Of a stretch of DNA of 64,000 nucleotides, positions 1-64,000 are shown one piece after another. The notes beneath the pieces were generated by a model that had not been told where the DNA came from, did not search any database, and saw only the letters and a list, made by a program, of their open reading frames with translations. The stretch is from Kutzneria chonburiensis (GTDB lineage Bacteria > Actinomycetota > Actinomycetes > Mycobacteriales > Pseudonocardiaceae): assembly GCF_028622115.1 (NCBI RefSeq), contig NZ_CP097263.1, positions 6,820,001 through 6,884,000 on the forward strand, in the 5' to 3' direction. Both the position numbers and the translations under genes were made by a program. Positions within the stretch are counted from its first letter, which is position 1. Each line of letters starts with the position of its first letter.

Positions 1-1
1 C

Positions 2-79
2 GATGACGACCCCGAGTTCCTGCGCAAGCTGGCCGAGCAGGCCAAGCGTCACCCTGAGGACGGCAATCCGCCGGGCTGA
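2..79 (+). CDS. C-terminal end of a small protein, possibly PLDc_N type (partial)
   Basis: This is the last 25 codons of a rightward gene that begins outside the window and stops with TGA. The visible tail starts DDDPEFLRKLAEQ and ends in a Gly/Pro stretch. A charged tail of this form is familiar from short actinobacterial membrane proteins with a phospholipase D nuclease N-terminal (PLDc_N) domain, which are often found near ccsB. The domain itself is not in the window, so the family is a guess. It converges on the ParA-like gene, leaving about 90 bp between the stops. Confidence 0.5.
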   Translation, partial: DDDPEFLRKLAEQAKRHPEDGNPPG

Positions 80-169
80 CGGACGGATGGCACGGCGAGC
101 TGGGCGACGGCCGGATTCGGCCGCCCCCACCCCGTGCCGGCCGCGGCGAGCACCGCGGCCGGTGGACGG

Positions 170-1477
170 TCAGCGGGTGGGGAAGTCGTCGGCCACGGTG
201 GCCGCCAGCTCCAGCAGGGCCAGCCGGGTGTCCGGGCTGAGCCGCTCCAGCTCGATCTCCGCGCCCTCTTCCAGGTGCGGGTCGAACGGGATACGCACGA
301 CGGCGCGGCAGCGGCTGGCGAAGTGCTGGGACAGCTTGTCCAGGTCCACCTTGCCGGCCCGCGGCCGAACCGAGTTGATCACGGCCACCGAACGCCGGAT
401 CAGGTCCCGGTAGCCGTGCGCCTCCAGCCAGTCGATGGTGGCCGACGCGCTGTTGGCGCCGTCGACCGAGCCGGAGGACACGATCACCAGCGAGTCGGCC
501 AGGTCCAGCACGCCGGCCATGGCCGAGTGCATCAGGCCGGTGCCGCAGTCGGTGAGCACGATGTTGTAGAAGTGCTCCAGCAGGTCGACCACGCGCCGGT
601 AGTCGTCCTCGCTGAACGCCTCGGAGACGGCCGGATCCTGTTCGCTGGCAAGGACTTCCAGCCGGCTCGGGCCCTGCGAGGTGTAGGCCCGCACGTCGCT
701 GTAGCGGGTGATCCGCTTGGCGTCGCGCAGCAGGTGCCGCACGGTGGCGGTGGTCTCCAGCGGGATCTTCTGGGACAGCGTGCCCCGGTCCGGGTTGGCG
801 TCGACCGCGATCACGCGGTCGCCGCGCAGCGAGGAGAAGGTGGAGCCGAGCGTGGTGGTGGCGGTGGTCTTGCCGACGCCGCCCTTCAGGCTCAGCATCG
901 CGATCTTGTAGCAGCCGCGCAGCGGCTGGTTGATCCGCGCGATCAGCTCGCGGCGGCGCACGTCGGCCGGGCTCTCGCCCAGGTTGACCAGCCCGCCGGA
1001 CATCTGGTGCAGGCTGCGCCGCCAGCCGGACTGCGGCGGCCGCTTGTTCTGCTTGATCAGCTCCTGCGGAGACAGTGCATTGTGACCGGGCCCAGCCTGC
1101 TGCTGCCCGTACTGGGGCGCCTGCTGGCCGTACTGCGGCTGCTGATATCCACCCGGCTGGGCGTAGGGCTGCTGCGGATAGCCCGGCTGCTGCGGCTGCT
1201 GTTGGGGCTGCTGTTGAGGCTGCGGCTGGGGCTGCTGGGACGGGTCAACCGGGTACGGCCCGGACTGACCGCCACCGACCGGGTAGGGACCGGACTGGCC
1301 GCCACCAACGGGATACGGGCCCGACTGGCCGCCACCGACCGGATACGGACCGGACTGACCGCCGCTGACCTGGTACGACCCGGAGGACGACGGGTCGACG
1401 GGGTGCGGACCGGACTGGACGGCCTGATCCTGGCCGGGCGACTTCCAGCCCTCGGACTCATCAAAACGACCGGTCAC
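170..1477 (-). CDS. ParA/MinD-like ATPase with repeat-rich N-terminal region
   Basis: This 435-residue protein has two parts. Residues 1-140 are low complexity: four copies of a 10-residue GGGQSGPYPV unit (residues 38-77) followed by a Pro/Gln tract. Residues about 190-435 form a P-loop domain with the deviant Walker A KGGVGKTT (198-205) of ParA/MinD ATPases and a DCGTG stretch where Walker B is expected. It is the last gene of the leftward ccdA-resB-ccsB group, as its counterpart Rv0530 is in mycobacteria. The layout of a disordered Pro-rich head on a MinD-like ATPase also resembles ESX-associated EspI proteins. A membrane-organising role in cytochrome c maturation is inference. The start at 1477 follows an 87-bp gap after ccsB. 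Confidence 0.85.
   Translation of the reverse strand: MTGRFDESEGWKSPGQDQAVQSGPHPVDPSSSGSYQVSGGQSGPYPVGGGQSGPYPVGGGQSGPYPVGGGQSGPYPVDPSQQPQPQPQQQPQQQPQQPGYPQQPYAQPGGYQQPQYGQQAPQYGQQQAGPGHNALSPQELIKQNKRPPQSGWRRSLHQMSGGLVNLGESPADVRRRELIARINQPLRGCYKIAMLSLKGGVGKTTATTTLGSTFSSLRGDRVIAVDANPDRGTLSQKIPLETTATVRHLLRDAKRITRYSDVRAYTSQGPSRLEVLASEQDPAVSEAFSEDDYRRVVDLLEHFYNIVLTDCGTGLMHSAMAGVLDLADSLVIVSSGSVDGANSASATIDWLEAHGYRDLIRRSVAVINSVRPRAGKVDLDKLSQHFASRCRAVVRIPFDPHLEEGAEIELERLSPDTRLALLELAATVADDFPTR
1247..1366 (-). repeat. Four in-frame 30-bp repeats encoding (G/S)GGQSGPYPV
   Basis: Four tandem 30-bp units lie inside the ParA-like gene and encode residues 38-77. They differ mainly at silent positions. Expansion or contraction by whole units would keep the reading frame. 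This is a coding repeat, not a CRISPR array. Confidence 0.9.
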
Positions 1478-1564
1478 CGCTGGGGTCCTCCCTGCGCTAG
1501 CGGATCGAGACCTCCCCGTCCGTTGACGACGGTAGTAGGCGCGTTGCGCCGGGTCGACACGGGG

Positions 1565-2521
1565 TCACGCCACTCCGGCGTAGGAGTGCAGGCCAGAGGT
1601 CACCAGGTTGATGAAGAACAGGTTGAACACCATGGACGCGAAGCCGATCACGTTGATCACCGCCGCGCGGTTGCCGCGCCAGCCGGCGGTGGCCCGGGCG
1701 TGCAGGTAGACGGCGTAGATCACCCAGGCGATGAACGCGCAGGTCTCCTTGGGGTCCCAGCCCCAGAACCGGCCCCACGCCGACTCGGCCCAGATGGCGC
1801 CGCAGATGATGGCGAAGGTGAACAGCGGGAAGCCGACCACGGTGACCCGGTAGGCCAGCCGGTCCAGCACCTCGGCCTTGGGCAGCCGGGCGGCGAAACC
1901 GGCGAACCGGCCGTCCTTCTCGTACGCGGCGCGGAACAGGTAGAGCAGGCTGGCCACGCCGGGCAGCAGCAGCAGGCCGCTGGAGATGGACACCGCGGTG
2001 ACGTGGATGGCCAGCCAGTACGACTGCAGCGCCGGCTGCACCGGGGCGGCCGGGGTGTACAGCGCGGTGCCGCCGAGGAACAGCAGCACGACGATGGGCA
2101 GCAGCACCCACACGCTCAGGCGGCGGATGTCGAAGCGCTTGGCCAGCACCAGCCAGCCGATCACGGCGAACAGGCAGACCGCCGAGCCGTACTCGTACAT
2201 GTTGCCCCACGGCACGCGGTCCGTGGCCAGGCCGCGCAGGATCACCGCGGCGGCGTGCAGCAGCACACCGAGCACGTTGAGCGCGAAACCCATGCGCCCG
2301 AGGCGATCGGCCCGCGGCGAGCTGGTGACGACCACAGTGGACTCGGGGGCGGCGGTCTCGGACGCGCCGCCGCCGACCGCGGCCAGCTCGCGGGCGGCCT
2401 GTCGCCTCGTCTTGGTCATGGCCTGCTCGACCAGGTAGAACACCATGGCCAGCACGTAGATCACGACCGCGGAGGCGTAGCTCCAGTCGCTGTAGCGCGC
2501 CAGCGTCTCGTTGACCGGCAT
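1565..2521 (-). CDS. ccsB: Cytochrome c biogenesis protein CcsB/ResC (CcsA family)
   Basis: This 318-residue multi-span membrane protein carries the haem-handling signature WGWDPKET at residues 253-260. Conserved histidines lie in flanking segments, for example in LLHAAA and AIHVTA. CcsA/CcsB proteins pair with ResB to move haem outward and ligate it to apocytochrome c (system II). The ATG shares one base with the resB stop (TGATG), so translation is probably coupled. The N-terminal 80 residues hold one membrane segment and a polar linker, as is usual in actinobacteria. The gene order ccdA-resB-ccsB supports the call. Confidence 0.95.
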   Translation of the reverse strand: MPVNETLARYSDWSYASAVVIYVLAMVFYLVEQAMTKTRRQAARELAAVGGGASETAAPESTVVVTSSPRADRLGRMGFALNVLGVLLHAAAVILRGLATDRVPWGNMYEYGSAVCLFAVIGWLVLAKRFDIRRLSVWVLLPIVVLLFLGGTALYTPAAPVQPALQSYWLAIHVTAVSISSGLLLLPGVASLLYLFRAAYEKDGRFAGFAARLPKAEVLDRLAYRVTVVGFPLFTFAIICGAIWAESAWGRFWGWDPKETCAFIAWVIYAVYLHARATAGWRGNRAAVINVIGFASMVFNLFFINLVTSGLHSYAGVA

Positions 2522-4053
2522 CAGGTGTCCTTCTTCCCCGTCAGCAGTTCAGCGGAAAGCCTGGTGAATTCCTCGCCGTAGCCCGCTTGGTCCGTGCGGG
2601 CCAGGCCGCCGACCTCGACCACCGTACCTTCACCCGAAGGTGTCACCCGCAGCCACAGCCGGCGGCGCTTGACGGCCAGCGAGCCCATCAGGCCGACCAG
2701 CATCAACACCGCGAACACGAGCACGAAGTCCTGGCTGGGGTCGTGCGAGACCTGAAGCCCGACGAACTCCTGCACCTTGTCGAACTTGACCTTGGTGCCG
2801 TCCGGCAGGGCGATCTCCTGGCCCAGCTTGAGGTTCTTCATCGCCTTCTGCACCAGCCGGCCCTGGTCCACCATGGACTGGTCGATGGTGAACAGGTTGT
2901 GCGCGTAGCCCGAGTTGTTGCCGAGGTCGCCCTCGTAGACCTGGACGGCGACGGCCGGGTCGTTGGCCGCCGGGTACACCGAGGACATCAGCGTGCCGTC
3001 GAACAGCGCGGTCGGCGCGAACAGGCCGGTGATGGCGATCTGGTGCTTGCGCAGCTCGGTCTCGTCGGTGGTGTTCGGCGGGTCGAACGTGGTGGTGCCG
3101 CTGGACAGCATGGTGCTGAGGTCGCTGGGGTTCCACTGGATGGCCTTGGTGCGGGTCTGGCCGTCCGGGAAGGTCACCGTGAACTGCGGGGCGTAGCCGT
3201 GGCCGAGCAGGTAGACCCGGTCGCCCGAGGTGCGCAGCGGATGGTTGGACCGCAGGTCGTAGGACTGCCACTGGTCCGAGTTCAGCTCGGCGCCGGTCTG
3301 GTACTGGAGATCGGTGTCGAAGCTGTTGGCCTGTCCGTCCGGCAGGTAGGTCGCCTTGAAGCTGTTCACCTTGATGCAGAACGGATCCAGCTCGGTGCCG
3401 TCGACCTTGAGGCCGGGCGAGAAACTGTCGTAGGCGAACAGGCCGGAGTTGCAGAACTGGCTGCCGTTGGCGATCACCGCGACCTGGCCGGAGTAGCCGA
3501 ACAGCTTGCCGAAGGCGAAGGCGACGATCAGGCCGAGCAGGGCGAAGTGGAACAGCAGGTTGCCGGTCTCGCGCAGGTAGCCGCGCTCGGCGCTGATGGT
3601 GCGGACGCCGTTCTCCTCCTCGCGCACCACCGTCCGCCAGCCCCGCAAGCGCTTGCGGGAGGCCTCGACCACGTCGTCCACCGAGACGTCCACAGTGGAC
3701 TCGCCGTGGTGCGGCAGCCGGGACAGGTTGCGCGGGGTGATCACCGGCTGCTGCCGGGCCTGCTTGGCGTACTCGAACATGCGCGGCGTCAGGCAGCCGA
3801 CCAGCGACACGAACAGCAGCACGTAGATGGCCGAGAACCAGACGCTGGCGTAGACGTCGTAGAACTGGAGCGTGTCCAGCAGCCGACCCCACCAGCCGTG
3901 CTCGGTGATGTAGTCGCTGACCTTGCCCGCGTTGAGCTGCCGCTGCGGCAGCAGCGCGCCGGGCAGCGCGCCGAGAGCCAGCAGTGCCAGCAGGATCAGC
4001 GCGGTGCGCATGGCGGTCAGGCCACGCCAGGTGTTGCGCAGGTACGCGAACAT
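2521..4053 (-). CDS. resB: Cytochrome c biogenesis protein ResB
   Basis: This is a membrane protein of about 510 residues. It has a hydrophobic N-terminus (LRNTWRGLTAMRTALILLALLALGA is characteristic), two further early membrane segments, a long extracytoplasmic domain and a final membrane helix before a basic KRRR stretch. ResB partners CcsB in system II haem delivery and ligation. I chose ATG at 4053. An in-frame GTG at 4062 overlaps the ccdA stop as GTGA and would add three residues. Open frame extends much further upstream, but that part lies over ccdA in another frame and is not coding. Confidence 0.93.
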   Translation of the reverse strand: MFAYLRNTWRGLTAMRTALILLALLALGALPGALLPQRQLNAGKVSDYITEHGWWGRLLDTLQFYDVYASVWFSAIYVLLFVSLVGCLTPRMFEYAKQARQQPVITPRNLSRLPHHGESTVDVSVDDVVEASRKRLRGWRTVVREEENGVRTISAERGYLRETGNLLFHFALLGLIVAFAFGKLFGYSGQVAVIANGSQFCNSGLFAYDSFSPGLKVDGTELDPFCIKVNSFKATYLPDGQANSFDTDLQYQTGAELNSDQWQSYDLRSNHPLRTSGDRVYLLGHGYAPQFTVTFPDGQTRTKAIQWNPSDLSTMLSSGTTTFDPPNTTDETELRKHQIAITGLFAPTALFDGTLMSSVYPAANDPAVAVQVYEGDLGNNSGYAHNLFTIDQSMVDQGRLVQKAMKNLKLGQEIALPDGTKVKFDKVQEFVGLQVSHDPSQDFVLVFAVLMLVGLMGSLAVKRRRLWLRVTPSGEGTVVEVGGLARTDQAGYGEEFTRLSAELLTGKKDT

Positions 4054-4058
4054 GTTCC

Positions 4059-4838
4059 TCACAGTGGCACCGTGGCGTTCGTGGCGAAGTTGTTCTGGAT
4101 GATCGCGAGCAGGTCGCCCCACAGGCCGGTGACCAGCAGCACGCCGACCACGATGAGCAGGCCGCCGCCGGCCAGCTGCACGCCGCGCACGTGCCGGCGC
4201 AGCCAGCCGGTGACCCGCACCGCCCAGCGTGCGCCCATCGCGATCAGCACGAACGGCACGCCGAGACCGAGGCAGAAGACCAGCATGAGGAAGATGCCGC
4301 GCAGCGCGATGGAGCCGACGGGCGTGCCGGCGGTCAGCGACAGCACGCCGCCCAGGGTCGGGCCGACGCACGGCGTCCAGCCCAGCCCGAACACCGCGCC
4401 CAGCACCGGCGCGCCGAGCAGGCCGACCCGGGGCTTGCGGTGCAGGCGCAGGTCGCGTTGCAGCGCCGGGACCAGGCCGACGAACACCAGACCCATCAGG
4501 ATCGTGACGACGCCGCCGACGCGCTGGAGCCATACCTGGTTGAGCGCCAGCAGATCGGTCAACCCGAAGAGCGTGACGGAACCGATGGTGAACACGACCG
4601 TGAAGCCGAGCACGAACAGACCCGAGGCGCCGACCACCCGCCAGCGGCCGGTCTTGACCGGCTCGTCGGTGGCGACGGCGGGGGCGTCCGCGCCGACCAG
4701 GCCGGCGAGGTAGGCGAGGTAGCCGGGGACCAGCGGCAGGCAGCACGGCGAGGCGAAGGAGACCGCGCCGGCGAGCAGGGCAACCGCCGCGGCCAGCAGC
4801 AGCGGCCCCGACGTCGCCAGGTCCACCAGCGAGTTCAC
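4059..4838 (-). CDS. ccdA: Cytochrome c biogenesis transporter CcdA
   Basis: This 259-residue, six-span membrane protein of the DsbD/CcdA family has the paired motifs SPCCLPLVPGY (Cys32, Cys33) and GWTPCVGP (Cys157). They carry electrons from cytoplasmic thioredoxin to extracytoplasmic thiol proteins. The reductant is needed to keep the CXXCH of apocytochrome c reduced, probably through the TlpA protein at 7621-8199. In mycobacteria that gene is adjacent; here two unrelated genes lie between. It overlaps the possible resB GTG start by four bases. Confidence 0.95.
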   Translation of the reverse strand: MNSLVDLATSGPLLLAAAVALLAGAVSFASPCCLPLVPGYLAYLAGLVGADAPAVATDEPVKTGRWRVVGASGLFVLGFTVVFTIGSVTLFGLTDLLALNQVWLQRVGGVVTILMGLVFVGLVPALQRDLRLHRKPRVGLLGAPVLGAVFGLGWTPCVGPTLGGVLSLTAGTPVGSIALRGIFLMLVFCLGLGVPFVLIAMGARWAVRVTGWLRRHVRGVQLAGGGLLIVVGVLLVTGLWGDLLAIIQNNFATNATVPL

Positions 4839-4937
4839 TCGTCCGAGAGTAGGTAGTGGTCCAGGTCACCGAGCAACCGGGTCGGCCTGCGGCCCCGTTG
4901 GCGACCTTTGCCCTTGATGAGATCGGAGTGTGATCGG

Positions 4938-5459
4938 ATGGGAGCCGTGAACGTCCAACTGCTGCCTGCTGCCCGAGTTGCCGCGCTGAAGTCGGCGCCG
5001 TTCACGTACGCCGAGGTCGGCGCGACGAAGGGGGCGCTGCCGGCCGGTTACCGCACGATCAGCCGCCGGGTCCGGCTGTCCACCGGCTTCGACGATGCCG
5101 CCGACCGGCTGCTGGGCTGGCAGGTGCAGGCGGCGAGCGGGTTCCGCGTGCTGGCCTCCTCGGCCCGGGTCGAGCCGGAGTCGGTGGTGGAGCTGCGGCT
5201 GGGCCCGATCAAGGTGCCGTGCCGGGTGGTCTACGTCCTCGACGAGCCGACCCGGCAGGGCTTCGGCTACGGCACGCTGCCCGGGCATCCCGAGTGCGGC
5301 GAGGAGGCGTTCGTGCTCGACCGCCACGACGACGGCTCGGTGTCGTTCACGGTCACGGCCTTCTCCCGGCACGCCACCCTGCTGACCAAGCTCGGCGGCC
5401 CGGTCGGCCGGTTGGCCCAGAACCTCATCACCGAGCGATACCTGGGGGCGCTGAAGTAG
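4938..5459 (+). CDS. DUF1990 (UPF0548) family protein
   Basis: This soluble protein of about 173 residues shows the DUF1990 pattern: FTYAEVGAT and LPAGYR near the start, LGWQVQAASGFRV in the middle, and GFGYGTLPGHPECGEEAF followed by FSRHATLLTKLGGP near the end. The biochemical role of the family is unknown to me. I used ATG 4938, which has GGAG nine bases upstream; an in-frame ATG at 4908 is less likely. It is divergent from ccdA and convergent with the phospholipase gene, and it stands as a rightward gene inside an otherwise leftward block. Confidence 0.85.
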   Translation: MGAVNVQLLPAARVAALKSAPFTYAEVGATKGALPAGYRTISRRVRLSTGFDDAADRLLGWQVQAASGFRVLASSARVEPESVVELRLGPIKVPCRVVYVLDEPTRQGFGYGTLPGHPECGEEAFVLDRHDDGSVSFTVTAFSRHATLLTKLGGPVGRLAQNLITERYLGALK

Positions 5460-5477
5460 CCGCCCCCAGGGTTCACG

Positions 5478-7517
5478 TCAGCCGGTGACGCTCGGGTGGC
5501 CGTTCTCCACGTGGCCGCTGTAGCGGCGCAGGAAGACCGGGTCGGCGTCGATCGTCACGCTCAGGTCGTACCAGCCCTCGACCGGCGAGAACGTCGTGTT
5601 GACGGTCTTGCCGGCGGCGACGGTGCAGGTCTGCTTGCCGTTGCCGTAGTGGTTGGTGGTGACGGTGAACTTCACCGTGGCGGCACTGGGGTTGGTCAGC
5701 GCCAGGTTGAGCTTGAAGTCGGACGTGTAGCCGGCCACGGCGTCGATGGCGCCGGCCTTGTTGACGTCGGCGGCGAACTGCCAGCGGAAGCGGTTCGGGC
5801 CGTGCACGGCGACGTTGTACTTGTAGCCGTAGCTCCAGATCTTCCACGTGTCGCTGACCTGCTTGCCGGCCGGCACGTCGTACTGCCACGGGCCGTCGGT
5901 CTTGCCGTCGGCGCGGTACGCCCACAGCTGGAGCTGACCGGTGCCGTAGTTGGCGAACGTGGTGGTCAGCGTGCCCTTGTCGGCCGAGAGCGAGGTCGTG
6001 ACGGCCGGCTGGTACGGCAGCGGGCGGGCCCGGCGCGTGCCCTGGTCCTGGAGCGGCGTGACCTGCTTGCCGGTGGCCGGCGGGGCCGGCTTGGGCAGCT
6101 TGGTCTGGGTGGCATCGGCGATCTTGCGCAGCGCCGCCGTGTCCGGCAGCAGCGGGATCGTCACGTTCTTCGCCGCGAAGTCAAAGGCGCTGGTCAGGTC
6201 GCCGCAGGTGGCCCGGCGCCAGTCGGTGATGTTGGGCTCGTGCACGCCGGTCCACTGCTCGATGAAGCGGATCACCGAGGTGTGGTCGGAGACCTCGGAG
6301 TTGATCCAGCCGCCGCGGCTCCACGGCGAGATCACCGTCATCGGCACCCGGGCGCCGAGGCCGATCGACTTGCCGGAGATGAACTCGCCGGCCGTGCCGG
6401 CCGGGGCCATCGGCGGCGGCACGTGGTCGAAGAAGCCGTCGTTCTCGTCGTAGTCGATCAGCACGACGGTGTTGTCCCAGAGGTTCTTGTTGGCCCACAA
6501 GGCGTTCAGCACGGCCTGGGTGTAGGCGGCGCCGTCGACCGGGCGCGCCTCGGGGTGCTCGCAGTAGCCGTAGGGCGCGACGATCCAGGACACCTTGGGC
6601 AGCGTGCCGGCGGCGCAGTCGGCGATGAACTCCGACAGCACGTGGTTGACGTCCTTGCCCTTGCCCGAGTCCGGCTCCCAGGTCTTGAACACGCTGGCCC
6701 GCCGGGACAACTCGCTGGTGTAGTCGGCGTGGTACTGCTGGAACAGCCAGAGCGGGTTGTCGCCGTAGTCGCCGACGAACGGGTGCGCGCCGTCGTCGCC
6801 GACCTCCTTGTTGGCATAGACCTTCCACGACACGCCCGCGTCCTGTAGCCGCTCGGGGTAGGTGGTCCAGCGCAGCACACCCTTGTAGTCGGCCGGGTTG
6901 TAGTTGACCGGGCCGCCGTACTTGCCGTCGGCGTCGATGGTGCCGGTGAACAGGTAGAGCCGGTTCGGCGTGGTCGGGCCCTGCACCGAGCAGTGGTAGG
7001 CGTCGCACAGGGTGAACGCGTCGGCCAACGCGCGGTGGAACGGGATGTCCTGCTCGGTGAAGTAGCCCATGGTCATCTCGCCCTTGGCGGTGACCCACGA
7101 GTTGTTGGCACCGCCGTTGACGGCCAGGTGCTGGTCGTCCCAGCCGTGACCGAGGTCGCCGAGGTCCTGGCCGTCCACCTTCGCGGTGTCCACATGGAAC
7201 GGCAGCAGGGCGTTGCCGTCACTGCGGAGCAGGTCGTACTGGTGGTAGATGTCCTTGCCGTTGGGCTGGATCACCGCGCTGCGGTCGGCGAAGCCGCGGG
7301 TGCCGCGCATGGTGCCGTAGTAGTGGTCGAAGGAGCGGTTCTCCTGCATCAGCACGACCACGTGCTCGACGTCGCTGATCCGGCCGCGGCGGCGCGGCTC
7401 GGCCAGCGCCTCGGCCATGCCGGGCGGCAGCGTGCCGAGCGCGCCGGCCGCCGCGACCGTGCCGGCGGCCGCACCGAGGAACCGGCGGCGCGTGAGGGGG
7501 TTGTTCGAGTCGGCCAT
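5478..7517 (-). CDS. Phosphocholine-type phospholipase C, Tat-secreted
   Basis: This 679-residue protein begins with a twin-arginine signal (TRRRFLGAAAG). The phosphoesterase motif ENRSFDHYYG follows at 59-68, then DENDGFFDHVPPP about two thirds along, and a C-terminal beta-rich region that fits the repeated phospholipase C C-terminal domain. These are features of bacterial non-haemolytic phospholipase C enzymes that cleave phosphatidylcholine and sphingomyelin head groups outside the cell. Such genes often respond to phosphate limitation. A single GTTCACC half-site lies upstream, which is too weak to claim a PHO box. The start at 7517 places the Tat motif correctly. With the DUF1990 gene it separates tlpA from ccdA. 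Confidence 0.92.
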   Translation of the reverse strand: MADSNNPLTRRRFLGAAAGTVAAAGALGTLPPGMAEALAEPRRRGRISDVEHVVVLMQENRSFDHYYGTMRGTRGFADRSAVIQPNGKDIYHQYDLLRSDGNALLPFHVDTAKVDGQDLGDLGHGWDDQHLAVNGGANNSWVTAKGEMTMGYFTEQDIPFHRALADAFTLCDAYHCSVQGPTTPNRLYLFTGTIDADGKYGGPVNYNPADYKGVLRWTTYPERLQDAGVSWKVYANKEVGDDGAHPFVGDYGDNPLWLFQQYHADYTSELSRRASVFKTWEPDSGKGKDVNHVLSEFIADCAAGTLPKVSWIVAPYGYCEHPEARPVDGAAYTQAVLNALWANKNLWDNTVVLIDYDENDGFFDHVPPPMAPAGTAGEFISGKSIGLGARVPMTVISPWSRGGWINSEVSDHTSVIRFIEQWTGVHEPNITDWRRATCGDLTSAFDFAAKNVTIPLLPDTAALRKIADATQTKLPKPAPPATGKQVTPLQDQGTRRARPLPYQPAVTTSLSADKGTLTTTFANYGTGQLQLWAYRADGKTDGPWQYDVPAGKQVSDTWKIWSYGYKYNVAVHGPNRFRWQFAADVNKAGAIDAVAGYTSDFKLNLALTNPSAATVKFTVTTNHYGNGKQTCTVAAGKTVNTTFSPVEGWYDLSVTIDADPVFLRRYSGHVENGHPSVTG

Positions 7518-7620
7518 GCGCGTGCTCCATCCGTGGTGGGCGGGACCGCAGGCGAGGTTAATTGAGCGAAAGCGCGCGGAACACCCGTCATACGAACGGA
7601 AATACGCGGTGAACGGGACT

Positions 7621-8199
7621 CTACTTCTCGGCGAGGAGCTGCTTGACCTTGGCCGACAGTTCGGCCTTCTCCACCGGCAGAAGCGACACCCAGGCCACCC
7701 GGTGCTGCCGGTCGAGCACCAGCGTGGACGGGGTCGTGGTGCGGGGATAGCCCTGTAGCACCAGCAGCGACCGGCCCGGCGGGTCGAAAATCGACGGATA
7801 GTCCAGTTTGGCGTTGTGGTAGAAGTCCAGCGCCGCCGACCTGTCGTCGCGCACGTCCACACCCATCACCTGGACGCCCTGGTCCTTGTTCTCGGCGTAG
7901 ACCTGCTGGAGCTGCGGGGCCTCGTTGCGGCACGGACCGCACCAGGCGCCCCAGATGTTGATCACGACGATCTTGCCGGCGTAGTCGCTCAGCTTCACCT
8001 GCTGCCCGTCCTGGAGCAGGCTGTCGCCGGACAGCTCCTTGAGCGGCTGGCGCTGCTGGCCGGTGTAGTCGATGTGGGTCTGGCCGCCGGGCGCGGTGAA
8101 CTGGAACGTGCCCTGGCCCTGGATGACGGCGTCCTTGCCGGTGGTGCAGCCGGCCAGCAGGGCCACTGCCGCCACCGCGACGGCGATCCGCTTGATCAT
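7621..8199 (-). CDS. TlpA/ResA-like thioredoxin lipoprotein
   Basis: This 192-residue exported protein has a lipobox (LLAGC, Cys18) and a thioredoxin active site WCGPC at 86-90 within NIWGAWCGPCRNE. TlpA/ResA proteins reduce apocytochrome c or related thiols on the outer face of the membrane using electrons from CcdA. Its ATG overlaps the upstream mutase-like stop as ATGA, so the two are translated together, as in the mycobacterial Rv0525-Rv0526 pair. Confidence 0.93.
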   Translation of the reverse strand: MIKRIAVAVAAVALLAGCTTGKDAVIQGQGTFQFTAPGGQTHIDYTGQQRQPLKELSGDSLLQDGQQVKLSDYAGKIVVINIWGAWCGPCRNEAPQLQQVYAENKDQGVQVMGVDVRDDRSAALDFYHNAKLDYPSIFDPPGRSLLVLQGYPRTTTPSTLVLDRQHRVAWVSLLPVEKAELSAKVKQLLAEK

Positions 8200-8825
8200 G
8201 CGCCGGTCACCCTCGGGTCGGTGCTGCCGGCCGGCTCCGAGTAGCTGATCCGGATCAGCTGCTCGTCCTCGAACGTCAACGTGGTCAGCGAGGCCAGCGA
8301 GCACTGCCGCTTCCGCGGGTCGTGCCACATGTGCTTGCCCTCCAGGAACAGCCGCACAGTCCAGACCGGCAGCTGGTGCGAGACGCACACCGCCTCGTGC
8401 CCGGCGGCGGCCGCGCGGGCGCGGTGCACGGCGCCGAGCATCCGGTGCGCGATCTTCAGGTACGGCTCGCCCCACGACGGCTCGAACGGGTTGCGCAGCT
8501 TGGGCCAGTGCTTGGGCGAACGCAGCGCGCCGTCGCCGACCGACACCTTCAGACCCTCGAACTGGTTGTCCGCCTCGATCAGCCGGTCGTCGGTGGCCAG
8601 CTCCAGCCGGTGCGAGTCGGCGATCGGGCCCGCGGTCTGCTGGGCCCGCTCCAGCGGCGACGCGACCACGTGCACGATGTCGCGCTCGGCCAGGTGCTCG
8701 GCCACCCGCAGCGCCTGCTTCTCGCCCTGCTCGGACAGCCGGAACCCGGGCAGCCGGCCGTAGAGGATGCCGGTGGGGTTGTGCACCTCGCCGTGGCGCA
8801 TGAGGTGCACGATCGTCCGAGTCAC
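8196..8825 (-). CDS. Histidine phosphatase / phosphoglycerate mutase family protein
   Basis: This 209-residue protein has the RHGE phosphohistidine motif at residues 10-13 and a second conserved His in CVSHQLPVW. It belongs to the branch-1 histidine phosphatase superfamily, but the substrate cannot be read from sequence. It is distinct from the glycolytic mutase at 60904-61641. The GTG start overlaps the hemL stop as GTGA. This placement between hemL and the TlpA gene is the same as Rv0525. Confidence 0.9.
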
Positions 8826-10144
8826 TGGCCATCCTCCTTGGCCGCCGCGGCCGCCGCCGCGGCGTGCGGCAGGGCCTGCTCGATGACCTCGAACGCGGCG
8901 TCGTCCATGGCGGCGTTGACGAACCACGCCTCGAAGGCGCTCGGCGGGGCGTAGACGCCGCGGTCGAGCAGGGCGTGGAAGAACGGCGGGAAGCGCCAGG
9001 TCTGAGCGGCCTGGGCGCCGGCGTAGTCGCGCACCGGCTGGTCGGTGAAGAAGACGCTGACCAGGTTGCCGGCGTACTGCACCTGGTGGGCGACGCCCTC
9101 GGCGGTCAGCGCGTCGTCGAACAGCTCGCCCAGCAGCCGGGCGTTGCGGTCGAGCTTGCGGTAGACCTCGTCGTCGGCCAGCCGCAGCTGGGTCAGGCCG
9201 GCGGCCACCGCCACCGGGTTCCCGGACAGCGTGCCGGCCTGGTAGACCGGGCCGCTCGGGGCCAGCCGGGCCATCACGTCGGCCCGGCCACCGAACGCCG
9301 CCGCCGGCAGACCGCCGGACATGACCTTGCCGAACGTGTACAGGTCGCCGGGCACGTGCTCGAGGCCGTACCAACCGGACTTGGAGACACGGAAGCCGGT
9401 CATCACCTCGTCGATGATCAGCAGCGCGCCTCCTGTGTGGCAGGCCTCGCGCAGCGCGGCGTTGAAGCCCGGGTCCGGGGCCACCGCGCCCATGTTGCCG
9501 GCCGCGGCCTCGGTGATGATCGCCGCGATCTCGCCCTCGTTGGCCGCGAACGCCGTCTTCACGGCCTCGATGTCGTTGTACGGCAACACGATCGTGTCGG
9601 CCGCCTGTGCGCCCGTCACGCCCGGCGTGGTCGGCAGGCCCAGCGTCGCCACGCCCGAGCCGGCCTGGGCCAGAAGTGCGTCCACATGGCCGTGGTAGCA
9701 GCCGGCGAACTTGACGATCTTGCGACGGCCGGTGAAGCCCCGAGCCAGCCGGATCGCGCTCATGGTGGCCTCGGTGCCGGAGTTGACCAGGCGCACCTGC
9801 TCGACCGGCTCGACGCGGGCGATCAGCTCCTCGGCCAGCAGAATCTCGCCCTCGGTCGGCGTGCCGAAGGACAGGCCGCTGGTCGCCGCCCGCTGCACCG
9901 CGGCAACGACCTCGGGGTGGGCGTGGCCCAGGATCATCGGGCCCCACGAGCTGACCAGGTCGACGTAGCGGTTCCCGTCGGCGTCCCACAGATGCGGGCC
10001 CTCGCCGCGGACCATGAAGCGGGGCGTGCCGCCGACCGAGTGGAAGGCCCGCACCGGCGAGTTGACCCCGCCCGGCGTGGCCTTAGCCGCCCGCTCGAAC
10101 AACGCACGCGAGGTGTCAACGCTGGCTGCCTGCTCGATCGTCAC
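8822..10144 (-). CDS. hemL: Glutamate-1-semialdehyde 2,1-aminomutase
   Basis: This 440-residue pyridoxal-phosphate enzyme makes 5-aminolevulinate from glutamate semialdehyde, the step after HemA. The cofactor lysine is Lys273 in [18 protein letters not shown]-terminal [13 protein letters not shown] and [12 protein letters not shown]-like stretches are typical. The C-terminus is an Ala-rich tail. It is the first gene of the leftward haem/cytochrome c group and is coupled to the next gene by a four-base overlap. Confidence 0.96.
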
Positions 10145-10189
10145 GACCCCCAGTCTTACAGGTGCCCCGGCGTGGCCGCCGTCACGTGG

Positions 10190-10693
10190 TCAGAAGGCCT
10201 GCCAGGGCGACACGGTCACCGCGTCCCCGCATTCGGTGAAATTGGACCCGTCGGCCATCTTCATCGCGACGAGGTCGTCCGGCACCCCGACCAGCAGCAC
10301 CGGCGGCCGGGTGGGGGCGGCCCCGGCGGCGCACGTGAAGTTGGGGCCCATGGGGGCCGCGACGGTGGCGACGGCCTGATCCCCCGGGGCCAGGACCAGC
10401 GGATCGCCCGGGCCGCTGGGCGTCACGACGAGGGTCCGCGGCCGCGGCGAGAGGCCACCGATCGCGACGTGTGGCGCCCCGCTGATCGTGCAGGGGTAGT
10501 CGCCCAGGTTGGCCACGCCGACCCGCACCGCGACGGTGCCGAGCGGCGGCGGGGTCGGGATCGCCGGCAGCGCCTGCATGTCACCCGCCGTGCACGCCGG
10601 CGCCCCCTGCGGGTGCTTGGTGACAGTGACCAGGCCGCACGCCGTCAGCAGTAAGCCGGCGATCGGCAGAACCACGAGCGATCCGCTGCGCAT
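10190..10693 (-). CDS. Secreted lipoprotein of unknown function (DUF4232-like)
   Basis: This protein of about 167 residues has a signal peptide and lipobox ending LLLTACG (Cys19), followed by a beta-rich domain. NLGDYPCTISG, paired cysteines and conserved short strands resemble the DUF4232 group of actinobacterial lipoproteins. It is read leftward in the gap between the sensor kinase stop and hemL. Start ATG 10693 gives the signal peptide at once; longer frames upstream overlap the kinase gene and are not credible. The function is unknown. Confidence 0.75.
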   Translation of the reverse strand: MRSGSLVVLPIAGLLLTACGLVTVTKHPQGAPACTAGDMQALPAIPTPPPLGTVAVRVGVANLGDYPCTISGAPHVAIGGLSPRPRTLVVTPSGPGDPLVLAPGDQAVATVAAPMGPNFTCAAGAAPTRPPVLLVGVPDDLVAMKMADGSNFTECGDAVTVSPWQAF

Positions 10694-10760
10694 ACCCACC
10701 AGGACGAACCGTCGCGGCGGTGGTTGAGCCGCCGCCCCTAGGCCCGCCCTTCGGTGCGAA

Positions 10761-12263
10761 CTACGGGGATTCCTGAGGCAGCAGCACCCGGAACGTGGCA
10801 CCGTCGCCCGGCACGGTGTCCAACTCCACCCGACCCCCGTGCGCCGCCACCAAGGCCGCGACGATGGCCAGACCCAGCCCGGTCCCGCCGTTCTCCCGGC
10901 TGCGTACGGCATCGGCCCGGTAGAACCGCTCGAAGATCCGCTCGCTCTGCTCGCTGGTGAGCCCAGGCCCCTGGTCGGCCACCTCGATCACGGCCAGCGG
11001 CCGGCCGGCCTCATCGCGCCGGGACAGCCGCACGTCGACCGGTGTGCCGGCGGGCGTGTGGGTGATGGCGTTGTTGACCAGGTTGCTGAGCACCTGGCGC
11101 AGGCGTGCCTCGTCGCCGAGCACGGTCAGCGGATCGCCGTCCTCGTCCTCGTCGTCGGCGTTCATCGCCAGGTCCAGGTGCAGCCCGATCTTGCGGTCGG
11201 GATCGAGCACCCGGGCGTCGTGCACGGCGTCCACGGCGATCACGGTCAGGTCGACCACCCGCTGCTCCAGCGGGCGCTGCTGGTCGAGCCGGGCCAGCAG
11301 TAAGAGGTCCTCGACCAGCAGCCCCATCCGGGCCGCCTGGTCCTCGATCCGGCCCAGCACCTCGGCGACCTCGGCGGTGGAGGTGACCGCGCCCTGCCGG
11401 TACAGCTCGGCGTAGCCGCGGATGGAGGTCAGCGGGGTGCGCAGCTCGTGCGAGGCGTCGGCGACGAACTGGCGCATCTGGTTCTCCGAGCGCCGCGCCC
11501 CCTCCTCGGACTTCTGCCGCGCGGTGAAGGCCTCCTCGATCCGGCCCAGCATCACGTTGAGCGAGTTGGCCAGCCGCCCGACCTCGCTGCCCGGCCGCCG
11601 CACCGGCACCCGTCGGGACAGCTCGCCGGTGGCGATCACGTCGGCGGTCTGCTCGACCTCCTCCAGCGGCCGCATGCTGCTGCGCACCAGGGCGTAGCCG
11701 AGCCCGGCGACCAGCACCAGCGCGCCGAGGCAGATCAGCAGGGACCGGACCCGCAGGTCGGTCACGGCGGTGTCCAGGTCACGCTGGTCGGTCGCGACCA
11801 CGATCTCGCCGTCGCCCTGTCGCGCCACCTGCACCCGCCAGCGCGGTCCGCCGCTGTCCTGCGACACCAACGTGATCGCCGAGTCCTCGGGCAGCTGGCC
11901 GACCGGCGGCAGCGCCGGCCGGAAGTCGCCGTCGTCGGTCGGCTTGCTGAGCTCGCGGTAGTCGGTGGCCGTGCGCAGCACGACCAGGCTGCGGCCGGGC
12001 AGCCGGAACCCGCCGGGCCGGCCGGTGAACGGCGGCCGCGGCCGGTCGACGGTGCCGTCCTGGGTCTGGCGCTGGGTGGAGACCAGCATGGTGTGCAGCC
12101 GGGCGTCCATCTGGCTGTAGAGGTAGTTCTCCAGCACCTTGGACGTGATGAACCAGGCCCCGAACAGCGCCACGGCGACCAGCAGCACCAGGCCGGACAC
12201 CAGGTGCACGCGTAGCGGCATCCGGCCGAACGAGTCGCGGATCCAGCGCACCACGCGGGTCAT
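10761..12263 (-). CDS. Two-component sensor histidine kinase (TrcS/MprB-like)
   Basis: This 500-residue membrane kinase has one membrane helix near residue 25, an extracytoplasmic sensor region, a second helix near residue 185, a HAMP linker, a HisKA domain with His272 in DASHELRTPLTSIRGYAE, and an HATPase domain with GPGL and GTGLGLAI boxes. It probably phosphorylates the regulator encoded just upstream, whose stop overlaps its ATG as ATGA. Its position at the end of the MacAB-type operon suggests that it senses a substrate or an envelope state relevant to that exporter. Confidence 0.93.
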   Translation of the reverse strand: MTRVVRWIRDSFGRMPLRVHLVSGLVLLVAVALFGAWFITSKVLENYLYSQMDARLHTMLVSTQRQTQDGTVDRPRPPFTGRPGGFRLPGRSLVVLRTATDYRELSKPTDDGDFRPALPPVGQLPEDSAITLVSQDSGGPRWRVQVARQGDGEIVVATDQRDLDTAVTDLRVRSLLICLGALVLVAGLGYALVRSSMRPLEEVEQTADVIATGELSRRVPVRRPGSEVGRLANSLNVMLGRIEEAFTARQKSEEGARRSENQMRQFVADASHELRTPLTSIRGYAELYRQGAVTSTAEVAEVLGRIEDQAARMGLLVEDLLLLARLDQQRPLEQRVVDLTVIAVDAVHDARVLDPDRKIGLHLDLAMNADDEDEDGDPLTVLGDEARLRQVLSNLVNNAITHTPAGTPVDVRLSRRDEAGRPLAVIEVADQGPGLTSEQSERIFERFYRADAVRSRENGGTGLGLAIVAALVAAHGGRVELDTVPGDGATFRVLLPQESP

Positions 12264-12964
12264 GTCGAGGACTGCCGCAGCACGTAGCCGACGCCGCGGA
12301 CGGTGTGGATCAGCCGGGGCTCCACGTCGTCCACCTTGCGCCGCAGGTAGGAGATGTACGACTCGACCACGCCGGCCTCGCCGTTGAAGTCGTAGTGCCA
12401 GACCTGGTCCAGTATCTGCGCCTTGGACAGCACCCGGCCGGCGTTGCGCAGCAGGAAGTGCAGCAGCTTGAACTCGGTCGGCGACAGCTGCACGAGGCGC
12501 CCGGCCCGGCGCACCTCGTGGCTGTCCACCTCCAGCTCGAGATCGGCGTAGCGCAAGCGGTTGTCCGGCGGCTCCGGCTGCGCCTTGGTCCGTCTCAGCA
12601 CCGCGTTGACCCGGGCGATGACCTCTTCCAGGCTGAACGGCTTGGTGACGTAGTCGTCGCCGCCGATGGTCAGCCCGGTGATCTTGTCCTCGGCCCCGTC
12701 GCGCGCGGTCAGGAACAGCACCGGCACGCCGAGGCCGCCCGAGCGCAGCCGGCGCACCACCTCGAAGCCGTCCCGGTCCGGCAGCATCACGTCGAGCAGG
12801 ATCAGGTCCGGCCGCTCACGCTCAACGCTGCGCAGCGCGTCGGTGCCGGTCGACGCGGTGTCCACGTCGAAACCGGCGAACCGAAGGCTGGCGGCGAGCA
12901 GCTCTCGGATGCTCGGCTCGTCCTCCACGACGAGCAGCCGGCTGCGCTTGCTTGGCTCGGACAT
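12260..12964 (-). CDS. OmpR-family response regulator
   Basis: This protein has a receiver domain (RLLVVEDEPS; phospho-acceptor Asp58 in LILLDVMLP; Lys in YVTKPF) and a C-terminal winged-helix DNA-binding domain ending in VVESYISYLRRKVD and VRGVGYVLR. I give ATG 12964 (234 residues). A GTG at 13009 overlaps the upstream adaptor stop as GTGA and would add 15 residues; both are plausible. Being co-transcribed with the exporter genes, it probably controls their promoter upstream of 18821. Confidence 0.92.
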   Translation of the reverse strand: MSEPSKRSRLLVVEDEPSIRELLAASLRFAGFDVDTASTGTDALRSVERERPDLILLDVMLPDRDGFEVVRRLRSGGLGVPVLFLTARDGAEDKITGLTIGGDDYVTKPFSLEEVIARVNAVLRRTKAQPEPPDNRLRYADLELEVDSHEVRRAGRLVQLSPTEFKLLHFLLRNAGRVLSKAQILDQVWHYDFNGEAGVVESYISYLRRKVDDVEPRLIHTVRGVGYVLRQSST

Positions 12965-13005
12965 AGGCACATCTTGCTCCACGCCGAGCGCGAGCGGGTC
13001 GACCG

Positions 13006-14679
13006 TCACCTCCCGCCACGGCCTCCCGTCGCCGCGCCGGTGGTTCCACCACCGGTCCCACCTGGGCGGAAGCCTCCGCCGCCGCCGGTCAAGCCACGTG
13101 CGCCGGCGCCGGTCGTCGCGGACGGCAGAGCCTGGCTCAGGTCGGCCAGCACGACCACGTCGCCGGCGTTGAGGCCCTCGGTCACCTGGGTGACGGTCGA
13201 GCCGATCACGCCGAGGGTGACCCGCTTGCTGGCCGTCTTGCCGTCGACCAGCGTGGTCACGAAGCTCGCCGCCCCGATGCTGTGCACCGCCGAGGTCGGC
13301 ACGGTGACCGCGGCCTGCGCGGTGCCCAGGGTGATCGCCACGCCGGCGGTGGAGCCGGCGAACAGCGCCGGACCGCCACCGTCAACGGAGATCGTCACCG
13401 GGAAGCTGGCCGAGCCGCCGGTGGTGGTGCTGGACAGCGCGCCGATGGACACGACCTTGCCGGTCAGCGGCTTGGCCGCGCCGTCGGGCGTGATGGTCGC
13501 GGACTGGCCCGGCTTGACCTGGCCGACCTGGTTGTCGTTGACCGCGGTGGTGACCTGGTTGCCGCCGGGACCGATGATGACGATCTTCGCGGTGCTGGAG
13601 TTGGCCGCCGCGTTCTGGCCGCTGACCACGTCGACCTGCGCCACCGTGCCGTCGATGGGGCTGACCAGGTTGGCCGCGGCCAGGTTCTGCTGGTTGGCCG
13701 CCAGCTGCGCGTTGGCGGCGTCGACCGAGGCCTGGTCGGCGGCGATCTGGTCGGCCGACGGCGGCGTGGAGGAGCCGCCACGAGATCCGCTTTGGTTGCC
13801 CCCAACGCCACCAGATGGGGTTTTCGTGGCGGACGAGGACGACGTGGAGGACTGCTGCACCGCCGTGGCGGCCTGGCCCAACGTGGTCGACAGCGCCGCC
13901 TCGGCCTGGCTCAGCGCCGTCTCGTCGGCCCCGGTCTTGGCCTGGGCGTCCTGGACCTGCTGCAACAGCTCGGTGCAGTCGGTGACGCTGACCGGCGGCG
14001 CGGTCGGGGGCGGCGTGGTGGTGGTCGTGGTCGGCGTCGTCGTGTCAGTGGAACTGGTGCTGGCCGGCGGGGTGGACCCCGTCGCGCCGAGCTGCTTGAT
14101 GACGTCCGGGCACGTCGTCTGGGCGTGCTTCAGCGCCGCCCCGGCGAGTTGCAGGTCGGCGTCGACCTTCTGCTGCGCGCCGCGCACCGCGTTCTGCCCG
14201 GTGGAGATGGACTTCAGCAGCTGGGTGAGCTTGGACGAAGCACCGCCGCCGCCCGAAGAACCACCTGTGGACGGCGTCTGCACGGACGTGGTCTGGCTGG
14301 TCTGGTCGGCCGCCAGCTTGGCCTGCGCGTTGGCCAACGTGGACTGGGCCGAGCTGACCTGGCCGGACAGCGTTGTCGTGTTGAGCTGGGCCAGCACCTG
14401 GCCGGAGGTCACGGTGTCGCCCTGCTTCACGCTCACCGCGGCGACCTGCCCGGACACGGGGAAGCTGACCGTGGCCTGGGACACCGGCTGCACGGTGCCG
14501 GTGCCGGTGAGCACCGACGTCACCTTGGCCGGGCCGGCGGTGGTCGTCCGGTACGAGGGATCGTCGGTTCTCGTCGCGGCGTAGGCCACTGCCCCGCCGC
14601 CGAGCAGGACCAGCACCACGATGCCGATCACCACCCGGGAGCGGCGGAACCCTCGTCTTTTCCGCTCAGCCGTTGCCAT
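13006..14679 (-). CDS. Membrane-fusion adaptor (HlyD/MacA family), second copy
   Basis: This 557-residue protein has an N-terminal membrane anchor (VVIGIVVLVLLGGGAVAYAA), a biotinyl-lipoyl-like half motif (VSFPVSGQVAAVSVKQGDTV), a long coiled-coil and Ser/Thr/Pro-rich hairpin region (about 110-330), the second lipoyl half (LVSPIDGTVAQVDVVSGQ) and beta-barrel domains, ending in a Gly-rich tail. It is much longer than usual because of low-complexity inserts. Its start overlaps the DUF5666 gene by 14 bases. It lies in one operon with the first adaptor (17514-18821), so the exporter has two different adaptors. Confidence 0.88.
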   Translation of the reverse strand: MATAERKRRGFRRSRVVIGIVVLVLLGGGAVAYAATRTDDPSYRTTTAGPAKVTSVLTGTGTVQPVSQATVSFPVSGQVAAVSVKQGDTVTSGQVLAQLNTTTLSGQVSSAQSTLANAQAKLAADQTSQTTSVQTPSTGGSSGGGGASSKLTQLLKSISTGQNAVRGAQQKVDADLQLAGAALKHAQTTCPDVIKQLGATGSTPPASTSSTDTTTPTTTTTTPPPTAPPVSVTDCTELLQQVQDAQAKTGADETALSQAEAALSTTLGQAATAVQQSSTSSSSATKTPSGGVGGNQSGSRGGSSTPPSADQIAADQASVDAANAQLAANQQNLAAANLVSPIDGTVAQVDVVSGQNAAANSSTAKIVIIGPGGNQVTTAVNDNQVGQVKPGQSATITPDGAAKPLTGKVVSIGALSSTTTGGSASFPVTISVDGGGPALFAGSTAGVAITLGTAQAAVTVPTSAVHSIGAASFVTTLVDGKTASKRVTLGVIGSTVTQVTEGLNAGDVVVLADLSQALPSATTGAGARGLTGGGGGFRPGGTGGGTTGAATGGRGGR

Positions 14680-15523
14680 TGCCACCACCGTTGCCGCCGC
14701 CCCCGTTACCGCCGTTGCCCCGGCCGCCGCCGAAGCCGCCACGACCGCCGCGGAAGCCGCCGGTGCAGCCGTTCGGACCGGCCTTGCTGACGGCGATGGA
14801 GGTCGCCGCCACCGCGCCCGTGTCGTCGGCCTTGCCTTGCGCCGCAACACATGCGCCCACGACCAGCGCGGTCGGGTCGGCGCTCACGGTCTTGGTGTAC
14901 GTCGTCGCCGACGTGACGTTCACCGTCACGTCGGTGGCGTTGGAGCCGAAGGTCGAGTGCACGGTGAAGCCGTTGGCCGACACCGCCGTCACCGCCCCGA
15001 AGGCGCGCGGACCGCCGGCCGGGTTGTTGCCGGTGCTGGGCCGGGGACCGTTGCTGCCGCTGGGCCGGGGCCGGTTCGAGTCCGACGGCCGCGGCGTGTT
15101 GGAGCCAGACGGCCGCTGGCCGCCGCCGAAGCTGCATCCGTTGGCCCCGGCCTGCGTGATCGTCACGGCCGTGGCGCCGACCGGCTGGCCGGTGCCGGTG
15201 GACGTGCCGACCACGCTCACACAGGAACCGGAGGTCACGTCGGCCAGCGTGCCGGCCACCGAGTTGGTGATCTTCGTCGACCCGTCGTAGGTGACGGCCG
15301 TCTGGCCGCTCTGCGGGTTCTGCACCTGAAGCGTCTGGCCGGACACCGCGGCGATGCTGCCGAACACCCCGGGCGGCGCGCCGCCGCCGTTGCGGTTGGT
15401 GCCGGGGGCCTTGGTGTTGCTGCCGGCCGGCGCGGCGGGTGACGAGCCGCCGCACGCGGCCAGCGTGAACGCCAATGCGCCGGCCATGACGCCGAGGGCG
15501 GCCTTGCGGATCTGCACGGACAT
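14666..15523 (-). CDS. DUF5666-like secreted lipoprotein
   Basis: This 285-residue protein has a lipoprotein signal (LAACGG, Cys24) and two copies of a small beta domain, GVFGSIAAVSGQTLQVQ and AFGAVTAVSANGFTV. Each copy continues with a TTYTK- or TKIT-like strand and a G(S/A)CV turn, the pattern of DUF5666. A Pro/Ser/Asn linker joins them and the tail is Gly/Asn-rich. Start ATG 15523 has GGAG seven bases upstream. An ATG at 15541 overlaps the permease stop. The role is unknown, but its place inside the exporter operon suggests a surface partner of the adaptor. Confidence 0.8.
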   Translation of the reverse strand: MSVQIRKAALGVMAGALAFTLAACGGSSPAAPAGSNTKAPGTNRNGGGAPPGVFGSIAAVSGQTLQVQNPQSGQTAVTYDGSTKITNSVAGTLADVTSGSCVSVVGTSTGTGQPVGATAVTITQAGANGCSFGGGQRPSGSNTPRPSDSNRPRPSGSNGPRPSTGNNPAGGPRAFGAVTAVSANGFTVHSTFGSNATDVTVNVTSATTYTKTVSADPTALVVGACVAAQGKADDTGAVAATSIAVSKAGPNGCTGGFRGGRGGFGGGRGNGGNGGGGNGGGNGNG

Positions 15524-15537
15524 CGTTGGGCTCCAGC

Positions 15538-16767
15538 TCATTCGCTACGGAGAGCGTCGATCGGGGCCAGTCGGGCGGCCCGGCTGGCCGGGTACACACC
15601 GAAGGCCATGCCGATGGCGATCGAGGTCAGGATGGCCAACACGGTGGCCGTCGGGGACACGGTGATGGTCGACGAGATCAGCCCCGGCAGCACCAGCGCG
15701 CCCACGATCCCCAGCAGCGCCCCCAGTATGCCGCCGGCAAGGCCGAGCACGCTCGCCTCCACCAGGAACTGCCGGCGGATCAGGGTCGGGCTGGCGCCGA
15801 GCGCCTTGCGCAGGCCGATCTCGCGGATCCGCTCGGTCACCGACACCAGCATGATGTTCATGACGCCGATGCCGCCGACCAGCAGGGACAGCGCGGCCAC
15901 GCCGCCGAGCAGGATGGTCAGCGTCTTGCTGACCGAGGTCGCGGTGGTCAGCAGCGACTCCTGGCTGGCGATGGTGAAGTCGGCGGCCGTCGGGTCGGTC
16001 ACGTGGTGCAGGGTCAGCAGCTCCTGGGTGGCCTCCTGGTAGGCGGCCGACAGGGTGTCCGCGGACGTGGCCTCCACGTAGATCGACTGCACCGAGGTGC
16101 GGGTCGCGCCGCCGAAGAGCCGGTCGGAGGCGGTGCTGATCGGCACCACCGCCTGGTCGTCCTGGTTCTGCGCGGACGAGGTTCCCTCGGAAGCCAGCAC
16201 ACCGACCACCGTGAACGGGATGGTCCCGATGGTCACCGTGCGCCCGACCGGGTCGGCGAAGCCGAACAACTCCTGGGCGGTCGACGGTCCGAGCACGACG
16301 TTGGCCGCTTCGCCGCTGATGTCCTGATTGCTGAGGAACCGTCCTTCCGAGACGGTCCGGGCCCGCACGCTCAGCCAGTCCGTGGTCGTGCCGACGACGG
16401 AGGTCGTCCAGTTGGTGGAGCCGGCGGTCAGCGACTCGGAGCGGCTGTTGCTCGGGGCCACGGCCATGATGTCCGGCGCGACCGTCTTGTCCCCCAACGC
16501 CGTCGCGTCGCTCGCGGTGAGCGAGGACGCGGTGCCGGAGCCGCCCCGCACGCCGGCGGTCGTCGTGCTGCCCGGCGTGACGACGAGCAGGTTGGTGCCC
16601 AAGGCGTTGATGGCACTGCTGACCTGCTGCTGCGCGCCTTCACCGAGACCGACCGTCAGAATCACGGCGGCGATGCCGATCAGGATGCCGAGCATGGTCA
16701 GACCGGACCGCAGCCGATGTGATCTGATTGCGTCCCAACTGGTCCGCAAGGTTTCCAGCCATCCCAT
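15538..16767 (-). CDS. ABC transporter permease (MacB/FtsX type)
   Basis: This 409-residue protein has the MacB layout: an N-terminal helix (SGLTMLGILIGIAAVI), a large extracytoplasmic MacB-PCD domain of about 220 residues, and three C-terminal helices with VGGIGVMNIMLVSV and REIGLRKALGA. Such permeases form mechanotransmission ABC systems that push molecules through an adaptor rather than carrying them across the membrane. It overlaps the ATPase stop by one base (TGATG). Confidence 0.94.
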   Translation of the reverse strand: MGWLETLRTSWDAIRSHRLRSGLTMLGILIGIAAVILTVGLGEGAQQQVSSAINALGTNLLVVTPGSTTTAGVRGGSGTASSLTASDATALGDKTVAPDIMAVAPSNSRSESLTAGSTNWTTSVVGTTTDWLSVRARTVSEGRFLSNQDISGEAANVVLGPSTAQELFGFADPVGRTVTIGTIPFTVVGVLASEGTSSAQNQDDQAVVPISTASDRLFGGATRTSVQSIYVEATSADTLSAAYQEATQELLTLHHVTDPTAADFTIASQESLLTTATSVSKTLTILLGGVAALSLLVGGIGVMNIMLVSVTERIREIGLRKALGASPTLIRRQFLVEASVLGLAGGILGALLGIVGALVLPGLISSTITVSPTATVLAILTSIAIGMAFGVYPASRAARLAPIDALRSE

Positions 16768-17510
16768 CAGGCACCCCCGACGAGATTCATGGCGTCGGAC
16801 TCGATGAGCCCGTCCCGCAGCCGCACGACCCGCTGCGCCCGGGCGGCGACGTCCTCCTCGTGCGTGATGAGCACGATGGTGTGGCCGGCGCGGTGCAGGT
16901 CGGAGAAGACGTTGAGCACGTCGGCGGTGGCCTTGGAGTCCAGCGCGCCGGTCGGCTCGTCGGCCAGGATCAGCGCCGGGGCGTTGACCAGGGCCCGGGC
17001 CAGCGCCACGCGGGACTGCTGGCCGCCGGACAGCTCGGTCGGCTTGTGCTCGACGCGGTCGCCGAGGCCCACTCGCTCCAGCTCGGCGACGGCTCGGCGC
17101 TTGCGCTCGGCCTTGGGCACGCCGGCGTAGCTCAGCGGCAGCTCCACGTTGCGCCAGGCCGTCAGCGAGGTCAGCAGGTTGAACTGCTGGAAGACGAAGC
17201 CGATGCGCTTGTTGCGGATCACCGCGAGCTCGTTCTCGGTCAGCCCGCTGACGTCCTCGCCGGCCAGGAAATAGCTGCCGTCGGTGGCCACGTCCAGGCA
17301 GCCGATGATGTGCATCAGCGTGGACTTGCCGGAGCCGGACGGGCCCATGATCGCCACGTACTCGCCCTCGTCGATCCGCAGCGAGACACCGCCGAGCGCG
17401 GCCACTTCCACCGAGCCGGTGCGGTAGATCTTGGTGACGTCCTGGATGCCGATGACCGTCTTGGGGCCGCCGATCACGGGTGGGATCGGCGTGGTCATGT
17501 CGAGGCTCAT
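16767..17510 (-). CDS. ABC transporter ATP-binding protein (MacB type)
   Basis: This 247-residue ATPase has Walker A GPSGSGKST, a Q-loop in GFVFQQFNLL, signature LSGGQQSRVALARAL, Walker B LILADEPTGALD and a switch His in LITHEEDVA. The sequence matches the LolD/MacB class that works with FtsX-like permeases. It lies between the first adaptor, with a 3-bp gap, and the permease. Confidence 0.96.
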   Translation of the reverse strand: MSLDMTTPIPPVIGGPKTVIGIQDVTKIYRTGSVEVAALGGVSLRIDEGEYVAIMGPSGSGKSTLMHIIGCLDVATDGSYFLAGEDVSGLTENELAVIRNKRIGFVFQQFNLLTSLTAWRNVELPLSYAGVPKAERKRRAVAELERVGLGDRVEHKPTELSGGQQSRVALARALVNAPALILADEPTGALDSKATADVLNVFSDLHRAGHTIVLITHEEDVAARAQRVVRLRDGLIESDAMNLVGGA

Positions 17511-17513
17511 GGC

Positions 17514-18821
17514 TCAGCCGCCGTTCCCCTGGCGAGCCCCGCCGCCGAAGCCACCGGTGCCACCGCCGAACCCGCCCGTGCCGCCGCCGAAACCGCCGCC
17601 CCCGAAGCCACCGGTGCCGCCGGTGCCACGGCCGCCGGTCCCGCCGGTTCCCCCGGTGCCACGGCCGGTGCCGGTCGTCCCGGTTCCGGTGGTACGGCTG
17701 GGAATCACGACCTGGTCGCCGTCACTGAGGCCCTCGGTGATCTGGGTCTGGCCGCCGGAGGTCATGCCGGTGGTGACCTGCTTGGAGACCTGCTTGCCCG
17801 CGTCCATCTGGTAGACGACCGCGTTGCCGTTCTCGTAGTGGATCGCGGCGGTCGGCACCACCACGGCGTCGGTGACCTGCTTGACCGTGATCGCCACGGT
17901 CGCACTGGCCCCCGGGTGCAGGCCGGCCGGCGTGCCGGTGACGGCGATCGACACCGGGTAGCTCGGCACCGTCGAGGAGGAGCTGGCCAGCATGGCCACC
18001 GAGGTGACCGTGCCGTACACCGGCTCCTGGCTGCCGTTGGCCGTGATGGTCGCCTGCTCGCCGTTCTTGACCAGGCCGACCTCGGTGTCGTCCACGCTGG
18101 CGTTGACCACGTAGGTGTTGGTGGAGATCACCACGACCTGCGCGGAACTGCTGCTGGCACTGGAAGAACCGGACGATCCGGTCGAGGCGCCGCCGCCCTG
18201 GCCCCCGCCGCCGGTGCCGCCGCCCTGGCCGCCACCGCCGCCCGAGCCGCTGCCGCTGGACGAGGACGTGCTGCCGCCGGAGACCTGCTGCCCGACCGTC
18301 AGGTTCACGGAGGCGACCGTGCCGTCGATGGGCGAGGTCAGCGTGGCTTCACCGAGCGCGTTCTGGGCGTTGGTCAGGGAGTTCTGCGCGGCGGTGACCG
18401 CGGCCTGGTCGGCCGCGATCTGCGCGCTGGACGCCCCGGCGGTCTGGTCGGAGCTCAGCCGGGCCTGATCGGTGGAGACGGTCGCCTGCGCCTCGGCGAC
18501 GTTCGCGGCCAGCGCGGCCGAGTTCACCGTGGCCAGCGCCTGCCCGGCGCTCACCTGCTGGCCCACCGTCGCGGTCACCCCGGTGACCTGGCCGGACACC
18601 GCGAAGTTCAGGTTCTGTTGCTGCGCCGGCGCAATGGTGCCGGAGGACGAGACGGTCTGCTTCAGCGTCGCGGTGGTCGCGGTGGCGAACGACGTCGTGG
18701 TGGCGTCGGCGGTGGGCCTGGTCGCGGCCCACGCGACGCCGCCGCCGGTGGCCACCACCACGGCGGCCACGATGATGATCACCCGCCGTCTGGTCAGGCG
18801 CAGTCGAATTCTCGACAACAC
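17514..18821 (-). CDS. Membrane-fusion adaptor (HlyD/MacA family), first copy
   Basis: This 435-residue protein has a membrane anchor at residues 13-33, lipoyl halves LNFAVSGQVTGVTATVGQQV and LTSPIDGTVASVNLTVGQQV, an alpha-hairpin, a Gly/Ser-rich insert and beta-barrel strands. The tail of about 55 residues is almost only Gly, Thr and Phe. The GTG start has GAGG five bases upstream. It is the first gene of the exporter operon. The 139 bp upstream must hold the promoter, and TCAGCTAAC next to TCACAGGCA there could be a direct repeat for the operon's own OmpR-type regulator, but this is weak. Confidence 0.9.
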   Translation of the reverse strand: MLSRIRLRLTRRRVIIIVAAVVVATGGGVAWAATRPTADATTTSFATATTATLKQTVSSSGTIAPAQQQNLNFAVSGQVTGVTATVGQQVSAGQALATVNSAALAANVAEAQATVSTDQARLSSDQTAGASSAQIAADQAAVTAAQNSLTNAQNALGEATLTSPIDGTVASVNLTVGQQVSGGSTSSSSGSGSGGGGGQGGGTGGGGQGGGASTGSSGSSSASSSSAQVVVISTNTYVVNASVDDTEVGLVKNGEQATITANGSQEPVYGTVTSVAMLASSSSTVPSYPVSIAVTGTPAGLHPGASATVAITVKQVTDAVVVPTAAIHYENGNAVVYQMDAGKQVSKQVTTGMTSGGQTQITEGLSDGDQVVIPSRTTGTGTTGTGRGTGGTGGTGGRGTGGTGGFGGGGFGGGTGGFGGGTGGFGGGARQGNGG

Positions 18822-18960
18822 GGGTTCCTCACTCTGCTCGCGTCCCTGGCCTGGGGAGAGCGCGGCAGCGTCGAGGACCCCAGGGAGGTGGTCACCTCCG
18901 ATCCTCTGTGTTCAGGCTGTCATCAGACTGGACGCTGCCTGTGAGTTAGCTGAAACCGAC

Positions 18961-20121
18961 TCAGCCGGTCTTTCCCCAGGCCGCCCGATATGCGCTGCGG
19001 AAGTCGATTGTCGGCTTGTAGGCATTGTTCGACGGCGGATTCACCTCGTCGTCGATGAGTTGCCAGCCCAGTCCGGAATCGGCCGGCTGCTGGCCGAGGA
19101 AAAGGCTGTTCACGGTGTCGACCGCGGCCCAGCCGTACCAGTCGGACGGGATGATGGTGACGGCCGAGACGCCCTGGTGCTTGCGGATCAGGTCCAGCTC
19201 CGGCTCGAAACCCTCGCCGCCCATGACGTACAGCGAGCCGGCGCGGTTGGTCTTCATCACCGCCGGGCTGACCGCGGCCAGCGTCGCCGCGGTGTACGGG
19301 CTCTTCACCGCATTGGCGTCGGGATGGTCCCGCAGCACCTTCTCCACCGCCGCCTCGGCATTGGGCCCGGCCAGGTCGGCCGCCTTGATGTCCACCTCGC
19401 CGACGACCGAGCAGGTCGCGCATTTGTCGATGGTCTGGCGGAAGCCCTGCACGACGTGGCGGATCGAGGTGAACTCGTTGTCGGTCACCAGGATCACCTT
19501 GGCCGCGCCGTTGGTCTGGGCGATCGTGGTGTTGGCCTGGTCGGCGCCGTACAGGTCGGAGAAGTCGTCGATGTTGCGGTTGACCGGCGGGCCGAAGTCG
19601 ACGTACGAGCTGAACAGGGCCGGGCCGGTGCCGCCGAACAGCGGGTCGTTGCAGTCGAAGGCGAAGATGCCGACCACCTTGATGCCCTTGGCCTTGGCCT
19701 CGGCCAGTGGTTTGGCCACCACCGGGCAGTCCACCGCGACCAGCACGATGCCGTCGACGCCGCTGGCCACCGCCTGTTCGACCAGCGCCGGCCAGGACTG
19801 CGGGTTGAGCTTGCCGTCGTAGATCGTGGCCTGCCAGCCGATGGCGCGTGCCGCCTCCATCACCGCGGTGGCCGGCACCACCGAGCTGATCGCGTTCTGG
19901 CCGGAGGAGATCACCGCCAGCTTCTTGCCCGGCGCGCCGGGCCGGGGCTGGGCCGCCGGCTCGTGATAGGTGCCGCTGATGGCGGCCTGCGTGGCCTGCA
20001 TGGCCTGGGCGCTGTAGTCCACGGAGGACTTGGTCGGCGTTGGCGCGGCTGTCATTCCCGAGCACGCGGTCAGTGCGATGGTCAGCACGGCGGTCAGGGC
20101 GGCGAGTCGGGAGGAGGACAA
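18961..20121 (-). CDS. Periplasmic-type sugar-binding lipoprotein, orphan
   Basis: This 386-residue lipoprotein has Cys20 in LTACSG and a type-1 periplasmic binding fold: KLAVISSGQN, the alternating LVEQAVASGVDGIVLVAV, and GGEGFEPELDLI near the end. It resembles ribose/rhamnose-type ABC substrate-binding proteins, but no permease or ATPase gene is nearby. The only start that includes the signal peptide is TTG 20121, with AAGG upstream. It is divergent from a TetR gene, with a palindrome between, so it is probably repressed by that regulator. It could act as a receptor rather than a transporter part. Confidence 0.85.
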   Translation of the reverse strand: MSSSRLAALTAVLTIALTACSGMTAAPTPTKSSVDYSAQAMQATQAAISGTYHEPAAQPRPGAPGKKLAVISSGQNAISSVVPATAVMEAARAIGWQATIYDGKLNPQSWPALVEQAVASGVDGIVLVAVDCPVVAKPLAEAKAKGIKVVGIFAFDCNDPLFGGTGPALFSSYVDFGPPVNRNIDDFSDLYGADQANTTIAQTNGAAKVILVTDNEFTSIRHVVQGFRQTIDKCATCSVVGEVDIKAADLAGPNAEAAVEKVLRDHPDANAVKSPYTAATLAAVSPAVMKTNRAGSLYVMGGEGFEPELDLIRKHQGVSAVTIIPSDWYGWAAVDTVNSLFLGQQPADSGLGWQLIDDEVNPPSNNAYKPTIDFRSAYRAAWGKTG

Positions 20122-20139
20122 CGCTGGCCTTTCACGTTG

Positions 20140-20159
20140 GTAAATGACCGTTCATATAC
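20140..20159. promoter_or_regulatory. Candidate TetR-family operator palindrome
   Basis: GTAAATGACCGTTCATATAC is a 20-bp imperfect palindrome with ATGA and TCAT half-sites and matching GTA/TAC ends. It lies in the 94-bp divergent gap between the sugar-binding lipoprotein and the TetR gene, where an autoregulated repressor would bind. Symmetry and location are seen; the binding protein is inferred. Confidence 0.65.
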
Positions 20160-20215
20160 CTCGGAAGGTCCTACCGCGTGGTCACGCTCTCGGTCAAGTG
20201 GGCGAGTATTGACCG

Positions 20216-20863
20216 ATGACGAGTGTGGAGACCGTCCGGTCCCGGGACAGACTGCTGGCCGCGGCCACCACGCTGTTCTACGAGCGGGGCTTCCTGGCCA
20301 CGTCCGTGAAGGAGATCACCCAGGCCTGCGGCTTCACCCAGGGCGCGCTGTACAACCACTTCCCGTCCAAGGACGAGCTGCTCTACCAGCTCGTGCTGGA
20401 CATCCACGCCGAGCTGGAGCGGCACACCGTGCAGGCCCGGTCGGCCGCCGGCGACGACCCCGTGGACCAGTACGCCGCCCTCGTCGCCGTGCACGTCGCC
20501 GCCCACTCCCTGTTCCGTGAGCGCTCGCGGGTCGGCAACCACGAGTACCGCTGGCTGAGCGGCACCCACCTCCGGGACGTCCTGGCCAGTCGCCGCCGGC
20601 TACGCGACGAGCTCGCCGACGTGCTCACGGCCGGCCAGCAGGCCGGCGTCTTCGACCTGGTCGGCCGCTCGGCCGCCACCACCGCACGGGCCGTGCTCGA
20701 CATGTGCGGGTTGATCAGCGAGTGGTTCCGGGACGACGGCGAGGTCACGCCGACCGAGATGCACCGCCGCTACATCGAGCTGGCCCTGCGCATGGCCGGC
20801 GGCCCGTCGACCCCGACCACCTGGCCCGTGCTGCCCGATCCCCCCGTGCTGCCGAAGCTCTAG
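20216..20863 (+). CDS. TetR-family transcriptional regulator
   Basis: This 215-residue protein has an N-terminal HTH with the family pattern LFYERGFLATSVKEITQACGF and GALYNHFPSKDELL (residues 18-58), and an all-helical ligand-binding domain. It is divergent from the sugar-binding lipoprotein and probably controls both genes through the palindrome between them. The inducer is unknown. The C-terminus is Pro-rich. Confidence 0.92.
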   Translation: MTSVETVRSRDRLLAAATTLFYERGFLATSVKEITQACGFTQGALYNHFPSKDELLYQLVLDIHAELERHTVQARSAAGDDPVDQYAALVAVHVAAHSLFRERSRVGNHEYRWLSGTHLRDVLASRRRLRDELADVLTAGQQAGVFDLVGRSAATTARAVLDMCGLISEWFRDDGEVTPTEMHRRYIELALRMAGGPSTPTTWPVLPDPPVLPKL

Positions 20864-20952
20864 CCCGAGATCCGTTGTGACCACGGGTAACGAGTGGGGT
20901 GGTGTGGGCGATCGCAGGGGTGCCCGGCATCGCGAGTGCAGAGGTGACCGAC

Positions 20953-21468
20953 ATGGAGCGTGATGGCAGGCTGATCAACAGCGCGACCCGTCAGGGGCTG
21001 TACGGCGGCCTGCTGCTCGGCGCGGCGGAGATGGCGGTGCTGTTCGTCAGCAACCTGGTACTGCCGGCGGCCGCGTACCAATGGCCCGGACGCGACCCCG
21101 TCGGCTTCGGGCTGCTGGCGCTGTACGCTGCCGCGTTCGTGATGATCGGGGCACGCGGGGAACTGCGGGCCGGAACCGGGTGGGCGGGAGCACGCGCCGG
21201 AGCCGTGGCCGGGTTCGTCGTCGCGACGTTGTTCGTGGCCACGTTCGCCATCCTGTTCACCGCGTTCTACCCGACGATGATCCAGGAGCCGGGTCATCTG
21301 GATGACACGCACGCGTCACTGAACGGCATGCTGCTGCAGCTGGTGTTCGTCGTCCCGGTGCTGGTCACGCCGATTGCCGCCCTACTAGGTGAGTTCGGCG
21401 GCCTGCTCGTCATGGCACGGCGTGGATGGCAAGCGCGCGGCGCGGGCACCCGACCCGGCCACCGCTAA
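20953..21468 (+). CDS. Membrane protein of unknown function
   Basis: This protein of about 171 residues has four probable membrane segments (around GLLLGAAEMAVLFVSNLVL, FGLLALYAAAFVMIG, GAVAGFVVATLFVATFAILF and LLQLVFVVPVLVTPIAALL). ATG 20953 has GAGGTG six bases upstream. It follows the TetR gene by about 90 bp and ends four bases inside the convergent neighbour. I recognise no family. Confidence 0.7.
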   Translation: MERDGRLINSATRQGLYGGLLLGAAEMAVLFVSNLVLPAAAYQWPGRDPVGFGLLALYAAAFVMIGARGELRAGTGWAGARAGAVAGFVVATLFVATFAILFTAFYPTMIQEPGHLDDTHASLNGMLLQLVFVVPVLVTPIAALLGEFGGLLVMARRGWQARGAGTRPGHR

Positions 21469-21785
21469 GCCGCCGGGGGCTCGGCGGTCTGGATCGGGGG
21501 TAGCGGGTGGCTGTCGCGGGTGCGCAAGGCCAGCAGCAGCTGCCGGACGGCGCTGACCACCAGGATCGCGGCCAGCGTGCCGAGGCCGATGGCGCCGGCC
21601 ATCCAGCTGCCGACGAACCGGGTGGACACCATCTCCGGCGTGTTGTCGCCGGCCGGGATGTCGTACCGGACGATGCCGTGCTGCCAGCTCCACACCGCGG
21701 CCAGCACCGCGAGCACGGCGACGACCACCAGGCCGCACGCCACCGCGGCGCGCCACGGCTGGTTCAACCGGGGGCTGCTCACCAT
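21465..21785 (-). CDS. Small two-span membrane protein of unknown function
   Basis: This 106-residue protein has helices near residues 13-32 and 60-85 and a polar Pro-rich tail. Its stop overlaps the stop of the convergent membrane-protein gene. It is the last of a leftward row of small membrane proteins that begins at hemB. I chose ATG 21785 over a GTG two codons upstream. No family is recognised. Confidence 0.65.
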   Translation of the reverse strand: MVSSPRLNQPWRAAVACGLVVVAVLAVLAAVWSWQHGIVRYDIPAGDNTPEMVSTRFVGSWMAGAIGLGTLAAILVVSAVRQLLLALRTRDSHPLPPIQTAEPPAA

Positions 21786-21798
21786 GTGCACCAGAGTC

Positions 21799-22221
21799 TC
21801 ACGCCGCCAGCAAGGCCCGAAGCGCCGCCCTCAGCTCGTCCGGGCGACGGGCCCAGGCCAGCACGATCTTGCCGTCGTGCAGACGAAGCGGAACGGCGCC
21901 GGTGCCCTTCGGGGTCGTCCAGCCGCCACCCAGCACCTTGGCCACCTCGGGCTCGTCATCCTCGACGGCGGCGATGTCGGCAACCGGGAGCTCTTCCTCG
22001 CCCAGCCGCAGAACGTCGTCCGTGAGCGACACCGACCGCAGCCGCCGACGCGCCGCCACCCACAGCGCCCACACGCCAGCCAGCACCATCGCCGCCAGCA
22101 GCCAGCCGAGGACGTGCACCGAGCCGCTCAGCGCCTCGACGGCGAGGCCGAGCAGCGCGAAGCCCGGCGCCCACAGCACCGGCCAGAACGACGAGCCCGG
22201 CTCGGCGTAGCGAGTGGTCAC
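21799..22221 (-). CDS. Two-span membrane protein with cytosolic beta domain
   Basis: This protein of about 140 residues has two hydrophobic helices (FWPVLWAPGFALLGLAVEAL and GWLLAAMVLAGVWALWVAA) and then a soluble region with SLTDDVLRLGEEELPVADIAAV and a GWTTPKGTGAVPLRL stretch, like a small PH- or DUF3093-like beta domain. The GTG start overlaps the upstream stop as GTGA. The long frame further upstream is not coding. The function is unknown; it is probably co-expressed with hemB. Confidence 0.72.
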   Translation of the reverse strand: MTTRYAEPGSSFWPVLWAPGFALLGLAVEALSGSVHVLGWLLAAMVLAGVWALWVAARRRLRSVSLTDDVLRLGEEELPVADIAAVEDDEPEVAKVLGGGWTTPKGTGAVPLRLHDGKIVLAWARRPDELRAALRALLAA

Positions 22222-22655
22222 CCCTGCTTGATCCAGGTGAAGTACCGGTTGGACGCCGGCAGGAACAGCAGGATCAGCCCGGCCACGCCGAACAGCGCGC
22301 CGGGGCCGTCCAGGTTGAACAGCAGCAGGCAGAACAGCTGGAGGAACACCAGGACGATGAGCAGCACCCGGGCCCGGCGATTGGCCTTCATCAGCAGGTA
22401 TACGCCGGCCGCGGCCAGCACGCCGATGATCAGGGCGGCGAACTCGGCGATGGTGAGCACCGTGCTGACCTGGTCCCGCGTGACGGTCTTGGGCAGGCCC
22501 ACCATCTGCTGGTCGACCTGGGCGCTGTGATTGCTCATCACGATGGTGGACACACCGAGATAGGTGATGGCCGACAGCACCCACAGCACGACGGAGATGG
22601 TGACGAGAGTGGGCCGGGCAACGGTGTCCCGCTCGCCCGATTCGTTCGTGGTCAC
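22218..22655 (-). CDS. Four-span membrane protein of unknown function
   Basis: This 145-residue protein has four probable helices and a short charged N-terminus. It ends in NRYFTWIKQG. The C-terminal PASNRYF stretch resembles the KPSNDYF stretch near the end of the next upstream gene, so the two may be paralogues. It lies in the hemB downstream row, as Rv0513/Rv0514 do in mycobacteria. Confidence 0.7.
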   Translation of the reverse strand: MTTNESGERDTVARPTLVTISVVLWVLSAITYLGVSTIVMSNHSAQVDQQMVGLPKTVTRDQVSTVLTIAEFAALIIGVLAAAGVYLLMKANRRARVLLIVLVFLQLFCLLLFNLDGPGALFGVAGLILLFLPASNRYFTWIKQG

Positions 22656-22673
22656 GGGCGCACGCTACACGTC

Positions 22674-23198
22674 CTACCAGCGCTGAGGCTGCTGCGGCGG
22701 CATCACGAAACGGACCGACATGGTGCGGAAGTAGTCGTTGGACGGCTTCAGCCACATGGCCACCAGCGCGGCCACGTCCAGCACGAGACCGAGGGCGGAC
22801 AGGGCCACCTCGAGCGGGTCGACGGTCAGCCCCTGGGCGGCGGCCATGCCGTCGGCGACGCCGAACATGCCCAGCACGCCGAGCACCACGAAGATCACGC
22901 CGAAGAAGGTGAGCAGCACTCGGGCCCACGATCGGCCGCCACGCATCTTGTTGGCCACCAACACGTACAGCGCGACGGTGGCCGCGCTGAACAACACGCC
23001 GAGCACGATCTCGCCGTTGACGGCGGCCTCGACCTGCTGCCCGAACAACGTCGGATCGAGCTGACGGACCTGGTCGCGCAGGCCCTGCCGATCGGCCAGC
23101 ACGACCAGCGCCCGCACCGCCGACAACAGCGCGCCGGCCACCCACAGCCAACGCGCGATGTCGACGGTGCGAGGCACCGTCACTTCGGGTTGCGTCAT
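22674..23198 (-). CDS. Four-span membrane protein of unknown function
   Basis: This 174-residue protein has helices near [54 protein letters not shown] and [15 protein letters not shown], and ends with [10 protein letters not shown] and a Gln/Pro tail. The ATG 23198 overlaps the hemB stop as ATGA, so it is translationally coupled to hemB. The role in haem metabolism, if any, is unknown. Confidence 0.75.
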
Positions 23199-24163
23199 AG
23201 CCACTTCGCGGCTTCGGCAGCCCAGTAGGTGAGGATCATGTCAGCGCCGGCCCGGCGGAGCGAGGTCAGCGACTCCATGATCGAACGCTGACGGTCCAGC
23301 CAACCGTTGGCCGCCGCCGCCTCGACCATCGCGTACTCGCCGGACACCTGGTAGACCGCGACCGGGACCTCCGAGTTGTCGGCGACGGTCCGCAGCACGT
23401 CCAGGTAGGGCAGGCCGGGCTTGACCATCACGATGTCCGCGCCCTCGGCGATGTCCAACGACAGCTCGCGCAGCGCCTCCCGCGCGTTGGCCGGATCCTG
23501 TTGGTACGTCTTGCGATCGCCCTTGAGCTGGGACCCGACGGCCTCGCGGAACGGGCCGTAGAACGCCGAGGCGTACTTGACCGCGTAGGCCAGGATCCCG
23601 GTGTCCAGGTAGCCGGCCTCGTCCAGCGCCTCGCGGATCACGCCGACCTGGCCGTCCATCATGCCGCTGGTGCCGACCATGTGCGCGCCCGAACGGGCCT
23701 GCTCGATGGCCATGTCGGCATAGATGCGCAGGGTGGCGTCGTTGTCCACGGCGCCGTCGGAGTCCAGCACGCCGCAGTGGCCGTGGTCGGTGAACTCGTC
23801 GAGGCACAGGTCGGACATCAGCACGGTGTCGTCGCCGAGCTCGCTGCGCAGGTCGCGCAGGGCCACGTTGAGAATGCCGTTGGGGTCGGTCGCGCCGGAG
23901 CCGACGGCGTCGTGCTTGAGCGGCACGCCGTACACCATCAGACCACCGACACCGGCCTGCACGGCCTCGACGGCGGCCTTGCGCAGCGTGTCGCGGGTGT
24001 GCTGGACGACGCCGGGCATGGAGGCAATCGGGATCGGCTCCGTCGCCCCCTCCTTGACGAACATCGGCAGGATCAGCTGGCGCGGCCGGACGTCGATCTC
24101 GCTGACCAGACGGCGCATGGCCGGGGTGCGGCGCAGCCGCCGAGGACGATGAGTGGGGAACAC
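23195..24163 (-). CDS. hemB: Delta-aminolevulinic acid dehydratase (porphobilinogen synthase)
   Basis: This 322-residue enzyme condenses two 5-aminolevulinates to porphobilinogen. Both Schiff-base lysines are present: Lys196 in [11 protein letters not shown] and Lys248 in [11 protein letters not shown]. The metal loop reads [14 protein letters not shown]: two of the three cysteines of the zinc type remain and the middle one is Asp, a mixed form. It is separated from hemD by a 59-bp palindrome, so it probably has its own promoter. Confidence 0.96.
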
Positions 24164-24188
24164 GACGAGTACTCCCTTTTGTGGGCCA

Positions 24189-24247
24189 AACGCTTGGAAG
24201 GGGGCCTTCCTGCACTCGGAGTGCAGGAAGGCCCCCTTCCAAGCGTT
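24189..24247. repeat. 59-bp perfect palindrome, family A copy 1 (likely terminator)
   Basis: Two 29-base arms, perfectly complementary, flank a single G at 24218. The centre reads ACTCGGAGT and the arms carry GGAAGGGGGCCTTCC. It begins six bases after the hemD stop and ends 26 bases before the hemB start. It would end hemACD transcripts and could be a spreading palindromic repeat, because a related 59-bp copy lies at 36915-36973. Confidence 0.85.
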
Positions 24248-24253
24248 ACTGAA

Positions 24254-25786
24254 TCACGACCGGCGCAGGCGCTTGGTCTTGCGCGGCGGCGGCAGCGCGC
24301 CCTCGGCGCGGAGCCGGGCGGCGTGCTGGGCCAGCGCGTCCACCAGTGCGGGCACGGTGGCGAACTCGGGCTGCACGTCGACGCGCAGGCCGAACTCGCG
24401 GGCGGTCTCGGCGGTCTGCGGGCCGATGCACGCGACCAGCGTCCGGGTGTGCGGCTTGCCGGCGATGCCGACCAGGTTGCGCACGGTGGACGAGGACGTG
24501 AAGCAGACCGCGTCGAAACCGCCGGACTTGATCATCTCGCGGGTGTCGGCGGGCGGCGGCGCGGCCCGCACGGTGCGGTACGCCGTCACGTCGTCGATCT
24601 CCCAGCCGCGCTCGCGCAGCCCGGCCGCCAACGTCTCGGTGGCGATGTCGGCCCGCGGCAGCAGCACCCGGTCCACCGGGTCGAGAATGTCGTCGTAGGG
24701 CGGGAAGTCGGCCAGCAGGCCCTCGCTGGACTGCTCACCCGACGGGATCAGCTCCGGGATGATGCCGAACGAGCGAACCTTGGCGGCGGTGCTCTCACCG
24801 ACGCAGGCGATCTTCACGCCGGAGAACGCGCGGGCGTCGAGGCCGAACTCGCGGAACTTCTCCCACACCGCACGCACCGCGTTGGTCGAGGTGAAGATGA
24901 CCCACTGGTAGCGGCCGTCGACCAGGCCCTTGACCGAGCGCTCCATCTGCGCCGGGCTGCGCGGCGGCTCGACGGAGATCGTCGGCACCTCGACCGGGAT
25001 CGCGCCGTGCTCACGCAGCCGCTCGCTCATCGCGCCGGCCTGCTCCTTGGTGCGCGGCACCAGGACCCGCCAGCCGTACAGCGCCCGCGACTCCCACCAG
25101 GACAGCTTGGACCGGCCGGCGACGGTGCTGCCGACGGTCACCACCAGCTGCCCGGCCAGATCGCCGGCATCGGCGGCCAGCGCGGCCAGCGAGGTGTCCA
25201 CGGTGCGCTGCCCGAAGGCGGTGCCGCCCGCGGTCACCGCGACCGGGGTCTGCGGGGCCAAACCGTTCTCCACCAACGAGGACGCGGCCTCGGCCAGGTG
25301 CGAACCGGTGGCGTGCAGCACAAGCGTGCCGGGCGCGGCGGCAAGGCCGGCCCAGTCCACAGTGGACCGTACGTCGGCCTCGGTGTGCACGGCGCCGAGC
25401 GCGACACCGGCGTAGGCCGGAACCGCTGTGCCGCCGGGAACTCCGGGCACCACGTCGAAGTCCACAGTGGACTTCGCGACGCACTGGGCCTCGGTCACCA
25501 CCGAGTCGAGGGTCAGCGGGTCGCCGGACACCAGCCGGACGACGCTGCGGCCGTTGCGGGCCTCGTTGACCAGGTCCTTGGCGACGTCGCCCGGCTCGCC
25601 GACGGCCGGGCGCACCTCGGCGCCCTCGGCCAGGCCGACCACCTCGGTCGGCACGTCCGGGTCGGTCACCACCAGCTCTGCCCTGGCCAGCAACTCCGTG
25701 GCCCGAACCGTCAGCAGCCCGGCATCGCCGGGGCCGGAACCCACGAACGCGACGCGTCCGGGGGTCTTACGTGCGCGGGTCGTCAT
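24254..25786 (-). CDS. hemD: Uroporphyrinogen-III synthase fused to SUMT-like domain
   Basis: This 510-residue fusion has residues 1-245 as a SUMT/CobA-like methyltransferase fold (FVGSGPGDAGLLTVRA) and residues about 250-480 as uroporphyrinogen-III synthase (WRVLVPRTKEQAG, FTSTNAVRAVWEKF, CVGESTAAKVRSFG, FTSSSTVRNLVG). The synthase closes the tetrapyrrole ring with D-ring inversion. The methyltransferase part lacks the usual GDPFVFGRG box (here GDPLTLDSVV), so that activity may be lost. ATG 25786 has GGGGAG upstream. A GTG at 25804 overlaps the hemC stop. The C-terminus is Arg/Lys-rich. Confidence 0.93.
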   Translation of the reverse strand: MTTRARKTPGRVAFVGSGPGDAGLLTVRATELLARAELVVTDPDVPTEVVGLAEGAEVRPAVGEPGDVAKDLVNEARNGRSVVRLVSGDPLTLDSVVTEAQCVAKSTVDFDVVPGVPGGTAVPAYAGVALGAVHTEADVRSTVDWAGLAAAPGTLVLHATGSHLAEAASSLVENGLAPQTPVAVTAGGTAFGQRTVDTSLAALAADAGDLAGQLVVTVGSTVAGRSKLSWWESRALYGWRVLVPRTKEQAGAMSERLREHGAIPVEVPTISVEPPRSPAQMERSVKGLVDGRYQWVIFTSTNAVRAVWEKFREFGLDARAFSGVKIACVGESTAAKVRSFGIIPELIPSGEQSSEGLLADFPPYDDILDPVDRVLLPRADIATETLAAGLRERGWEIDDVTAYRTVRAAPPPADTREMIKSGGFDAVCFTSSSTVRNLVGIAGKPHTRTLVACIGPQTAETAREFGLRVDVQPEFATVPALVDALAQHAARLRAEGALPPPRKTKRLRRS

Positions 25787-25800
25787 CAGGGCACTCCCCA

Positions 25801-26735
25801 TCACTTGCTCCCCGGGCCACTGAGCACGGTGGCGCCGAGATCAAGCAGTTCGGCCGCGAGCGCCCGGCCCAACTGCTCTGCTGTGGTCAAGTCACCGGTG
25901 GCCGACGCCCGCAGCAGCTCGTTCTGCGGCGTCGCGGCGACCCCGCGCAACGACAGGCGGAGAACCGTCCGGCCGTCGTCGTCGAGGTCTTCCACCACAT
26001 CGGCCAGTGCGCCGACGGGCGCGCTGCACCCGGCCTCCAGCGCGGCAAGCATCGCGCGCTCGGCGGTGACAGCGGCCCTACTGGCCTGATCATCCAGGCA
26101 AGAGCGAAGCAGGTGTTCGGTGTCGAAGTCGTCGACCCGGCACTCCACCGCCAGCGCACCCTGGGCGGGGGCGGGCAGCATCTGGATCGGGTCGAGGAAC
26201 TCGGTCACCACGTCGAGCCGGCCGAGCCGGGACAGGCCCGCGGCGGCGACCACGACAGCGTCGAGCTCGCCGTCGAACACCTTGCGGATCCGGCTGTCCA
26301 CGTTGCCGCGGATCGGCACCATCTCCAGCCCGAGGCCGAGGGCCTCGAGCTGGGTGACCCGGCGGGCCGCGCCGGTGCCGACCCGGCTGCCGGCCGGCAG
26401 CTCGCCCAGCACCATGCCGTCCCGCGCGACCAGGGCGTCCCTGGGGTCCTCGCGGGTGGGCACGGCGGCCAGCACGAGCCGCGGGTCCGGCGCCGTCGGC
26501 AGGTCCTTGTACGAGTGGACGGCCACGTCCACCTCGTCGTTGGCCAGCGCGTCACGCAGGGCCGAGGTGAACACGCCGACACCGATCTCGGCGATCGGCG
26601 CGTGCGAACGGTCGCCCGGGGTGGTCACGGTGACGATCTCCACCGTGGCGCCCGCGCGCTCCAGCCGCTCGGCCATCATGCCGGTCTGGGCCAACGCGAG
26701 GGCACTGCCCCTGGTGCCGATCCTCAACGTCCGGT

Positions 26736-26739
<4 letters not shown>
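25801..26739 (-). CDS. hemC: Hydroxymethylbilane synthase (porphobilinogen deaminase)
   Basis: This 312-residue enzyme polymerises four porphobilinogens. It has the N-terminal [13 protein letters not shown], the [13 protein letters not shown] loop and the dipyrromethane-cofactor cysteine Cys238 in [11 protein letters not shown]. The GTG start overlaps the hemA stop as GTGA. Confidence 0.96.
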
Positions 26740-28064
<1,325 letters not shown>

Positions 28065-28107
28065 TCCGACCACCCCCCAGCTAGAACGGTCGAGCCGGCC
28101 TTCGAGT

Positions 28108-28857
28108 TCACCCGGGCACCACCATTCCGCTCTCGTCCGCGTTCGCAGCCTCGTCCGCACGCCGAGCCACGTGGAACGACAGGATCTGCATCTCCACCGC
28201 CAAGTCAACCTTGCGCACCTCGACGTGGTCTGGAACCTGGATCACGACGGGTGCGAAGTTCAGGATGCATTGCACGCCCGCGGATACCAAACGGTCGCAG
28301 ACCCCCTGGGCGGCGGGTGGCGGGGTGGCGATGACCCCGATCGAGATCTCCCGCTCGGCGCACACCCTGGGGATGTCGTCGACGTGGCTGACCAGTATTC
28401 CTCCGACCGGCACGCCGATCAGGTCCTCGTCGACGTCGAACAGCGCGGAGACCGGAAAACCGCGTCCCGGGAAGCCCGCGTAGTTGGCCAGCGCGTGACC
28501 AAGGTTACCGATGCCGACCACGCAGACGGAGTGCTTGCGGGTCAGTCCGAGGATGCGCTCGATCTGGTCGACCAGCACCTCGACCTCGTAGCCGACGCCA
28601 CGGGTGCCGTACGAGCCGATGTAGGACAGGTCCTTGCGCAGTTTGGCCGAGTTGACGCCGGCGGCGGCCGACAGCTCCTCGCTGGAGATGGTGGTCACGT
28701 CCTGCTCGGCCAGACCCGACAGCACCCGCAGGTAGACCGCGAGGCGGGCGACGGCGGCCTCGGGGATGGCCCGGGCCCGCTCGCGCGTGGCCGGTTCGTC
28801 CGGAAGCCGGCCAGGGGCAGTCACGACCTCGACGTCCTCACCCCGCCGTGCACCCAC
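28108..28857 (-). CDS. rex: Redox-sensing transcriptional repressor Rex
   Basis: This 249-residue protein has an N-terminal winged helix ([45 protein letters not shown] is characteristic; only key words given) and a Rossmann domain with [14 protein letters not shown] that binds NADH or NAD+. Rex releases DNA when NADH rises, turning on respiratory and haem genes. The GTG start has GGGAG eight bases upstream. It heads rex-hemACD, the arrangement known from Streptomyces coelicolor. An operator lies 44 bp upstream. Confidence 0.95.
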
Positions 28858-28900
28858 GCTGGTTGCTCCCTCGATTGGTGTGATGGGACAACCGTAGCGC

Positions 28901-28918
28901 TTGTGAACGTGTGCACAA
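28901..28918. promoter_or_regulatory. Rex operator (ROP) upstream of rex
   Basis: TTGTGAACGTGTGCACAA is an 18-bp near-palindrome that differs at two positions from the Streptomyces-type site TTGTGAACGCGTTCACAA. It ends the predicted promoter region 44 bp before the rex start, so Rex probably represses its own operon together with hemA, hemC and hemD. Confidence 0.85.
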
Positions 28919-28975
28919 AGTTGGCGGCTCGGGGCACGAAACCGGCCTCGCCCGTTCGGGCGACACCGGTGGGAT

Positions 28976-30544
28976 TCACGCCGTGGTGAACGCCACCGAG
29001 TGCAGTCCGGTGGCCCCGTCCGGCACGGCGTCGGCCACATCCACGGTCTGCGTGTAGCCCGAGCTGTCGGTGGCCCGCACCACCACGGTGTGGCTGCCCG
29101 GCCGCAGGTCGAAGGTCCGCCGCCACATCCGCCAGGCCTCCTTGGTGGGCTGCACGGCCAGGTCGGCCTCCTGCCAGGGGCCGCCGTCCATCTGCACCTC
29201 GACCTTGGCGATGCCCTTGGTCTGGGCCCAGGCGATACCGGCCACCACGACCTTGCCGGCCGGTACCGAGCCCAGGCCGCGCGGGCTGTCGATGCGCGAC
29301 TCGGTCTTGATCGGGGCCTTCTCCGAATAGCCCCGAGGCACCCAGTACTGGGTCTTGGCGGCGAACGTCGTGAGTTCGATGTCGGTGACCCACTTGGTGG
29401 CCGACACGTAGCCGTAGAGGCCGGGCACGACCAGCCGGGCCGGGAAGCCGTGCTCGGGCGGCAGTGCCTCGCCGTTCATGCCCACGGCCAGCATGGCGTT
29501 GCGCCCGGGATCCATGATCACGTCGAGCGGGCTGCCGGCGGTGTAGCCGTCGGAACTGGTGGAGAAGACCTGGTCGGCCCCGGCCTTCACGCCGACCTTG
29601 GCCAGCAGGTCGCGCATCAGCACGCCGGTGAACTGCGCGGTCGAGATGTACGGGCCGCCGACCGGATCGGACACGCAGGTCAGCGTCACGGTCCTGGTGA
29701 TCAGGTCCATGTCCATCACGTCGTCGAAGGTCAGCGTGAGCTCCCGGTCGACCATGCCGTGGATGCGGAGCGACCAGTCCTCCGCGGTCAGCCGCGGCAC
29801 CGACAGTGCGGTGTCGATCCGGTAGAAGTTCTCGTTCCTGGTCAGGTACGTCGGCGTGCCGTCCTGGGCGAAGTCCGAGCCGGCGACCGTGGTCTGGTCG
29901 CGGTACCTGGCCAGCCGACGGGGCACCGTCGCCCGGGAGCCCTCCACGTCCACCCGGGTGCCGATGAACTGCCCGGCGAGGCCGGCGATCCCGGCCCCGA
30001 CGGCCACCCCGACGGTCCCCTGGAGGAACTTGCGCCGCTCGATGCCCTCCGGGCTGCCTGGTTCCTGCACTCGCAGCGCGGCGGCGTGCAGGCGACGGAA
30101 GACCGTCACCCCGGCGCCCAGGCTGGCCGCCGGCGCGAGGATGGCCAGCTGGCCGAGGTCGCTACGGCTGAACACCGCCGCGACCGCAGCGCCGCCCAAC
30201 AGCACCGCCAGCACCGTGCCCGGCACCGGGCTGCGCCGTGACAGCAGCCCGGCCGCAGCCGCCACGACCAGCAGGAACACCGCCATGCCGGACAGCAGCA
30301 CCAGCTTGTCGGCGGTGCCGAAGGACGTGACGGCGAACTCCTTGAGCGGCGCCGGCGTCAGGTCGATCGCCGCGTTGCCGACGGCCAGGAACGGCGAGGC
30401 GTTCGGGTCGATGAAGGCCGCGACGAGGTGGCCGGCGGCCAGCGCCGCCGCCACCCCGAGCAGGCCGATCAGCATCGCCGGGCCGACCGGGATCCGGGTC
30501 TCGGTCGGCTGCGGCGGCGCTACGGCGGTCGTTGGTGCACCCAC
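28976..30544 (-). CDS. Molybdopterin-dependent oxidoreductase with membrane domain (sulfite-oxidase family)
   Basis: This 522-residue protein has four N-terminal membrane segments (residues about 20-160), a Tat-like RRKFLQGTVGVAVG, a sulfite-oxidase-family Moco domain with the molybdenum-ligand Cys290 in TLTCVSDPVGG, and a C-terminal Ig-like dimerisation domain (MDGGPWQEADL, RATDSSGYTQ). The catalytic part is predicted outside the membrane. The physiological substrate is not known for this actinobacterial group. It is convergent with nothing and lies alone between rex and the P450. Confidence 0.88.
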   Translation of the reverse strand: MGAPTTAVAPPQPTETRIPVGPAMLIGLLGVAAALAAGHLVAAFIDPNASPFLAVGNAAIDLTPAPLKEFAVTSFGTADKLVLLSGMAVFLLVVAAAAGLLSRRSPVPGTVLAVLLGGAAVAAVFSRSDLGQLAILAPAASLGAGVTVFRRLHAAALRVQEPGSPEGIERRKFLQGTVGVAVGAGIAGLAGQFIGTRVDVEGSRATVPRRLARYRDQTTVAGSDFAQDGTPTYLTRNENFYRIDTALSVPRLTAEDWSLRIHGMVDRELTLTFDDVMDMDLITRTVTLTCVSDPVGGPYISTAQFTGVLMRDLLAKVGVKAGADQVFSTSSDGYTAGSPLDVIMDPGRNAMLAVGMNGEALPPEHGFPARLVVPGLYGYVSATKWVTDIELTTFAAKTQYWVPRGYSEKAPIKTESRIDSPRGLGSVPAGKVVVAGIAWAQTKGIAKVEVQMDGGPWQEADLAVQPTKEAWRMWRRTFDLRPGSHTVVVRATDSSGYTQTVDVADAVPDGATGLHSVAFTTA

Positions 30545-30590
30545 ACTTCAAGTTCGTGCCAGGACCGCCGAAGGTTCAAGCGGACGGGCC

Positions 30591-31802
30591 TTACGAATTC
30601 GTGACGACCGCCCGTGCCCCCAGGACAACCGGCATTTCCGAATAACCGTTCATGATCGTCGCGTGCCGGAACGGCAGCTCGTCGGCCGGCACCGCCACCT
30701 TGGCGTCCGGGAACTGGCGCACGAACGCCGTCAGCGCGACCTCGGCCTCCAGCCGAGCCAGCGGGGCCCCGAGGCAGTGGTGCAGGCCGTGACCGAAGGC
30801 GACGTGCCCACGCGCGCCGCGGTCAAGGTCGATCTGCTCGGGATGCGAGAAGCGGTCCGCGTCGCGGTTGGCCGAGCCCAGCGCGAGCGCCACCATCTCG
30901 TTGGCCGGAATGGTCACGCCGCCGACCTCGACCGGCTCGGTGGTGTACCGGGCGGTCCCCAGCATCACCGGCGAGTCCACGCGCAGCAGCTCGTCGATCA
31001 CCGGCATGGGGTCGGCCAGCAGCCGCTCGGCCAGCGCCGGCTCGGCCGTCAGCCGCAGGATGGCCGAGCTGATCAGGTTGGTCGTGGTCTCGTGGCCGGC
31101 GATCAGGATCAGCAGCGCCATCGCCAGCACCTCGTGCGGCGAGAGCCGGTCGCCCTCCTCGGCCCTGGTCATCGCCGACAGCAGGTCCTCACCCGGGTCG
31201 GCCTGCTTGGCCTCGATCAGCTTGCCCAGGTAGGCCACCACGGCGTCGTTGGCCGGCATGTACACGGCCGGGTCGCCGGCCAGCAGGTCGCCGGTCCAGG
31301 CGTTGAACTCGTGCCGGTCCTCGGCCGGCACGCCCAGCATCTCGCTGATCACCATCGCCGGCAGCGCCATCGCGAAGCCGTCGACCACGTCGACCGGCCC
31401 CGGCTCGGTGGCCAGCGCGGCCAGCAGGTTGTCGGTGAGCTGCTCGACGAACGGCCGCAGCTTGGCGATCCGCCGCGCGGTGAAGTCCTTGGCCAGCAGC
31501 AGCCGCAGCCGGCTGTGGTCGGGCGGGTCGGCCATCAGCATGCTCTTGCCGAAGCCGGCGTGCAGCTCCGGCTCGCGGCCGGCGGCGATCATCTTGGTGT
31601 GCAGCAGGGCGATGATGCGCTCGGAGTCCTTGCTCAGCCGGTCGTCGGTGAGCAGCGCCTTGACGTCGTCGTAGCGCGTGACGACCCAGGTCGGAACGCC
31701 GTTGAGCGCGGTGGTCTGGAACACCGGCTCCTCGGCACGCGCGGTGGCCATGAACTCGTGCACGTGCGCGAAGTAGTGGTCGGTGTACATCTCGCGGGTC
31801 AT
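30591..31802 (-). CDS. Cytochrome P450
   Basis: This 403-residue soluble class-I P450 has the I-helix oxygen motif AGHETT, a K-helix ExxR in ELLRVDSP-like context, and the haem-ligand Cys343 in [15 protein letters not shown]. No ferredoxin gene is adjacent, so redox partners must come from elsewhere. The substrate cannot be deduced. Confidence 0.95.
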
Positions 31803-31869
31803 GCCTCTACGAAAGCACTGAACGCCCTTGCCGTGCTTGGACTTTTGTACGGAAGGGCAGCGCTGCCCC

Positions 31870-32343
31870 TCACACCCACCCGTGATGGTGTGAAAGGGAA
31901 TCCCCCAACCGGTCCACGGTCGGGTCCTGACGGCCGCTGTGGACGGTGTCCAGCACGCTGGCCCACTCCAGGATGATGGTGGCGATCAGCTCGGCCTCGC
32001 GCTCGTGGGCCGAGTCGTAGCAGGTGCGCCGGGCCACGAACGCGGTCGACTCGTCGTCGCTGGGATGCTCGGCGATCATGTGCCCGAGCTCGTGCAGGAT
32101 GATGTGGTTCTGGTGCGGCCTGGTCGTTTCCTGCTGGTAGACGATGAAGTCCGCGCTGTCGGTCGCGAACCACAGCCCGAACGGGCCGGGAATCTCGATC
32201 GGATAGGGCACCAGCCGGATCGGCTTGCCGCGGCGGGCGGCCAGCCGGTCGCACAGGTCGCGCACGTCCAGCGGCGGCCGCACGTCCAGCTCCCGCAGCA
32301 GCCGCCGGCAGCGCCGCCGCAGCGCGCCCTCCCCGCGCGTCAA
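31870..32343 (-). CDS. ImmA/IrrE-family metallopeptidase
   Basis: This 157-residue protein has the zinc-protease motif HELGH at 84-88 (HIILHELGHMIAEHP) and a glutamate-containing helix EREAELIATIILEW that can give the third ligand. Family members cleave partner repressors, but no XRE regulator gene is adjacent here. The probable TTG start overlaps the glutaredoxin stop as TTGA. A GGGCAGCGCTGCCC palindrome at 31855-31868 follows the stop region and may be a terminator. Confidence 0.82.
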   Translation of the reverse strand: MTRGEGALRRRCRRLLRELDVRPPLDVRDLCDRLAARRGKPIRLVPYPIEIPGPFGLWFATDSADFIVYQQETTRPHQNHIILHELGHMIAEHPSDDESTAFVARRTCYDSAHEREAELIATIILEWASVLDTVHSGRQDPTVDRLGDSLSHHHGWV

Positions 32344-32579
32344 CGGGCCAGCGCCGCCCGCAGGCGGGGCTCCTCGACCGTCCAGTACCCGTGCTCACGG
32401 CCGTCGACCAGGATCACCGGCACCCGGTCGCCGTACTCCTCGCGCAGCTCGGTGTCGGCGTCCACGTCCCGCGCCGACCAGGCCACGCCCAGCTCGTCGC
32501 AGATGCGCTTGACGTCGGCCTCGGCCTGCACGCAGTGGTCGCAGCCGACCCTGGTCATCACGGTGACGGTGTGGCTCAC
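32340..32579 (-). CDS. Glutaredoxin-like protein
   Basis: This 79-residue thioredoxin-fold protein has the active site CDHC (VMTRVGCDHCVQAE) and a cis-Pro strand VPVILVDG. The GTG 32579 gives VSHTVTVMTRVG; a TTG three codons earlier is possible. A small glutaredoxin near hemA is a conserved feature of actinobacteria (Rv0508). Confidence 0.88.
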   Translation of the reverse strand: MSHTVTVMTRVGCDHCVQAEADVKRICDELGVAWSARDVDADTELREEYGDRVPVILVDGREHGYWTVEEPRLRAALAR

Positions 32580-32589
32580 GTGGATCAAC

Positions 32590-34074
32590 CTACGCCTGGG
32601 GCAGGCGCAGCCGGCTGCGCACCAGCTTGCCGGTCGGCGAGTGCGGCAGCACGTCGGCGAACTCCACCGTCACCGGCACCTTGAACTTGGCCAGCCGCTC
32701 GGCACAGTGTTCGGTCACGGCGTCCGCCGTGAGCTCCTCGTCCTGGCCCAGCACGATCACGGCCTTCACCGCCTCGCCCGTGGTCTCGCTGGGCACGCCG
32801 ACCACCGCCGCCTCGGCGACCTGCGGCAGCTCGACGATGACCTGCTCGACCTCGTGCGGGTACACGTTGAAGCCGTTCACGATGATCAGGTCGCCGGCCC
32901 GGTCGACCAGGTGCAGGTCGCCGTCGTCGTCCAGGTAGCCGACGTCGCCGGTGCGGAACCAGCCCTCGGCGTCGGGGCCGTGCGCCCCGTCCGGCCAGTA
33001 GCCGCTGAACAGGTTCTCGCCGCGCACCGACACCAGGCCGGCGTCGTCGTCCGGCAGCACGAACTCCTCGTCCTCGGCGAACGGCTGGCCGTCGGTGTCG
33101 ACGAGGCGCAGCTCGATGCCGGGCAGCGGACGGCCGACCGAGCCCGGCTTGACCTGGCCGCCGACCAGCGTGGAGGTCAGCACCGGGGCCGTCTCGGTGA
33201 GGCCGTAGCCCTCGAAGACCGGCAGGCTGGTCGCCTTCTGCACGGCCTCCAGCAGCGACGGGCTCAGCGGCGCCGCGCCCGAGGTGAGCAGACGGACGGT
33301 GATCAGGGCGTCACGCAGGCGTGCGGCGTCGACGTGCAGCAGCGCCTGGTACATCGGGGGCACGCCGACCAACGTCGTCACCCGGTGCTGCTCGATGGCG
33401 TCAACTGCTGCCTCCGCGTCGAAACGTTGCAGCAGAACAGCGGTCGCGCCGGCGGCCGCGACCTGGAACAGTCCTGGTCCAAGCCCGTAGGAGTGGAACA
33501 GCGGCAAGGCGAGCAGGACGCGGTCGGCGGCGGTCACCGGCGCCGGACGCAGCGCCGCGCACTGCGCCACGTTCGCCAGCAACGCGCGGTGCGACAGCAT
33601 CGCGCCGCGCGGCACACCGGAGGTACCCGACGTGTACGCGAGCACCGCCACGTCCTCGCCGCCGCGCACCGACTCGCCGGTGAGGCCGCCGTCGACGCGC
33701 AGCCTCGGCGCGGGCAGCACCCTGGTCGAGGCGTCGCCGCCGTCGCCGATCAGCAGCGAGGCGCCGCTGTCGTCGAGCACGCGGGTCAGCTCACGGCCGG
33801 GGCCGCCGGTGCCGACCGGCACCACCACGCCGCCGGCCCGCAGCGTGCCGAACACGGCCACCGCGAACTCCATGGAGGTGGGCAGGCGGACCGCCACCCG
33901 GTCGCCGGGCTGGAGACCGGCCTCACGCAGGCGGTGGGCCTCGACATCGGTCGCGGCGTCCACCTCGGCCCAGGTCAGGGTGTCCCCGGTGGCCGCGTCG
34001 ATGAACGCGGGGTGATCGGGACCACGGACCGCGGCGGTCCGGACCAGATCCGCCACGTTGCTGACACCGGTCAT
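32590..34074 (-). CDS. AMP-forming acyl-CoA synthetase / ligase
   Basis: This 494-residue protein of the ANL superfamily has the P-loop YTSGTSGVPRGAM, the A5 motif GYGLTETAP, the hinge GDVGYLDDDGDLHLVDRAGDLI and the catalytic lysine in SPTGKLVRSRL. It activates a carboxylic acid as acyl-AMP and then probably as acyl-CoA; the substrate is unknown. ATG 34074 has GGGGAGG six bases upstream. It is divergent from the BldN-like sigma factor. Confidence 0.93.
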   Translation of the reverse strand: MTGVSNVADLVRTAAVRGPDHPAFIDAATGDTLTWAEVDAATDVEAHRLREAGLQPGDRVAVRLPTSMEFAVAVFGTLRAGGVVVPVGTGGPGRELTRVLDDSGASLLIGDGGDASTRVLPAPRLRVDGGLTGESVRGGEDVAVLAYTSGTSGVPRGAMLSHRALLANVAQCAALRPAPVTAADRVLLALPLFHSYGLGPGLFQVAAAGATAVLLQRFDAEAAVDAIEQHRVTTLVGVPPMYQALLHVDAARLRDALITVRLLTSGAAPLSPSLLEAVQKATSLPVFEGYGLTETAPVLTSTLVGGQVKPGSVGRPLPGIELRLVDTDGQPFAEDEEFVLPDDDAGLVSVRGENLFSGYWPDGAHGPDAEGWFRTGDVGYLDDDGDLHLVDRAGDLIIVNGFNVYPHEVEQVIVELPQVAEAAVVGVPSETTGEAVKAVIVLGQDEELTADAVTEHCAERLAKFKVPVTVEFADVLPHSPTGKLVRSRLRLPQA

Positions 34075-34179
34075 GCGAGACCTCCCCATCGAGCCGATCG
34101 CAGGATTTTGTCACGCTGCCCCGGCGTCATGCAGGAGCTGGGCCCGACGTCTCACCAGGGTCCGCCCGTGAGCGCTACC

Positions 34180-34191
34180 TACTTGCAAGTA
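34180..34191. promoter_or_regulatory. Perfect 12-bp palindrome upstream of the BldN-like gene
   Basis: TACTTGCAAGTA is a perfect palindrome 51 bp before the sigma-factor start. A TATGCT hexamer at 34200-34205 could be a -10 element, in which case the palindrome would overlap the -35 region. It does not match the BldD consensus. It is a candidate operator for an unidentified regulator. Confidence 0.45.
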
Positions 34192-34241
34192 ACAACACGT
34201 ATGCTGCCGCTACGCCGACCAAGGGAGGTGCTGCTGGACCT

Positions 34242-34844
34242 ATGAGCAGCCCTGCCCGCTCCAAACAGCCCAGTGGCCCGCCCCCGACCGCCGACGAGCA
34301 CGCCGAGGCGTGGCAGCTGGTGGACAAGGCTCAGCGTGGCGACGTCGAGGCGTTCGGCCTGCTCTACGACCGCTACGTGGACCAGGTGTTCCGGTACGTG
34401 CTGTTCCGGGTCGGCGACCGCACGCTGGCCGAGGACGTCACCTCGGAGACGTTCCTGCGGGCCCTGCGCCGCATCACCACGGTCAGTTACCAGGGCCGTG
34501 ACGTCGGCGCCTGGTTCGTCACCATCGCCCGCAACCTCGTGCTCGACCACGTCAAGTCGAGCCGGTACCGGCTGGAGGTCACCACCGCCGAGCTGGACGA
34601 CAATCGCCAGGTCACGGCCGGTCCCGAGCAGGCAGTGCTGGACGAGGCGACGACAAGCGAGCTGTTGCGCTGCGTGAGCGAGCTCAACGACGACCAGCGG
34701 GAGTGCATCGTGTTGCGCTTCCTGCAGGGCCTGTCCGTGGCCGAGACGGCCGAGCAGATGGGCCGGAACGAGGGCGCGATCAAGGCTTTGCAGCATCGCG
34801 CGGTACGCCGGCTGGCCCAACTGCTGCCGGCCGAACTGCGCTAG
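34242..34844 (+). CDS. bldN: ECF RNA polymerase sigma factor, BldN-like
   Basis: This 200-residue ECF sigma factor has region 2 (AFGLLYDRYVDQVFRYVLFRV, AEDVTSETFLRAL) and region 4 (LNDDQRECIVLRFLQGLSVAETAEQMGRNEGAIKALQHRAVRRL is characteristic). The neighbours (rex-hemACD and a glutaredoxin on one side, a DUF5667 membrane protein and a HAD phosphatase on the other) match the Streptomyces bldN locus, where the sigma factor drives aerial development. It lacks the long pro-sequence of Streptomyces BldN. The symbol rests on synteny and family. Confidence 0.85.
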   Translation: MSSPARSKQPSGPPPTADEHAEAWQLVDKAQRGDVEAFGLLYDRYVDQVFRYVLFRVGDRTLAEDVTSETFLRALRRITTVSYQGRDVGAWFVTIARNLVLDHVKSSRYRLEVTTAELDDNRQVTAGPEQAVLDEATTSELLRCVSELNDDQRECIVLRFLQGLSVAETAEQMGRNEGAIKALQHRAVRRLAQLLPAELR

Positions 34845-34944
34845 CTGTGCTCACGCGCTGACGTAATGCTCTTACGCGTAACCGATGCAGTGCCGCCGTC
34901 GTTTCCTGGATTGGAAGCGAACAGGTGGTGAGGTGGAGACCCGG

Positions 34945-35958
34945 ATGGAGCACGAACGCGTCGCGGATCTGCTGCGGCGCTCGGCCGACGCGGTGGGGCC
35001 GACCCCACGCGAGCGGGAACGCATGCGGCTGCGGGTGCTCGCCGAGTTCAAGGCCATGGACTTCGAGTCCCCGCCGGCCCCGGTCCGCGACTTACCCGTG
35101 CGGTCGACCGCGCCCGGACGGCTGATGGTGGCCATGGCCGCCGCGCTGTGCCTGATCCTGGCGCTGGGCGCGATGAGCCTGCTGCTCAGCCGGGACGCGC
35201 TGCCCGGCGACCCGCTGTACGCGATCAAGCGCACCGCCGAGTCCGCCTCGTTCGGGTTGGCCTTCGACGACGCGGCCAAGGCCCGCAAGCACCTCGAGTT
35301 CGCCACCGCGCGGATCGACGAGATGGAGGGCATGGCCGCCCGCGGCAACACGCCCATCGGCTCGTACCTGACCGCGCTCACCGACTTCGACACCGACGCC
35401 GCTGCCGGATCGCGGCTGCTCACCGTGCTGAGCACCAACGGCGACGGCTCCGGCCTGACCTACCTGCGCGACTGGGCCAAGCAGCAGTCGCAGCGGCTCA
35501 AGACCCTGCGGCCCTCGCTGCCCGAGCGCGCCGACACCAGCGCCGACCTGCTCAACGCCATCACCGAGCGCGCCGACGCCCTGATCGCGCGGCTGAACTG
35601 CTACACGATCACCACCGGCGCCACCGACGATGTCGGCGCGCTGCCGGCCACCGGTGCGTGCGCCACGCGGCCGCCGGTCCAGCAGAGCTACGGCACCACG
35701 CCGACCACGACCTCGCATCCGGGCGGTGGCGCGCCGGGCAACGGGGTCGGCGGCGGGTCGACGACGACGGCCACCACCACGCCGACCGTCACCTTCACCA
35801 CACCGACGGTCGCCTCGCCCGTGACGACCGGGTCCAAGGGACCGGGACCGACCACTACCAGCAGCAAGCCGACCGACATCTCCGTGCCGCTGCCGTTGCC
35901 CGGGATCACCCTGCCGCCGCTGCTGCCCGGACTACCGGGCATTGTGCTCGGACACTGA
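34945..35958 (+). CDS. DUF5667 membrane protein, probable anti-sigma factor (RsbN-like)
   Basis: This 337-residue protein has a cytoplasmic N-terminus of about 58 residues, one membrane helix (59-81), the DUF5667 motif SRDALPGDPLYAIKR and a long Thr/Pro/Gly-rich C-terminal tail. In Streptomyces the gene after bldN encodes RsbN, a membrane anti-sigma factor with a short cytosolic domain, so the same role is inferred here. ATG 34945 has GGAG seven bases upstream; an in-frame ATG at 34885 is an alternative. Confidence 0.78.
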   Translation: MEHERVADLLRRSADAVGPTPRERERMRLRVLAEFKAMDFESPPAPVRDLPVRSTAPGRLMVAMAAALCLILALGAMSLLLSRDALPGDPLYAIKRTAESASFGLAFDDAAKARKHLEFATARIDEMEGMAARGNTPIGSYLTALTDFDTDAAAGSRLLTVLSTNGDGSGLTYLRDWAKQQSQRLKTLRPSLPERADTSADLLNAITERADALIARLNCYTITTGATDDVGALPATGACATRPPVQQSYGTTPTTTSHPGGGAPGNGVGGGSTTTATTTPTVTFTTPTVASPVTTGSKGPGPTTTSSKPTDISVPLPLPGITLPPLLPGLPGIVLGH

Positions 35959-36008
35959 TCGCTACCCTTGCACGATGAGGAACCGGCAGGAGCGGGGGAG
36001 GCGCGGCG

Positions 36009-36905
36009 GTGCCACGCTGGCGTGACGGGGCGGACGCGGAGCTCGAGCGGATGGCCGAGCTGGCCGGCGAGGCATCGGCCGAGGCGGCGGTGGCGGCCGC
36101 GGCCGATCTCGAGGCCGCGCTCGCGGTGCCGCCGGACCTGACCGCCGCCGCGTTCTTCGACGTCGACAACACGATGATGATGGGCGCCTCGATCTTCCAC
36201 TTCGCCCGCGGCCTGGCCAGCCGGAAGTACTTCACCACCGCCGACCTGGCCAGTTTCGCCTGGCGGCAGCTGCGGTTCCGGCTGGGCGGCAAGGAGAACC
36301 CGGACAGCGTGCGGGCCAGCCGCGAGCAGGCGCTGGGCTTCGTGGCCGGGCGCAGCGTGCAGGAGCTCGTCGACCTCGGCGAGGAGATCTACGACGAGCT
36401 GATGGCGGCCAAGATCTGGTCCGGCACCCGGGCGCTGGCCCAGATGCACCAGGACGCCGGGCAGCGGGTGTGGCTGGTCACCGCGACTCCGGTCGAGCTG
36501 GCCTCGATCATCGCGCGGCGGCTCGGCCTGACCGGGGCGTTGGGCACCGTCGCCGAGTCCCGTGACGGCGTCTACACCGGCCGGCTCGTCGGCGACCTGC
36601 TGCACGGCAAGGCCAAGGCCCACGCCGTCCGGGCGCTCGCCGCCCGTGAGGGCCTCGACCTGCGGCGCTGCACCGCGTACTCGGACTCCATCAACGACGT
36701 GCCCATGCTGTCCACCGCCGGCACCGCCGTGGCCGTCAACCCCGACCCCGGTCTGCGGGAGCTGGCCCGCCGCCGCGGCTGGGAGATCCGCGACTTCCGC
36801 ACCGGCCGCAAGGCCGCCCGCATCGGCGTGCCCACCGTCCTGGGCGCCGGCGCCCTGGCCGGCGCCGTCGCCGCCGGCATCGCCTACCGCCGCCGCTCCT
36901 CCTAG
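36009..36905 (+). CDS. HAD-IB family hydrolase (SerB1-like)
   Basis: This 298-residue protein has motif [10 protein letters not shown] (Asp51, Asp53), motif II in [10 protein letters not shown], a conserved Lys in [12 protein letters not shown] and motif [14 protein letters not shown]. It resembles phosphoserine-phosphatase-like HAD enzymes such as Rv0505c. The C-terminus holds a hydrophobic helix ([17 protein letters not shown]) with a basic end, so it may be membrane-anchored. The GTG start has GGAGG upstream. The substrate is unproven. Confidence 0.9.
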
Positions 36906-36914
36906 TCAAGCCTT

Positions 36915-36973
36915 GAAGTTCGGAACGGACCATTCCTCTACTCGGAGTTTGGGAATGGTCCGTTCACAACTTC
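36915..36973. repeat. 59-bp imperfect palindrome, family A copy 2 (likely bidirectional terminator)
   Basis: Arms of 22 bases (GAAGTT, two mismatches, then GAACGGACCATTCC) pair across a loop whose centre reads ACTCGGAGT at 36940-36948. Length, centre and the GGAAnGG...TTCCT arm core match the copy at 24189-24247. It lies between convergent stops (36905 and 36978) and so can serve both genes. Confidence 0.8.
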
Positions 36974-36977
36974 GGCA

Positions 36978-37448
36978 TCAGCGCTGGGGCTGCTGCTGGG
37001 GCTGCTGCATCTGCTGCGGCGGGGCCTGCTGGTACTGCTGCTGTTGCTGGGCCTGCGGCTGGTGCTGCTGCGCGGCGTGCTGCTGGGCCGGCTGGTCGTT
37101 GGGCACGATGTAGACGGCAGTGCCGTAGGCAGCGACCTCGCTCATCGTCTGGGCGATCTCGTTGCAGTCGAACCGCATGGCCAGCACGGCGTTCGCGCCG
37201 TAGCCCATGGCCTGCTGGCAGAGCCGGCCCAGCGCCTCGTTGCGGGAGTCGCTGAGCATCTGGGTGTACTGGGTCACCTCGCCGCCGCCGAGGGACTTGA
37301 GACCGGCCACGAAGTTCACGCCGATGGCGCGGCTGCGCACGGTGAGGCCGAACACCTCGCCGAACACGTGGGTGACCCGGCAGCCGGGCACGTCGTTCAT
37401 GGTCGAGATCAGGATGGGGAACTGCGGGGGCGCGCTTGGCTGGGACAT
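36978..37448 (-). CDS. YbjQ/UPF0145 family protein with Gln-rich tail
   Basis: This 156-residue protein has residues about 10-115 as a YbjQ domain (VFGEVFGLTVRSRAIG, RNEALGRLCQQAMGYGANAVLAMRF), a fold related to dodecin-like pentamers. The last 40 residues are almost only Gln, Pro and Ala. It may bind metal or help assemble the envelope, but the family role is not established. The Gln tail is unusual for the family. Confidence 0.88.
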   Translation of the reverse strand: MSQPSAPPQFPILISTMNDVPGCRVTHVFGEVFGLTVRSRAIGVNFVAGLKSLGGGEVTQYTQMLSDSRNEALGRLCQQAMGYGANAVLAMRFDCNEIAQTMSEVAAYGTAVYIVPNDQPAQQHAAQQHQPQAQQQQQYQQAPPQQMQQPQQQPQR

Positions 37449-37521
37449 GTTCCCGGATCGTAGACGGGCACTGTCCCTTTCGGACTCGGTATTCGGTGCC
37501 CGATGCCCTACCGTGACGAGC

Positions 37522-38487
37522 GTGAGTGACGACGTGCTCGTCATCGGGGCCGGTGTGATCGGCCTGACCACCGCGGTGTGCCTGGCCGAGGCGGGCGTGC
37601 GGACCAGGGTGATGAGCACCGACCTGCCGCGGCAGACCACGTCGGCGATGGCCGGCGCGATGTGGGGCCCGGCCTTCGCCGAACCAGCCGATCGGGCCCT
37701 GGACTGGAGCCGGGTCGGCCTCGACGAGTTCACCCGGCTGGCCCGCGATCCGGCCACCGGCGTCCGCCTCACCCGCGGCCGGATGGCCAGCCGCGGTGCG
37801 CTGCCGCTGGACGACCCGCCGCCGCAGGTCACGATGGTCCCGGACCGGGTTGACCTGCGTCGCGCCGAGCTGCCGGCCGGCTTCACCAGCGGGCAGTGGG
37901 CCCGCGTTCCGCTGATCGACATGCCGCGCTATCTGGGCTACCTCACCGGCCGGCTGACCGCGGCCGGCGGCCGGCTGGACATCCGCACGGTCGGTCGGCT
38001 CAGCGAGGTCGTCGACGAGGCGCCGGTGCTGGTCAACTGCAGCGGCGTCGGGGCCCGGCGACTGGTGCCGGACCTGACCGTGCGAGCGTGTCGCGGGCAG
38101 CTCGTGGTGGTGGCCAATCCGGGCATCGAGGAGTTCTTCCTGGAGATCTCCACCGAGCCGGAGTTCACCCACTATTTCCCGCACGGGGACCAGGTTGTGC
38201 TCGGCGGCGTGTCCACCGTCGGCGACTGGCGGCTGGAGCCCGACGCGGCCATCGCCTCGGCCATCCTCGAGCGCTGCGCCGCCGTGGAGCCGCTGCTGGC
38301 CGGCGCCCCGATCCTGGAGCACCGCGTCGGCCTACGCCCCGAGCGCGCGGCCATCCGGCTCGAAGCCCGCGCGCTCGCCGGCCGGCCCATCGTGCACTGC
38401 TACGGCCACGGCAGCCTGGGCGTCACCCTGTCCTGGGGCTCCGCCCGCGAGGCCGCCGACCTGGCCAAGGCACTGATCCAGGGCTAG
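37522..38487 (+). CDS. FAD-dependent D-amino-acid oxidase-like enzyme
   Basis: This 321-residue protein has an N-terminal FAD-binding VIGAGVIGLTTAV and the DAAO-type C-terminal GHGSLGVTLSWGSA. The middle contains CRGQLVVVANPG and the substrate-domain HYFPHGDQVVLGG. D-amino-acid oxidases deaminate D-amino acids and could use those freed from peptidoglycan, which would fit the wall-active genes downstream, though that link is speculation. The GTG start has little visible ribosome-binding site. Its stop overlaps the convergent lacI-type gene. Confidence 0.88.
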   Translation: MSDDVLVIGAGVIGLTTAVCLAEAGVRTRVMSTDLPRQTTSAMAGAMWGPAFAEPADRALDWSRVGLDEFTRLARDPATGVRLTRGRMASRGALPLDDPPPQVTMVPDRVDLRRAELPAGFTSGQWARVPLIDMPRYLGYLTGRLTAAGGRLDIRTVGRLSEVVDEAPVLVNCSGVGARRLVPDLTVRACRGQLVVVANPGIEEFFLEISTEPEFTHYFPHGDQVVLGGVSTVGDWRLEPDAAIASAILERCAAVEPLLAGAPILEHRVGLRPERAAIRLEARALAGRPIVHCYGHGSLGVTLSWGSAREAADLAKALIQG

Positions 38488-39500
38488 ACCGGCCGGCCCG
38501 TCGAGTTGCGGGCGACCAGCGTCGGCTGGAACAGGATCTGCTGGTGGGCGTGCTGTTCCGGCTGCTCGCACTCGGAGATCATCAGCTCCGCGGCCATCCG
38601 GCCCATCTGGTACGTGGGCTGCCGGATCGTGGTCAGTGGCACGGCCGCCGACTCGGCCGCGTAGATGTCGTCGTAGCCGACCACCATGACGTCCTCGGGC
38701 ACCCGCACCCCGGCCCGCAGCAGCACGTGCATGACACCGACGGCCAGCAGGTCGTTGGCGCAGAACACGGCCCGCGGCTTTCGCTTGCCCTGCAACAACT
38801 TCTCCCCGGCGGCCCGGCCGGACGCCACGTTCATCGCCGGCACGACCACCTCCTGCAGGCCACCGCCCAGCGCGATGCCGGCGTTGCGCAGCGCGGCCTT
38901 GACGCCGGCCCGGCGGTCGGCGCACTGCCGGATGGCCGACGGCCCGGTGACGAAGGTGATCTCCTTGTGGCCCAAGCTCAACAGGTGCTCGGCGGCCAGC
39001 CGTCCGCCGGCCACGTTGTCCACCGACACGGAACACTGGTCGGTGCCCAGCGCCGCCCGGTCGACCAGGACCACCGAGGTGCCGACGTCGCGCAGCTGCC
39101 GCAGCCGCGTCGAGTCGTCGTGCACGGGCGTGATGAGCACGCCGGCGACCTGCTGCTCCTGGAGCACGCGCAGGTAGTTGCGCTCCTTGTCGTCGGACTC
39201 GTCGGAGTTGCCGAGGATGACCACGTACCCGTTGCCGTTGGCCACGTCCTCGGCCCCACGGGCGATGTCGGTGAAGAACGGGTTGGTCACGTCCATCACC
39301 ACCAGCCCGAGCACCTGACTGCGGCCGGCCCGCAGGGTGCCGGCCGCGCCGTTGCGCACGAAGCCGAGCTCGCCGATGGCCTGCTCGACCCGCAGCCGGG
39401 TGGCGTCGGCGACGACCTCGGGCCGGTTGAGCACGTGCGAGACCGTGCCGACGGACACGCCGGCCAGCGCGGCGACGTCCTTGATGCCCACGCGTCGCAT
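38484..39500 (-). CDS. LacI-family transcriptional regulator
   Basis: This 338-residue protein has the N-terminal LacI HTH with hinge (IKDVAALAGVSVGTVSHVLN, residues 5-25) and a sugar-binding core (LGLVVMDVTNPFFTDIARG, VVGYDDIYAAESAAVPLTTI). It is divergent from the secreted hydrolase/propeller genes. Two TTGAAnnnnTTCAA palindromes, one in this divergent gap and one before 42619, are the likely operators. Its effector is probably a mono- or oligosaccharide. Confidence 0.94.
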   Translation of the reverse strand: MRRVGIKDVAALAGVSVGTVSHVLNRPEVVADATRLRVEQAIGELGFVRNGAAGTLRAGRSQVLGLVVMDVTNPFFTDIARGAEDVANGNGYVVILGNSDESDDKERNYLRVLQEQQVAGVLITPVHDDSTRLRQLRDVGTSVVLVDRAALGTDQCSVSVDNVAGGRLAAEHLLSLGHKEITFVTGPSAIRQCADRRAGVKAALRNAGIALGGGLQEVVVPAMNVASGRAAGEKLLQGKRKPRAVFCANDLLAVGVMHVLLRAGVRVPEDVMVVGYDDIYAAESAAVPLTTIRQPTYQMGRMAAELMISECEQPEQHAHQQILFQPTLVARNSTGRPV

Positions 39501-39634
39501 GGCGGTCCTCCTCCGATTGAAACGTGTAACAACTCAAGTAGGGCCAGCTTAGGGTACTCCGCGCACGAAATTCCCAGCTACAGGGGTTGTCAACGGCATC
39601 TCGGTTTCAAACTGCGCCGTTCGGCCCAACCTTC

Positions 39635-39664
39635 TTGACGGCCCTGCCGGCCCGCTGTTTGAAT
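39635..39664 (+). promoter_or_regulatory. Candidate promoter for the HTH-hydrolase-propeller operon
   Basis: TTGACG (39635-39640) and TTGAAT (39659-39664), 18 bp apart, resemble -35 and -10 elements of a housekeeping promoter. The -10 lies inside the LacI-type operator that follows, so binding would block transcription. No transcript evidence is available. Confidence 0.45.
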
Positions 39665-39672
39665 CATTTCAA
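39659..39672. promoter_or_regulatory. Candidate LacI-type operator 1
   Basis: TTGAATCATTTCAA is a palindrome with TTGAA and TTCAA half-sites four bases apart. The same arrangement recurs at 42545-42558 in front of the second operon. AT-rich symmetric sites like this stand out strongly in this GC-rich region. Confidence 0.65.
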
Positions 39673-39700
39673 TGAACACGGCAGACAGCGGGGGGCTGTG

Positions 39701-39913
39701 ATGCTGACATTGACCACCGACGGCGCCATGAACCGGAACGACGTGACCCTGCTCGGCCTGCTGGCCACCGGGTTGCCCGCGGATTCCGTGGCCAAGCGGC
39801 TGAATCTGAGCCCGCGCACGCTGCGCCGACGGCTGCGCGAGGTGTGCGACAAGGTCGGGGCCGGCACCCCGATCGAGGCCGTCGCCTGGGCGGCCCGCCG
39901 CAATCTCATCTGA
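39701..39913 (+). CDS. Small LuxR-type HTH protein
   Basis: This 70-residue protein is almost only a GerE/LuxR DNA-binding domain: LLGLLATGLPADSVAKRLNL and SPRTLRRRLREVCDKVGAGT, ending VAWAARRNLI. It has no receiver or ligand domain. ATG 39701 follows GGGGGCTGTG; more upstream codons are open but would run through the operator. It is the first gene of the operon and 31 bp before the hydrolase, so it may be a local activator or co-regulator. Confidence 0.8.
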   Translation: MLTLTTDGAMNRNDVTLLGLLATGLPADSVAKRLNLSPRTLRRRLREVCDKVGAGTPIEAVAWAARRNLI

Positions 39914-39944
39914 GCTGACCATCACTCATCTTCAGGAGCATTCC

Positions 39945-41336
39945 GTGACCGATGACGCACGCCTCGGTACGACCATGAGCCGCCGCTGGCTGTTCCGTGC
40001 CGCCGGTGTCGGCGCCGCCGCGCTGGCCGCCCCGGCCGTGGCCTCGGCGACGCCGCGGCCGGCCGTCACGCCCGCCGCCACCCCGTTGCAGCTGGGCAAT
40101 GTGTGCAGCTCGACGCCGCTGTTCACCGACACACGCTTCCCGATCGGCGCGTTCTGGCCACCGCCGCCGTCCGCGTCGACCGCCGCCAACTACGCCGACA
40201 TGGCGGGCGCCGGCTTCACCTTCTTCGTCACCGGCAACTACCAGCTCGACCCGCAGAGCATCGACTACGCGCTCGGTTTCGCCGACCAGAACAACCTCAA
40301 GGCGCTGGTGGCCACGGATCCGTCGGTCAAGGCGGTCGGCGAGATGTTCACCATCGACGACAGCCACTCCGGCCCGCTGACCATCAGCACCGCCGACGCC
40401 CGTGCGCTGGTCCAGCAGGCGACCGCGCGCTACGCCCGGCACACCTCCTTCGCCGGCTTCAGCCTCTACGACGAGCCGGACCTGTTGGGTTCCCGCAACG
40501 CCTCGCTGGGCAAGGCCACCCAGATCGTGCACGAGATGGCGCCGAGCGCGATGGCGTACACCAACCTCTCGTACGCGCTGGAAGTCGACTACGCCAAGAC
40601 GCTGAGCAACTTCGTCAGCCAGGTCGCGCCGCCGCTGATCTCCTTCGACTACTACCCGCTGCGCCGCGACGGCGAGGCGACGAACTTCTTCCAGTGCTGG
40701 GCCCAGGTCCGGCAGGCCGGTCTGGCCAGCGGGCTGCCGACCTGGACCTACATCCAGACGCTGTCCAGCGGCCTGCTCAAGGAGCCGACCGCGGCCGACC
40801 TGGCCTGGCAGGTCAACGTCAGCCTGGCCTACGGCTGCAAGGGCATCCAGTACTTCACCTACTGGACGCCGGATCCGGGCCGCGGCGAGGGCTTCGGCCC
40901 GGCGCTGATCGACCTGAACGGCACCAAGACCGTCCGCTACGGCTACGCCCAGACGCTGAACAACACGTGGCTGGCCCCGGTGGGCAAGGAGCTGCTGCCG
41001 CTGGTGTCGGAGTCGGTGGTGCACGCCAACGAGAGCACCCAGACGCCCGGCACCACGCCGTTCAGCCCGGACGGTTATCTCACGTCGGTGTCGGGAACCG
41101 TTGTGGTGGGCCGATTCCGCAGCCCGAACAGCGCGGTCAAGGACCGTTGGGTGTTCGTGGCCAACCGGTCCAACACCGCCGCGGCCAACGTCACCTTGAA
41201 CACCAACACCTCGACCGTGCACGGCATCGGCAAGTTCGACCCGAGCAAGGGCTCGTACACCGCGCAGTCCGGTTCGCAGATCACCGTGTCGCTGCCGGCC
41301 GGCGGCGCCGCCCTGTACCAGCTGAGCGCGTCATGA
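39945..41336 (+). CDS. Tat-secreted TIM-barrel glycoside hydrolase-like protein
   Basis: This 463-residue protein has a twin-arginine signal (MSRRWLFRAAGVGAAALAAP, residues 11-30). A probable TIM barrel follows, with candidate catalytic carboxylates Glu177 in GFSLYDEPD and Asp234 in ISFDYYPL, and the barrel-end IQYFTYWTPDP near 305. A C-terminal beta domain lies at about 350-463. The layout resembles clan-A-like glycoside hydrolases; the exact family is not recognised. The GTG start has AGGAG seven bases upstream. Its stop overlaps an ATG of the next gene. Confidence 0.75.
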   Translation: MTDDARLGTTMSRRWLFRAAGVGAAALAAPAVASATPRPAVTPAATPLQLGNVCSSTPLFTDTRFPIGAFWPPPPSASTAANYADMAGAGFTFFVTGNYQLDPQSIDYALGFADQNNLKALVATDPSVKAVGEMFTIDDSHSGPLTISTADARALVQQATARYARHTSFAGFSLYDEPDLLGSRNASLGKATQIVHEMAPSAMAYTNLSYALEVDYAKTLSNFVSQVAPPLISFDYYPLRRDGEATNFFQCWAQVRQAGLASGLPTWTYIQTLSSGLLKEPTAADLAWQVNVSLAYGCKGIQYFTYWTPDPGRGEGFGPALIDLNGTKTVRYGYAQTLNNTWLAPVGKELLPLVSESVVHANESTQTPGTTPFSPDGYLTSVSGTVVVGRFRSPNSAVKDRWVFVANRSNTAAANVTLNTNTSTVHGIGKFDPSKGSYTAQSGSQITVSLPAGGAALYQLSAS

Positions 41337-41350
41337 CCGGGGGGAACACC

Positions 41351-42406
41351 ATGAATCGTCGCAAAACCCTTGCGCCACTGGCGGTTCTGGTCGCGGTCAT
41401 GGCCGTGGTCGTCGGCGCCGCCTTCTCCTTCGGCGCACGCCAGGACACCAGCCGACCGGTCGCCGTGACCGCGGCCGCCGGCAGCGCGTCCGACGCGCAG
41501 CTGGTGTTGCGCACCACGGGCAACGACCTGCTGCACACCATCCGGTCCACCGCCAACCGGACCTGGACGGCCGCCGGCAGCCTGCTCGACCAGACCAGCC
41601 GGCCGTCGAGCACGATCACCCACATCGCCAGCACCTACGTCAACGGCGACCTGGACATCGTGCTCAGCGACGCGACCGGCGTCTACCTGGCGGTACGGCA
41701 CTCCGACGGCCGCTGGGAAGGCATACAGCGGATTGCCACCTGCGCCAACGTCACCTCGTTGGCCGCGGCCGCGGTCGGCACGGATCTCCAGGTCGTGATC
41801 GCGACCGACAGCGGCGCCAACCTCTTCCACGCCGTTCGCCACAGCGACGGCACATGGACCTCGCTCGGCGACGTGAAGAGCGTGGCCGGCGGGTTGACCG
41901 GGGCGATCACCCAGGTCGCTGCGGCCGGCGTGAACGGGCAGCTCCAGGTGGTGGCGCTGGCCGGGGGCAAGGTCATGCACGCCGTGCGGGACGCCGGCGG
42001 GACCTGGTCGAGCTTCGGCGACGTGCTCGCCGCGTACGACACCGGCCACGTGGTCGGTACGCCATCGGGGATCGCGGTGGGTGCGGTCGGCACCGGGCTG
42101 CAACTCCTGGTGCAGGGCGGTAACGGAACATCGTTGTGGCACATGGTCCGCGGCTCGGACGGCAACTTCAGTGCGCCCGGTGACGCGCTGAACGCCATGC
42201 ACCATCCGGGGACCTTCGTTTCCGTCGCGGCCGCGGGCGTCAACGGCGATCTCCAGATTGCCTTGGTGGACAACGCCGGCGCCGTGTGGCACACGATCCG
42301 GCACAGCGGCGACGGATCATGGGACGCGGCCGCACAGCTGACGTCATCCGTCGTGCCGGGTATGCCGCCGTCGGGCGTGGTGGAGGCGGCGATCGCCGGC
42401 AGCTGA
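41351..42406 (+). CDS. Secreted beta-propeller repeat protein
   Basis: This 351-residue protein has an N-terminal signal or anchor (LAPLAVLVAVMAVVVGAAF) and then six or so repeats of about 50 residues of the type LQVVxxxxxGxxxHxVRxxDGTWxxxGDV. The pattern is that of tectonin- or PLL-type lectin propellers. ATG 41351 has GGGGGGAA upstream; an ATG at 41333 overlaps the hydrolase stop as ATGA. With no catalytic module, it may be a carbohydrate-binding partner of the hydrolase. Confidence 0.8.
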   Translation: MNRRKTLAPLAVLVAVMAVVVGAAFSFGARQDTSRPVAVTAAAGSASDAQLVLRTTGNDLLHTIRSTANRTWTAAGSLLDQTSRPSSTITHIASTYVNGDLDIVLSDATGVYLAVRHSDGRWEGIQRIATCANVTSLAAAAVGTDLQVVIATDSGANLFHAVRHSDGTWTSLGDVKSVAGGLTGAITQVAAAGVNGQLQVVALAGGKVMHAVRDAGGTWSSFGDVLAAYDTGHVVGTPSGIAVGAVGTGLQLLVQGGNGTSLWHMVRGSDGNFSAPGDALNAMHHPGTFVSVAAAGVNGDLQIALVDNAGAVWHTIRHSGDGSWDAAAQLTSSVVPGMPPSGVVEAAIAGS

Positions 42407-42424
42407 TCCGTACGTAGTCCACTG

Positions 42425-42467
42425 AGGACGCTCGTCGGGCTGAAAAGGCCTGGCGGGCGTCCTTTTT
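42425..42467 (+). terminator. Rho-independent terminator after the first propeller gene
   Basis: AGGACGC (42425-42431) pairs with GCGTCCT (42457-42463), with further partial pairing inside the loop, and is followed at once by a T5 run. This is the most classical intrinsic terminator in the window and separates the two propeller operons. Confidence 0.8.
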
Positions 42468-42544
42468 CGTGAGCGGTGCGTGGCCGGATCCGGCCACACC
42501 AAAGCCTTTCCCGGTGTGCTCTTCGCTTGTAGCGTTGTTCTTGG

Positions 42545-42558
42545 TTGAAGCGATTCAA
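42545..42558. promoter_or_regulatory. Candidate LacI-type operator 2
   Basis: TTGAAGCGATTCAA has the same TTGAA-N4-TTCAA form as the site at 39659-39672. It overlaps a second inverted repeat, GAAGCG...CGCTTC (42547-42565). It lies 60 bp before the NlpC/P60-propeller start, in the right place to repress the second operon. Confidence 0.65.
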
Positions 42559-42618
42559 ACGCTTCCCGCCCCTGACGTTCATCGCTCCCTGACACATCAA
42601 GGTGAAGGTGGCATTCCC

Positions 42619-44106
42619 ATGTTCTCGTCCGCTGTTCGGACCGGCTCGACCACGTCCGGCCTGCGCCGGCTGATGACGGCCGGCCTGCTCACCGCCGTGG
42701 CCGCGAACGGCCTGACCACGTTCGCGGCCCCGCAGGCCGGCGCCGCGTCCTCGGTCGACGGCCCGATCACCCGCAGCGAGGTGCTGGCCAGAGCGCAGTA
42801 CTGGGTCGACAAGCATGTGCCCTACAGCCAGTCGGTGTACGCCCCCGATCCGCAGGGCCGCGGCTACCGCTCCGACTGCTCGGGCTACGTCTCGATGGCC
42901 TGGCACCTTGGCACCAGCCTGGTCACCCAGACCCTGCCGCAGGTCTCCACCCAGATCTCCTACGACGACCTGCTGCCGGGCGACGCGCTGGACAAGGAGT
43001 CGGAGCACGTCGTGCTGTTCGACCACTGGGTGGACGGCGCGCACACGCTGGCCCAGGTCTACACCGAGCCGGACTTCGGCCAGTTCGCCAAGCACGAGAA
43101 CTGGACCAGGTCGACGCTGCTGTCCGAGGGCTACCACGCCTACCGCTACAAGAAGATCGTCAACGACGTGGCCCAACCGCAGCCGCTGCAGATCGGCGCG
43201 ATCACCGGCAATGGCGGCCTTTTCCACACCATCCGCAACACCGACGGCACCTGGGCCGGCGGCTTCGGCGACGTTGACACGCAGGCCGGCCCCCTCGACA
43301 TCGTCGCCGCCGACGGCGCGCTGACCGGCGGCGACATGCAGATCGTGGCGATCTCCCGTGACGGCAAGCTGCACCACACGGCCCGCCTGGCCAACGGGAA
43401 CTGGCTGCCCTGGGGCGATGTGAACGCCCAGACCGGCGCGAGCTTCACCGCCGCCGATGTGGCCGTGGCCTCGGTGGACAACGAGCTCAACATCGTCGTC
43501 ACGGACACCGACGGCACTGTGTGGCACGCCATCCGCCACCTCGACGAGAGCTGGACCGCGTTCGGCAACGTCAACGTCGAGGCCGGCAGCGCCGACGGCA
43601 AGGCCGTCAAGGTCTCCGCCACCGCCGTGCACTCGCCGTCCGGCTCCGACACCGACCTGCACGTGGCCGTCACCAACGCCGACGGCAAGATCTGGCACAC
43701 CGGCCGCAAGCACGAGGACGGCACCTGGCTGCCCTTCGGCGACGTCGAGGTGCAGGCCGGCCCGCTGGCCAAGGTGGCCGACATCGCCATCGCCGGCACC
43801 GGCGTCGATCTGCAGATGCTGGCCGTGACGGCCGACGGCAAGATCTTCCACACCGGCCGCAAGTCCGACGGCACCTGGCTGCCCTTCGGCGACGTGATCG
43901 CCGCGACCGGCACCCCGTTGGCCAGCAACGCCGTCACGATCGACGCCGCCGGCGAGCCCAACGGCGATCTGCACGTGGTCATCGGCACCGCCGACGGCAA
44001 GGTCGTGCACACCGCCCGCAAGACCGACGCCACCTGGCTGCCCTTCGGCGACGTCGAGTCGCAGACCAGCAACCCCGGCACCGTCGTCAACGTCACCGCG
44101 GCCTGA
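42619..44106 (+). CDS. Secreted NlpC/P60-type amidase with beta-propeller domain
   Basis: This 495-residue protein has a signal peptide (to about residue 43), an NlpC/P60-like cysteine peptidase domain with Cys87 in YRSDCSGYVSMAW and His130 in SEHVVLFDHW, then from about 183 to the end six repeats of about 50 residues (for example DLHVAVTNADGKIWHTGRK, DGTWLPFGDV). NlpC/P60 enzymes cut peptidoglycan stem peptides or other amides. The propeller probably binds glycans. It is followed after 13 bp by a paralogue that carries the same propeller on a different catalytic head. Confidence 0.86.
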   Translation: MFSSAVRTGSTTSGLRRLMTAGLLTAVAANGLTTFAAPQAGAASSVDGPITRSEVLARAQYWVDKHVPYSQSVYAPDPQGRGYRSDCSGYVSMAWHLGTSLVTQTLPQVSTQISYDDLLPGDALDKESEHVVLFDHWVDGAHTLAQVYTEPDFGQFAKHENWTRSTLLSEGYHAYRYKKIVNDVAQPQPLQIGAITGNGGLFHTIRNTDGTWAGGFGDVDTQAGPLDIVAADGALTGGDMQIVAISRDGKLHHTARLANGNWLPWGDVNAQTGASFTAADVAVASVDNELNIVVTDTDGTVWHAIRHLDESWTAFGNVNVEAGSADGKAVKVSATAVHSPSGSDTDLHVAVTNADGKIWHTGRKHEDGTWLPFGDVEVQAGPLAKVADIAIAGTGVDLQMLAVTADGKIFHTGRKSDGTWLPFGDVIAATGTPLASNAVTIDAAGEPNGDLHVVIGTADGKVVHTARKTDATWLPFGDVESQTSNPGTVVNVTAA

Positions 44107-44119
44107 GAGGCGAACTTCC

Positions 44120-45682
44120 ATGCCTAGCAACGTTTTACGCGCCGCCGTCGCGGGCGCCGGCGTAGTCGCCGCACTGGCCACCGGCCCGCTCGCCTCGGCC
44201 GACACCGCGTCCACCGGCAGCCCGACCCTGTCCAACGCCGCGCTGGCCACGGCGTCGACCGCACCGTGCGAGGCCGGCGGCGTCACCGCCGCCGACAACG
44301 CACTGGCCCACCAGCTCTCGCCGACCCTGAACGGCCCGCGGCTCGGCCCGAGCGTCAACGGCTACCAGGTCTCCTGCGCCCGGGTGATCATCGAGACGGT
44401 CCAGGGCCGTGGCTTCACCAACTCGCGGGCCGCCGTGATCGCGGTGACCACCGCCATCACCGAGAGCAACCTCCAGAACCTCACCCAGGCCCTTGACCAC
44501 GACAGCCTCGGCCTGTTCCAGCAGCGGGCGTCGTGGGGCACGGTGGAGCAGCGAGAGAACCCGACCTTCGCCACCAACAGCTTCCTCAACCACATGGTCA
44601 ACCTGCCGCCGCAGTACCCGCGCTGGGACGTCGACCCGGACATCGGCGACGTGTGCCAGCACGTGCAGATCTCGGCCGACCAGGCCGCGTACGACCCCGA
44701 GGTGCACGACGCGACGGCCCTGGTCAACGCGCTGTGGAACAACACGTCCACGTCGCCGCAGCCGCTCCAGGTGCTGGCCGCGACCAGCAACGGCGGTCTG
44801 TTCCACACCATCCGCAACACCGATGGCACGTGGGCCGGTGCCTTCGGCGATGTCGAGGCGCAGATCAGCAAGCTCGACGTCGTCGCCGTCGATGCCGCCC
44901 GCACCGGCGGCGACACCCAGATCGTCGCGGTGACCCGGGACGGCCGCCTGTTCCACACCGCGCGGCTGGCCAACGGCAGCTGGCTGCCGTGGGGCGACGT
45001 GCTGGCCGTCACCGGCGCCGGCTTCAAGGTCGCCGATGTCGGTGTGACGTCGGTGAACAACGAGCTCAACGTGGTCGTCAGCGACACCGACGGCAACGTG
45101 TGGCACGCCATCCGCCACACCACGGAGGACTGGACCGCCTTCGGCAACATCAAGGTCGAGGCCGGCGACTACATCGGCAAGGCGGTCAAGGTCTCGGCCG
45201 CGGCGGTCAAGTCGCCCAACGGCGCCATCTCCGACCTGCACGTGGCCGTGGTCAACGACGCCGGCAAGATCTGGCACACGGCCCGCAAGTCCGAGGACGG
45301 CACGTGGCTGCCCTTCGGCGACGTCGAGACGCAGGCCGGCCCGCTGGCCCCGGTGGCCGACATCGCCATCGCCGGCACCGGCGTCGACCTGCAACTGGTC
45401 GCCGTCACGACCGACGGCAAGATCTGGCACACCGGCCGCAAGTCCGACGGCACCTGGCTGCCTTTCGGCGACGTCATCGCCGCCACCGGCACTCCCCTTT
45501 CCGGCGCCGCCACCATCGACGCCGCCGGCGAGCCCAACGGTGATCTGCACGTGGTCATCGGCACCGCCGACGGCAAGATCTGGCACACCGCCCGCAAGAC
45601 CGACGGCACCTGGCTGGGCATCGGCGATGTCGAGTCCCAGACCAGCAACCCCGGGGCGATCGTCAACCTGACGGCCGCCTGA
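44120..45682 (+). CDS. Secreted lysozyme-like domain fused to beta-propeller
   Basis: This 520-residue protein has a signal peptide (to about 28), a lysozyme-superfamily domain at about 50-200 with AITESNLQNL (candidate Glu115) and DHDSLGLFQQR (127-137), the pattern seen in actinobacterial peptidoglycan-hydrolase-like proteins, and a propeller from about 205 that is nearly the same as in the preceding gene. GAGAGG precedes the ATG by nine bases. The likely target is the peptidoglycan glycan strand or a similar polymer. Confidence 0.84.
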   Translation: MPSNVLRAAVAGAGVVAALATGPLASADTASTGSPTLSNAALATASTAPCEAGGVTAADNALAHQLSPTLNGPRLGPSVNGYQVSCARVIIETVQGRGFTNSRAAVIAVTTAITESNLQNLTQALDHDSLGLFQQRASWGTVEQRENPTFATNSFLNHMVNLPPQYPRWDVDPDIGDVCQHVQISADQAAYDPEVHDATALVNALWNNTSTSPQPLQVLAATSNGGLFHTIRNTDGTWAGAFGDVEAQISKLDVVAVDAARTGGDTQIVAVTRDGRLFHTARLANGSWLPWGDVLAVTGAGFKVADVGVTSVNNELNVVVSDTDGNVWHAIRHTTEDWTAFGNIKVEAGDYIGKAVKVSAAAVKSPNGAISDLHVAVVNDAGKIWHTARKSEDGTWLPFGDVETQAGPLAPVADIAIAGTGVDLQLVAVTTDGKIWHTGRKSDGTWLPFGDVIAATGTPLSGAATIDAAGEPNGDLHVVIGTADGKIWHTARKTDGTWLGIGDVESQTSNPGAIVNLTAA

Positions 45683-45700
45683 GCCCCCTCCCCGGGGAAA

Positions 45701-45737
45701 GGCCGCTCGGCCGTCACCAGTGGACGGCCGAGCGGCC
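45701..45737 (+). terminator. Terminator hairpin after the propeller operon
   Basis: Perfect 15-base arms, GGCCGCTCGGCCGTC and its complement, flank a 7-base loop, 19 bp after the stop codon. There is no T run, as is common in actinomycetes. Confidence 0.7.
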
Positions 45738-45766
45738 GCTCGAGCCACCTTCCCTCCCCGAAAATG

Positions 45767-45801
45767 CCGCCCGGGACGTCCACTGTGGACATCCCGGGCG
45801 G
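45767..45801 (-). terminator. Terminator hairpin after the Tat-secreted barrel protein
   Basis: Arms starting CCGCCCGGGA pair over 17 bases with one mismatch. The centre is the 13-bp palindrome GTCCACTGTGGAC (45778-45790). It lies 12 bp after the stop of the leftward gene. Confidence 0.65.
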
Positions 45802-45812
45802 CTGCCTCGCGG

Positions 45813-46301
45813 TCAGGTGGTGACGGTCAGCGCGAAGTTGATCCGGTCCGGCGTCGGATAGGTGATCGTTCCTTCGCCTTTGGCGTTGGCGTACTGGCCG
45901 GTGCCGCCGACCACGGCCAGCGGGTTCTGCACCGGCGACGGCAAAACCATGGGGTGCATGGAGCTCAGGTGCAGCTCGCCCTTGCCGCCGGCGGTCAGCC
46001 GCAGCACGATCTTCATCTGCACGATCAACTTCGCCGGGTTGTCGGCGGTCACGTTGACCACGGTGCCGATCATCGAGCCGTCGCCGGCCGTGGCCCCGGA
46101 CGAGTCGAAGACGGCCAGCAGCATGGCGAAAGTCGTGCCGACCACGGCCTTGTCCAGCGGGGAACTGGCAGTCCTGCTGGCGACGAAGGTCGACTGGTCG
46201 TTCGTCGTCGCCGACGCGGTGCGGGCGCCGGCGACGACCAGCCCACCGGCGGCCATCGCCGGCGCCGCGAGCAAAGCGGATCTCCGCGACCACAGCGCCA
46301 T
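45813..46301 (-). CDS. Tat-secreted allene-oxide-cyclase/dirigent-like barrel protein
   Basis: This 162-residue protein has a Tat signal (WSRRSALLAAPAMAAGG) and an eight-stranded-barrel pattern that ends with the conserved VVGGTGQYANAKGEGT seen in allene oxide cyclase-like and dirigent-like proteins. Bacterial members may bind small lipophilic ligands or steer coupling reactions. Its function here is unknown. It converges on the propeller operon. Confidence 0.8.
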   Translation of the reverse strand: MALWSRRSALLAAPAMAAGGLVVAGARTASATTNDQSTFVASRTASSPLDKAVVGTTFAMLLAVFDSSGATAGDGSMIGTVVNVTADNPAKLIVQMKIVLRLTAGGKGELHLSSMHPMVLPSPVQNPLAVVGGTGQYANAKGEGTITYPTPDRINFALTVTT

Positions 46302-46371
46302 CGGATCACGGTACGCACCGGCAGCCCGTTTGCGCTGGTCAGTGCCCCGATCGAGTGACCATGTCGGTGAC

Positions 46372-47349
46372 TCAGCCGAGCCAGACGTTGCGACGCTGGG
46401 TGAGCAGCCGGTAGAGGGTCTGCTGGATGGTCTCCCGGACCTGGTCGGTCAGGTTGAACACCAGCATCGGGTCCTCGGCCGCGCCCGGCTCGTACTGGTC
46501 GGTCCTGATCGGCTCGCCGAACTCGATGTACCACTTGGACGGCAGCGGCACCGCGCCCAGCGGCCCCAGCAGCGGGAAGGTCGGCGTGACCGGGAAGTAC
46601 GGCAGCCCGAACAGCCGGGCGATCAGCTTGATCTCGCCGATCTTCGGGTAGATCTCCTCGGCGCCGACGATGGACACCGGGATGATCGGCGTACGGGTCC
46701 GCAGCGCCGCCGACACGAAGCCGCCGCGGCCGAAGCGCTGGAGCTTGTACCGGTCCTTGTAGGGCTTGCCGACGCCCTTGAAGCCCTCCGGCCACACGCC
46801 GACCAGCTCGCCGCCGCGCAGCAGCCGCTCCGCGTCCGGGTTGCAGGCCAGGGTCTGGCCGGTCTTGCGGGCGATGGAGCTGATCATCGGCAGCCGGAAC
46901 ACCAGGTCGGCGCCGAGCATGCGCAGGTGCCGGTTGGCCGGGTGGTGCTCGTGCACCGCGACCGCGGTCATCACCGAGTCCATCGGCAGCGTGCCCGAGT
47001 GGTTGGCCACCAGCAGCGCGCCGCTGTCGGCCGGCACGTTGTGCAGGCCGATGGTCTCCACCCGGAACCACTTCTCGTACAGCGGCCGCAGCAGCGGCAT
47101 CATCACGTTGTCGGTCAGCTCGCGGTCGAAGCCGAACTCGTCGACCTGGTAGTCGCCGGTGATCCGGCGGCGCAGGAAGGCCAGCGTGTCGGCCAGCCGG
47201 CGCTCCCACTCGGGACCGGTCTCGGCCGCCTTGGCGGCGGTGTCCGCGGGCGGCGGCACCTGCTCCATCCGGGGCCGGGCGGGCGGCGCCGTGCGGGGCG
47301 CGGGCCGGTCGGTCGTGTTGTGCAACGGGATCACACGTGCGTCGGGCAT
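46372..47349 (-). CDS. Lysophospholipid acyltransferase family protein (PlsC-like)
   Basis: This 325-residue protein has a Pro-rich N-terminus and an acyltransferase domain with ANHSGTLPMD, a variant of the His-Asp motif with wider spacing, then LACNPDAERLL, VWPEGFKGVGKPY and PIIPVSIVGAEE. It matches the conserved actinobacterial protein Rv0502. ATG 47349 has a strong AGGAGG eight bases upstream; a GTG at 47370 overlaps the upstream stop. It probably acylates a glycerolipid precursor at the membrane. Confidence 0.88.
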   Translation of the reverse strand: MPDARVIPLHNTTDRPAPRTAPPARPRMEQVPPPADTAAKAAETGPEWERRLADTLAFLRRRITGDYQVDEFGFDRELTDNVMMPLLRPLYEKWFRVETIGLHNVPADSGALLVANHSGTLPMDSVMTAVAVHEHHPANRHLRMLGADLVFRLPMISSIARKTGQTLACNPDAERLLRGGELVGVWPEGFKGVGKPYKDRYKLQRFGRGGFVSAALRTRTPIIPVSIVGAEEIYPKIGEIKLIARLFGLPYFPVTPTFPLLGPLGAVPLPSKWYIEFGEPIRTDQYEPGAAEDPMLVFNLTDQVRETIQQTLYRLLTQRRNVWLG

Positions 47350-47366
47350 GGGTTCCACCTCCTCAC

Positions 47367-48410
47367 TCACCTGATCGGGATGCGGGCGGCGAGGTCGAGA
47401 ATGCCCCGCTCCGCCGCCGTCAGGGTGTCCACGTCGATCGCCGGGCGCAGCGCCCGGCCGCTCACGTAGTCGTCGAACGCCTGTGTTGTCGTCCAGCGCG
47501 GCGTGAAGCCGAAGTCACGCTGGAGCAGGGTCGTGTCCACGACGCGGCCGAAGTTCAGGAACCGCATCTGGTCGGGCGAGAAGTCGACCAGCCGCGCGCT
47601 GCGCACCAGCCGGCCGACGGTGGGCACCGCCATGCTCGGCACCGGCAGCGCGACCCGGCCGGCGCGGCGGATCGCCTGGGAGAGCATCAGCACGCCGTCG
47701 CCGCCGACGTTGAACACGCCGGGCAGGTCGTGCTGGGTGGCCCGCTCCATCACGGCCAGCGCGTCCTCGGAGTGCAGCAGCTGCATCCGGGCGTCGTAGC
47801 CGAACACCGTCGGCACGACCGGCAGGGCGAAATACCTGGTCAGCACGGTGTCGATGCGTGGGCCGATGAAGTTGGTGAAGCGCAGCGTGGTCACCGCGAC
47901 GTCCGGACGGCGCCGGGAGAAGCCGCGGACGTAGCCCTCGACCTCGACCGCGTCCTTGGCGTAGCCGCTGGACGGCAGCGCCTTGGGGGCCATGTCCTCG
48001 GTGAACATCGCCGGGTCGCGGGAGCTGGCGCCGTAGACCGCGCTGGTCGACTTGACCACCAGGCGGCGCACCACCGGCGAGCGCTGGCAGGCGGCCAGCA
48101 GCTGCATGGTGCCGATGACGTTCATCTCCTTCATCGCCGTGCGGCCGGTTGGTCCGGCCGGGTTGGCGGTGACGGAGGCGTGCACCACGGTGTCGACCCG
48201 GGCGCTGGCGATGACCTTGGTGATGAGCGGGTTGCGGATGTCGGCGCGGACGAACTCCGCCCGGCCCATCCGGCGGAGCAGGTCGCGGGGCGGTGGCACG
48301 GTGTCCACGCCGAGGACCCGTTCGATGGACGGGTCGGCGGCCAGGCGCGCGGCGAGGTGGCCGCCGAGGAAGCGGCTCACTCCGGTGACGAGTACGACAT
48401 TGGGCGCCAT
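47367..48410 (-). CDS. NAD-dependent epimerase/dehydratase (GalE2-like)
   Basis: This 347-residue extended short-chain dehydrogenase has the NAD-binding VTGVSRFLGGHLA, VVHASVTANP, and STSAVYGASS before SGYAKDAVE, where the usual YxxxK is shifted to YAK. ATG 48410 has GGGAG five bases upstream. It is coupled to the acyltransferase, the same pair as Rv0501-Rv0502. The substrate is uncertain. Confidence 0.87.
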   Translation of the reverse strand: MAPNVVLVTGVSRFLGGHLAARLAADPSIERVLGVDTVPPPRDLLRRMGRAEFVRADIRNPLITKVIASARVDTVVHASVTANPAGPTGRTAMKEMNVIGTMQLLAACQRSPVVRRLVVKSTSAVYGASSRDPAMFTEDMAPKALPSSGYAKDAVEVEGYVRGFSRRRPDVAVTTLRFTNFIGPRIDTVLTRYFALPVVPTVFGYDARMQLLHSEDALAVMERATQHDLPGVFNVGGDGVLMLSQAIRRAGRVALPVPSMAVPTVGRLVRSARLVDFSPDQMRFLNFGRVVDTTLLQRDFGFTPRWTTTQAFDDYVSGRALRPAIDVDTLTAAERGILDLAARIPIR

Positions 48411-48562
48411 GCGACTCCCTGCAAAGGCGGCGACGCGAGCGATGCTACTCGTCGTGACGGGCCGAAACAGGGGCCAGGTACACAGCATTGACGCAGGTCA
48501 CGCCGGTTTTACCCCGGTCTCACCCGATCGGCGGGATCTGGTCGCGCACCCGTAACGAAGCA

Positions 48563-48590
48563 CGGCACCCGCGCGATCGCGCGGGTGCCG
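48563..48590 (-). terminator. 28-bp perfect palindrome after the bS22 gene
   Basis: CGGCACCCGCGCGA pairs perfectly with the following 14 bases. It starts 22 bp after the stop of the tiny ribosomal-protein gene and is a strong GC-only hairpin, so it is a likely terminator. Confidence 0.7.
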
Positions 48591-48611
48591 ACAGGCTTCA
48601 GGCCGAGCGCG

Positions 48612-48713
48612 TCACTTGCCGCGCTTGCGCCGCTGCACGCGAGTCTTGCGGAGCAGCTTGCGGTGCTTCTTCTTCGACATGCGCTTGCGACGCTTCTTGA
48701 TGACCGAGCCCAT
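48612..48713 (-). CDS. Ribosomal protein bS22 (AURKAIP1/COX24-type, 33 residues)
   Basis: This tiny, very basic protein starts [18 protein letters not shown] and ends RKRGK. It is the actinobacterial 33-residue protein encoded between bldC and galE2 (Rv0500B), found in mycobacterial 30S subunits as bS22. It is short enough that automatic callers often miss it. Lys and Arg make up more than half of the residues. GGATCC-rich sequence upstream gives only a weak ribosome-binding site. Confidence 0.9.
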
Positions 48714-48841
48714 ACGGGATCCTTAGGTGTAGACGGTGTGGTCTTGGTGGTGCCCTCGTGCTGCACAGGGCTGCCGAGCCCCTGCCGCCGCGGGTAGCGG
48801 CCATGGCACCGAGCACGAACGACCTATCACTTTACCCGCAT

Positions 48842-48879
48842 GACCGAGCCCGGCTGGCACAGGTACCAGCCGGGCGGTC
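48842..48879 (-). terminator. Hairpin after bldC
   Basis: CCCGGCTGG pairs with CCAGCCGGG across an 8-base loop, extended by GACCG/CGGTC with a two-base bulge. It begins 11 bp after the bldC stop. Confidence 0.65.
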
Positions 48880-48890
48880 ACTCGGTCGAT

Positions 48891-49109
48891 TCAGCCCGCG
48901 TCGTAGTACGCGTTCTCCAGGTAGTCCTGCACCGCGCTTTCCGTCACGCGGAACGACTTGCCCACCCTCACGGCAGGCAGTTCGCCCGAGTGCACCAGGC
49001 GGTACACGGTCATCTTCGAGACCCGCATCACCTTCGCCACCTCGGCGATGGTCAGGAACTGCACCTGTGCGAGCCCGGGATGTGCTGTCTCCTTCTGCTG
49101 CGCCGGCAT
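48891..49109 (-). CDS. bldC: BldC-type MerR-like HTH developmental regulator
   Basis: This 72-residue protein has one winged-HTH domain: FLTIAEVAKVMRVSKMTVYRL, GELPAVRVGKSFRV and the final VQDYLENAYYDAG. It matches the excisionase-like BldC/Rv0500A family, which binds DNA as head-to-tail oligomers and times differentiation. It sits between proC and the bS22 gene, as in mycobacteria and Streptomyces. The long upstream gap suggests a leader. Confidence 0.92.
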   Translation of the reverse strand: MPAQQKETAHPGLAQVQFLTIAEVAKVMRVSKMTVYRLVHSGELPAVRVGKSFRVTESAVQDYLENAYYDAG

Positions 49110-49411
49110 GTGTCACCGCGTCCTTAAACACGTGTCGCGCCGTCGGCTTCCCCACCGGCGGTACCGACACGCACGTGCTCATCCGAGCGTAGCGGGACGC
49201 ATGGGGCTGCTGCGACGTTCGCGCCGCGCTGTGCGCCCAGTGGTGTCGGGATCCACCCGTACGCACCACCCTGGCCGCTCGGTTCGACCATTCGGCAGCC
49301 CCACCACGTCGCTCGCCGATCCCCGCTCACTTTCGAATGTCACATGCGGCGCATACTTGCCTCCCTGAGGCACCTGCGGACCGCATGTGACATCGCTTCG
49401 GGGCCGCGGGG
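49110..49411. other. 302-bp intergenic region upstream of bldC
   Basis: No gene is seen here. It holds a hairpin near the bldC start (CGTGTCG at 49131-49137 pairing with CGACACG at 49165-49171, with CGCCG/CGGCG inside), which may lie in the bldC leader, and the 55-bp palindrome at 49338-49392 after proC. The rest is plain GC-rich sequence that should include the bldC promoter. Confidence 0.6.
49338..49392. repeat. 55-bp imperfect palindrome, family B copy 1 (after proC)
   Basis: The ends TGTCACATGCGG and CCGCATGTGACA are perfect inverted repeats. A second short stem, GCCTC/GAGGC, lies at the centre (49359-49371). It starts 20 bp after the proC stop. The terminal TGTCACATGCG and the total length are shared with 59200-59254. 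Confidence 0.75.
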
Positions 49412-50221
49412 TTAAACGTCGTGGGCGCGGCCGAGCTCGGCGGAGCGGTCGCGGGCCGCTTCGATCGCCGCCAGCAGCGCCGCCCGGACCCCGTGCTTCT
49501 CCAGCTCGCGGATCGCCATGATCGTGGTGCCCGCCGGGGACGTGACGGCCTCACGCAGCGTGACCGGATGCTCCCCGGAGTCGGCCAGCATCGCCGCCGC
49601 CCCCACCGCCGACTGGATGATCAGCTGCGCCGCCGTCGCCCTGGGCAGCCCCAGCAGGATCCCCGCGTCGATCATCGCTTCGACCAGGAAGAAGAAGTAG
49701 GCCGGCCCCGATCCCGACAAGGCGGTCACCGCGTCCTGCTGGGCTTCCGGGACCCGCAGCACCTTGCCCACGCTGCCCAGCAGCTTGTCCACCAGGTCCA
49801 GGTGTTCCGGCGTCGCGTGCGCCCCGGCCGAGATCGCGCTCATCGCCTGCCCCACCAACATGGGCGTATTCGGCATGACCCTTACCACCGGCGTCCCCTC
49901 CGGCAGCTCCCGCTCGTACAGCGCCGTCGGCAGGCCCGCGCACAGCGACACCACCAGCGTGCCCGGCTTCAGCAGCGCGTTCAGCTCCGTGAGCAGCGGG
50001 TCGATGTCTTGCGGCTTCACCGCCACCACCAGCACCTCGGCCGCCGCCGCCGCCCCCGCCACCGTGACCGCCCGCACCCCGTACCGCTCCGTCAGCTCCC
50101 GGCAGCGCTCCTCGTAACGCTCCGTGAACATCAGGTCGCCCGGCCCCCACCCGGCGTCCAGCAGCCCGGACAGCAGCGCCTCACCGATCTTGCCTGCCCC
50201 CAGCACCGCGATCGTCGTCAT
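49412..50221 (-). CDS. proC: Pyrroline-5-carboxylate reductase
   Basis: This 269-residue enzyme makes proline from pyrroline-5-carboxylate. It has the N-terminal Rossmann motif AVLGAGKIGEALL, VVAVKPQD, VRVMPNTPMLVGQA and the C-terminal SGSGPAYFFFLVEAM with TSPAGTT. The start ATG 50221 matches the family. It is next to bldC as in Rv0500-Rv0500A. Confidence 0.96.
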   Translation of the reverse strand: MTTIAVLGAGKIGEALLSGLLDAGWGPGDLMFTERYEERCRELTERYGVRAVTVAGAAAAAEVLVVAVKPQDIDPLLTELNALLKPGTLVVSLCAGLPTALYERELPEGTPVVRVMPNTPMLVGQAMSAISAGAHATPEHLDLVDKLLGSVGKVLRVPEAQQDAVTALSGSGPAYFFFLVEAMIDAGILLGLPRATAAQLIIQSAVGAAAMLADSGEHPVTLREAVTSPAGTTIMAIRELEKHGVRAALLAAIEAARDRSAELGRAHDV

Positions 50222-50307
50222 ACCGAACAGCCTGCCAGCCACCGCCAGCCGGTTTCACGACCGGGGTCACGCCCCTCGGCGAAGTCTCCGAGATTTTTCC
50301 GGCGGGT

Positions 50308-50334
50308 TGTCGAGAATGGGGCGGCGGCTCCGTC
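50308..50334 (+). promoter_or_regulatory. ECF42-type promoter for the DGPF-sigma operon
   Basis: TGTCGA (50308-50313) and CGTC (50331-50334) are 17 bp apart, which matches the bipartite motif reported for ECF42 targets (TGTCGA at -35 and CG(A/T)C at -10). It lies 40 bp before the DGPF gene, so the sigma factor encoded in this operon probably drives its own expression. Confidence 0.7.
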
Positions 50335-50373
50335 CCAGGGGCATCAGAGGGGTCCGAACGAAGGAGAACGGCC

Positions 50374-50778
50374 ATGAAGTACCTGCTGCTCAAGCACTAC
50401 CGCGGCGCGCCGGAGCCGGTGAACTGCGAGCCGATGGACAAGTGGACGCCGGCCGAGGTGGACGCGCATATCCAATACATGCGGGACTTCGCGGCCAAGC
50501 TGGAGCAGACCGGCGAGTTCGTGGACGCGCAGGCGCTGGCGCCGGAAGGGGCCTGGGTGCAGTACGGCGGCGAGGGCAAGCCGGCGGTGACGGACGGGCC
50601 GTTCGCGGAGACGAAGGACCTGATCGCGGGCTGGATGATCATCGACGTCGAGTCCTGGGAGCGCGCGGTTGAGCTGGCCGGGGAGCTGTCGGCGGCGCCG
50701 GGCAAGGACGGGCTGCCGATCCACGAGTGGCTGGAGGTCCGCCCCTTCATGAACGAGCCGCCTACTGTGACGGAGTGA
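50374..50778 (+). CDS. DGPF-domain (YCII-related) protein
   Basis: This 134-residue protein has the signature TDGPFAETKDLIAGW and an N-terminal YLLLKHY strand. DGPF proteins are small ferredoxin-like-fold proteins encoded beside ECF42 sigma factors. The molecular role is unknown. Its stop overlaps the sigma-factor start as GTGA. Confidence 0.92.
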   Translation: MKYLLLKHYRGAPEPVNCEPMDKWTPAEVDAHIQYMRDFAAKLEQTGEFVDAQALAPEGAWVQYGGEGKPAVTDGPFAETKDLIAGWMIIDVESWERAVELAGELSAAPGKDGLPIHEWLEVRPFMNEPPTVTE

Positions 50779-51917
50779 ACGAATCCCTGCTGCGGGAACT
50801 GGTCCCCGCAGTGATCGGCGTCCTCGTCCGGCGCGGTGCGGACTTCGCCTCGGCCGAGGACGCGGTGCAGGAAGCCCTGATCAAGGCCCTGGAAACGTGG
50901 CCGGACGACCCGCCGCGGGATCCGAAGGCGTGGCTGGTGGCGGCGTCGTGGCGCAAGTTCCTCGACGCCGTCCGGTCGGAGTCGTCACGGCGCGGTCGTG
51001 AGCTGGCCACCGAGGTGGAGCCCGCGGCCGGCCCGGTGCCGGACACCGACGACACGCTGCGGCTGTTCTTCCTGTGCGCCAACCCCGACCTGCCCCCGGC
51101 CGCCGCCGTCGCCCTCACGCTCCGTGCCGTCGGCGGCCTCACCACCCGGCAGATCGCCGACGCCTACCTGGTGCCCGAGGCGACCATGGCCCAGCGGATC
51201 AGCCGGGCCAAGAAGAAGATCGAGGGGCAGCGCCTTGACCGTCCCGGTGATCTCGGGACCGTGCTTCGGGTGCTCTACCTGGTGTTCAACGAGGGCTACA
51301 GCGGCGACATCGACCTCGCCGCCGAGGCCATCCGCCTCACCCGTCAGCTCGCCGACCTCACCAACGAGGAGCCCGAGGTCGCCGGCCTGCTCGCCCTCAT
51401 GCTCCTGCACCACGCCCGGCGCCCCTCCCGCACCGGTCCCGGCGGCCGCCTGATCCCGTTGGCCCAGCAGGACCGTTCCCGTTGGGACACCAATTTGATC
51501 GCCGAGGGTGTCGTCATCCTCCAGGTGGCGCTGCTTCGCGACCGCCTCGGCGAGTACCAGGCCCAGGCCGCCATCGCCGCCCTGCACGCCGACGCCCCCA
51601 GCGCCGAGGAGACCGACTGGGTGCAGATCGTCGAGTGGTACGACGAGCTCTTGCTCATCACCGACAGTCCCGTCGTCCGCCTCAACCGCGCCGTCGCCGT
51701 CGGCCAGGCCGACGGTCCAGCAGCCGGCCTCAAGGCCCTCGCCGACCTCGACCCCGGCCTGCCCCGCTACGCCGCCGTCACCGCCTACCTGCACGAGCGC
51801 GCCGGCGACCTCGCCCAGGCCGCCGACCTCTACGCCCAGGCCGCCCAGTCCGCCTCCAGCCTCGCCGAACGCGACCACCTCACCCGGGAGGCAGCCCGCG
51901 TGCGGCAGTTGCTCTGA
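50775..51917 (+). CDS. ECF42-family RNA polymerase sigma factor
   Basis: This 380-residue protein has sigma region 2 (FASAEDAVQEALIKALETW), region 4 (LTTRQIADAYLVPEATMAQRISRAKKKIE is typical) and a C-terminal extension of about 200 residues with TPR-like helices, ending in AGDLAQAADLYAQAAQSA. That extension and the DGPF partner define group ECF42, which has no anti-sigma factor; the C-terminal part is needed for activity in studied members. The GTG start is coupled to the DGPF stop. Confidence 0.92.
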   Translation: MNESLLRELVPAVIGVLVRRGADFASAEDAVQEALIKALETWPDDPPRDPKAWLVAASWRKFLDAVRSESSRRGRELATEVEPAAGPVPDTDDTLRLFFLCANPDLPPAAAVALTLRAVGGLTTRQIADAYLVPEATMAQRISRAKKKIEGQRLDRPGDLGTVLRVLYLVFNEGYSGDIDLAAEAIRLTRQLADLTNEEPEVAGLLALMLLHHARRPSRTGPGGRLIPLAQQDRSRWDTNLIAEGVVILQVALLRDRLGEYQAQAAIAALHADAPSAEETDWVQIVEWYDELLLITDSPVVRLNRAVAVGQADGPAAGLKALADLDPGLPRYAAVTAYLHERAGDLAQAADLYAQAAQSASSLAERDHLTREAARVRQLL

Positions 51918-52185
51918 GCTCACGCTTTGCCGCCATGCTGACCTGGATCGCGGACTTCCTGATCGGGGCGTACGTCTGTGCCGAGCTGCACCACGATCCT
52001 GCCGCGTGGGAGACCCTGACAGGCACACGCCATCGACGTGCTGAGGTGCTCTGGATAGCGCGAAGCCCGGGGTCCCACGACAACGCGGGCACGATCCCGG
52101 GCTCACTTCCGAGCGCGTCCGCGAACCGCTCAGCCTGTGCTGAAGGTAGCAGGTTGTGGCAGCCATGTGGCGGCTGCATTGCGGC
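51918..52185. other. Intergenic region with possible gene remnant
   Basis: This 268-bp gap lies between the convergent sigma-factor and thioesterase genes. An open frame from 51944 begins MLTWIADFLIGAYVC but runs on antisense through the thioesterase gene. It uses codons rare in this window (ACA, ATA, TGT), so it may be a decayed gene piece or chance. No clear hairpin was found. Confidence 0.4.
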
Positions 52186-53031
52186 TCAGCTGCTGTTGGT
52201 CTCCTGGGGGCTCAGGGCCAGCTGGCGGGACTGGCAGACGAGGCGGCCGGAGGAGTCGAGGATGGTGGCGTCCTGGTCGAACCACTGGCCGTGGACGGCG
52301 CGGCATTCGACCTGGGCGCGGAGCCAACCGGGCTCGGGACGGGCGCGGACGAGGCCGGTGAGCTGGACGGTGGGGGACCAGCCGAAGCGGCCGAGGTTGA
52401 AGGTCAAGGGCATGGCGATGTCACCGGCGACCAGGGCGAAGAAGGGGTCGGGCTGCTCGCCGCCGCGGGGGCGGACCCACATGCGCAGACGGAGGGGATC
52501 GCCGGTGCGGCGTTCGAGGAAGCCGGCGCCGATGGGGTCCACCAGGACCTCGCACGCCCGGGCGAGCTTGAAGACGCCGACGGCGTTGGGGAGGGAGCCG
52601 AGGTCGATGGCGTTGGCCGGGGGCAGGACGGGGAGCTCGGGAAGGTCCCGCCACGCCGGACGTTCCTCAGGCAGCCGGCCGACGGTGACCATGGCCTCGA
52701 CGCACGCGGAGCCCCGCTGCTCGAGGGACACCCGGACGACCACCACCGTCCGGCCGGTCTTGCGGACCTCGGTCTTGAGCATCACCGGCCCGACCGAAGG
52801 CGCACGCAGGAACTGGGCGCTGACGGCGAGGGGATCGACGAGCTCGCTGCCGGAGCCCTCGACGACCTGCACGCCGGCCCGCGCCAACAACGCGAGCAAG
52901 AAGCCGCCATGGGGCTTGGTGCCGACGGTCCAGTCCGGCGGCAGGTCCGCGATGGCGGTGCCGTCACCGAGTGGGCGCACGGCGGACGCGGCCGAGAACG
53001 GCCGGATCGCCGGCGCCTGACCGGCGCTCAT
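52186..53031 (-). CDS. Acyl-CoA thioesterase-like (TesB/4HBT_3) protein
   Basis: This 281-residue protein has a double-hotdog pattern: DWTVGTKPHGGFLLALLARA in the first half, SAQFLRAPSVGPV, and FGWSPTVQLTGLVRARP in the second half, like TesB-type thioesterases. It probably hydrolyses acyl-CoA esters of unknown chain. The ATG overlaps the proline dehydrogenase stop as ATGA. Confidence 0.85.
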   Translation of the reverse strand: MSAGQAPAIRPFSAASAVRPLGDGTAIADLPPDWTVGTKPHGGFLLALLARAGVQVVEGSGSELVDPLAVSAQFLRAPSVGPVMLKTEVRKTGRTVVVVRVSLEQRGSACVEAMVTVGRLPEERPAWRDLPELPVLPPANAIDLGSLPNAVGVFKLARACEVLVDPIGAGFLERRTGDPLRLRMWVRPRGGEQPDPFFALVAGDIAMPLTFNLGRFGWSPTVQLTGLVRARPEPGWLRAQVECRAVHGQWFDQDATILDSSGRLVCQSRQLALSPQETNSS

Positions 53032-53954
53032 GACCGCCCGACCAGGGACCGGAGGAAGAACGCCGTGTTCGCGGGGCGTTCGGCCAGCCGCCGCATCAGG
53101 TAGCCGTACCACTGTTCGCCGTAGGGCACGTAGACACGCACCGCCTCACCTGAGTTGACGAGCCGGAGCTGCTCGTCGGGTCGGATTCCGTACAGCATCT
53201 GATATTCGTAGCTACCTGGTTTACGGCCGTACCACAGCGCGCGTTCGGCGATCACCGAGACAAGTCTCGGATCGTGGGTGGCGAACATGGGGTAGCCACG
53301 CCCGGCCAGCAGCGCGTTTGCGCAGCGTACGTAGCTCAGATCGACCTCGTGCGGGTGCGAAAAAGCCACCGAGGGCGGCTCCGCATATGCCCCTTTGCAC
53401 AGCCGAACGCGCGATCCGGTGCCGGCCAGGGCCACGCAGTCGTCGAGGGTGCGGCGCAGGTACGCCTGCACCACGGCCCCGACCCACGGCCAGGTCCGCC
53501 GGAGCTCGGCCAACACCCGCAGGGTGGAGTCGGTGGTCGTGTGGTCTTCCATGTCCAACGTGATCGTGGTGCCGCACTGCTCGGCCGCGGCGGCGATGCG
53601 CGAGGCGTTGTCCAGGGCAAGCCGCTCGTCCAGCGCCTGCCCGACGGCCGAGAGCTTCACGCTGACCTCGGCGTGCCGGGCCAGCCCGTCGGCGTGCAGC
53701 CGGTCGAGCAGCCGCAGGTAGGCCTGCACGGTCTGTTCGGCCTGCACCTCGTCGGTGGTGTCCTCGCCGAGGTAGTCCAGTGACACCGACAGCCCGTCGG
53801 CCACCAGCCGCGAGGTGACGGCGACGACGTCGTCGGTGCTCTCACCCGCGACGAACCGGCGCACGACGTCCCGGCTCACCGGCGCGGTCGCCACGAGCCT
53901 GCGGACGGCGTCGTTGGCGCCGGCCGCGAGGATCAGGGTTCGCAGCGGATGCAC
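53028..53954 (-). CDS. Proline dehydrogenase
   Basis: This 308-residue FAD-dependent TIM-barrel enzyme has VSVKLSAVGQAL, TLDMEDHTTTDSTL, VVQAYLRRT, VRLCKGAYAEP and the FATHDPRLV and YEYQMLYGIR motifs of monofunctional PRODH. It oxidises proline to pyrroline-5-carboxylate, the reverse direction to the nearby proC. It lies about 50 bp after the isomerase gene and is coupled to the thioesterase. Confidence 0.94.
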   Translation of the reverse strand: MHPLRTLILAAGANDAVRRLVATAPVSRDVVRRFVAGESTDDVVAVTSRLVADGLSVSLDYLGEDTTDEVQAEQTVQAYLRLLDRLHADGLARHAEVSVKLSAVGQALDERLALDNASRIAAAAEQCGTTITLDMEDHTTTDSTLRVLAELRRTWPWVGAVVQAYLRRTLDDCVALAGTGSRVRLCKGAYAEPPSVAFSHPHEVDLSYVRCANALLAGRGYPMFATHDPRLVSVIAERALWYGRKPGSYEYQMLYGIRPDEQLRLVNSGEAVRVYVPYGEQWYGYLMRRLAERPANTAFFLRSLVGRS

Positions 53955-54003
53955 GGCGCGACTCTACGTCCCAACCGACGATCACGGTTAGCGAAGTTAC
54001 CGA

Positions 54004-54795
54004 TCAGTTCTGCCCAAGGTTGAGCCGTGCGAACAGCAAGGCCTCGGCCAGTTCCGCGGCCCGCTCGCCCGGACCACGGGCCTTGCGGGTGTTGACCTCC
54101 AGCACGACCTGCCCGGCGAAGTCGGAGGCGGCCAGCTGCTCGCAGAACGTCGCGCAGGGCGCCGTGCCCCGCCCGGGCACGAGGTGCTCGTCGCGCGGCG
54201 CGCCACTGCCGTCGGCCAGGTGGACGTGCACCAGGCCGGCCCCCATGCGCTGGGCCATGGCCAACGGATCCATCTGCGCGGCGGCGGTGTGCGAAAGATC
54301 CAGCGTGTAGTGCTTGTGCCCAACGTCGGTCGGGTCGACGGACGGCTTGAACGCCGACAGCTCGGTGCCCCGCAGCCGCACCGGGAACATGTTCTCCACG
54401 GCGATCGCGACGCCGCTGGACTCGCTGAGCTCCTCGACCAGCTCCGGGAAGCGCTCGGCGTAGCGGCGCTGCCAGCGGAACGGCGGGTGCACGACCACGG
54501 TCGGGGCGTCCAGCACCTGCGCGGCGGTCACCGCGCGGCGCAAGCGGATCACCGGATCCGACGACCACACCCGCTGGCTGATCAGCAGGCACGGCGCGTG
54601 CACGGCCAGCACCGGCACGCCGTGCCGGTCGGACAGCTCCAGCAGGGCGTCCATGTCCTGGCTGACCGGGTCGGCCCAGACCATCACCTCGACGCCGTCG
54701 TAGCCGAGCTCGCCGGCCAGCTCGAAGGCGGCGCCGGCCGACTCCGGGTACACCGACGCGGTCGACAGCCCGATCGGGATGGGTCGCGGGGCCAA
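54004..54795 (-). CDS. Sugar phosphate isomerase/epimerase family (AP endonuclease 2 fold)
   Basis: This 263-residue TIM-barrel protein of the xylose-isomerase-like family has LGYDGVEVMVWAD, VVVHPPFRW, VAIAVENMFPVR, TLDLSHTAA and VHVHLADGSGAP, which supply His/Glu/Asp metal ligands. It matches Rv0498 by context. The TTG start directly follows the TAG of the upstream gene. The substrate is unknown. Confidence 0.88.
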   Translation of the reverse strand: MAPRPIPIGLSTASVYPESAGAAFELAGELGYDGVEVMVWADPVSQDMDALLELSDRHGVPVLAVHAPCLLISQRVWSSDPVIRLRRAVTAAQVLDAPTVVVHPPFRWQRRYAERFPELVEELSESSGVAIAVENMFPVRLRGTELSAFKPSVDPTDVGHKHYTLDLSHTAAAQMDPLAMAQRMGAGLVHVHLADGSGAPRDEHLVPGRGTAPCATFCEQLAASDFAGQVVLEVNTRKARGPGERAAELAEALLFARLNLGQN

Positions 54796-56054
54796 CTAGT
54801 GGCCGATCAGCCGCAGCGCGGCCGGCGACACCGTGACGATCAGCCCGACCAGCACGGCGAGCACCATGGTCTGTAGGTCGTCGGCCTTGCGGATGCGCCG
54901 CACGACGATCACCAGCGCGACGATCACCGCGACCGCGGCGGCCAGGGCGGCCGCCGGCAGCGCGTTCCACAGCCACTGGAAGCCCAGCCACAGCGCGGCG
55001 CCGCCGACGACGCCGATGGCCAGCTGGGCGATCATCATCAGCCACTGCTTGGCCGGGGAGCCCTCGGCCTGCCCGTCGTCCTCGGCCTCGTCCGTGTCCA
55101 GCGCGCCGTCCACGCCCGCCGGCGCGGCATCGTGGTCAACGGCGTACTGCTGGTAGTCGTACTCGTAGTCGTCGTCATCGTCGTCCACGAGCGGGCCGGG
55201 GTGGGCCTGGGTGCCGGGACCGGTGAACGGGCCGCTGTCGTCGAGCAGCGGCCCGGGGTGCGCCTGGGTGCTCTCGCCGATCGCCGGGATGCGCGGCATC
55301 ACGTCGGTGACGCCTTCCTGCGGCGGCGCGCCGTTCAGCCGGTTGGCCAACGGGTTCGGCGGCGGCATGTCGCCGGTGATCGGCGGCAGGTACGTGGTCT
55401 CCGCGGCCGGGTCCACCGGCGGGGCGCCGGGCGGCGTCGGCCGGAAATAGCCGGTCGGCTGCGCCTGCTGGGACGGCTGCTGCGGCGACTGGCCCGGCTG
55501 CGGAGGCTGGCCGGCGGCCGGCGGCTGCCGCATGAGGTCGTTGCGCGACAGGTTGGTCCGCGACGACTCGATACGCGGCGGAGGCGGCGGGGCCGTGCGG
55601 CCGGCCGGCGGCGTACCGGGGCCGGGGCGTACCGGCGGGCGCATGCCGGTGGCAGTGGCCTGCGAGGCGGCGGCGGGCGGCGGGGGCCGGCCGGCGGCAT
55701 GGGGGGCGGAGTCTGCTGCTGCGGGCCGGGCGTCGGCGGCTGCTGGATCGGACGCTTCGGCAACTGCGGCGACGAGGTCGCGGCGGGCGGCGTCGGCGGC
55801 TGCTGTTGCGGCTGCTGCGGACGCACCGGCGGCTGGGTGCCGACCGTCGTCTCCGCGACGTCGTCGCGGATGGCCATCATCTCGCCGCTGTCCGACAGGA
55901 CCCGGTCGATGATCGTCTGGGGGGACGTGTCGGACGGCTCGTCGGCCCGGCGGCGACGACGTCTTGGCGCACTGTCCTCGGAGTTGGCCCCGTACTGGGC
56001 AAGCAACTCCGCGACCGTGCGCTGACTGCGCTCGGAACCGCTTTCTCGACTCAT
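54796..56054 (-). pseudogene. Pro-rich membrane protein (Rv0497-like) with an apparent frameshift
   Basis: The N-terminal part reads from ATG 56054 (RTVAELLAQYG, RRRRRRADEPSD, TIIDRVLSDSG), typical of the actinobacterial Rv0497-like family. The C-terminal part, with an Asp-rich stretch and three membrane helices ending in ALRLIGH, is in another frame that closes at 54796. The two join if one base is missing between about 55630 and 55710, where there are G6 and C5 runs on the + strand. The total of 1259 bases is one short of a whole codon number. It is either a recent mutation or a sequencing error. The ATG overlaps the ppx stop as ATGA. Confidence 0.85.
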
Positions 56055-57037
56055 TGATTCCACCGTGCCCCGAAGTGCGCCGTCCGTCCAGTGTCACCGG
56101 GCGGCGCAGCGCCGTCCGTGTGGTCCAGTCGCCGAAGAATGACACCTTCGCGCAGCGCCCATGGGCAGATCTCGAGTTCTGTGAGTGACAACGCTCGCAT
56201 GGTGGCCTCCGCCACGAGTGCGCCGGCGACCAGCTGGGCCGAACGGCCGGCGCTGACGCCCTCCAGTTCGCCCAGGTCCGCGGCGGACATCCGGGAGATG
56301 AACGCGATCAGCTGGCGCAGGCCGGCGTGGGTGAGCACGCGGCGCACCCGCGGCCCCTGGCCGGACGGGGCGGCGCCGGTCAGCCGGGCCAGCGTGCGGA
56401 ACGTCTTCGAGGTGGCGGCGACCAGGTCCGGCTCGCCCAGCCGCAGCACCCGCTTGGCCACCGGGGCGATCTGCTCGTCCAGCCAGTCGACGGTGTCGCG
56501 CAGCTCGTGTCGGCTCGGCGGATCGTGCTTGAAGCGGGTCCTGGTGACCCGGCCGGCGCCGAGCGGGATCGAGCAGGCCAGGTCCGGGCTCTCGTCCCGG
56601 CCGACGGCGATCTCCAGCGAGCCGCCGCCGATGTCCAGGTTGAGCAGCCGGCCGGCCGACCAGCCGTGCCAGCGGCGCACCGCGAGAAAGGTCAGGCGGG
56701 CTTCGTCCTCGCCGGAGAGCACCTGGAGGTCGATGCCGGTCTCCTTGCGGACCCGGTCGAGCACGGCCGCCGAGTTGCCGGCCTCGCGCACCGCGGAGGT
56801 GGCGAAGGCCATCAGGTCCTCGCAGCCGAACTGGGTCGCCGACGCCTTGCCGTCGGCCACCGCCTTGACCAGCGAGTCGGCCCCGTGCTTGGACAGCGTG
56901 CCGCCGCCGGTGAGCTGCTCGGCCAGCCGCAGCACCGACTTCTCCGACGACATCGGCGTCGGGTGGGCACCACGATGCGCGTCCACCACCAACAGGTGGA
57001 CAGTGTTCGACCCGACGTCAAGCACCCCTAGGCGCAC
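56051..57037 (-). CDS. Ppx/GppA phosphatase family protein
   Basis: This protein of about 328 residues has actin-fold phosphate loops: LGVLDVGSNTVHLLVVDA at the start, AFATSAVREAGNS, and LNLDIGGGSLEIAVG near 150. It matches Rv0496 (Ppx1), an exopolyphosphatase/pppGpp-related enzyme. Start GTG 57037 gives the family form of the N-terminus; GTG 57046 is possible. It lies downstream of regX3, fitting phosphate metabolism. Confidence 0.9.
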   Translation of the reverse strand: MRLGVLDVGSNTVHLLVVDAHRGAHPTPMSSEKSVLRLAEQLTGGGTLSKHGADSLVKAVADGKASATQFGCEDLMAFATSAVREAGNSAAVLDRVRKETGIDLQVLSGEDEARLTFLAVRRWHGWSAGRLLNLDIGGGSLEIAVGRDESPDLACSIPLGAGRVTRTRFKHDPPSRHELRDTVDWLDEQIAPVAKRVLRLGEPDLVAATSKTFRTLARLTGAAPSGQGPRVRRVLTHAGLRQLIAFISRMSAADLGELEGVSAGRSAQLVAGALVAEATMRALSLTELEICPWALREGVILRRLDHTDGAAPPGDTGRTAHFGARWNQ

Positions 57038-57122
57038 GCGAAGCACCGTACCTGGCGGGCGTGACAATCCCGTAATCCCCCATCCGGTGAAGCGCTTCCA
57101 CCGGCTGGGGGACGTCGCGGGA

Positions 57123-57803
57123 TCAGGACTCGAACTTGTAGCCGAGCCCGCGCACGGTGACCAGGTGCTGCGGGGCCGACGGATCCGGTTCGATCTTGGA
57201 CCGCAGCCGCTTGACGTGCACGTCCAGCGTCTTGGTGTCGCCGACGTAGTCCGCGCCCCACACCCGGTCGATGAGCTGGCCCCTGGTCAGTACCCGGCCG
57301 ACGTTGCGCAGCAGGTACTCCAGCAGGTCGAACTCCTTGAGCGGCAGCGAGACCTCGGCGCCGTCGACGGTCACCACGTGCCGCTCGACGTCCATCCGCA
57401 CCGGCCCGGCCTCCAGGACCTGCGGCAGCAGCTCCTCGGACTCGCCGCCGCGGCGCAGCACGGCCCGGATGCGGGCGATCAGCTCACGGGCCGAGTACGG
57501 CTTGGTGACGTAGTCGTCGGCGCCGAGCTCGAGGCCGACGACCTTGTCGATCTCGCTGTCCCGGGCCGTGACCATGATCACCGGCACGGCCGAGCGCTGG
57601 CGCAGCGCCTTGCACACGTCGGTGCCGCTCATGCCGGGCAGCATCAGGTCGAGCAGCACGATGTCGGCGCCGTTGCGGTCGAACTCCTCGAGCGCCTCCT
57701 GGCCGGTGCCGGCCAGTGCGGCGGTGAAGCCCTCCTTGCGCAGCAGGAAGGCCAGCGGGTCGGCGAAGGATTCCTCGTCCTCGACGATCAACACCCTGGT
57801 CAT
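57123..57803 (-). CDS. regX3: Response regulator RegX3
   Basis: This 226-residue OmpR-family regulator has receiver Asp52 (IVLLDLMLPG), Lys in YVTKPY and a winged helix ending in KTLDVHVKRLRSKIE and VRGLGYKFES. With SenX3 it controls phosphate-starvation genes in mycobacteria. The ATG overlaps the senX3 stop as ATGA. The identity is supported by the neighbours gpm1 and ppx. Confidence 0.94.
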   Translation of the reverse strand: MTRVLIVEDEESFADPLAFLLRKEGFTAALAGTGQEALEEFDRNGADIVLLDLMLPGMSGTDVCKALRQRSAVPVIMVTARDSEIDKVVGLELGADDYVTKPYSARELIARIRAVLRRGGESEELLPQVLEAGPVRMDVERHVVTVDGAEVSLPLKEFDLLEYLLRNVGRVLTRGQLIDRVWGADYVGDTKTLDVHVKRLRSKIEPDPSAPQHLVTVRGLGYKFES

Positions 57804-59077
57804 GCTTTTCCTCCATGATCGCCGTCAACGGCATCGGCACCGTCGGCCCCGGTCGGGACGAGCCTGGTGTCTCCGGTCGGGACGTGCCCGTTGTTCCTGT
57901 CCACGGCCGGTTCGGGCCGCGTTGCATCCGGTTCATCGCCGTCCCGCGGCGCGGGCGCGCCGTGGGCCGGGATCCGCAGCGTGAAGGTCGACCCGGTGCC
58001 GGGCAGACTCCACAGCTTCACCTCGCCGCCGTGGTTCACGGCGATGTGCTTGACGATGGCCAGCCCGAGACCCGTGCCGCCGGTCATGCGTGATCGGGCC
58101 GGGTCGGCCCGGTAGAACCGCTCGAACACGCGGTGCTGCTGGTCGGGGGCGATGCCCATGCCGCGGTCGGTGACCGCGATCTCCACGAAGCCGTCCTCGG
58201 TGCGGCGGCTGACCGACACCGGGCTGCCCGGCTGCGAGTAGGCGATGGCGTTGTCCAGCAGGTTGCTCAGGGCCGTGACCAGCAGCGTCCGGTCGCCGTC
58301 GACGACGAGGTCGCTGGTGTCGTCCACGGTGATCTCGATGCCGGCCGACTCGGCGGCCAGCCGACTGCGGCCCAGCGCCTCGCGGACGACCTCGTCCACG
58401 CCGATCGGCGTCAGCTCCGGCAGCTGCTCGGCCCCCTGGAGCCGGGACAGCGCGATCAGCTCCGTGACCAGCCGGCCCAGCCGGGTCGCCTCGTGCAGGA
58501 TCTTGCTGCTGAACCGGCGCACCTCGACCTGGTCGTCGGCCGCATCCAGGACGGCTTCGGCCAGCAGCGCCAGCGCGCCGACCGGGGTCTTGAGCTCGTG
58601 GCTGACGTTGGCCACGAAGTCGCGGCGGATCGCCTCCAGCCGGACGGCCTCGGATTCGTCGCTGGCGTCGACCACGGTGAAGCCGTCGCCCAGCGGCCGG
58701 ACCTCGCCGCGCACCGCCTCGGGCTGCCGGCCGCCGCGCGACTGCAACGGCGACAGGTCGACCTCCATCACCTCGCCTGACGCGGCGACCAGCTCGGCCG
58801 CCTTGCGGGCCCGGTCGTCGACCTGGCTGCCCCGGACCACGCCAAGGGCCGCGGCGCGCGGGTTGTGCAGCACGACGTCGCCGAAGTGGTTGAGGACGAC
58901 CACGCCGTTGTGCGCGGAGTGCACGACGCGTTGGACGAGGTCGGAAACGGTCAGCACGACCGGCTGCGACGCGGCCCGTCTGGCCGACGCGCGGCCGATG
59001 AGGGAACCAACCAGCAAGCCGATCACCAGTAGGCCGATCGACAGGGCGAGATAGCCCGATGCGGTCACGAGACGCAT
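57800..59077 (-). CDS. senX3: Sensor histidine kinase SenX3
   Basis: This 425-residue kinase has one N-terminal membrane helix region (LALSIGLLVIGLLVGSLIG), a PAS-like segment (HNGVVVLNHFGDVVLHNP), His160 in FVANVSHELKTPVG, and HATPase boxes (LSNLLDNAIAYS, GMGIAP, GGTGLGLAIVKHI). The acidic Pro-rich C-terminal tail of about 55 residues is longer than in mycobacteria. The start is ATG 59077. Confidence 0.93.
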   Translation of the reverse strand: MRLVTASGYLALSIGLLVIGLLVGSLIGRASARRAASQPVVLTVSDLVQRVVHSAHNGVVVLNHFGDVVLHNPRAAALGVVRGSQVDDRARKAAELVAASGEVMEVDLSPLQSRGGRQPEAVRGEVRPLGDGFTVVDASDESEAVRLEAIRRDFVANVSHELKTPVGALALLAEAVLDAADDQVEVRRFSSKILHEATRLGRLVTELIALSRLQGAEQLPELTPIGVDEVVREALGRSRLAAESAGIEITVDDTSDLVVDGDRTLLVTALSNLLDNAIAYSQPGSPVSVSRRTEDGFVEIAVTDRGMGIAPDQQHRVFERFYRADPARSRMTGGTGLGLAIVKHIAVNHGGEVKLWSLPGTGSTFTLRIPAHGAPAPRDGDEPDATRPEPAVDRNNGHVPTGDTRLVPTGADGADAVDGDHGGKA

Positions 59078-59199
59078 CGTAAGCAGGTCAGGGGCCTGCC
59101 GGCCTACCCCTCGACCAGCAACCGTGACACCGGTGACACCTCCGAACGGCACTGTTCCACGGGCCGTCAGCTCCCGTTCACCCACTCGTGTCCTAGCGA

Positions 59200-59254
59200 T
59201 GACACATGCGCTTCCTACGTGGCATTGGACGCCACATAGGAAGCGCATGTGACA
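59200..59254. repeat. 55-bp imperfect palindrome, family B copy 2
   Basis: CACATGCGCTTCCTA and GTGGC on the left pair with the right arm over 21 bases with one mismatch (59203-59223 with 59231-59251). The outer bases TG.CACATGCG and CGCATGTGACA match the ends of 49338-49392. It lies about 25 bp after the aldo/keto reductase stop and upstream of senX3. Confidence 0.75.
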
Positions 59255-59279
59255 ACTGGGCCACTCGGGTGGATGAACG

Positions 59280-60149
59280 TCAGGCGATGGCGTCGAGGGT
59301 GGCGACGTCGTCGGCCGACAGGCGCAGCGACGCGCCGGCGACGTTCTCCTCCAGGTGGGCCAGCGACGACGTGCCCGGGATGGCCAGCAGGTTCGGCGAA
59401 CGCTGGAGCAGCCAGGCCAGCGCGACCTGCGGCACCGTGGCGTTGTACTGCTCGGCGATGGCCTTCAGGCGGGGGTCGTCGACCAGCTCGAAGCCGCCGA
59501 GCGGGAAGAACGGCACGTAGGCGATGCCCTGCTCGGCGCAGATGCGGACGAGCGCCTCGTCGCCCCGGTTGGCGATGTTGTAGAGGTTCTGCACGCAGAC
59601 AACCGGCGCGATCTTCTGGGCCTCAGCCAGCATGTCGGCAGTGACGTTGCTCACACCGAGCTCGCCGATCAGGCCCTGCTCCCGCAGCTGGGCCAGCACC
59701 GTGAACGGCTCCTCGACGGAACGGTCCTCGGGCTGGGCGAAGCCCGGCATGCGGAGGTTGACCACGCCGATCTGGTCGACGCCGAGCCGCTTGAGGTTGT
59801 CGTGCACGGCCTCGCGCAGCTCGTCCGGCGTCAGCGCCTCCGGCCAGCCGCCGTCCGGCGTGCGGCGGGCGCCGACCTTCGTGACCAGCACGATGTCGTC
59901 GTTGTACGGGTGCAGGGCCTCGCGGAGCAGCTCGTTGGCCACGTACGGGCCGTAGTAGTCGCTGGTGTCGATGTGGTTGACGCCCAGCTCGACGGCCCGC
60001 CGCAGCACGGCGATCGCCTCGTCGTGATCACGGGGCGGGCCCATGATGTTCGGGCCGGTCAGCCGCATCGTGCCGTAGCCGAGCCGCGCAATCGACCGTC
60101 CGCCGAGCTCCCAGTGCCCTGCCTTGGTGGCGGAGATGTTCGAAGTCAT
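59280..60149 (-). CDS. Aldo/keto reductase
   Basis: This 289-residue TIM-barrel NADPH oxidoreductase has GYGTMRLTG, HIDTSDYYGP (catalytic Asp and Tyr) and VLVTKVG (Lys). The usual catalytic His in the LxxH(W/K)P strand is replaced by Arg (VVNLRMPG). The C-terminal AIPGTSSLAHLEEN binds the cofactor. It is divergent from a regulator gene with a 58-bp gap. The substrate is unknown. Confidence 0.92.
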   Translation of the reverse strand: MTSNISATKAGHWELGGRSIARLGYGTMRLTGPNIMGPPRDHDEAIAVLRRAVELGVNHIDTSDYYGPYVANELLREALHPYNDDIVLVTKVGARRTPDGGWPEALTPDELREAVHDNLKRLGVDQIGVVNLRMPGFAQPEDRSVEEPFTVLAQLREQGLIGELGVSNVTADMLAEAQKIAPVVCVQNLYNIANRGDEALVRICAEQGIAYVPFFPLGGFELVDDPRLKAIAEQYNATVPQVALAWLLQRSPNLLAIPGTSSLAHLEENVAGASLRLSADDVATLDAIA

Positions 60150-60207
60150 GACCCAAGCCTGGCCTTCGCGGCGGGCGAACGCCCATGGTTGGCCAGAAGT
60201 GTCCACG

Positions 60208-60861
60208 ATGGCGGAGACTGACATCGTGGAGCACGTCGTCGTCCTGCACGGGGAGCAGGAGCTGCTGGCCCGGGCTCAGCACCTGTTCATGGCCAAGAGC
60301 GAGTTCACCTGCGCCGCACAGGACATGTCCACCTGGGGCGTGTTGGAGTCGCGGGCCGGGCTCATCGACCGGATGCGCCGGCGCCTGGCGACCGGCGTGC
60401 GGGTGCGCAAGGTCTACAACGCCGAAGTGCTGGTGGAGGCCGAGGAATTGACCCGGCTGGCCGAGATCGGCGTGGGGATCCGGATCTCCCGCACCCCGAT
60501 GTCCCACGAGACGATCATCATCGACCGGCGCATCGCGATCACCGCCGGTCCGCCGGTCGACGGCGTGCGCAACTACGCCATCGTGCAGGCGCCGGACGTG
60601 GTCGCCGGGCTGGCCATGCTTTTCGAGGCAACCTGGGACTCCGGCGTCGACCTGGCCGAGTTCGACGGGCCGGCCCTGGACGAGCGCAACCGCGAGGTTG
60701 CCCAGATGCTCGGCAGCGGGCTGACCGACGAGGCGTCGGCGCGCAAGCTCGGGCTGTCGCTGCGGACGTACCGGCGGCGGGTGGCCGAGCTGATGGAGCT
60801 GCTCGAGGCCGACTCCCGGTTCCAGGCCGGGCTGCGGGCCCGTGACCTGGGCGTGCGTTAG
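60208..60861 (+). CDS. LuxR-type HTH regulator with PLD-like sensor domain (TrmB-like)
   Basis: This protein of about 217 residues has residues 1-150 resembling the PLD-like effector domain of TrmB-type regulators (HVVVLHGEQELLARAQHLF, GVRVRKVYNAEV, HETIIIDRRIAI). Residues about 155-217 are a LuxR-like HTH (VAQMLGSGLTDEASARKLGLS, LRTYRRRVAEL). It is divergent from the aldo/keto reductase and probably regulates it. ATG 60208 has only a weak ribosome-binding site. Confidence 0.82.
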   Translation: MAETDIVEHVVVLHGEQELLARAQHLFMAKSEFTCAAQDMSTWGVLESRAGLIDRMRRRLATGVRVRKVYNAEVLVEAEELTRLAEIGVGIRISRTPMSHETIIIDRRIAITAGPPVDGVRNYAIVQAPDVVAGLAMLFEATWDSGVDLAEFDGPALDERNREVAQMLGSGLTDEASARKLGLSLRTYRRRVAELMELLEADSRFQAGLRARDLGVR

Positions 60862-60882
60862 GGCCGACGCCGTTGGCGGCCC
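60861..60882. terminator. Hairpin between convergent regulator and gpm1 genes
   Basis: GGGC and CGCC on the left pair with GGCG and GCCC on the right across a GTT loop, with a three-base bulge. It starts at the last base of the regulator gene. Support is moderate only. Confidence 0.4.
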
Positions 60883-60903
60883 CGCGTTTGATCAGCTCTG
60901 GGC

Positions 60904-61641
60904 TCAGCGTCCCTGGTTGGCGACGGCCTTGATGGCGTCGGCGGCCGCGTCCGGGTCGAGGTAGGTGCCGCCCGGCGTGACCGGCCGCAGGTTCTCGTCC
61001 AGGTCGTAGCGCAGCGGGATGCCGGTCGGGATGTTCAGCTTGGCGATCGCGTCGTCGGAGACGCCGTCCAGGTGCTTGACCAGGGCCCGCAGCGAGTTGC
61101 CGTGCGCCGCGACCAGCACCGTCTTGCCGGCCTTGAGGTCCGGCACGATCGCCGACTCCCAGTACGGCAGCAGGCGGGTGACGACGTCCTTCAGGCACTC
61201 CGTGCGCGGGGCCGTGGGGCCGAGGTCGGCGTAGCGCGGGTCGGCGTCCTGGCTGAACTCGCTGCCCAGCTCGATCTCCGGCGGCGGGGTGTCGTACGAG
61301 CGGCGCCAGAGCATGAACTGCTCCTCGCCGTACTCGTCCAGGGTCTGCTTCTTGTTCTTGCCCTGGAGGGCGCCGTAGTGCCGCTCGTTGAGGCGCCAGT
61401 CGCGGCGGACCGGGATCCAGTGCCGGTCGGCGGCGTCCAGCGCGATGTTGGCCGTCGAGATGGCACGGCGCAGCAGCGAGGTGTGCAGCACGTCGGGCAG
61501 CAGGCCGGCGGACTTCAGCAGCTCACCGCCGCGCTTGGCCTCCGCGAGCCCCTTCTCGGACAGGGGCACGTCCACCCAACCGGTGAACAGGTTCTCGGCG
61601 TTCCAGACGCTCTCACCGTGACGAAGCAGGACAAGGCTCAT
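60904..61641 (-). CDS. gpmA: 2,3-bisphosphoglycerate-dependent phosphoglycerate mutase
   Basis: This 245-residue glycolytic enzyme has the phospho-His motif [12 protein letters not shown] (His8), [28 protein letters not shown] and the second His in [16 protein letters not shown]. It matches Gpm1/Rv0489 directly upstream of senX3 in mycobacteria; here two genes lie between. The start is ATG 61641. Confidence 0.96.
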
Positions 61642-61691
61642 GGCCGCAAGCCTGCCAGACGGGCGGTGGTGATCCACTACGGTCATCACCT

Positions 61692-62843
61692 GTGAAGCTC
61701 CTGTCGGCGGTCGCCGCCCTGCTGCTGGTCACCTCCGGTGTCGCCCAGGCCGCTCCCGTGTGCGATGAGCACGTGCTCGGCACCGCCGAGCACTACGAGG
61801 TCGGCGGCACCACGCTCCGTGTCTACGGCAGCGACGGCAGCGTGGCCGTCGAGGACAACCGCGTGCCGCGGAATTTGCGCTTCGGAACGGCCGTCAGCAC
61901 CTCGACCTTCGTCAGCGGGGCCTCGCGGGCCGGGTCGCGGTTCCTGTTCGACGGGCTCGACCTGGACGTCGACAATGCCGACGGCACAAGGACTCTCACC
62001 CTCGGCATCGGTTCCGCGCAGGCCAAGTGGGTCGCGCCGCTGCGGATCACCGTGCACGCCGCCGAGGTGCCCATCGATCTTTCGCCGGCCGGCACCGAGA
62101 TCATCACCATGGAGCCGGTCGACGGCGGCTACGTGCTTCGTGGTTACCCAGCGTTGCCGTTCACGCGACCGCACGTGTTGGCCACCTACCCCGCCGCGCT
62201 CGGCGGGCTCGGTTTCATGTCCGCGCAGTACGAGGGCGCCCTGCGCTTCGGCGTTTCCGACATCCGCTTCCCGCTGGCCTACGGGGACGACCGGATCTAC
62301 TCCGTCACCGAGTCCGGCACCGTCGTCTCCGCTGCTCGGGGCGGCCAGTTCGCGCCGTTGCAGGCCCCCGACGGCAGCATCGCCGACGGTTTCCAGCTCA
62401 GCGCCGACGGCGTCGCCCTCGTGCACACCTTCGCCGGCTACTGGCTGCTCAAGCACGGCCAGTTCAAAGCGTTGCCCGACGCCTGGTTCACCGGTGTCGA
62501 CTTCGCCTCCGGCGTGCTGTCCCCCGGCGGCCGGTCCTTCGCCTTCGGCATCTCCGCGCCGTCGCCGACCGTGCCGACGCAGGTGGTCACCGTCGACCTG
62601 TCTTCCGGCGCTCGGCGGACGTACTCCCTGCTCGACGTGTCGTTGCCGTCCGTCGCCGGGCTCGCCTACTCCGTGCGGCAGCCCGGGCGGCTCTACCTGT
62701 TGCGGCACAGCCACCCCATCAGCATCCACCAGCCCGTCACGACCCAGTTGGAGTCGTTGGACCTTAGTTCCGGTGTGGCCACCGCAATCGGTTCCGCGAT
62801 CCCCGAGTTCGCGCCCCGGCTGTTCCCGGCCGACGTCGCCTAG
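61692..62843 (+). CDS. Secreted protein of unknown function, possible beta-propeller
   Basis: This 383-residue protein has a cleavable signal peptide ([19 protein letters not shown]). The mature part is beta-rich with repeated short strands such as [15 protein letters not shown] and [15 protein letters not shown], like a WD40/NHL-type propeller but without a clear family. GTG 61692 may be leaderless. It is divergent from gpm1; an inverted repeat, GGTGAT...ATCACC, lies at 61668-61690 in the gap. Confidence 0.75.
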
Positions 62844-63043
62844 AGCGGCGGGCACAGTCCCGGCAGCGCCGAGTCCCCTTCGCACAGGAAGCAGACGCGG
62901 CCCGCGTTCACCGTCCTCGGCACTCCGCCGAGCACGCCCAGCACCGGGTGCGCGATCTCGCCGACGCCGCCGCACAGGTGACACACCGTGCGGGGTTCGC
63001 GGTAGTCCGGGAGCAGCTCTTCGTCTTCCTCGTCGCCGCCCAT
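62840..63043 (-). CDS. Small zinc-ribbon-like protein
   Basis: This 67-residue protein has two CxxC pairs, CHLCGGVGEI and CFLCEG, a probable zinc ribbon, with an acidic N-terminus (GGDEEDEELL). ATG 63043 is preferred over starts further upstream. It converges on the secreted protein with a four-base overlap of stops. The function is unknown. Confidence 0.7.
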   Translation of the reverse strand: MGGDEEDEELLPDYREPRTVCHLCGGVGEIAHPVLGVLGGVPRTVNAGRVCFLCEGDSALPGLCPPL

Positions 63044-63191
63044 GTCAGGTCCTCGACCCATGCACGGCACGGTACAACGCGTTGATCAGCAGCGATACCG
63101 GCAATTGAGCGCCGATCCGGTGAAACTCGCCCGGTGGTCGTACCCTGGTAGCCGCGCGCCCCGTCCCTCCCCCCATGACGGAGGCGAGCAC

Positions 63192-63228
63192 GACTGCCCC
63201 GGCACCTACCCCCTGGTCCGGGGCAGTC
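63192..63228. promoter_or_regulatory. Hairpin upstream of the 63257 gene
   Basis: GACTGCCCCGG and CCGGGGCAGTC form an 11-bp perfect stem with a 15-base loop, 29 bp before the GTG of the next gene. It could be a leader structure or attenuator. A short open frame that crosses it (from 63175) shows no family features. Confidence 0.4.
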
Positions 63229-63256
63229 CCATATCCGTACGGCTACCGTCGGTCCC

Positions 63257-63682
63257 GTGCAACTGCCTCGCGGCGCCACCGGCTTCTGGTCCGCCTCCGC
63301 CACGCCGCCCGTCAACGTTCGCACCTTCAAGTCGCTCGGGTATTCGGTCGGTCCTGTCGTGTCTTTCCAATCGGCAGGCGTCACCCCCAACTTCCACCTG
63401 CTCACCCTCCGGCTCCCCGCCGGTGATCTCGGCGTCATCTGCCATGAGCTGCTGCCGTTGATCGCCTTCGTCACCGTTCCCCTCATCGACTGCTCATTGA
63501 CCTTCGTCTCCCGCCCCGAACTGGTCCCGTCCTTCCCCGGCTTCGAGGCCCTCACCGCCGAGGACTTGCACACCCCCGTCAGCCGCGCCGACCTCTCCCT
63601 GCTGGACGCGGCCGAACACCGCCAGATCCGCCACTGGCGTCCCGCCACCGTCGGCGAGATCCTGTTCAACCACTGGGACTGA
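63257..63682 (+). CDS. Hypothetical protein
   Basis: This 141-residue protein starts at GTG 63257. It has no signal peptide. A hydrophobic strand pair, GVICHELLPLIAFVTVPLIDC, lies in the middle, and it ends in WRPATVGEILFNHWD, a stretch familiar from short actinobacterial unknowns. No family is assigned. Confidence 0.65.
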   Translation: MQLPRGATGFWSASATPPVNVRTFKSLGYSVGPVVSFQSAGVTPNFHLLTLRLPAGDLGVICHELLPLIAFVTVPLIDCSLTFVSRPELVPSFPGFEALTAEDLHTPVSRADLSLLDAAEHRQIRHWRPATVGEILFNHWD

Positions 63683-63734
63683 TGCCGTTGTCCCACCGGG
63701 AAAACGGCTTGGCGCCCGGTGAGACGATCCGGTG

Positions 63735-64000
63735 ATGAGCAGGTTGACCTTGCGCCCGGTGACGCCGAACGACTGGCCCGCAGTGCACTCTTGGGGCAGC
63801 CTGCCGCAGTTCTGCCGTTTCCAGCCGTGGGGGCCGAACACCGAGGAGGAATCGCGGGCGCACGTGCGGGCCGCGATCGACGCCTGGTCCCGTACTCCGC
63901 GGGAGCGCTGGGTGTTCCTCTCGTGCGTGGACGGGCAGCCGATCGGCTCCGGCGAGGTGAAGATCCACAGCGTTGGCCACCGACAGGGCGAGATCGCGTA
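63735..64000 (+). CDS. GNAT-family N-acetyltransferase (N-terminal part, partial)
   Basis: This is the first 88 residues of a gene cut by the window end. It begins with LTLRPVTPNDWPAVHSW, has NTEEESRAHVRAAID, and WVFLSCVDGQPIGSGEVKI, the early strands of RimJ/RimL-type acetyltransferases. The acetyl-CoA motif lies beyond the window. Confidence 0.8.
   Translation, partial: MSRLTLRPVTPNDWPAVHSWGSLPQFCRFQPWGPNTEEESRAHVRAAIDAWSRTPRERWVFLSCVDGQPIGSGEVKIHSVGHRQGEIA

Follow-up and report, generated by a model that had tools for sequence, protein, structure and literature searches.

Organization of the locus

The window analyzed in this study is a 64,000-nucleotide stretch of the Kutzneria chonburiensis genome (NZ_CP097263.1, positions 6,820,001 to 6,884,000). 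Six genes were found at the locus, all of them where the original prediction, made from the sequence alone, had placed them. The first gene (38484..39500, reverse strand) encoded a LacI-family regulator, with Pfam matches to the DNA-binding domain (LacI, 1.9e-17) and the sugar-binding domain (Peripla_BP_3, 8.8e-34). It faced two operons on the forward strand. Operon 1 contained the genes for a one-domain HTH protein of 70 amino acids, GerE/Fis-like (about 39701..39913), a hydrolase-like protein with a twin-arginine leader and a probable TIM barrel (39945..41336, start possibly at 39975), and a bare propeller carrying either a signal or an anchor segment (41351..42406). Operon 2 encoded two fusion proteins: an NlpC/P60-like peptidase head (about residues 1–189) with a propeller tail (42619..44106), and a GH184-type muramidase head (about residues 1–217) with a propeller tail (44120..45682).

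An intrinsic terminator on the forward strand (42425..42467) separated the operons. Folding showed an 18-bp stem followed by a U run (−34.6 kcal/mol, z −6.8), although a terminator pattern scan did not report this hairpin. The promoter scan of the locus found no promoter. Each operon was preceded by its own operator-like palindrome, TTGAATCATTTCAA at 39659..39672 for operon 1 and TTGAAGCGATTCAA at 42545..42558 for operon 2. The terminator hairpin and the two palindromes agreed with the two-operon layout that had been proposed.

These palindromes were the only two TTGAA-N4-TTCAA sites in the 10.41-Mb genome, with one site ahead of each operon. The number of sites was itself ordinary, as 59 other genomes had 0 to 5; their placement was not. 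Palindromic operators ahead of the putative controlled genes and little else are the pattern of a LacI-type regulon. The identical 14-mer (TTGAATCATTTCAA) preceded the corresponding operon of Kutzneria buriramensis. A shared LacI switch for both operons, with predicted binding at these sites, is well supported, as is the LacI-linked set of secreted propeller proteins suggested originally. A weak half-palindrome preceded lacI at 39517..39530, with three mismatches to TTGAA-N4-TTCAA and two in its K. buriramensis counterpart. It is a possible site of LacI autoregulation.

The block of LacI, HTH protein, hydrolase, and propeller recurred with the same operator in K. buriramensis, where the LacI gene was 88% identical, the bare propeller gene was 72% identical, and the HTH protein was kept (74% over 43 aa). 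Pfam matches of the HTH protein were weak, with HTH_8 (8.3e-5) just above the cut-off and GerE (1.1e-4) just below it. Conservation of the ordered set, which had been put forward as a check, held for this four-gene block in 2/7 genus genomes and failed for the full six-gene set, which occurred only in the window genome. Relatives of the hydrolase were present in 12/396 phylum genomes and 7/297 family genomes, window genome included. At the 11 other family loci examined, LacI, such a propeller, and the operator were all absent, and a widespread LacI-hydrolase block was ruled out. The D-amino-acid oxidase gene next to lacI had been considered a possible downstream user of released D-amino acids. 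This link was rejected because the gene converges on lacI, tail to tail, and has no match in the K. buriramensis locus.

Enzyme heads and propeller tails

The hydrolase had no family in Pfam, PHROG, or NCBIfam and no sequence match in the PDB. Its DEP motif was invariant, with Glu177 kept in 7/7 relatives. In a check against the GH-A clan, Glu177 was a candidate for one of the two catalytic acids and no second acid was found; one of the seven relatives matched GH42 at E 0.29, and the window protein was left without a family.

The NlpC/P60 peptidase signature is a Cys in a D-C-S-G motif with a downstream His. In the alignment of relatives of the first operon 2 head, Asp86 was kept in 31/31, Cys87 in 30/31, and His130 in 31/31 sequences. 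No NlpC/P60 family was matched in Pfam, NCBIfam, or PHROGs, and the PDB sequence search of this head gave nothing of note. Since no curated family model matched and the name comes from the motif, the head is called NlpC/P60-like only.

The second head matched solved GH184 members in phmmer with modest scores (8b2h, 1.5e-4; 8b2e, 6.2e-4); Pfam gave it no lysozyme family. Glu115 was kept in 42/42 and Asp126 in 41/42 aligned relatives. The two residues were equated by motif with the essential Glu41 and neighboring Asp66 named for the Kionochaeta GH184 enzyme in PMC10394673. The head resembles GH184 muramidases with the catalytic Glu and the neighboring Asp kept, and muramidase activity is predicted. 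Bacterial GH184 members are described in the same paper as having no cell-wall-binding domain (PMC10394673), whereas the window protein has a propeller in that place. The expectation of two propeller proteins with peptidoglycan-hydrolase heads was upheld by the key residues kept in both.

The propellers of the two fusions matched the NCBIfam lectin models NF052348 and NF052350 (beta_propeller_lectin, 2.6e-13 and 4e-15; CV39L_fam_lectin, 1e-9 and 6e-8), with scores below the curated cut-offs (49.8 and 55.7 bits against 200; 37.9 and 32.1 against 350). No NCBIfam model matched the bare propeller. The PDB sequence search of the propellers gave two weak pectinesterase matches (0.029 and 0.035) or none. 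The fused tails are thus similar to CV39L/PLL-type propeller lectins, but they score far under the cut-offs, have no clear sequence match among solved structures, and are joined to enzymes instead of being free. The sugar binding suggested before is consistent with these sub-cut-off matches and is predicted for the two fused propellers.

The bare propeller could be aligned from end to end with both fused propellers. Identity was 78% between the NlpC and muramidase tails, and either was about 33% identical to the bare propeller. The hydrolase and a propeller formed a single protein in Fodinicola and Kribbella. The bare propeller belongs with the hydrolase and not with the two fused tails. The three propellers had been grouped together; the grouping stood for the two tails and not for the bare propeller.

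Matched tails in Pseudonocardiaceae and related systems

Tailed muramidase loci of Pseudonocardiaceae were picked irrespective of partner, and 24/26 adjoined another secreted gene whose tail was of the same kind. In 24 NlpC pairs, tail identity within a pair was 60–99% (median 90.5). Between loci, the tails of these pairs were about 25% identical, where detectable, and the heads were 39% and 49% alike. The two tails were sisters in the tail tree for 16/24 pairs. A tail-family permutation gave 24 observed and 24 expected, as the linkage used put nearly all tails in one family; pairing was assessed by identity, codon, and tree tests in its place. The two window enzymes exemplify a pattern found across the family, which is invisible from the window alone. 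The window genome carried at least three differently tailed sets (the window, L114, and L064).

The pattern had limits. Ten tachylectin-type sets showed 47–60% identity within a set and medians of 75% and 77% across loci, so that matching was not shown for them; their descent was ordinary, as was that of L128/L134. Concerted tail change in every set was thereby ruled out. Constant LacI control of matched pairs was also ruled out, as no LacI homologue was found in the other examined pair loci (L063, L064, and L114–L174). Outside the family, a matched tail was seen in 0/9 readable GH184-type loci, with L174 having no head call; matched pairs were not seen as a general actinobacterial feature. 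A Streptomyces M23-propeller gene had no such annotated partner adjoining it. No paper on matched-tail lysin pairs was found in the open-licence literature, judged by titles and abstract openings.

A Streptomyces plasmid carried a trypsin-headed gene whose propeller was matched by the window tails (33%, E 1.8e-34). This gene adjoined an ALF-repeat gene, and its head matched PDB 8w20 and 9oee, which we take to be UmbA structures. Of the relatives found for the window tails, the nearest was this umbrella-toxin-locus lectin. Modular bacteriolysins and phage endolysins consist of a wall-cutting head and a targeting tail. The window enzymes share this plan, but they are encoded by two adjacent genes with different heads and one tail type kept alike. 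UmbA lectins direct umbrella toxins against rival Streptomyces (PMC11062931 and PMC13274773). Umbrella toxin particles are secreted, and they owe their aim to diversified lectins, of which many are beta-propellers; the window tails are related to these lectins. In the window, however, the lectin is fused straight to wall hydrolases. Trypsin-like UmbA, small UmbB, and ALF-repeat UmbC were all absent among the locus genes, which sets the locus apart from umbrella toxins; genes of the UmbA, UmbB, and UmbC types were present elsewhere in the window genome.

Possible function of the locus

The preferred reading is LacI-switched, lectin-guided lysis of other bacteria by two enzymes; we give it somewhat less than an even chance, with the target, activity, and inducer deduced from the genes. 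One LacI repressor would shut two operons through the two TTGAA-N4-TTCAA operators, and a sugar signal would lift it. The derepressed cell would secrete the glycosidase-like protein with its partner propeller. It would also secrete a two-enzyme lysin of NlpC/P60 peptidase and GH184-type muramidase with near-identical propeller tails. Both tails would recognize one glycan on the surface of a target bacterium, so that the two enzymes would be delivered to a single wall. Judging from their families, the peptidase would cut the peptides and the muramidase the glycan strands. The window pair would be a member of a Pseudonocardiaceae class termed here matched-tail lysins, with tails divergent between loci and alike within a pair, and its likeliest use would be killing or digesting other bacteria.

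Feeding on dead walls is a rather unlikely explanation, though the likeliest of the alternatives. Sugar-induced scavenging of necromass, in which the propellers would serve as carbohydrate-binding modules and keep the enzymes attached to insoluble debris, would account for LacI-type control and for the presence of a glycosidase-like protein in one regulon with the pair. Control by LacI is commoner in feeding than in warfare, which counts against antagonism. In L116, L117, L124, and L126, the pair also adjoins a glycosidase-like gene whose tail is related (41–43%). However, feeding alone leaves unexplained why tails diverge between loci yet match within NlpC pairs, and the kinship of the window tails, whose nearest known relative here was the umbrella-toxin-locus lectin, speaks against it. 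The same kinship to aiming lectins disfavors remodeling of the producer's own wall, in which lectin-anchored hydrolases would act in germination, in branching, or in the lysis of hyphae. Enzymes of the NlpC/P60 and lysozyme types often have roles in growth, and GH184-type genes that lack a tail and keep a fixed chromosomal position (L206, L208, and L209) suggest a housekeeping branch of the family. However, presence of the muramidase fusion was patchy (matches at E <= 1e-20 in 59/297 family genomes), and several differently tailed sets occur in the one genome. Self-directed remodeling is considered improbable.

The genes may also form no functional unit, being ordinary secreted hydrolases with tails alike from recent tandem duplication and a common operator by coincidence. 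Propellers of this kind join many heads on plasmids (trypsin-like/S1, M23, and CehA/McbA), so duplication and shuffling are common, and the ten tachylectin-type sets descend plainly. Against this stand the old heads and young within-pair tails of the NlpC pairs, the frequency of partners at loci picked irrespective of them, and the position of the genome's only two operator sites, one before each operon. This explanation is the least probable of those considered.

A broader form of the lysis reading is offered more tentatively, as a possibility leaning toward doubt. Pseudonocardiaceae would carry an unnamed two-gene weapon class, the matched-tail lysins, in which a GH184 muramidase accompanies a wall peptidase. 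The two would share one diversified propeller lectin from the umbrella-toxin pool, with the tail replaced or homogenized jointly in NlpC-headed pairs, therefore both enzymes would switch target in one step. At this locus, a sugar-sensing LacI, the glycosidase, and the lectin would make it a switchable wall-stripping kit.

If true, the pairs would be a second architecture of lectin-aimed antagonism in actinomycetes, with the lectin on lytic enzymes and not on a toxin particle. The propeller points to a domain by which bacterial GH184 enzymes may bind the wall; PMC10394673 describes these enzymes as being without one. The inducer of this compact LacI regulon could reveal what the set responds to. 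The matching predicts that the two enzymes of a pair bind one wall glycan and that differently tailed pairs bind different bacteria. The propeller tails of the family would then form a natural library in which every tail is found on two different wall hydrolases.

The six-gene locus and its predicted operators

All six genes of the original prediction were present at the claimed positions in the 10.41 Mb, single-contig genome. The LacI gene (38484–39500, minus strand) was strongly supported by family searches. It was followed on the plus strand by operon 1 (39701–42406), encoding a 70-aa HTH protein with weak family support, a hydrolase-like protein that carries a twin-arginine leader, and a bare propeller. 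Operon 2 was the lysin pair (42619–45682, plus strand): an NlpC/P60-like head with a C-terminal propeller tail, then a lysozyme-like head with a propeller tail. In family searches the hydrolase matched no family, and neither fusion head matched an NlpC or lysozyme family. Both fused propellers were remotely related to beta-propeller lectin and CV39L models, with scores under the cut-offs; the propeller fold and blade number are assignments from sequence. A small secreted protein, weakly dirigent-barrel-like (Pfam Dirigent, 1.1e-5, under cut-off), was encoded convergently with the lysin pair at 45813–46301 on the minus strand.

The two-operon layout was borne out. A hairpin with an 18-bp stem and a U run at 42425–42467 (−34.6 kcal/mol, z −6.8) separated the bare propeller from the NlpC gene, and a perfect TTGAA-N4-TTCAA palindrome preceded each operon (39659–39672 and 42545–42558). 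The genome held only these two sites; the backward-read control pattern occurred six times. Since counts in 59 other genomes ranged from 0 to 5, two sites per genome is ordinary, and the unusual point is that both precede operons of a single locus. The identical 14-mer TTGAATCATTTCAA lay ahead of the corresponding operon in Kutzneria buriramensis, and lacI was preceded by a weaker copy of the palindrome, with two mismatches in K. buriramensis and three in the window. There is good evidence in the DNA for a small LacI regulon with predicted operators at both operons.

Among the named relatives found, K. buriramensis had the closest counterpart to the block of LacI, HTH protein, hydrolase and bare propeller. 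The four proteins (72–88% identical) were encoded together there, in different surroundings and without the oxidase or the lysin pair. Conservation of the ordered set was thus seen for this four-gene block, and the complete six-gene set was seen in the window only. The D-amino-acid oxidase gene, proposed earlier as a possible downstream user of released D-amino acids, was convergent with LacI and not conserved alongside it, and is no longer counted in the set. The locus and the oxidase were flanked by a HAD hydrolase gene and an acyltransferase/epimerase pair (36009–36905 and 46372–48488). As these flanking genes presumably adjoin each other in many actinomycetes, the locus and oxidase may be an insertion.

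Relatives of the hydrolase were present in 5 of 7 Kutzneria genomes, and hydrolase and propeller were fused into one protein in Fodinicola and Kribbella. Of 11 further Pseudonocardiaceae loci with hydrolase relatives, none contained a LacI gene, a comparable propeller or the operator. Hydrolase paralogues in three Kutzneria genomes (L184, L187 and L190) lay tail to tail with genes that we take to resemble those for galactofuranosyltransferase and UDP-galactopyranose mutase, a hint that wall galactan may be a substrate. Three Kutzneria genomes besides that of the window carried four to six tandem bare secreted propellers each (L056 7958–14615, L057 7496–13920 and L058 7941–12116), about 310–360 aa long, without enzyme heads and adjoining a CorA-like gene named by eye.

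Matched tails on wall-enzyme pairs

Each fusion was used to search 297 Pseudonocardiaceae genomes at E <= 1e-20, with scoring limited to five candidates per genome, and both kinds were found side by side. The 43 loci examined comprised 28 with matches to both fusions close together (L114–L141), 12 with only the muramidase fusion among the matches listed (L142–L153), the window locus, L063 and L064. No muramidase could be read in L138, leaving 42 muramidase genes. Genes were called by a simple codon-position caller, and head boundaries were BLAST ends.

The lysozyme-like head matched the solved GH184 muramidases 8b2h (1.5e-4) and 8b2e (6.2e-4). The GH184 report describes Glu41 as essential and Asp66 as near the ligand site (PMC10394673). 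By motif, their counterparts in the window head were Glu115, kept in 42 of 42 rows, and Asp126, kept in 41 of 42. In the NlpC-like head, Cys was retained in 30 of 31 rows and His in all 31. Both fusions proposed earlier as wall enzymes retain their predicted catalytic residues.

A tail of the same kind was carried by another gene within the examined stretch for 41 of the 42 muramidase genes (47–100% identity); the sole miss, L135, had a nearly tail-less NlpC neighbour. The NlpC-head gene was immediately upstream on the same strand in 26 loci, an order built into the test. The tail partner was convergent in L118 and about 4.6 kb distant in L140 and L141. Tailed muramidase loci not picked for a partner had a matched-tail gene in 24 of 26 cases (47–91%): 13/13 for L142–L153 plus L064, 9/10 for L155–L164, 1/2 for L205 plus L207, and 1/1 for L210. 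The misses were L158 and L207 (178-aa tail). This count omits L063, originally picked for two propeller matches close together, and nine further muramidase-fusion matches with open frames of <=240 aa. In GH184-type loci outside Pseudonocardiaceae, a matched tail was found in 0 of 9 readable loci. Non-NlpC partner heads, named by eye, were CHAP-, M23- or VanY-type peptidase-like; that of L146 was off the contig. In L116 (6916–8883), L117 (6833–8743), L124 (1416–3239) and L126 (6683–8620), the pair was accompanied by a third gene that coded for a glycosidase-like head, named by eye, and a related tail (41–43%). Tail-less GH184-type genes of about 190–200 aa in L206, L208 and L209 shared a common chromosomal setting and are possibly a housekeeping branch.

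The two window tails shared 78% identity with one another and about 33% with the bare propeller. In the 24 NlpC pairs that could be measured, the median identity between the two tails of a pair was 90.5% (range 60–99%). Between 25 loci, one with a tail truncated by the contig end, heads were 39% (NlpC) and 49% (muramidase) identical; tail similarity was undetectable in 130/300 and 140/300 comparisons and about 25% where detected. The best match of a tail was its own partner's in 34 of 48 cases. In the tail tree, 16 of 24 pairs were sisters, and the other eight fell in clades with tails from one to three other loci. L123 and L125 had heads 77/83% identical, whereas their tails were 61/58% identical across loci and 95/92% within. 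Third codon positions in the L120 pair were 96% identical. Old heads with young matched tails characterize many NlpC pairs and not every set, because L128/L134 and ten tachylectin-type sets (47–60% within a set, medians of 75% and 77% across loci) followed ordinary descent. Where the pattern occurs, replacement or conversion affecting both genes is the explanation that fits best.

Tail kinship and the probable target

Lysin-class tails matched several propeller families (FG-GAP, fungal fucose lectin, DUF346 and CV39L/BP39L). Leaving the pair itself aside, the window tails scored highest, among the sequences compared, against the propeller encoded by a trypsin-headed gene that a Streptomyces plasmid carries near an ALF-repeat gene (33%, 1.8e-34 and 1.7e-32); the lysin tail that came next, that of L142, gave 5e-24 and 5e-22. 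The trypsin-like head matched PDB 8w20 (1.6e-54) and 9oee (7.7e-44), two entries with the title 'Secreted esterase', which we take to be UmbA structures. The window tails are thus akin to a UmbA-type propeller and resemble lectins for aiming at other bacteria. Two reports state that UmbA lectins, many of which are propellers, direct toxin particles to other Streptomyces, and that one binds a teichuronic-acid-like polymer on wall teichoic acid (PMC11062931, PMC13274773). The K. chonburiensis genome had ALF-repeat proteins at five places and UmbA-like trypsin-headed genes at four (L200, L201, L202 and L204), several adjoining ALF-repeat proteins; one of these trypsin genes was its fourth, weak propeller match. 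This genome probably encodes several umbrella toxins.

In the proposed mechanism, LacI would bind the predicted operators and be released by a sugar. Both lysin-pair tails would bind a single wall glycan, with the NlpC-like and muramidase enzymes cooperating, and the glycosidase-like protein would attack the same glycan or an outer one. The target would be another bacterium. The leading alternative is that the set scavenges dead walls, since control by LacI is a usual feature of catabolic genes. Remodelling of the producer's own wall is less likely, since presence was patchy and this one genome had several differently tailed sets: besides the set in the window, an NlpC pair with 92% identical tails (L114 3057–6318) and a tachylectin-type set at 47% (L064 7354–10033), with partner tails differing among all three.

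The component parts of the set are of known kinds. In the open-licence literature searched, no wall-enzyme pairs whose lectin tails change together were described; this is no proof of novelty. There is a fair chance that the lysin-pair arrangement, possibly aimed at other bacteria, merits a name of its own.
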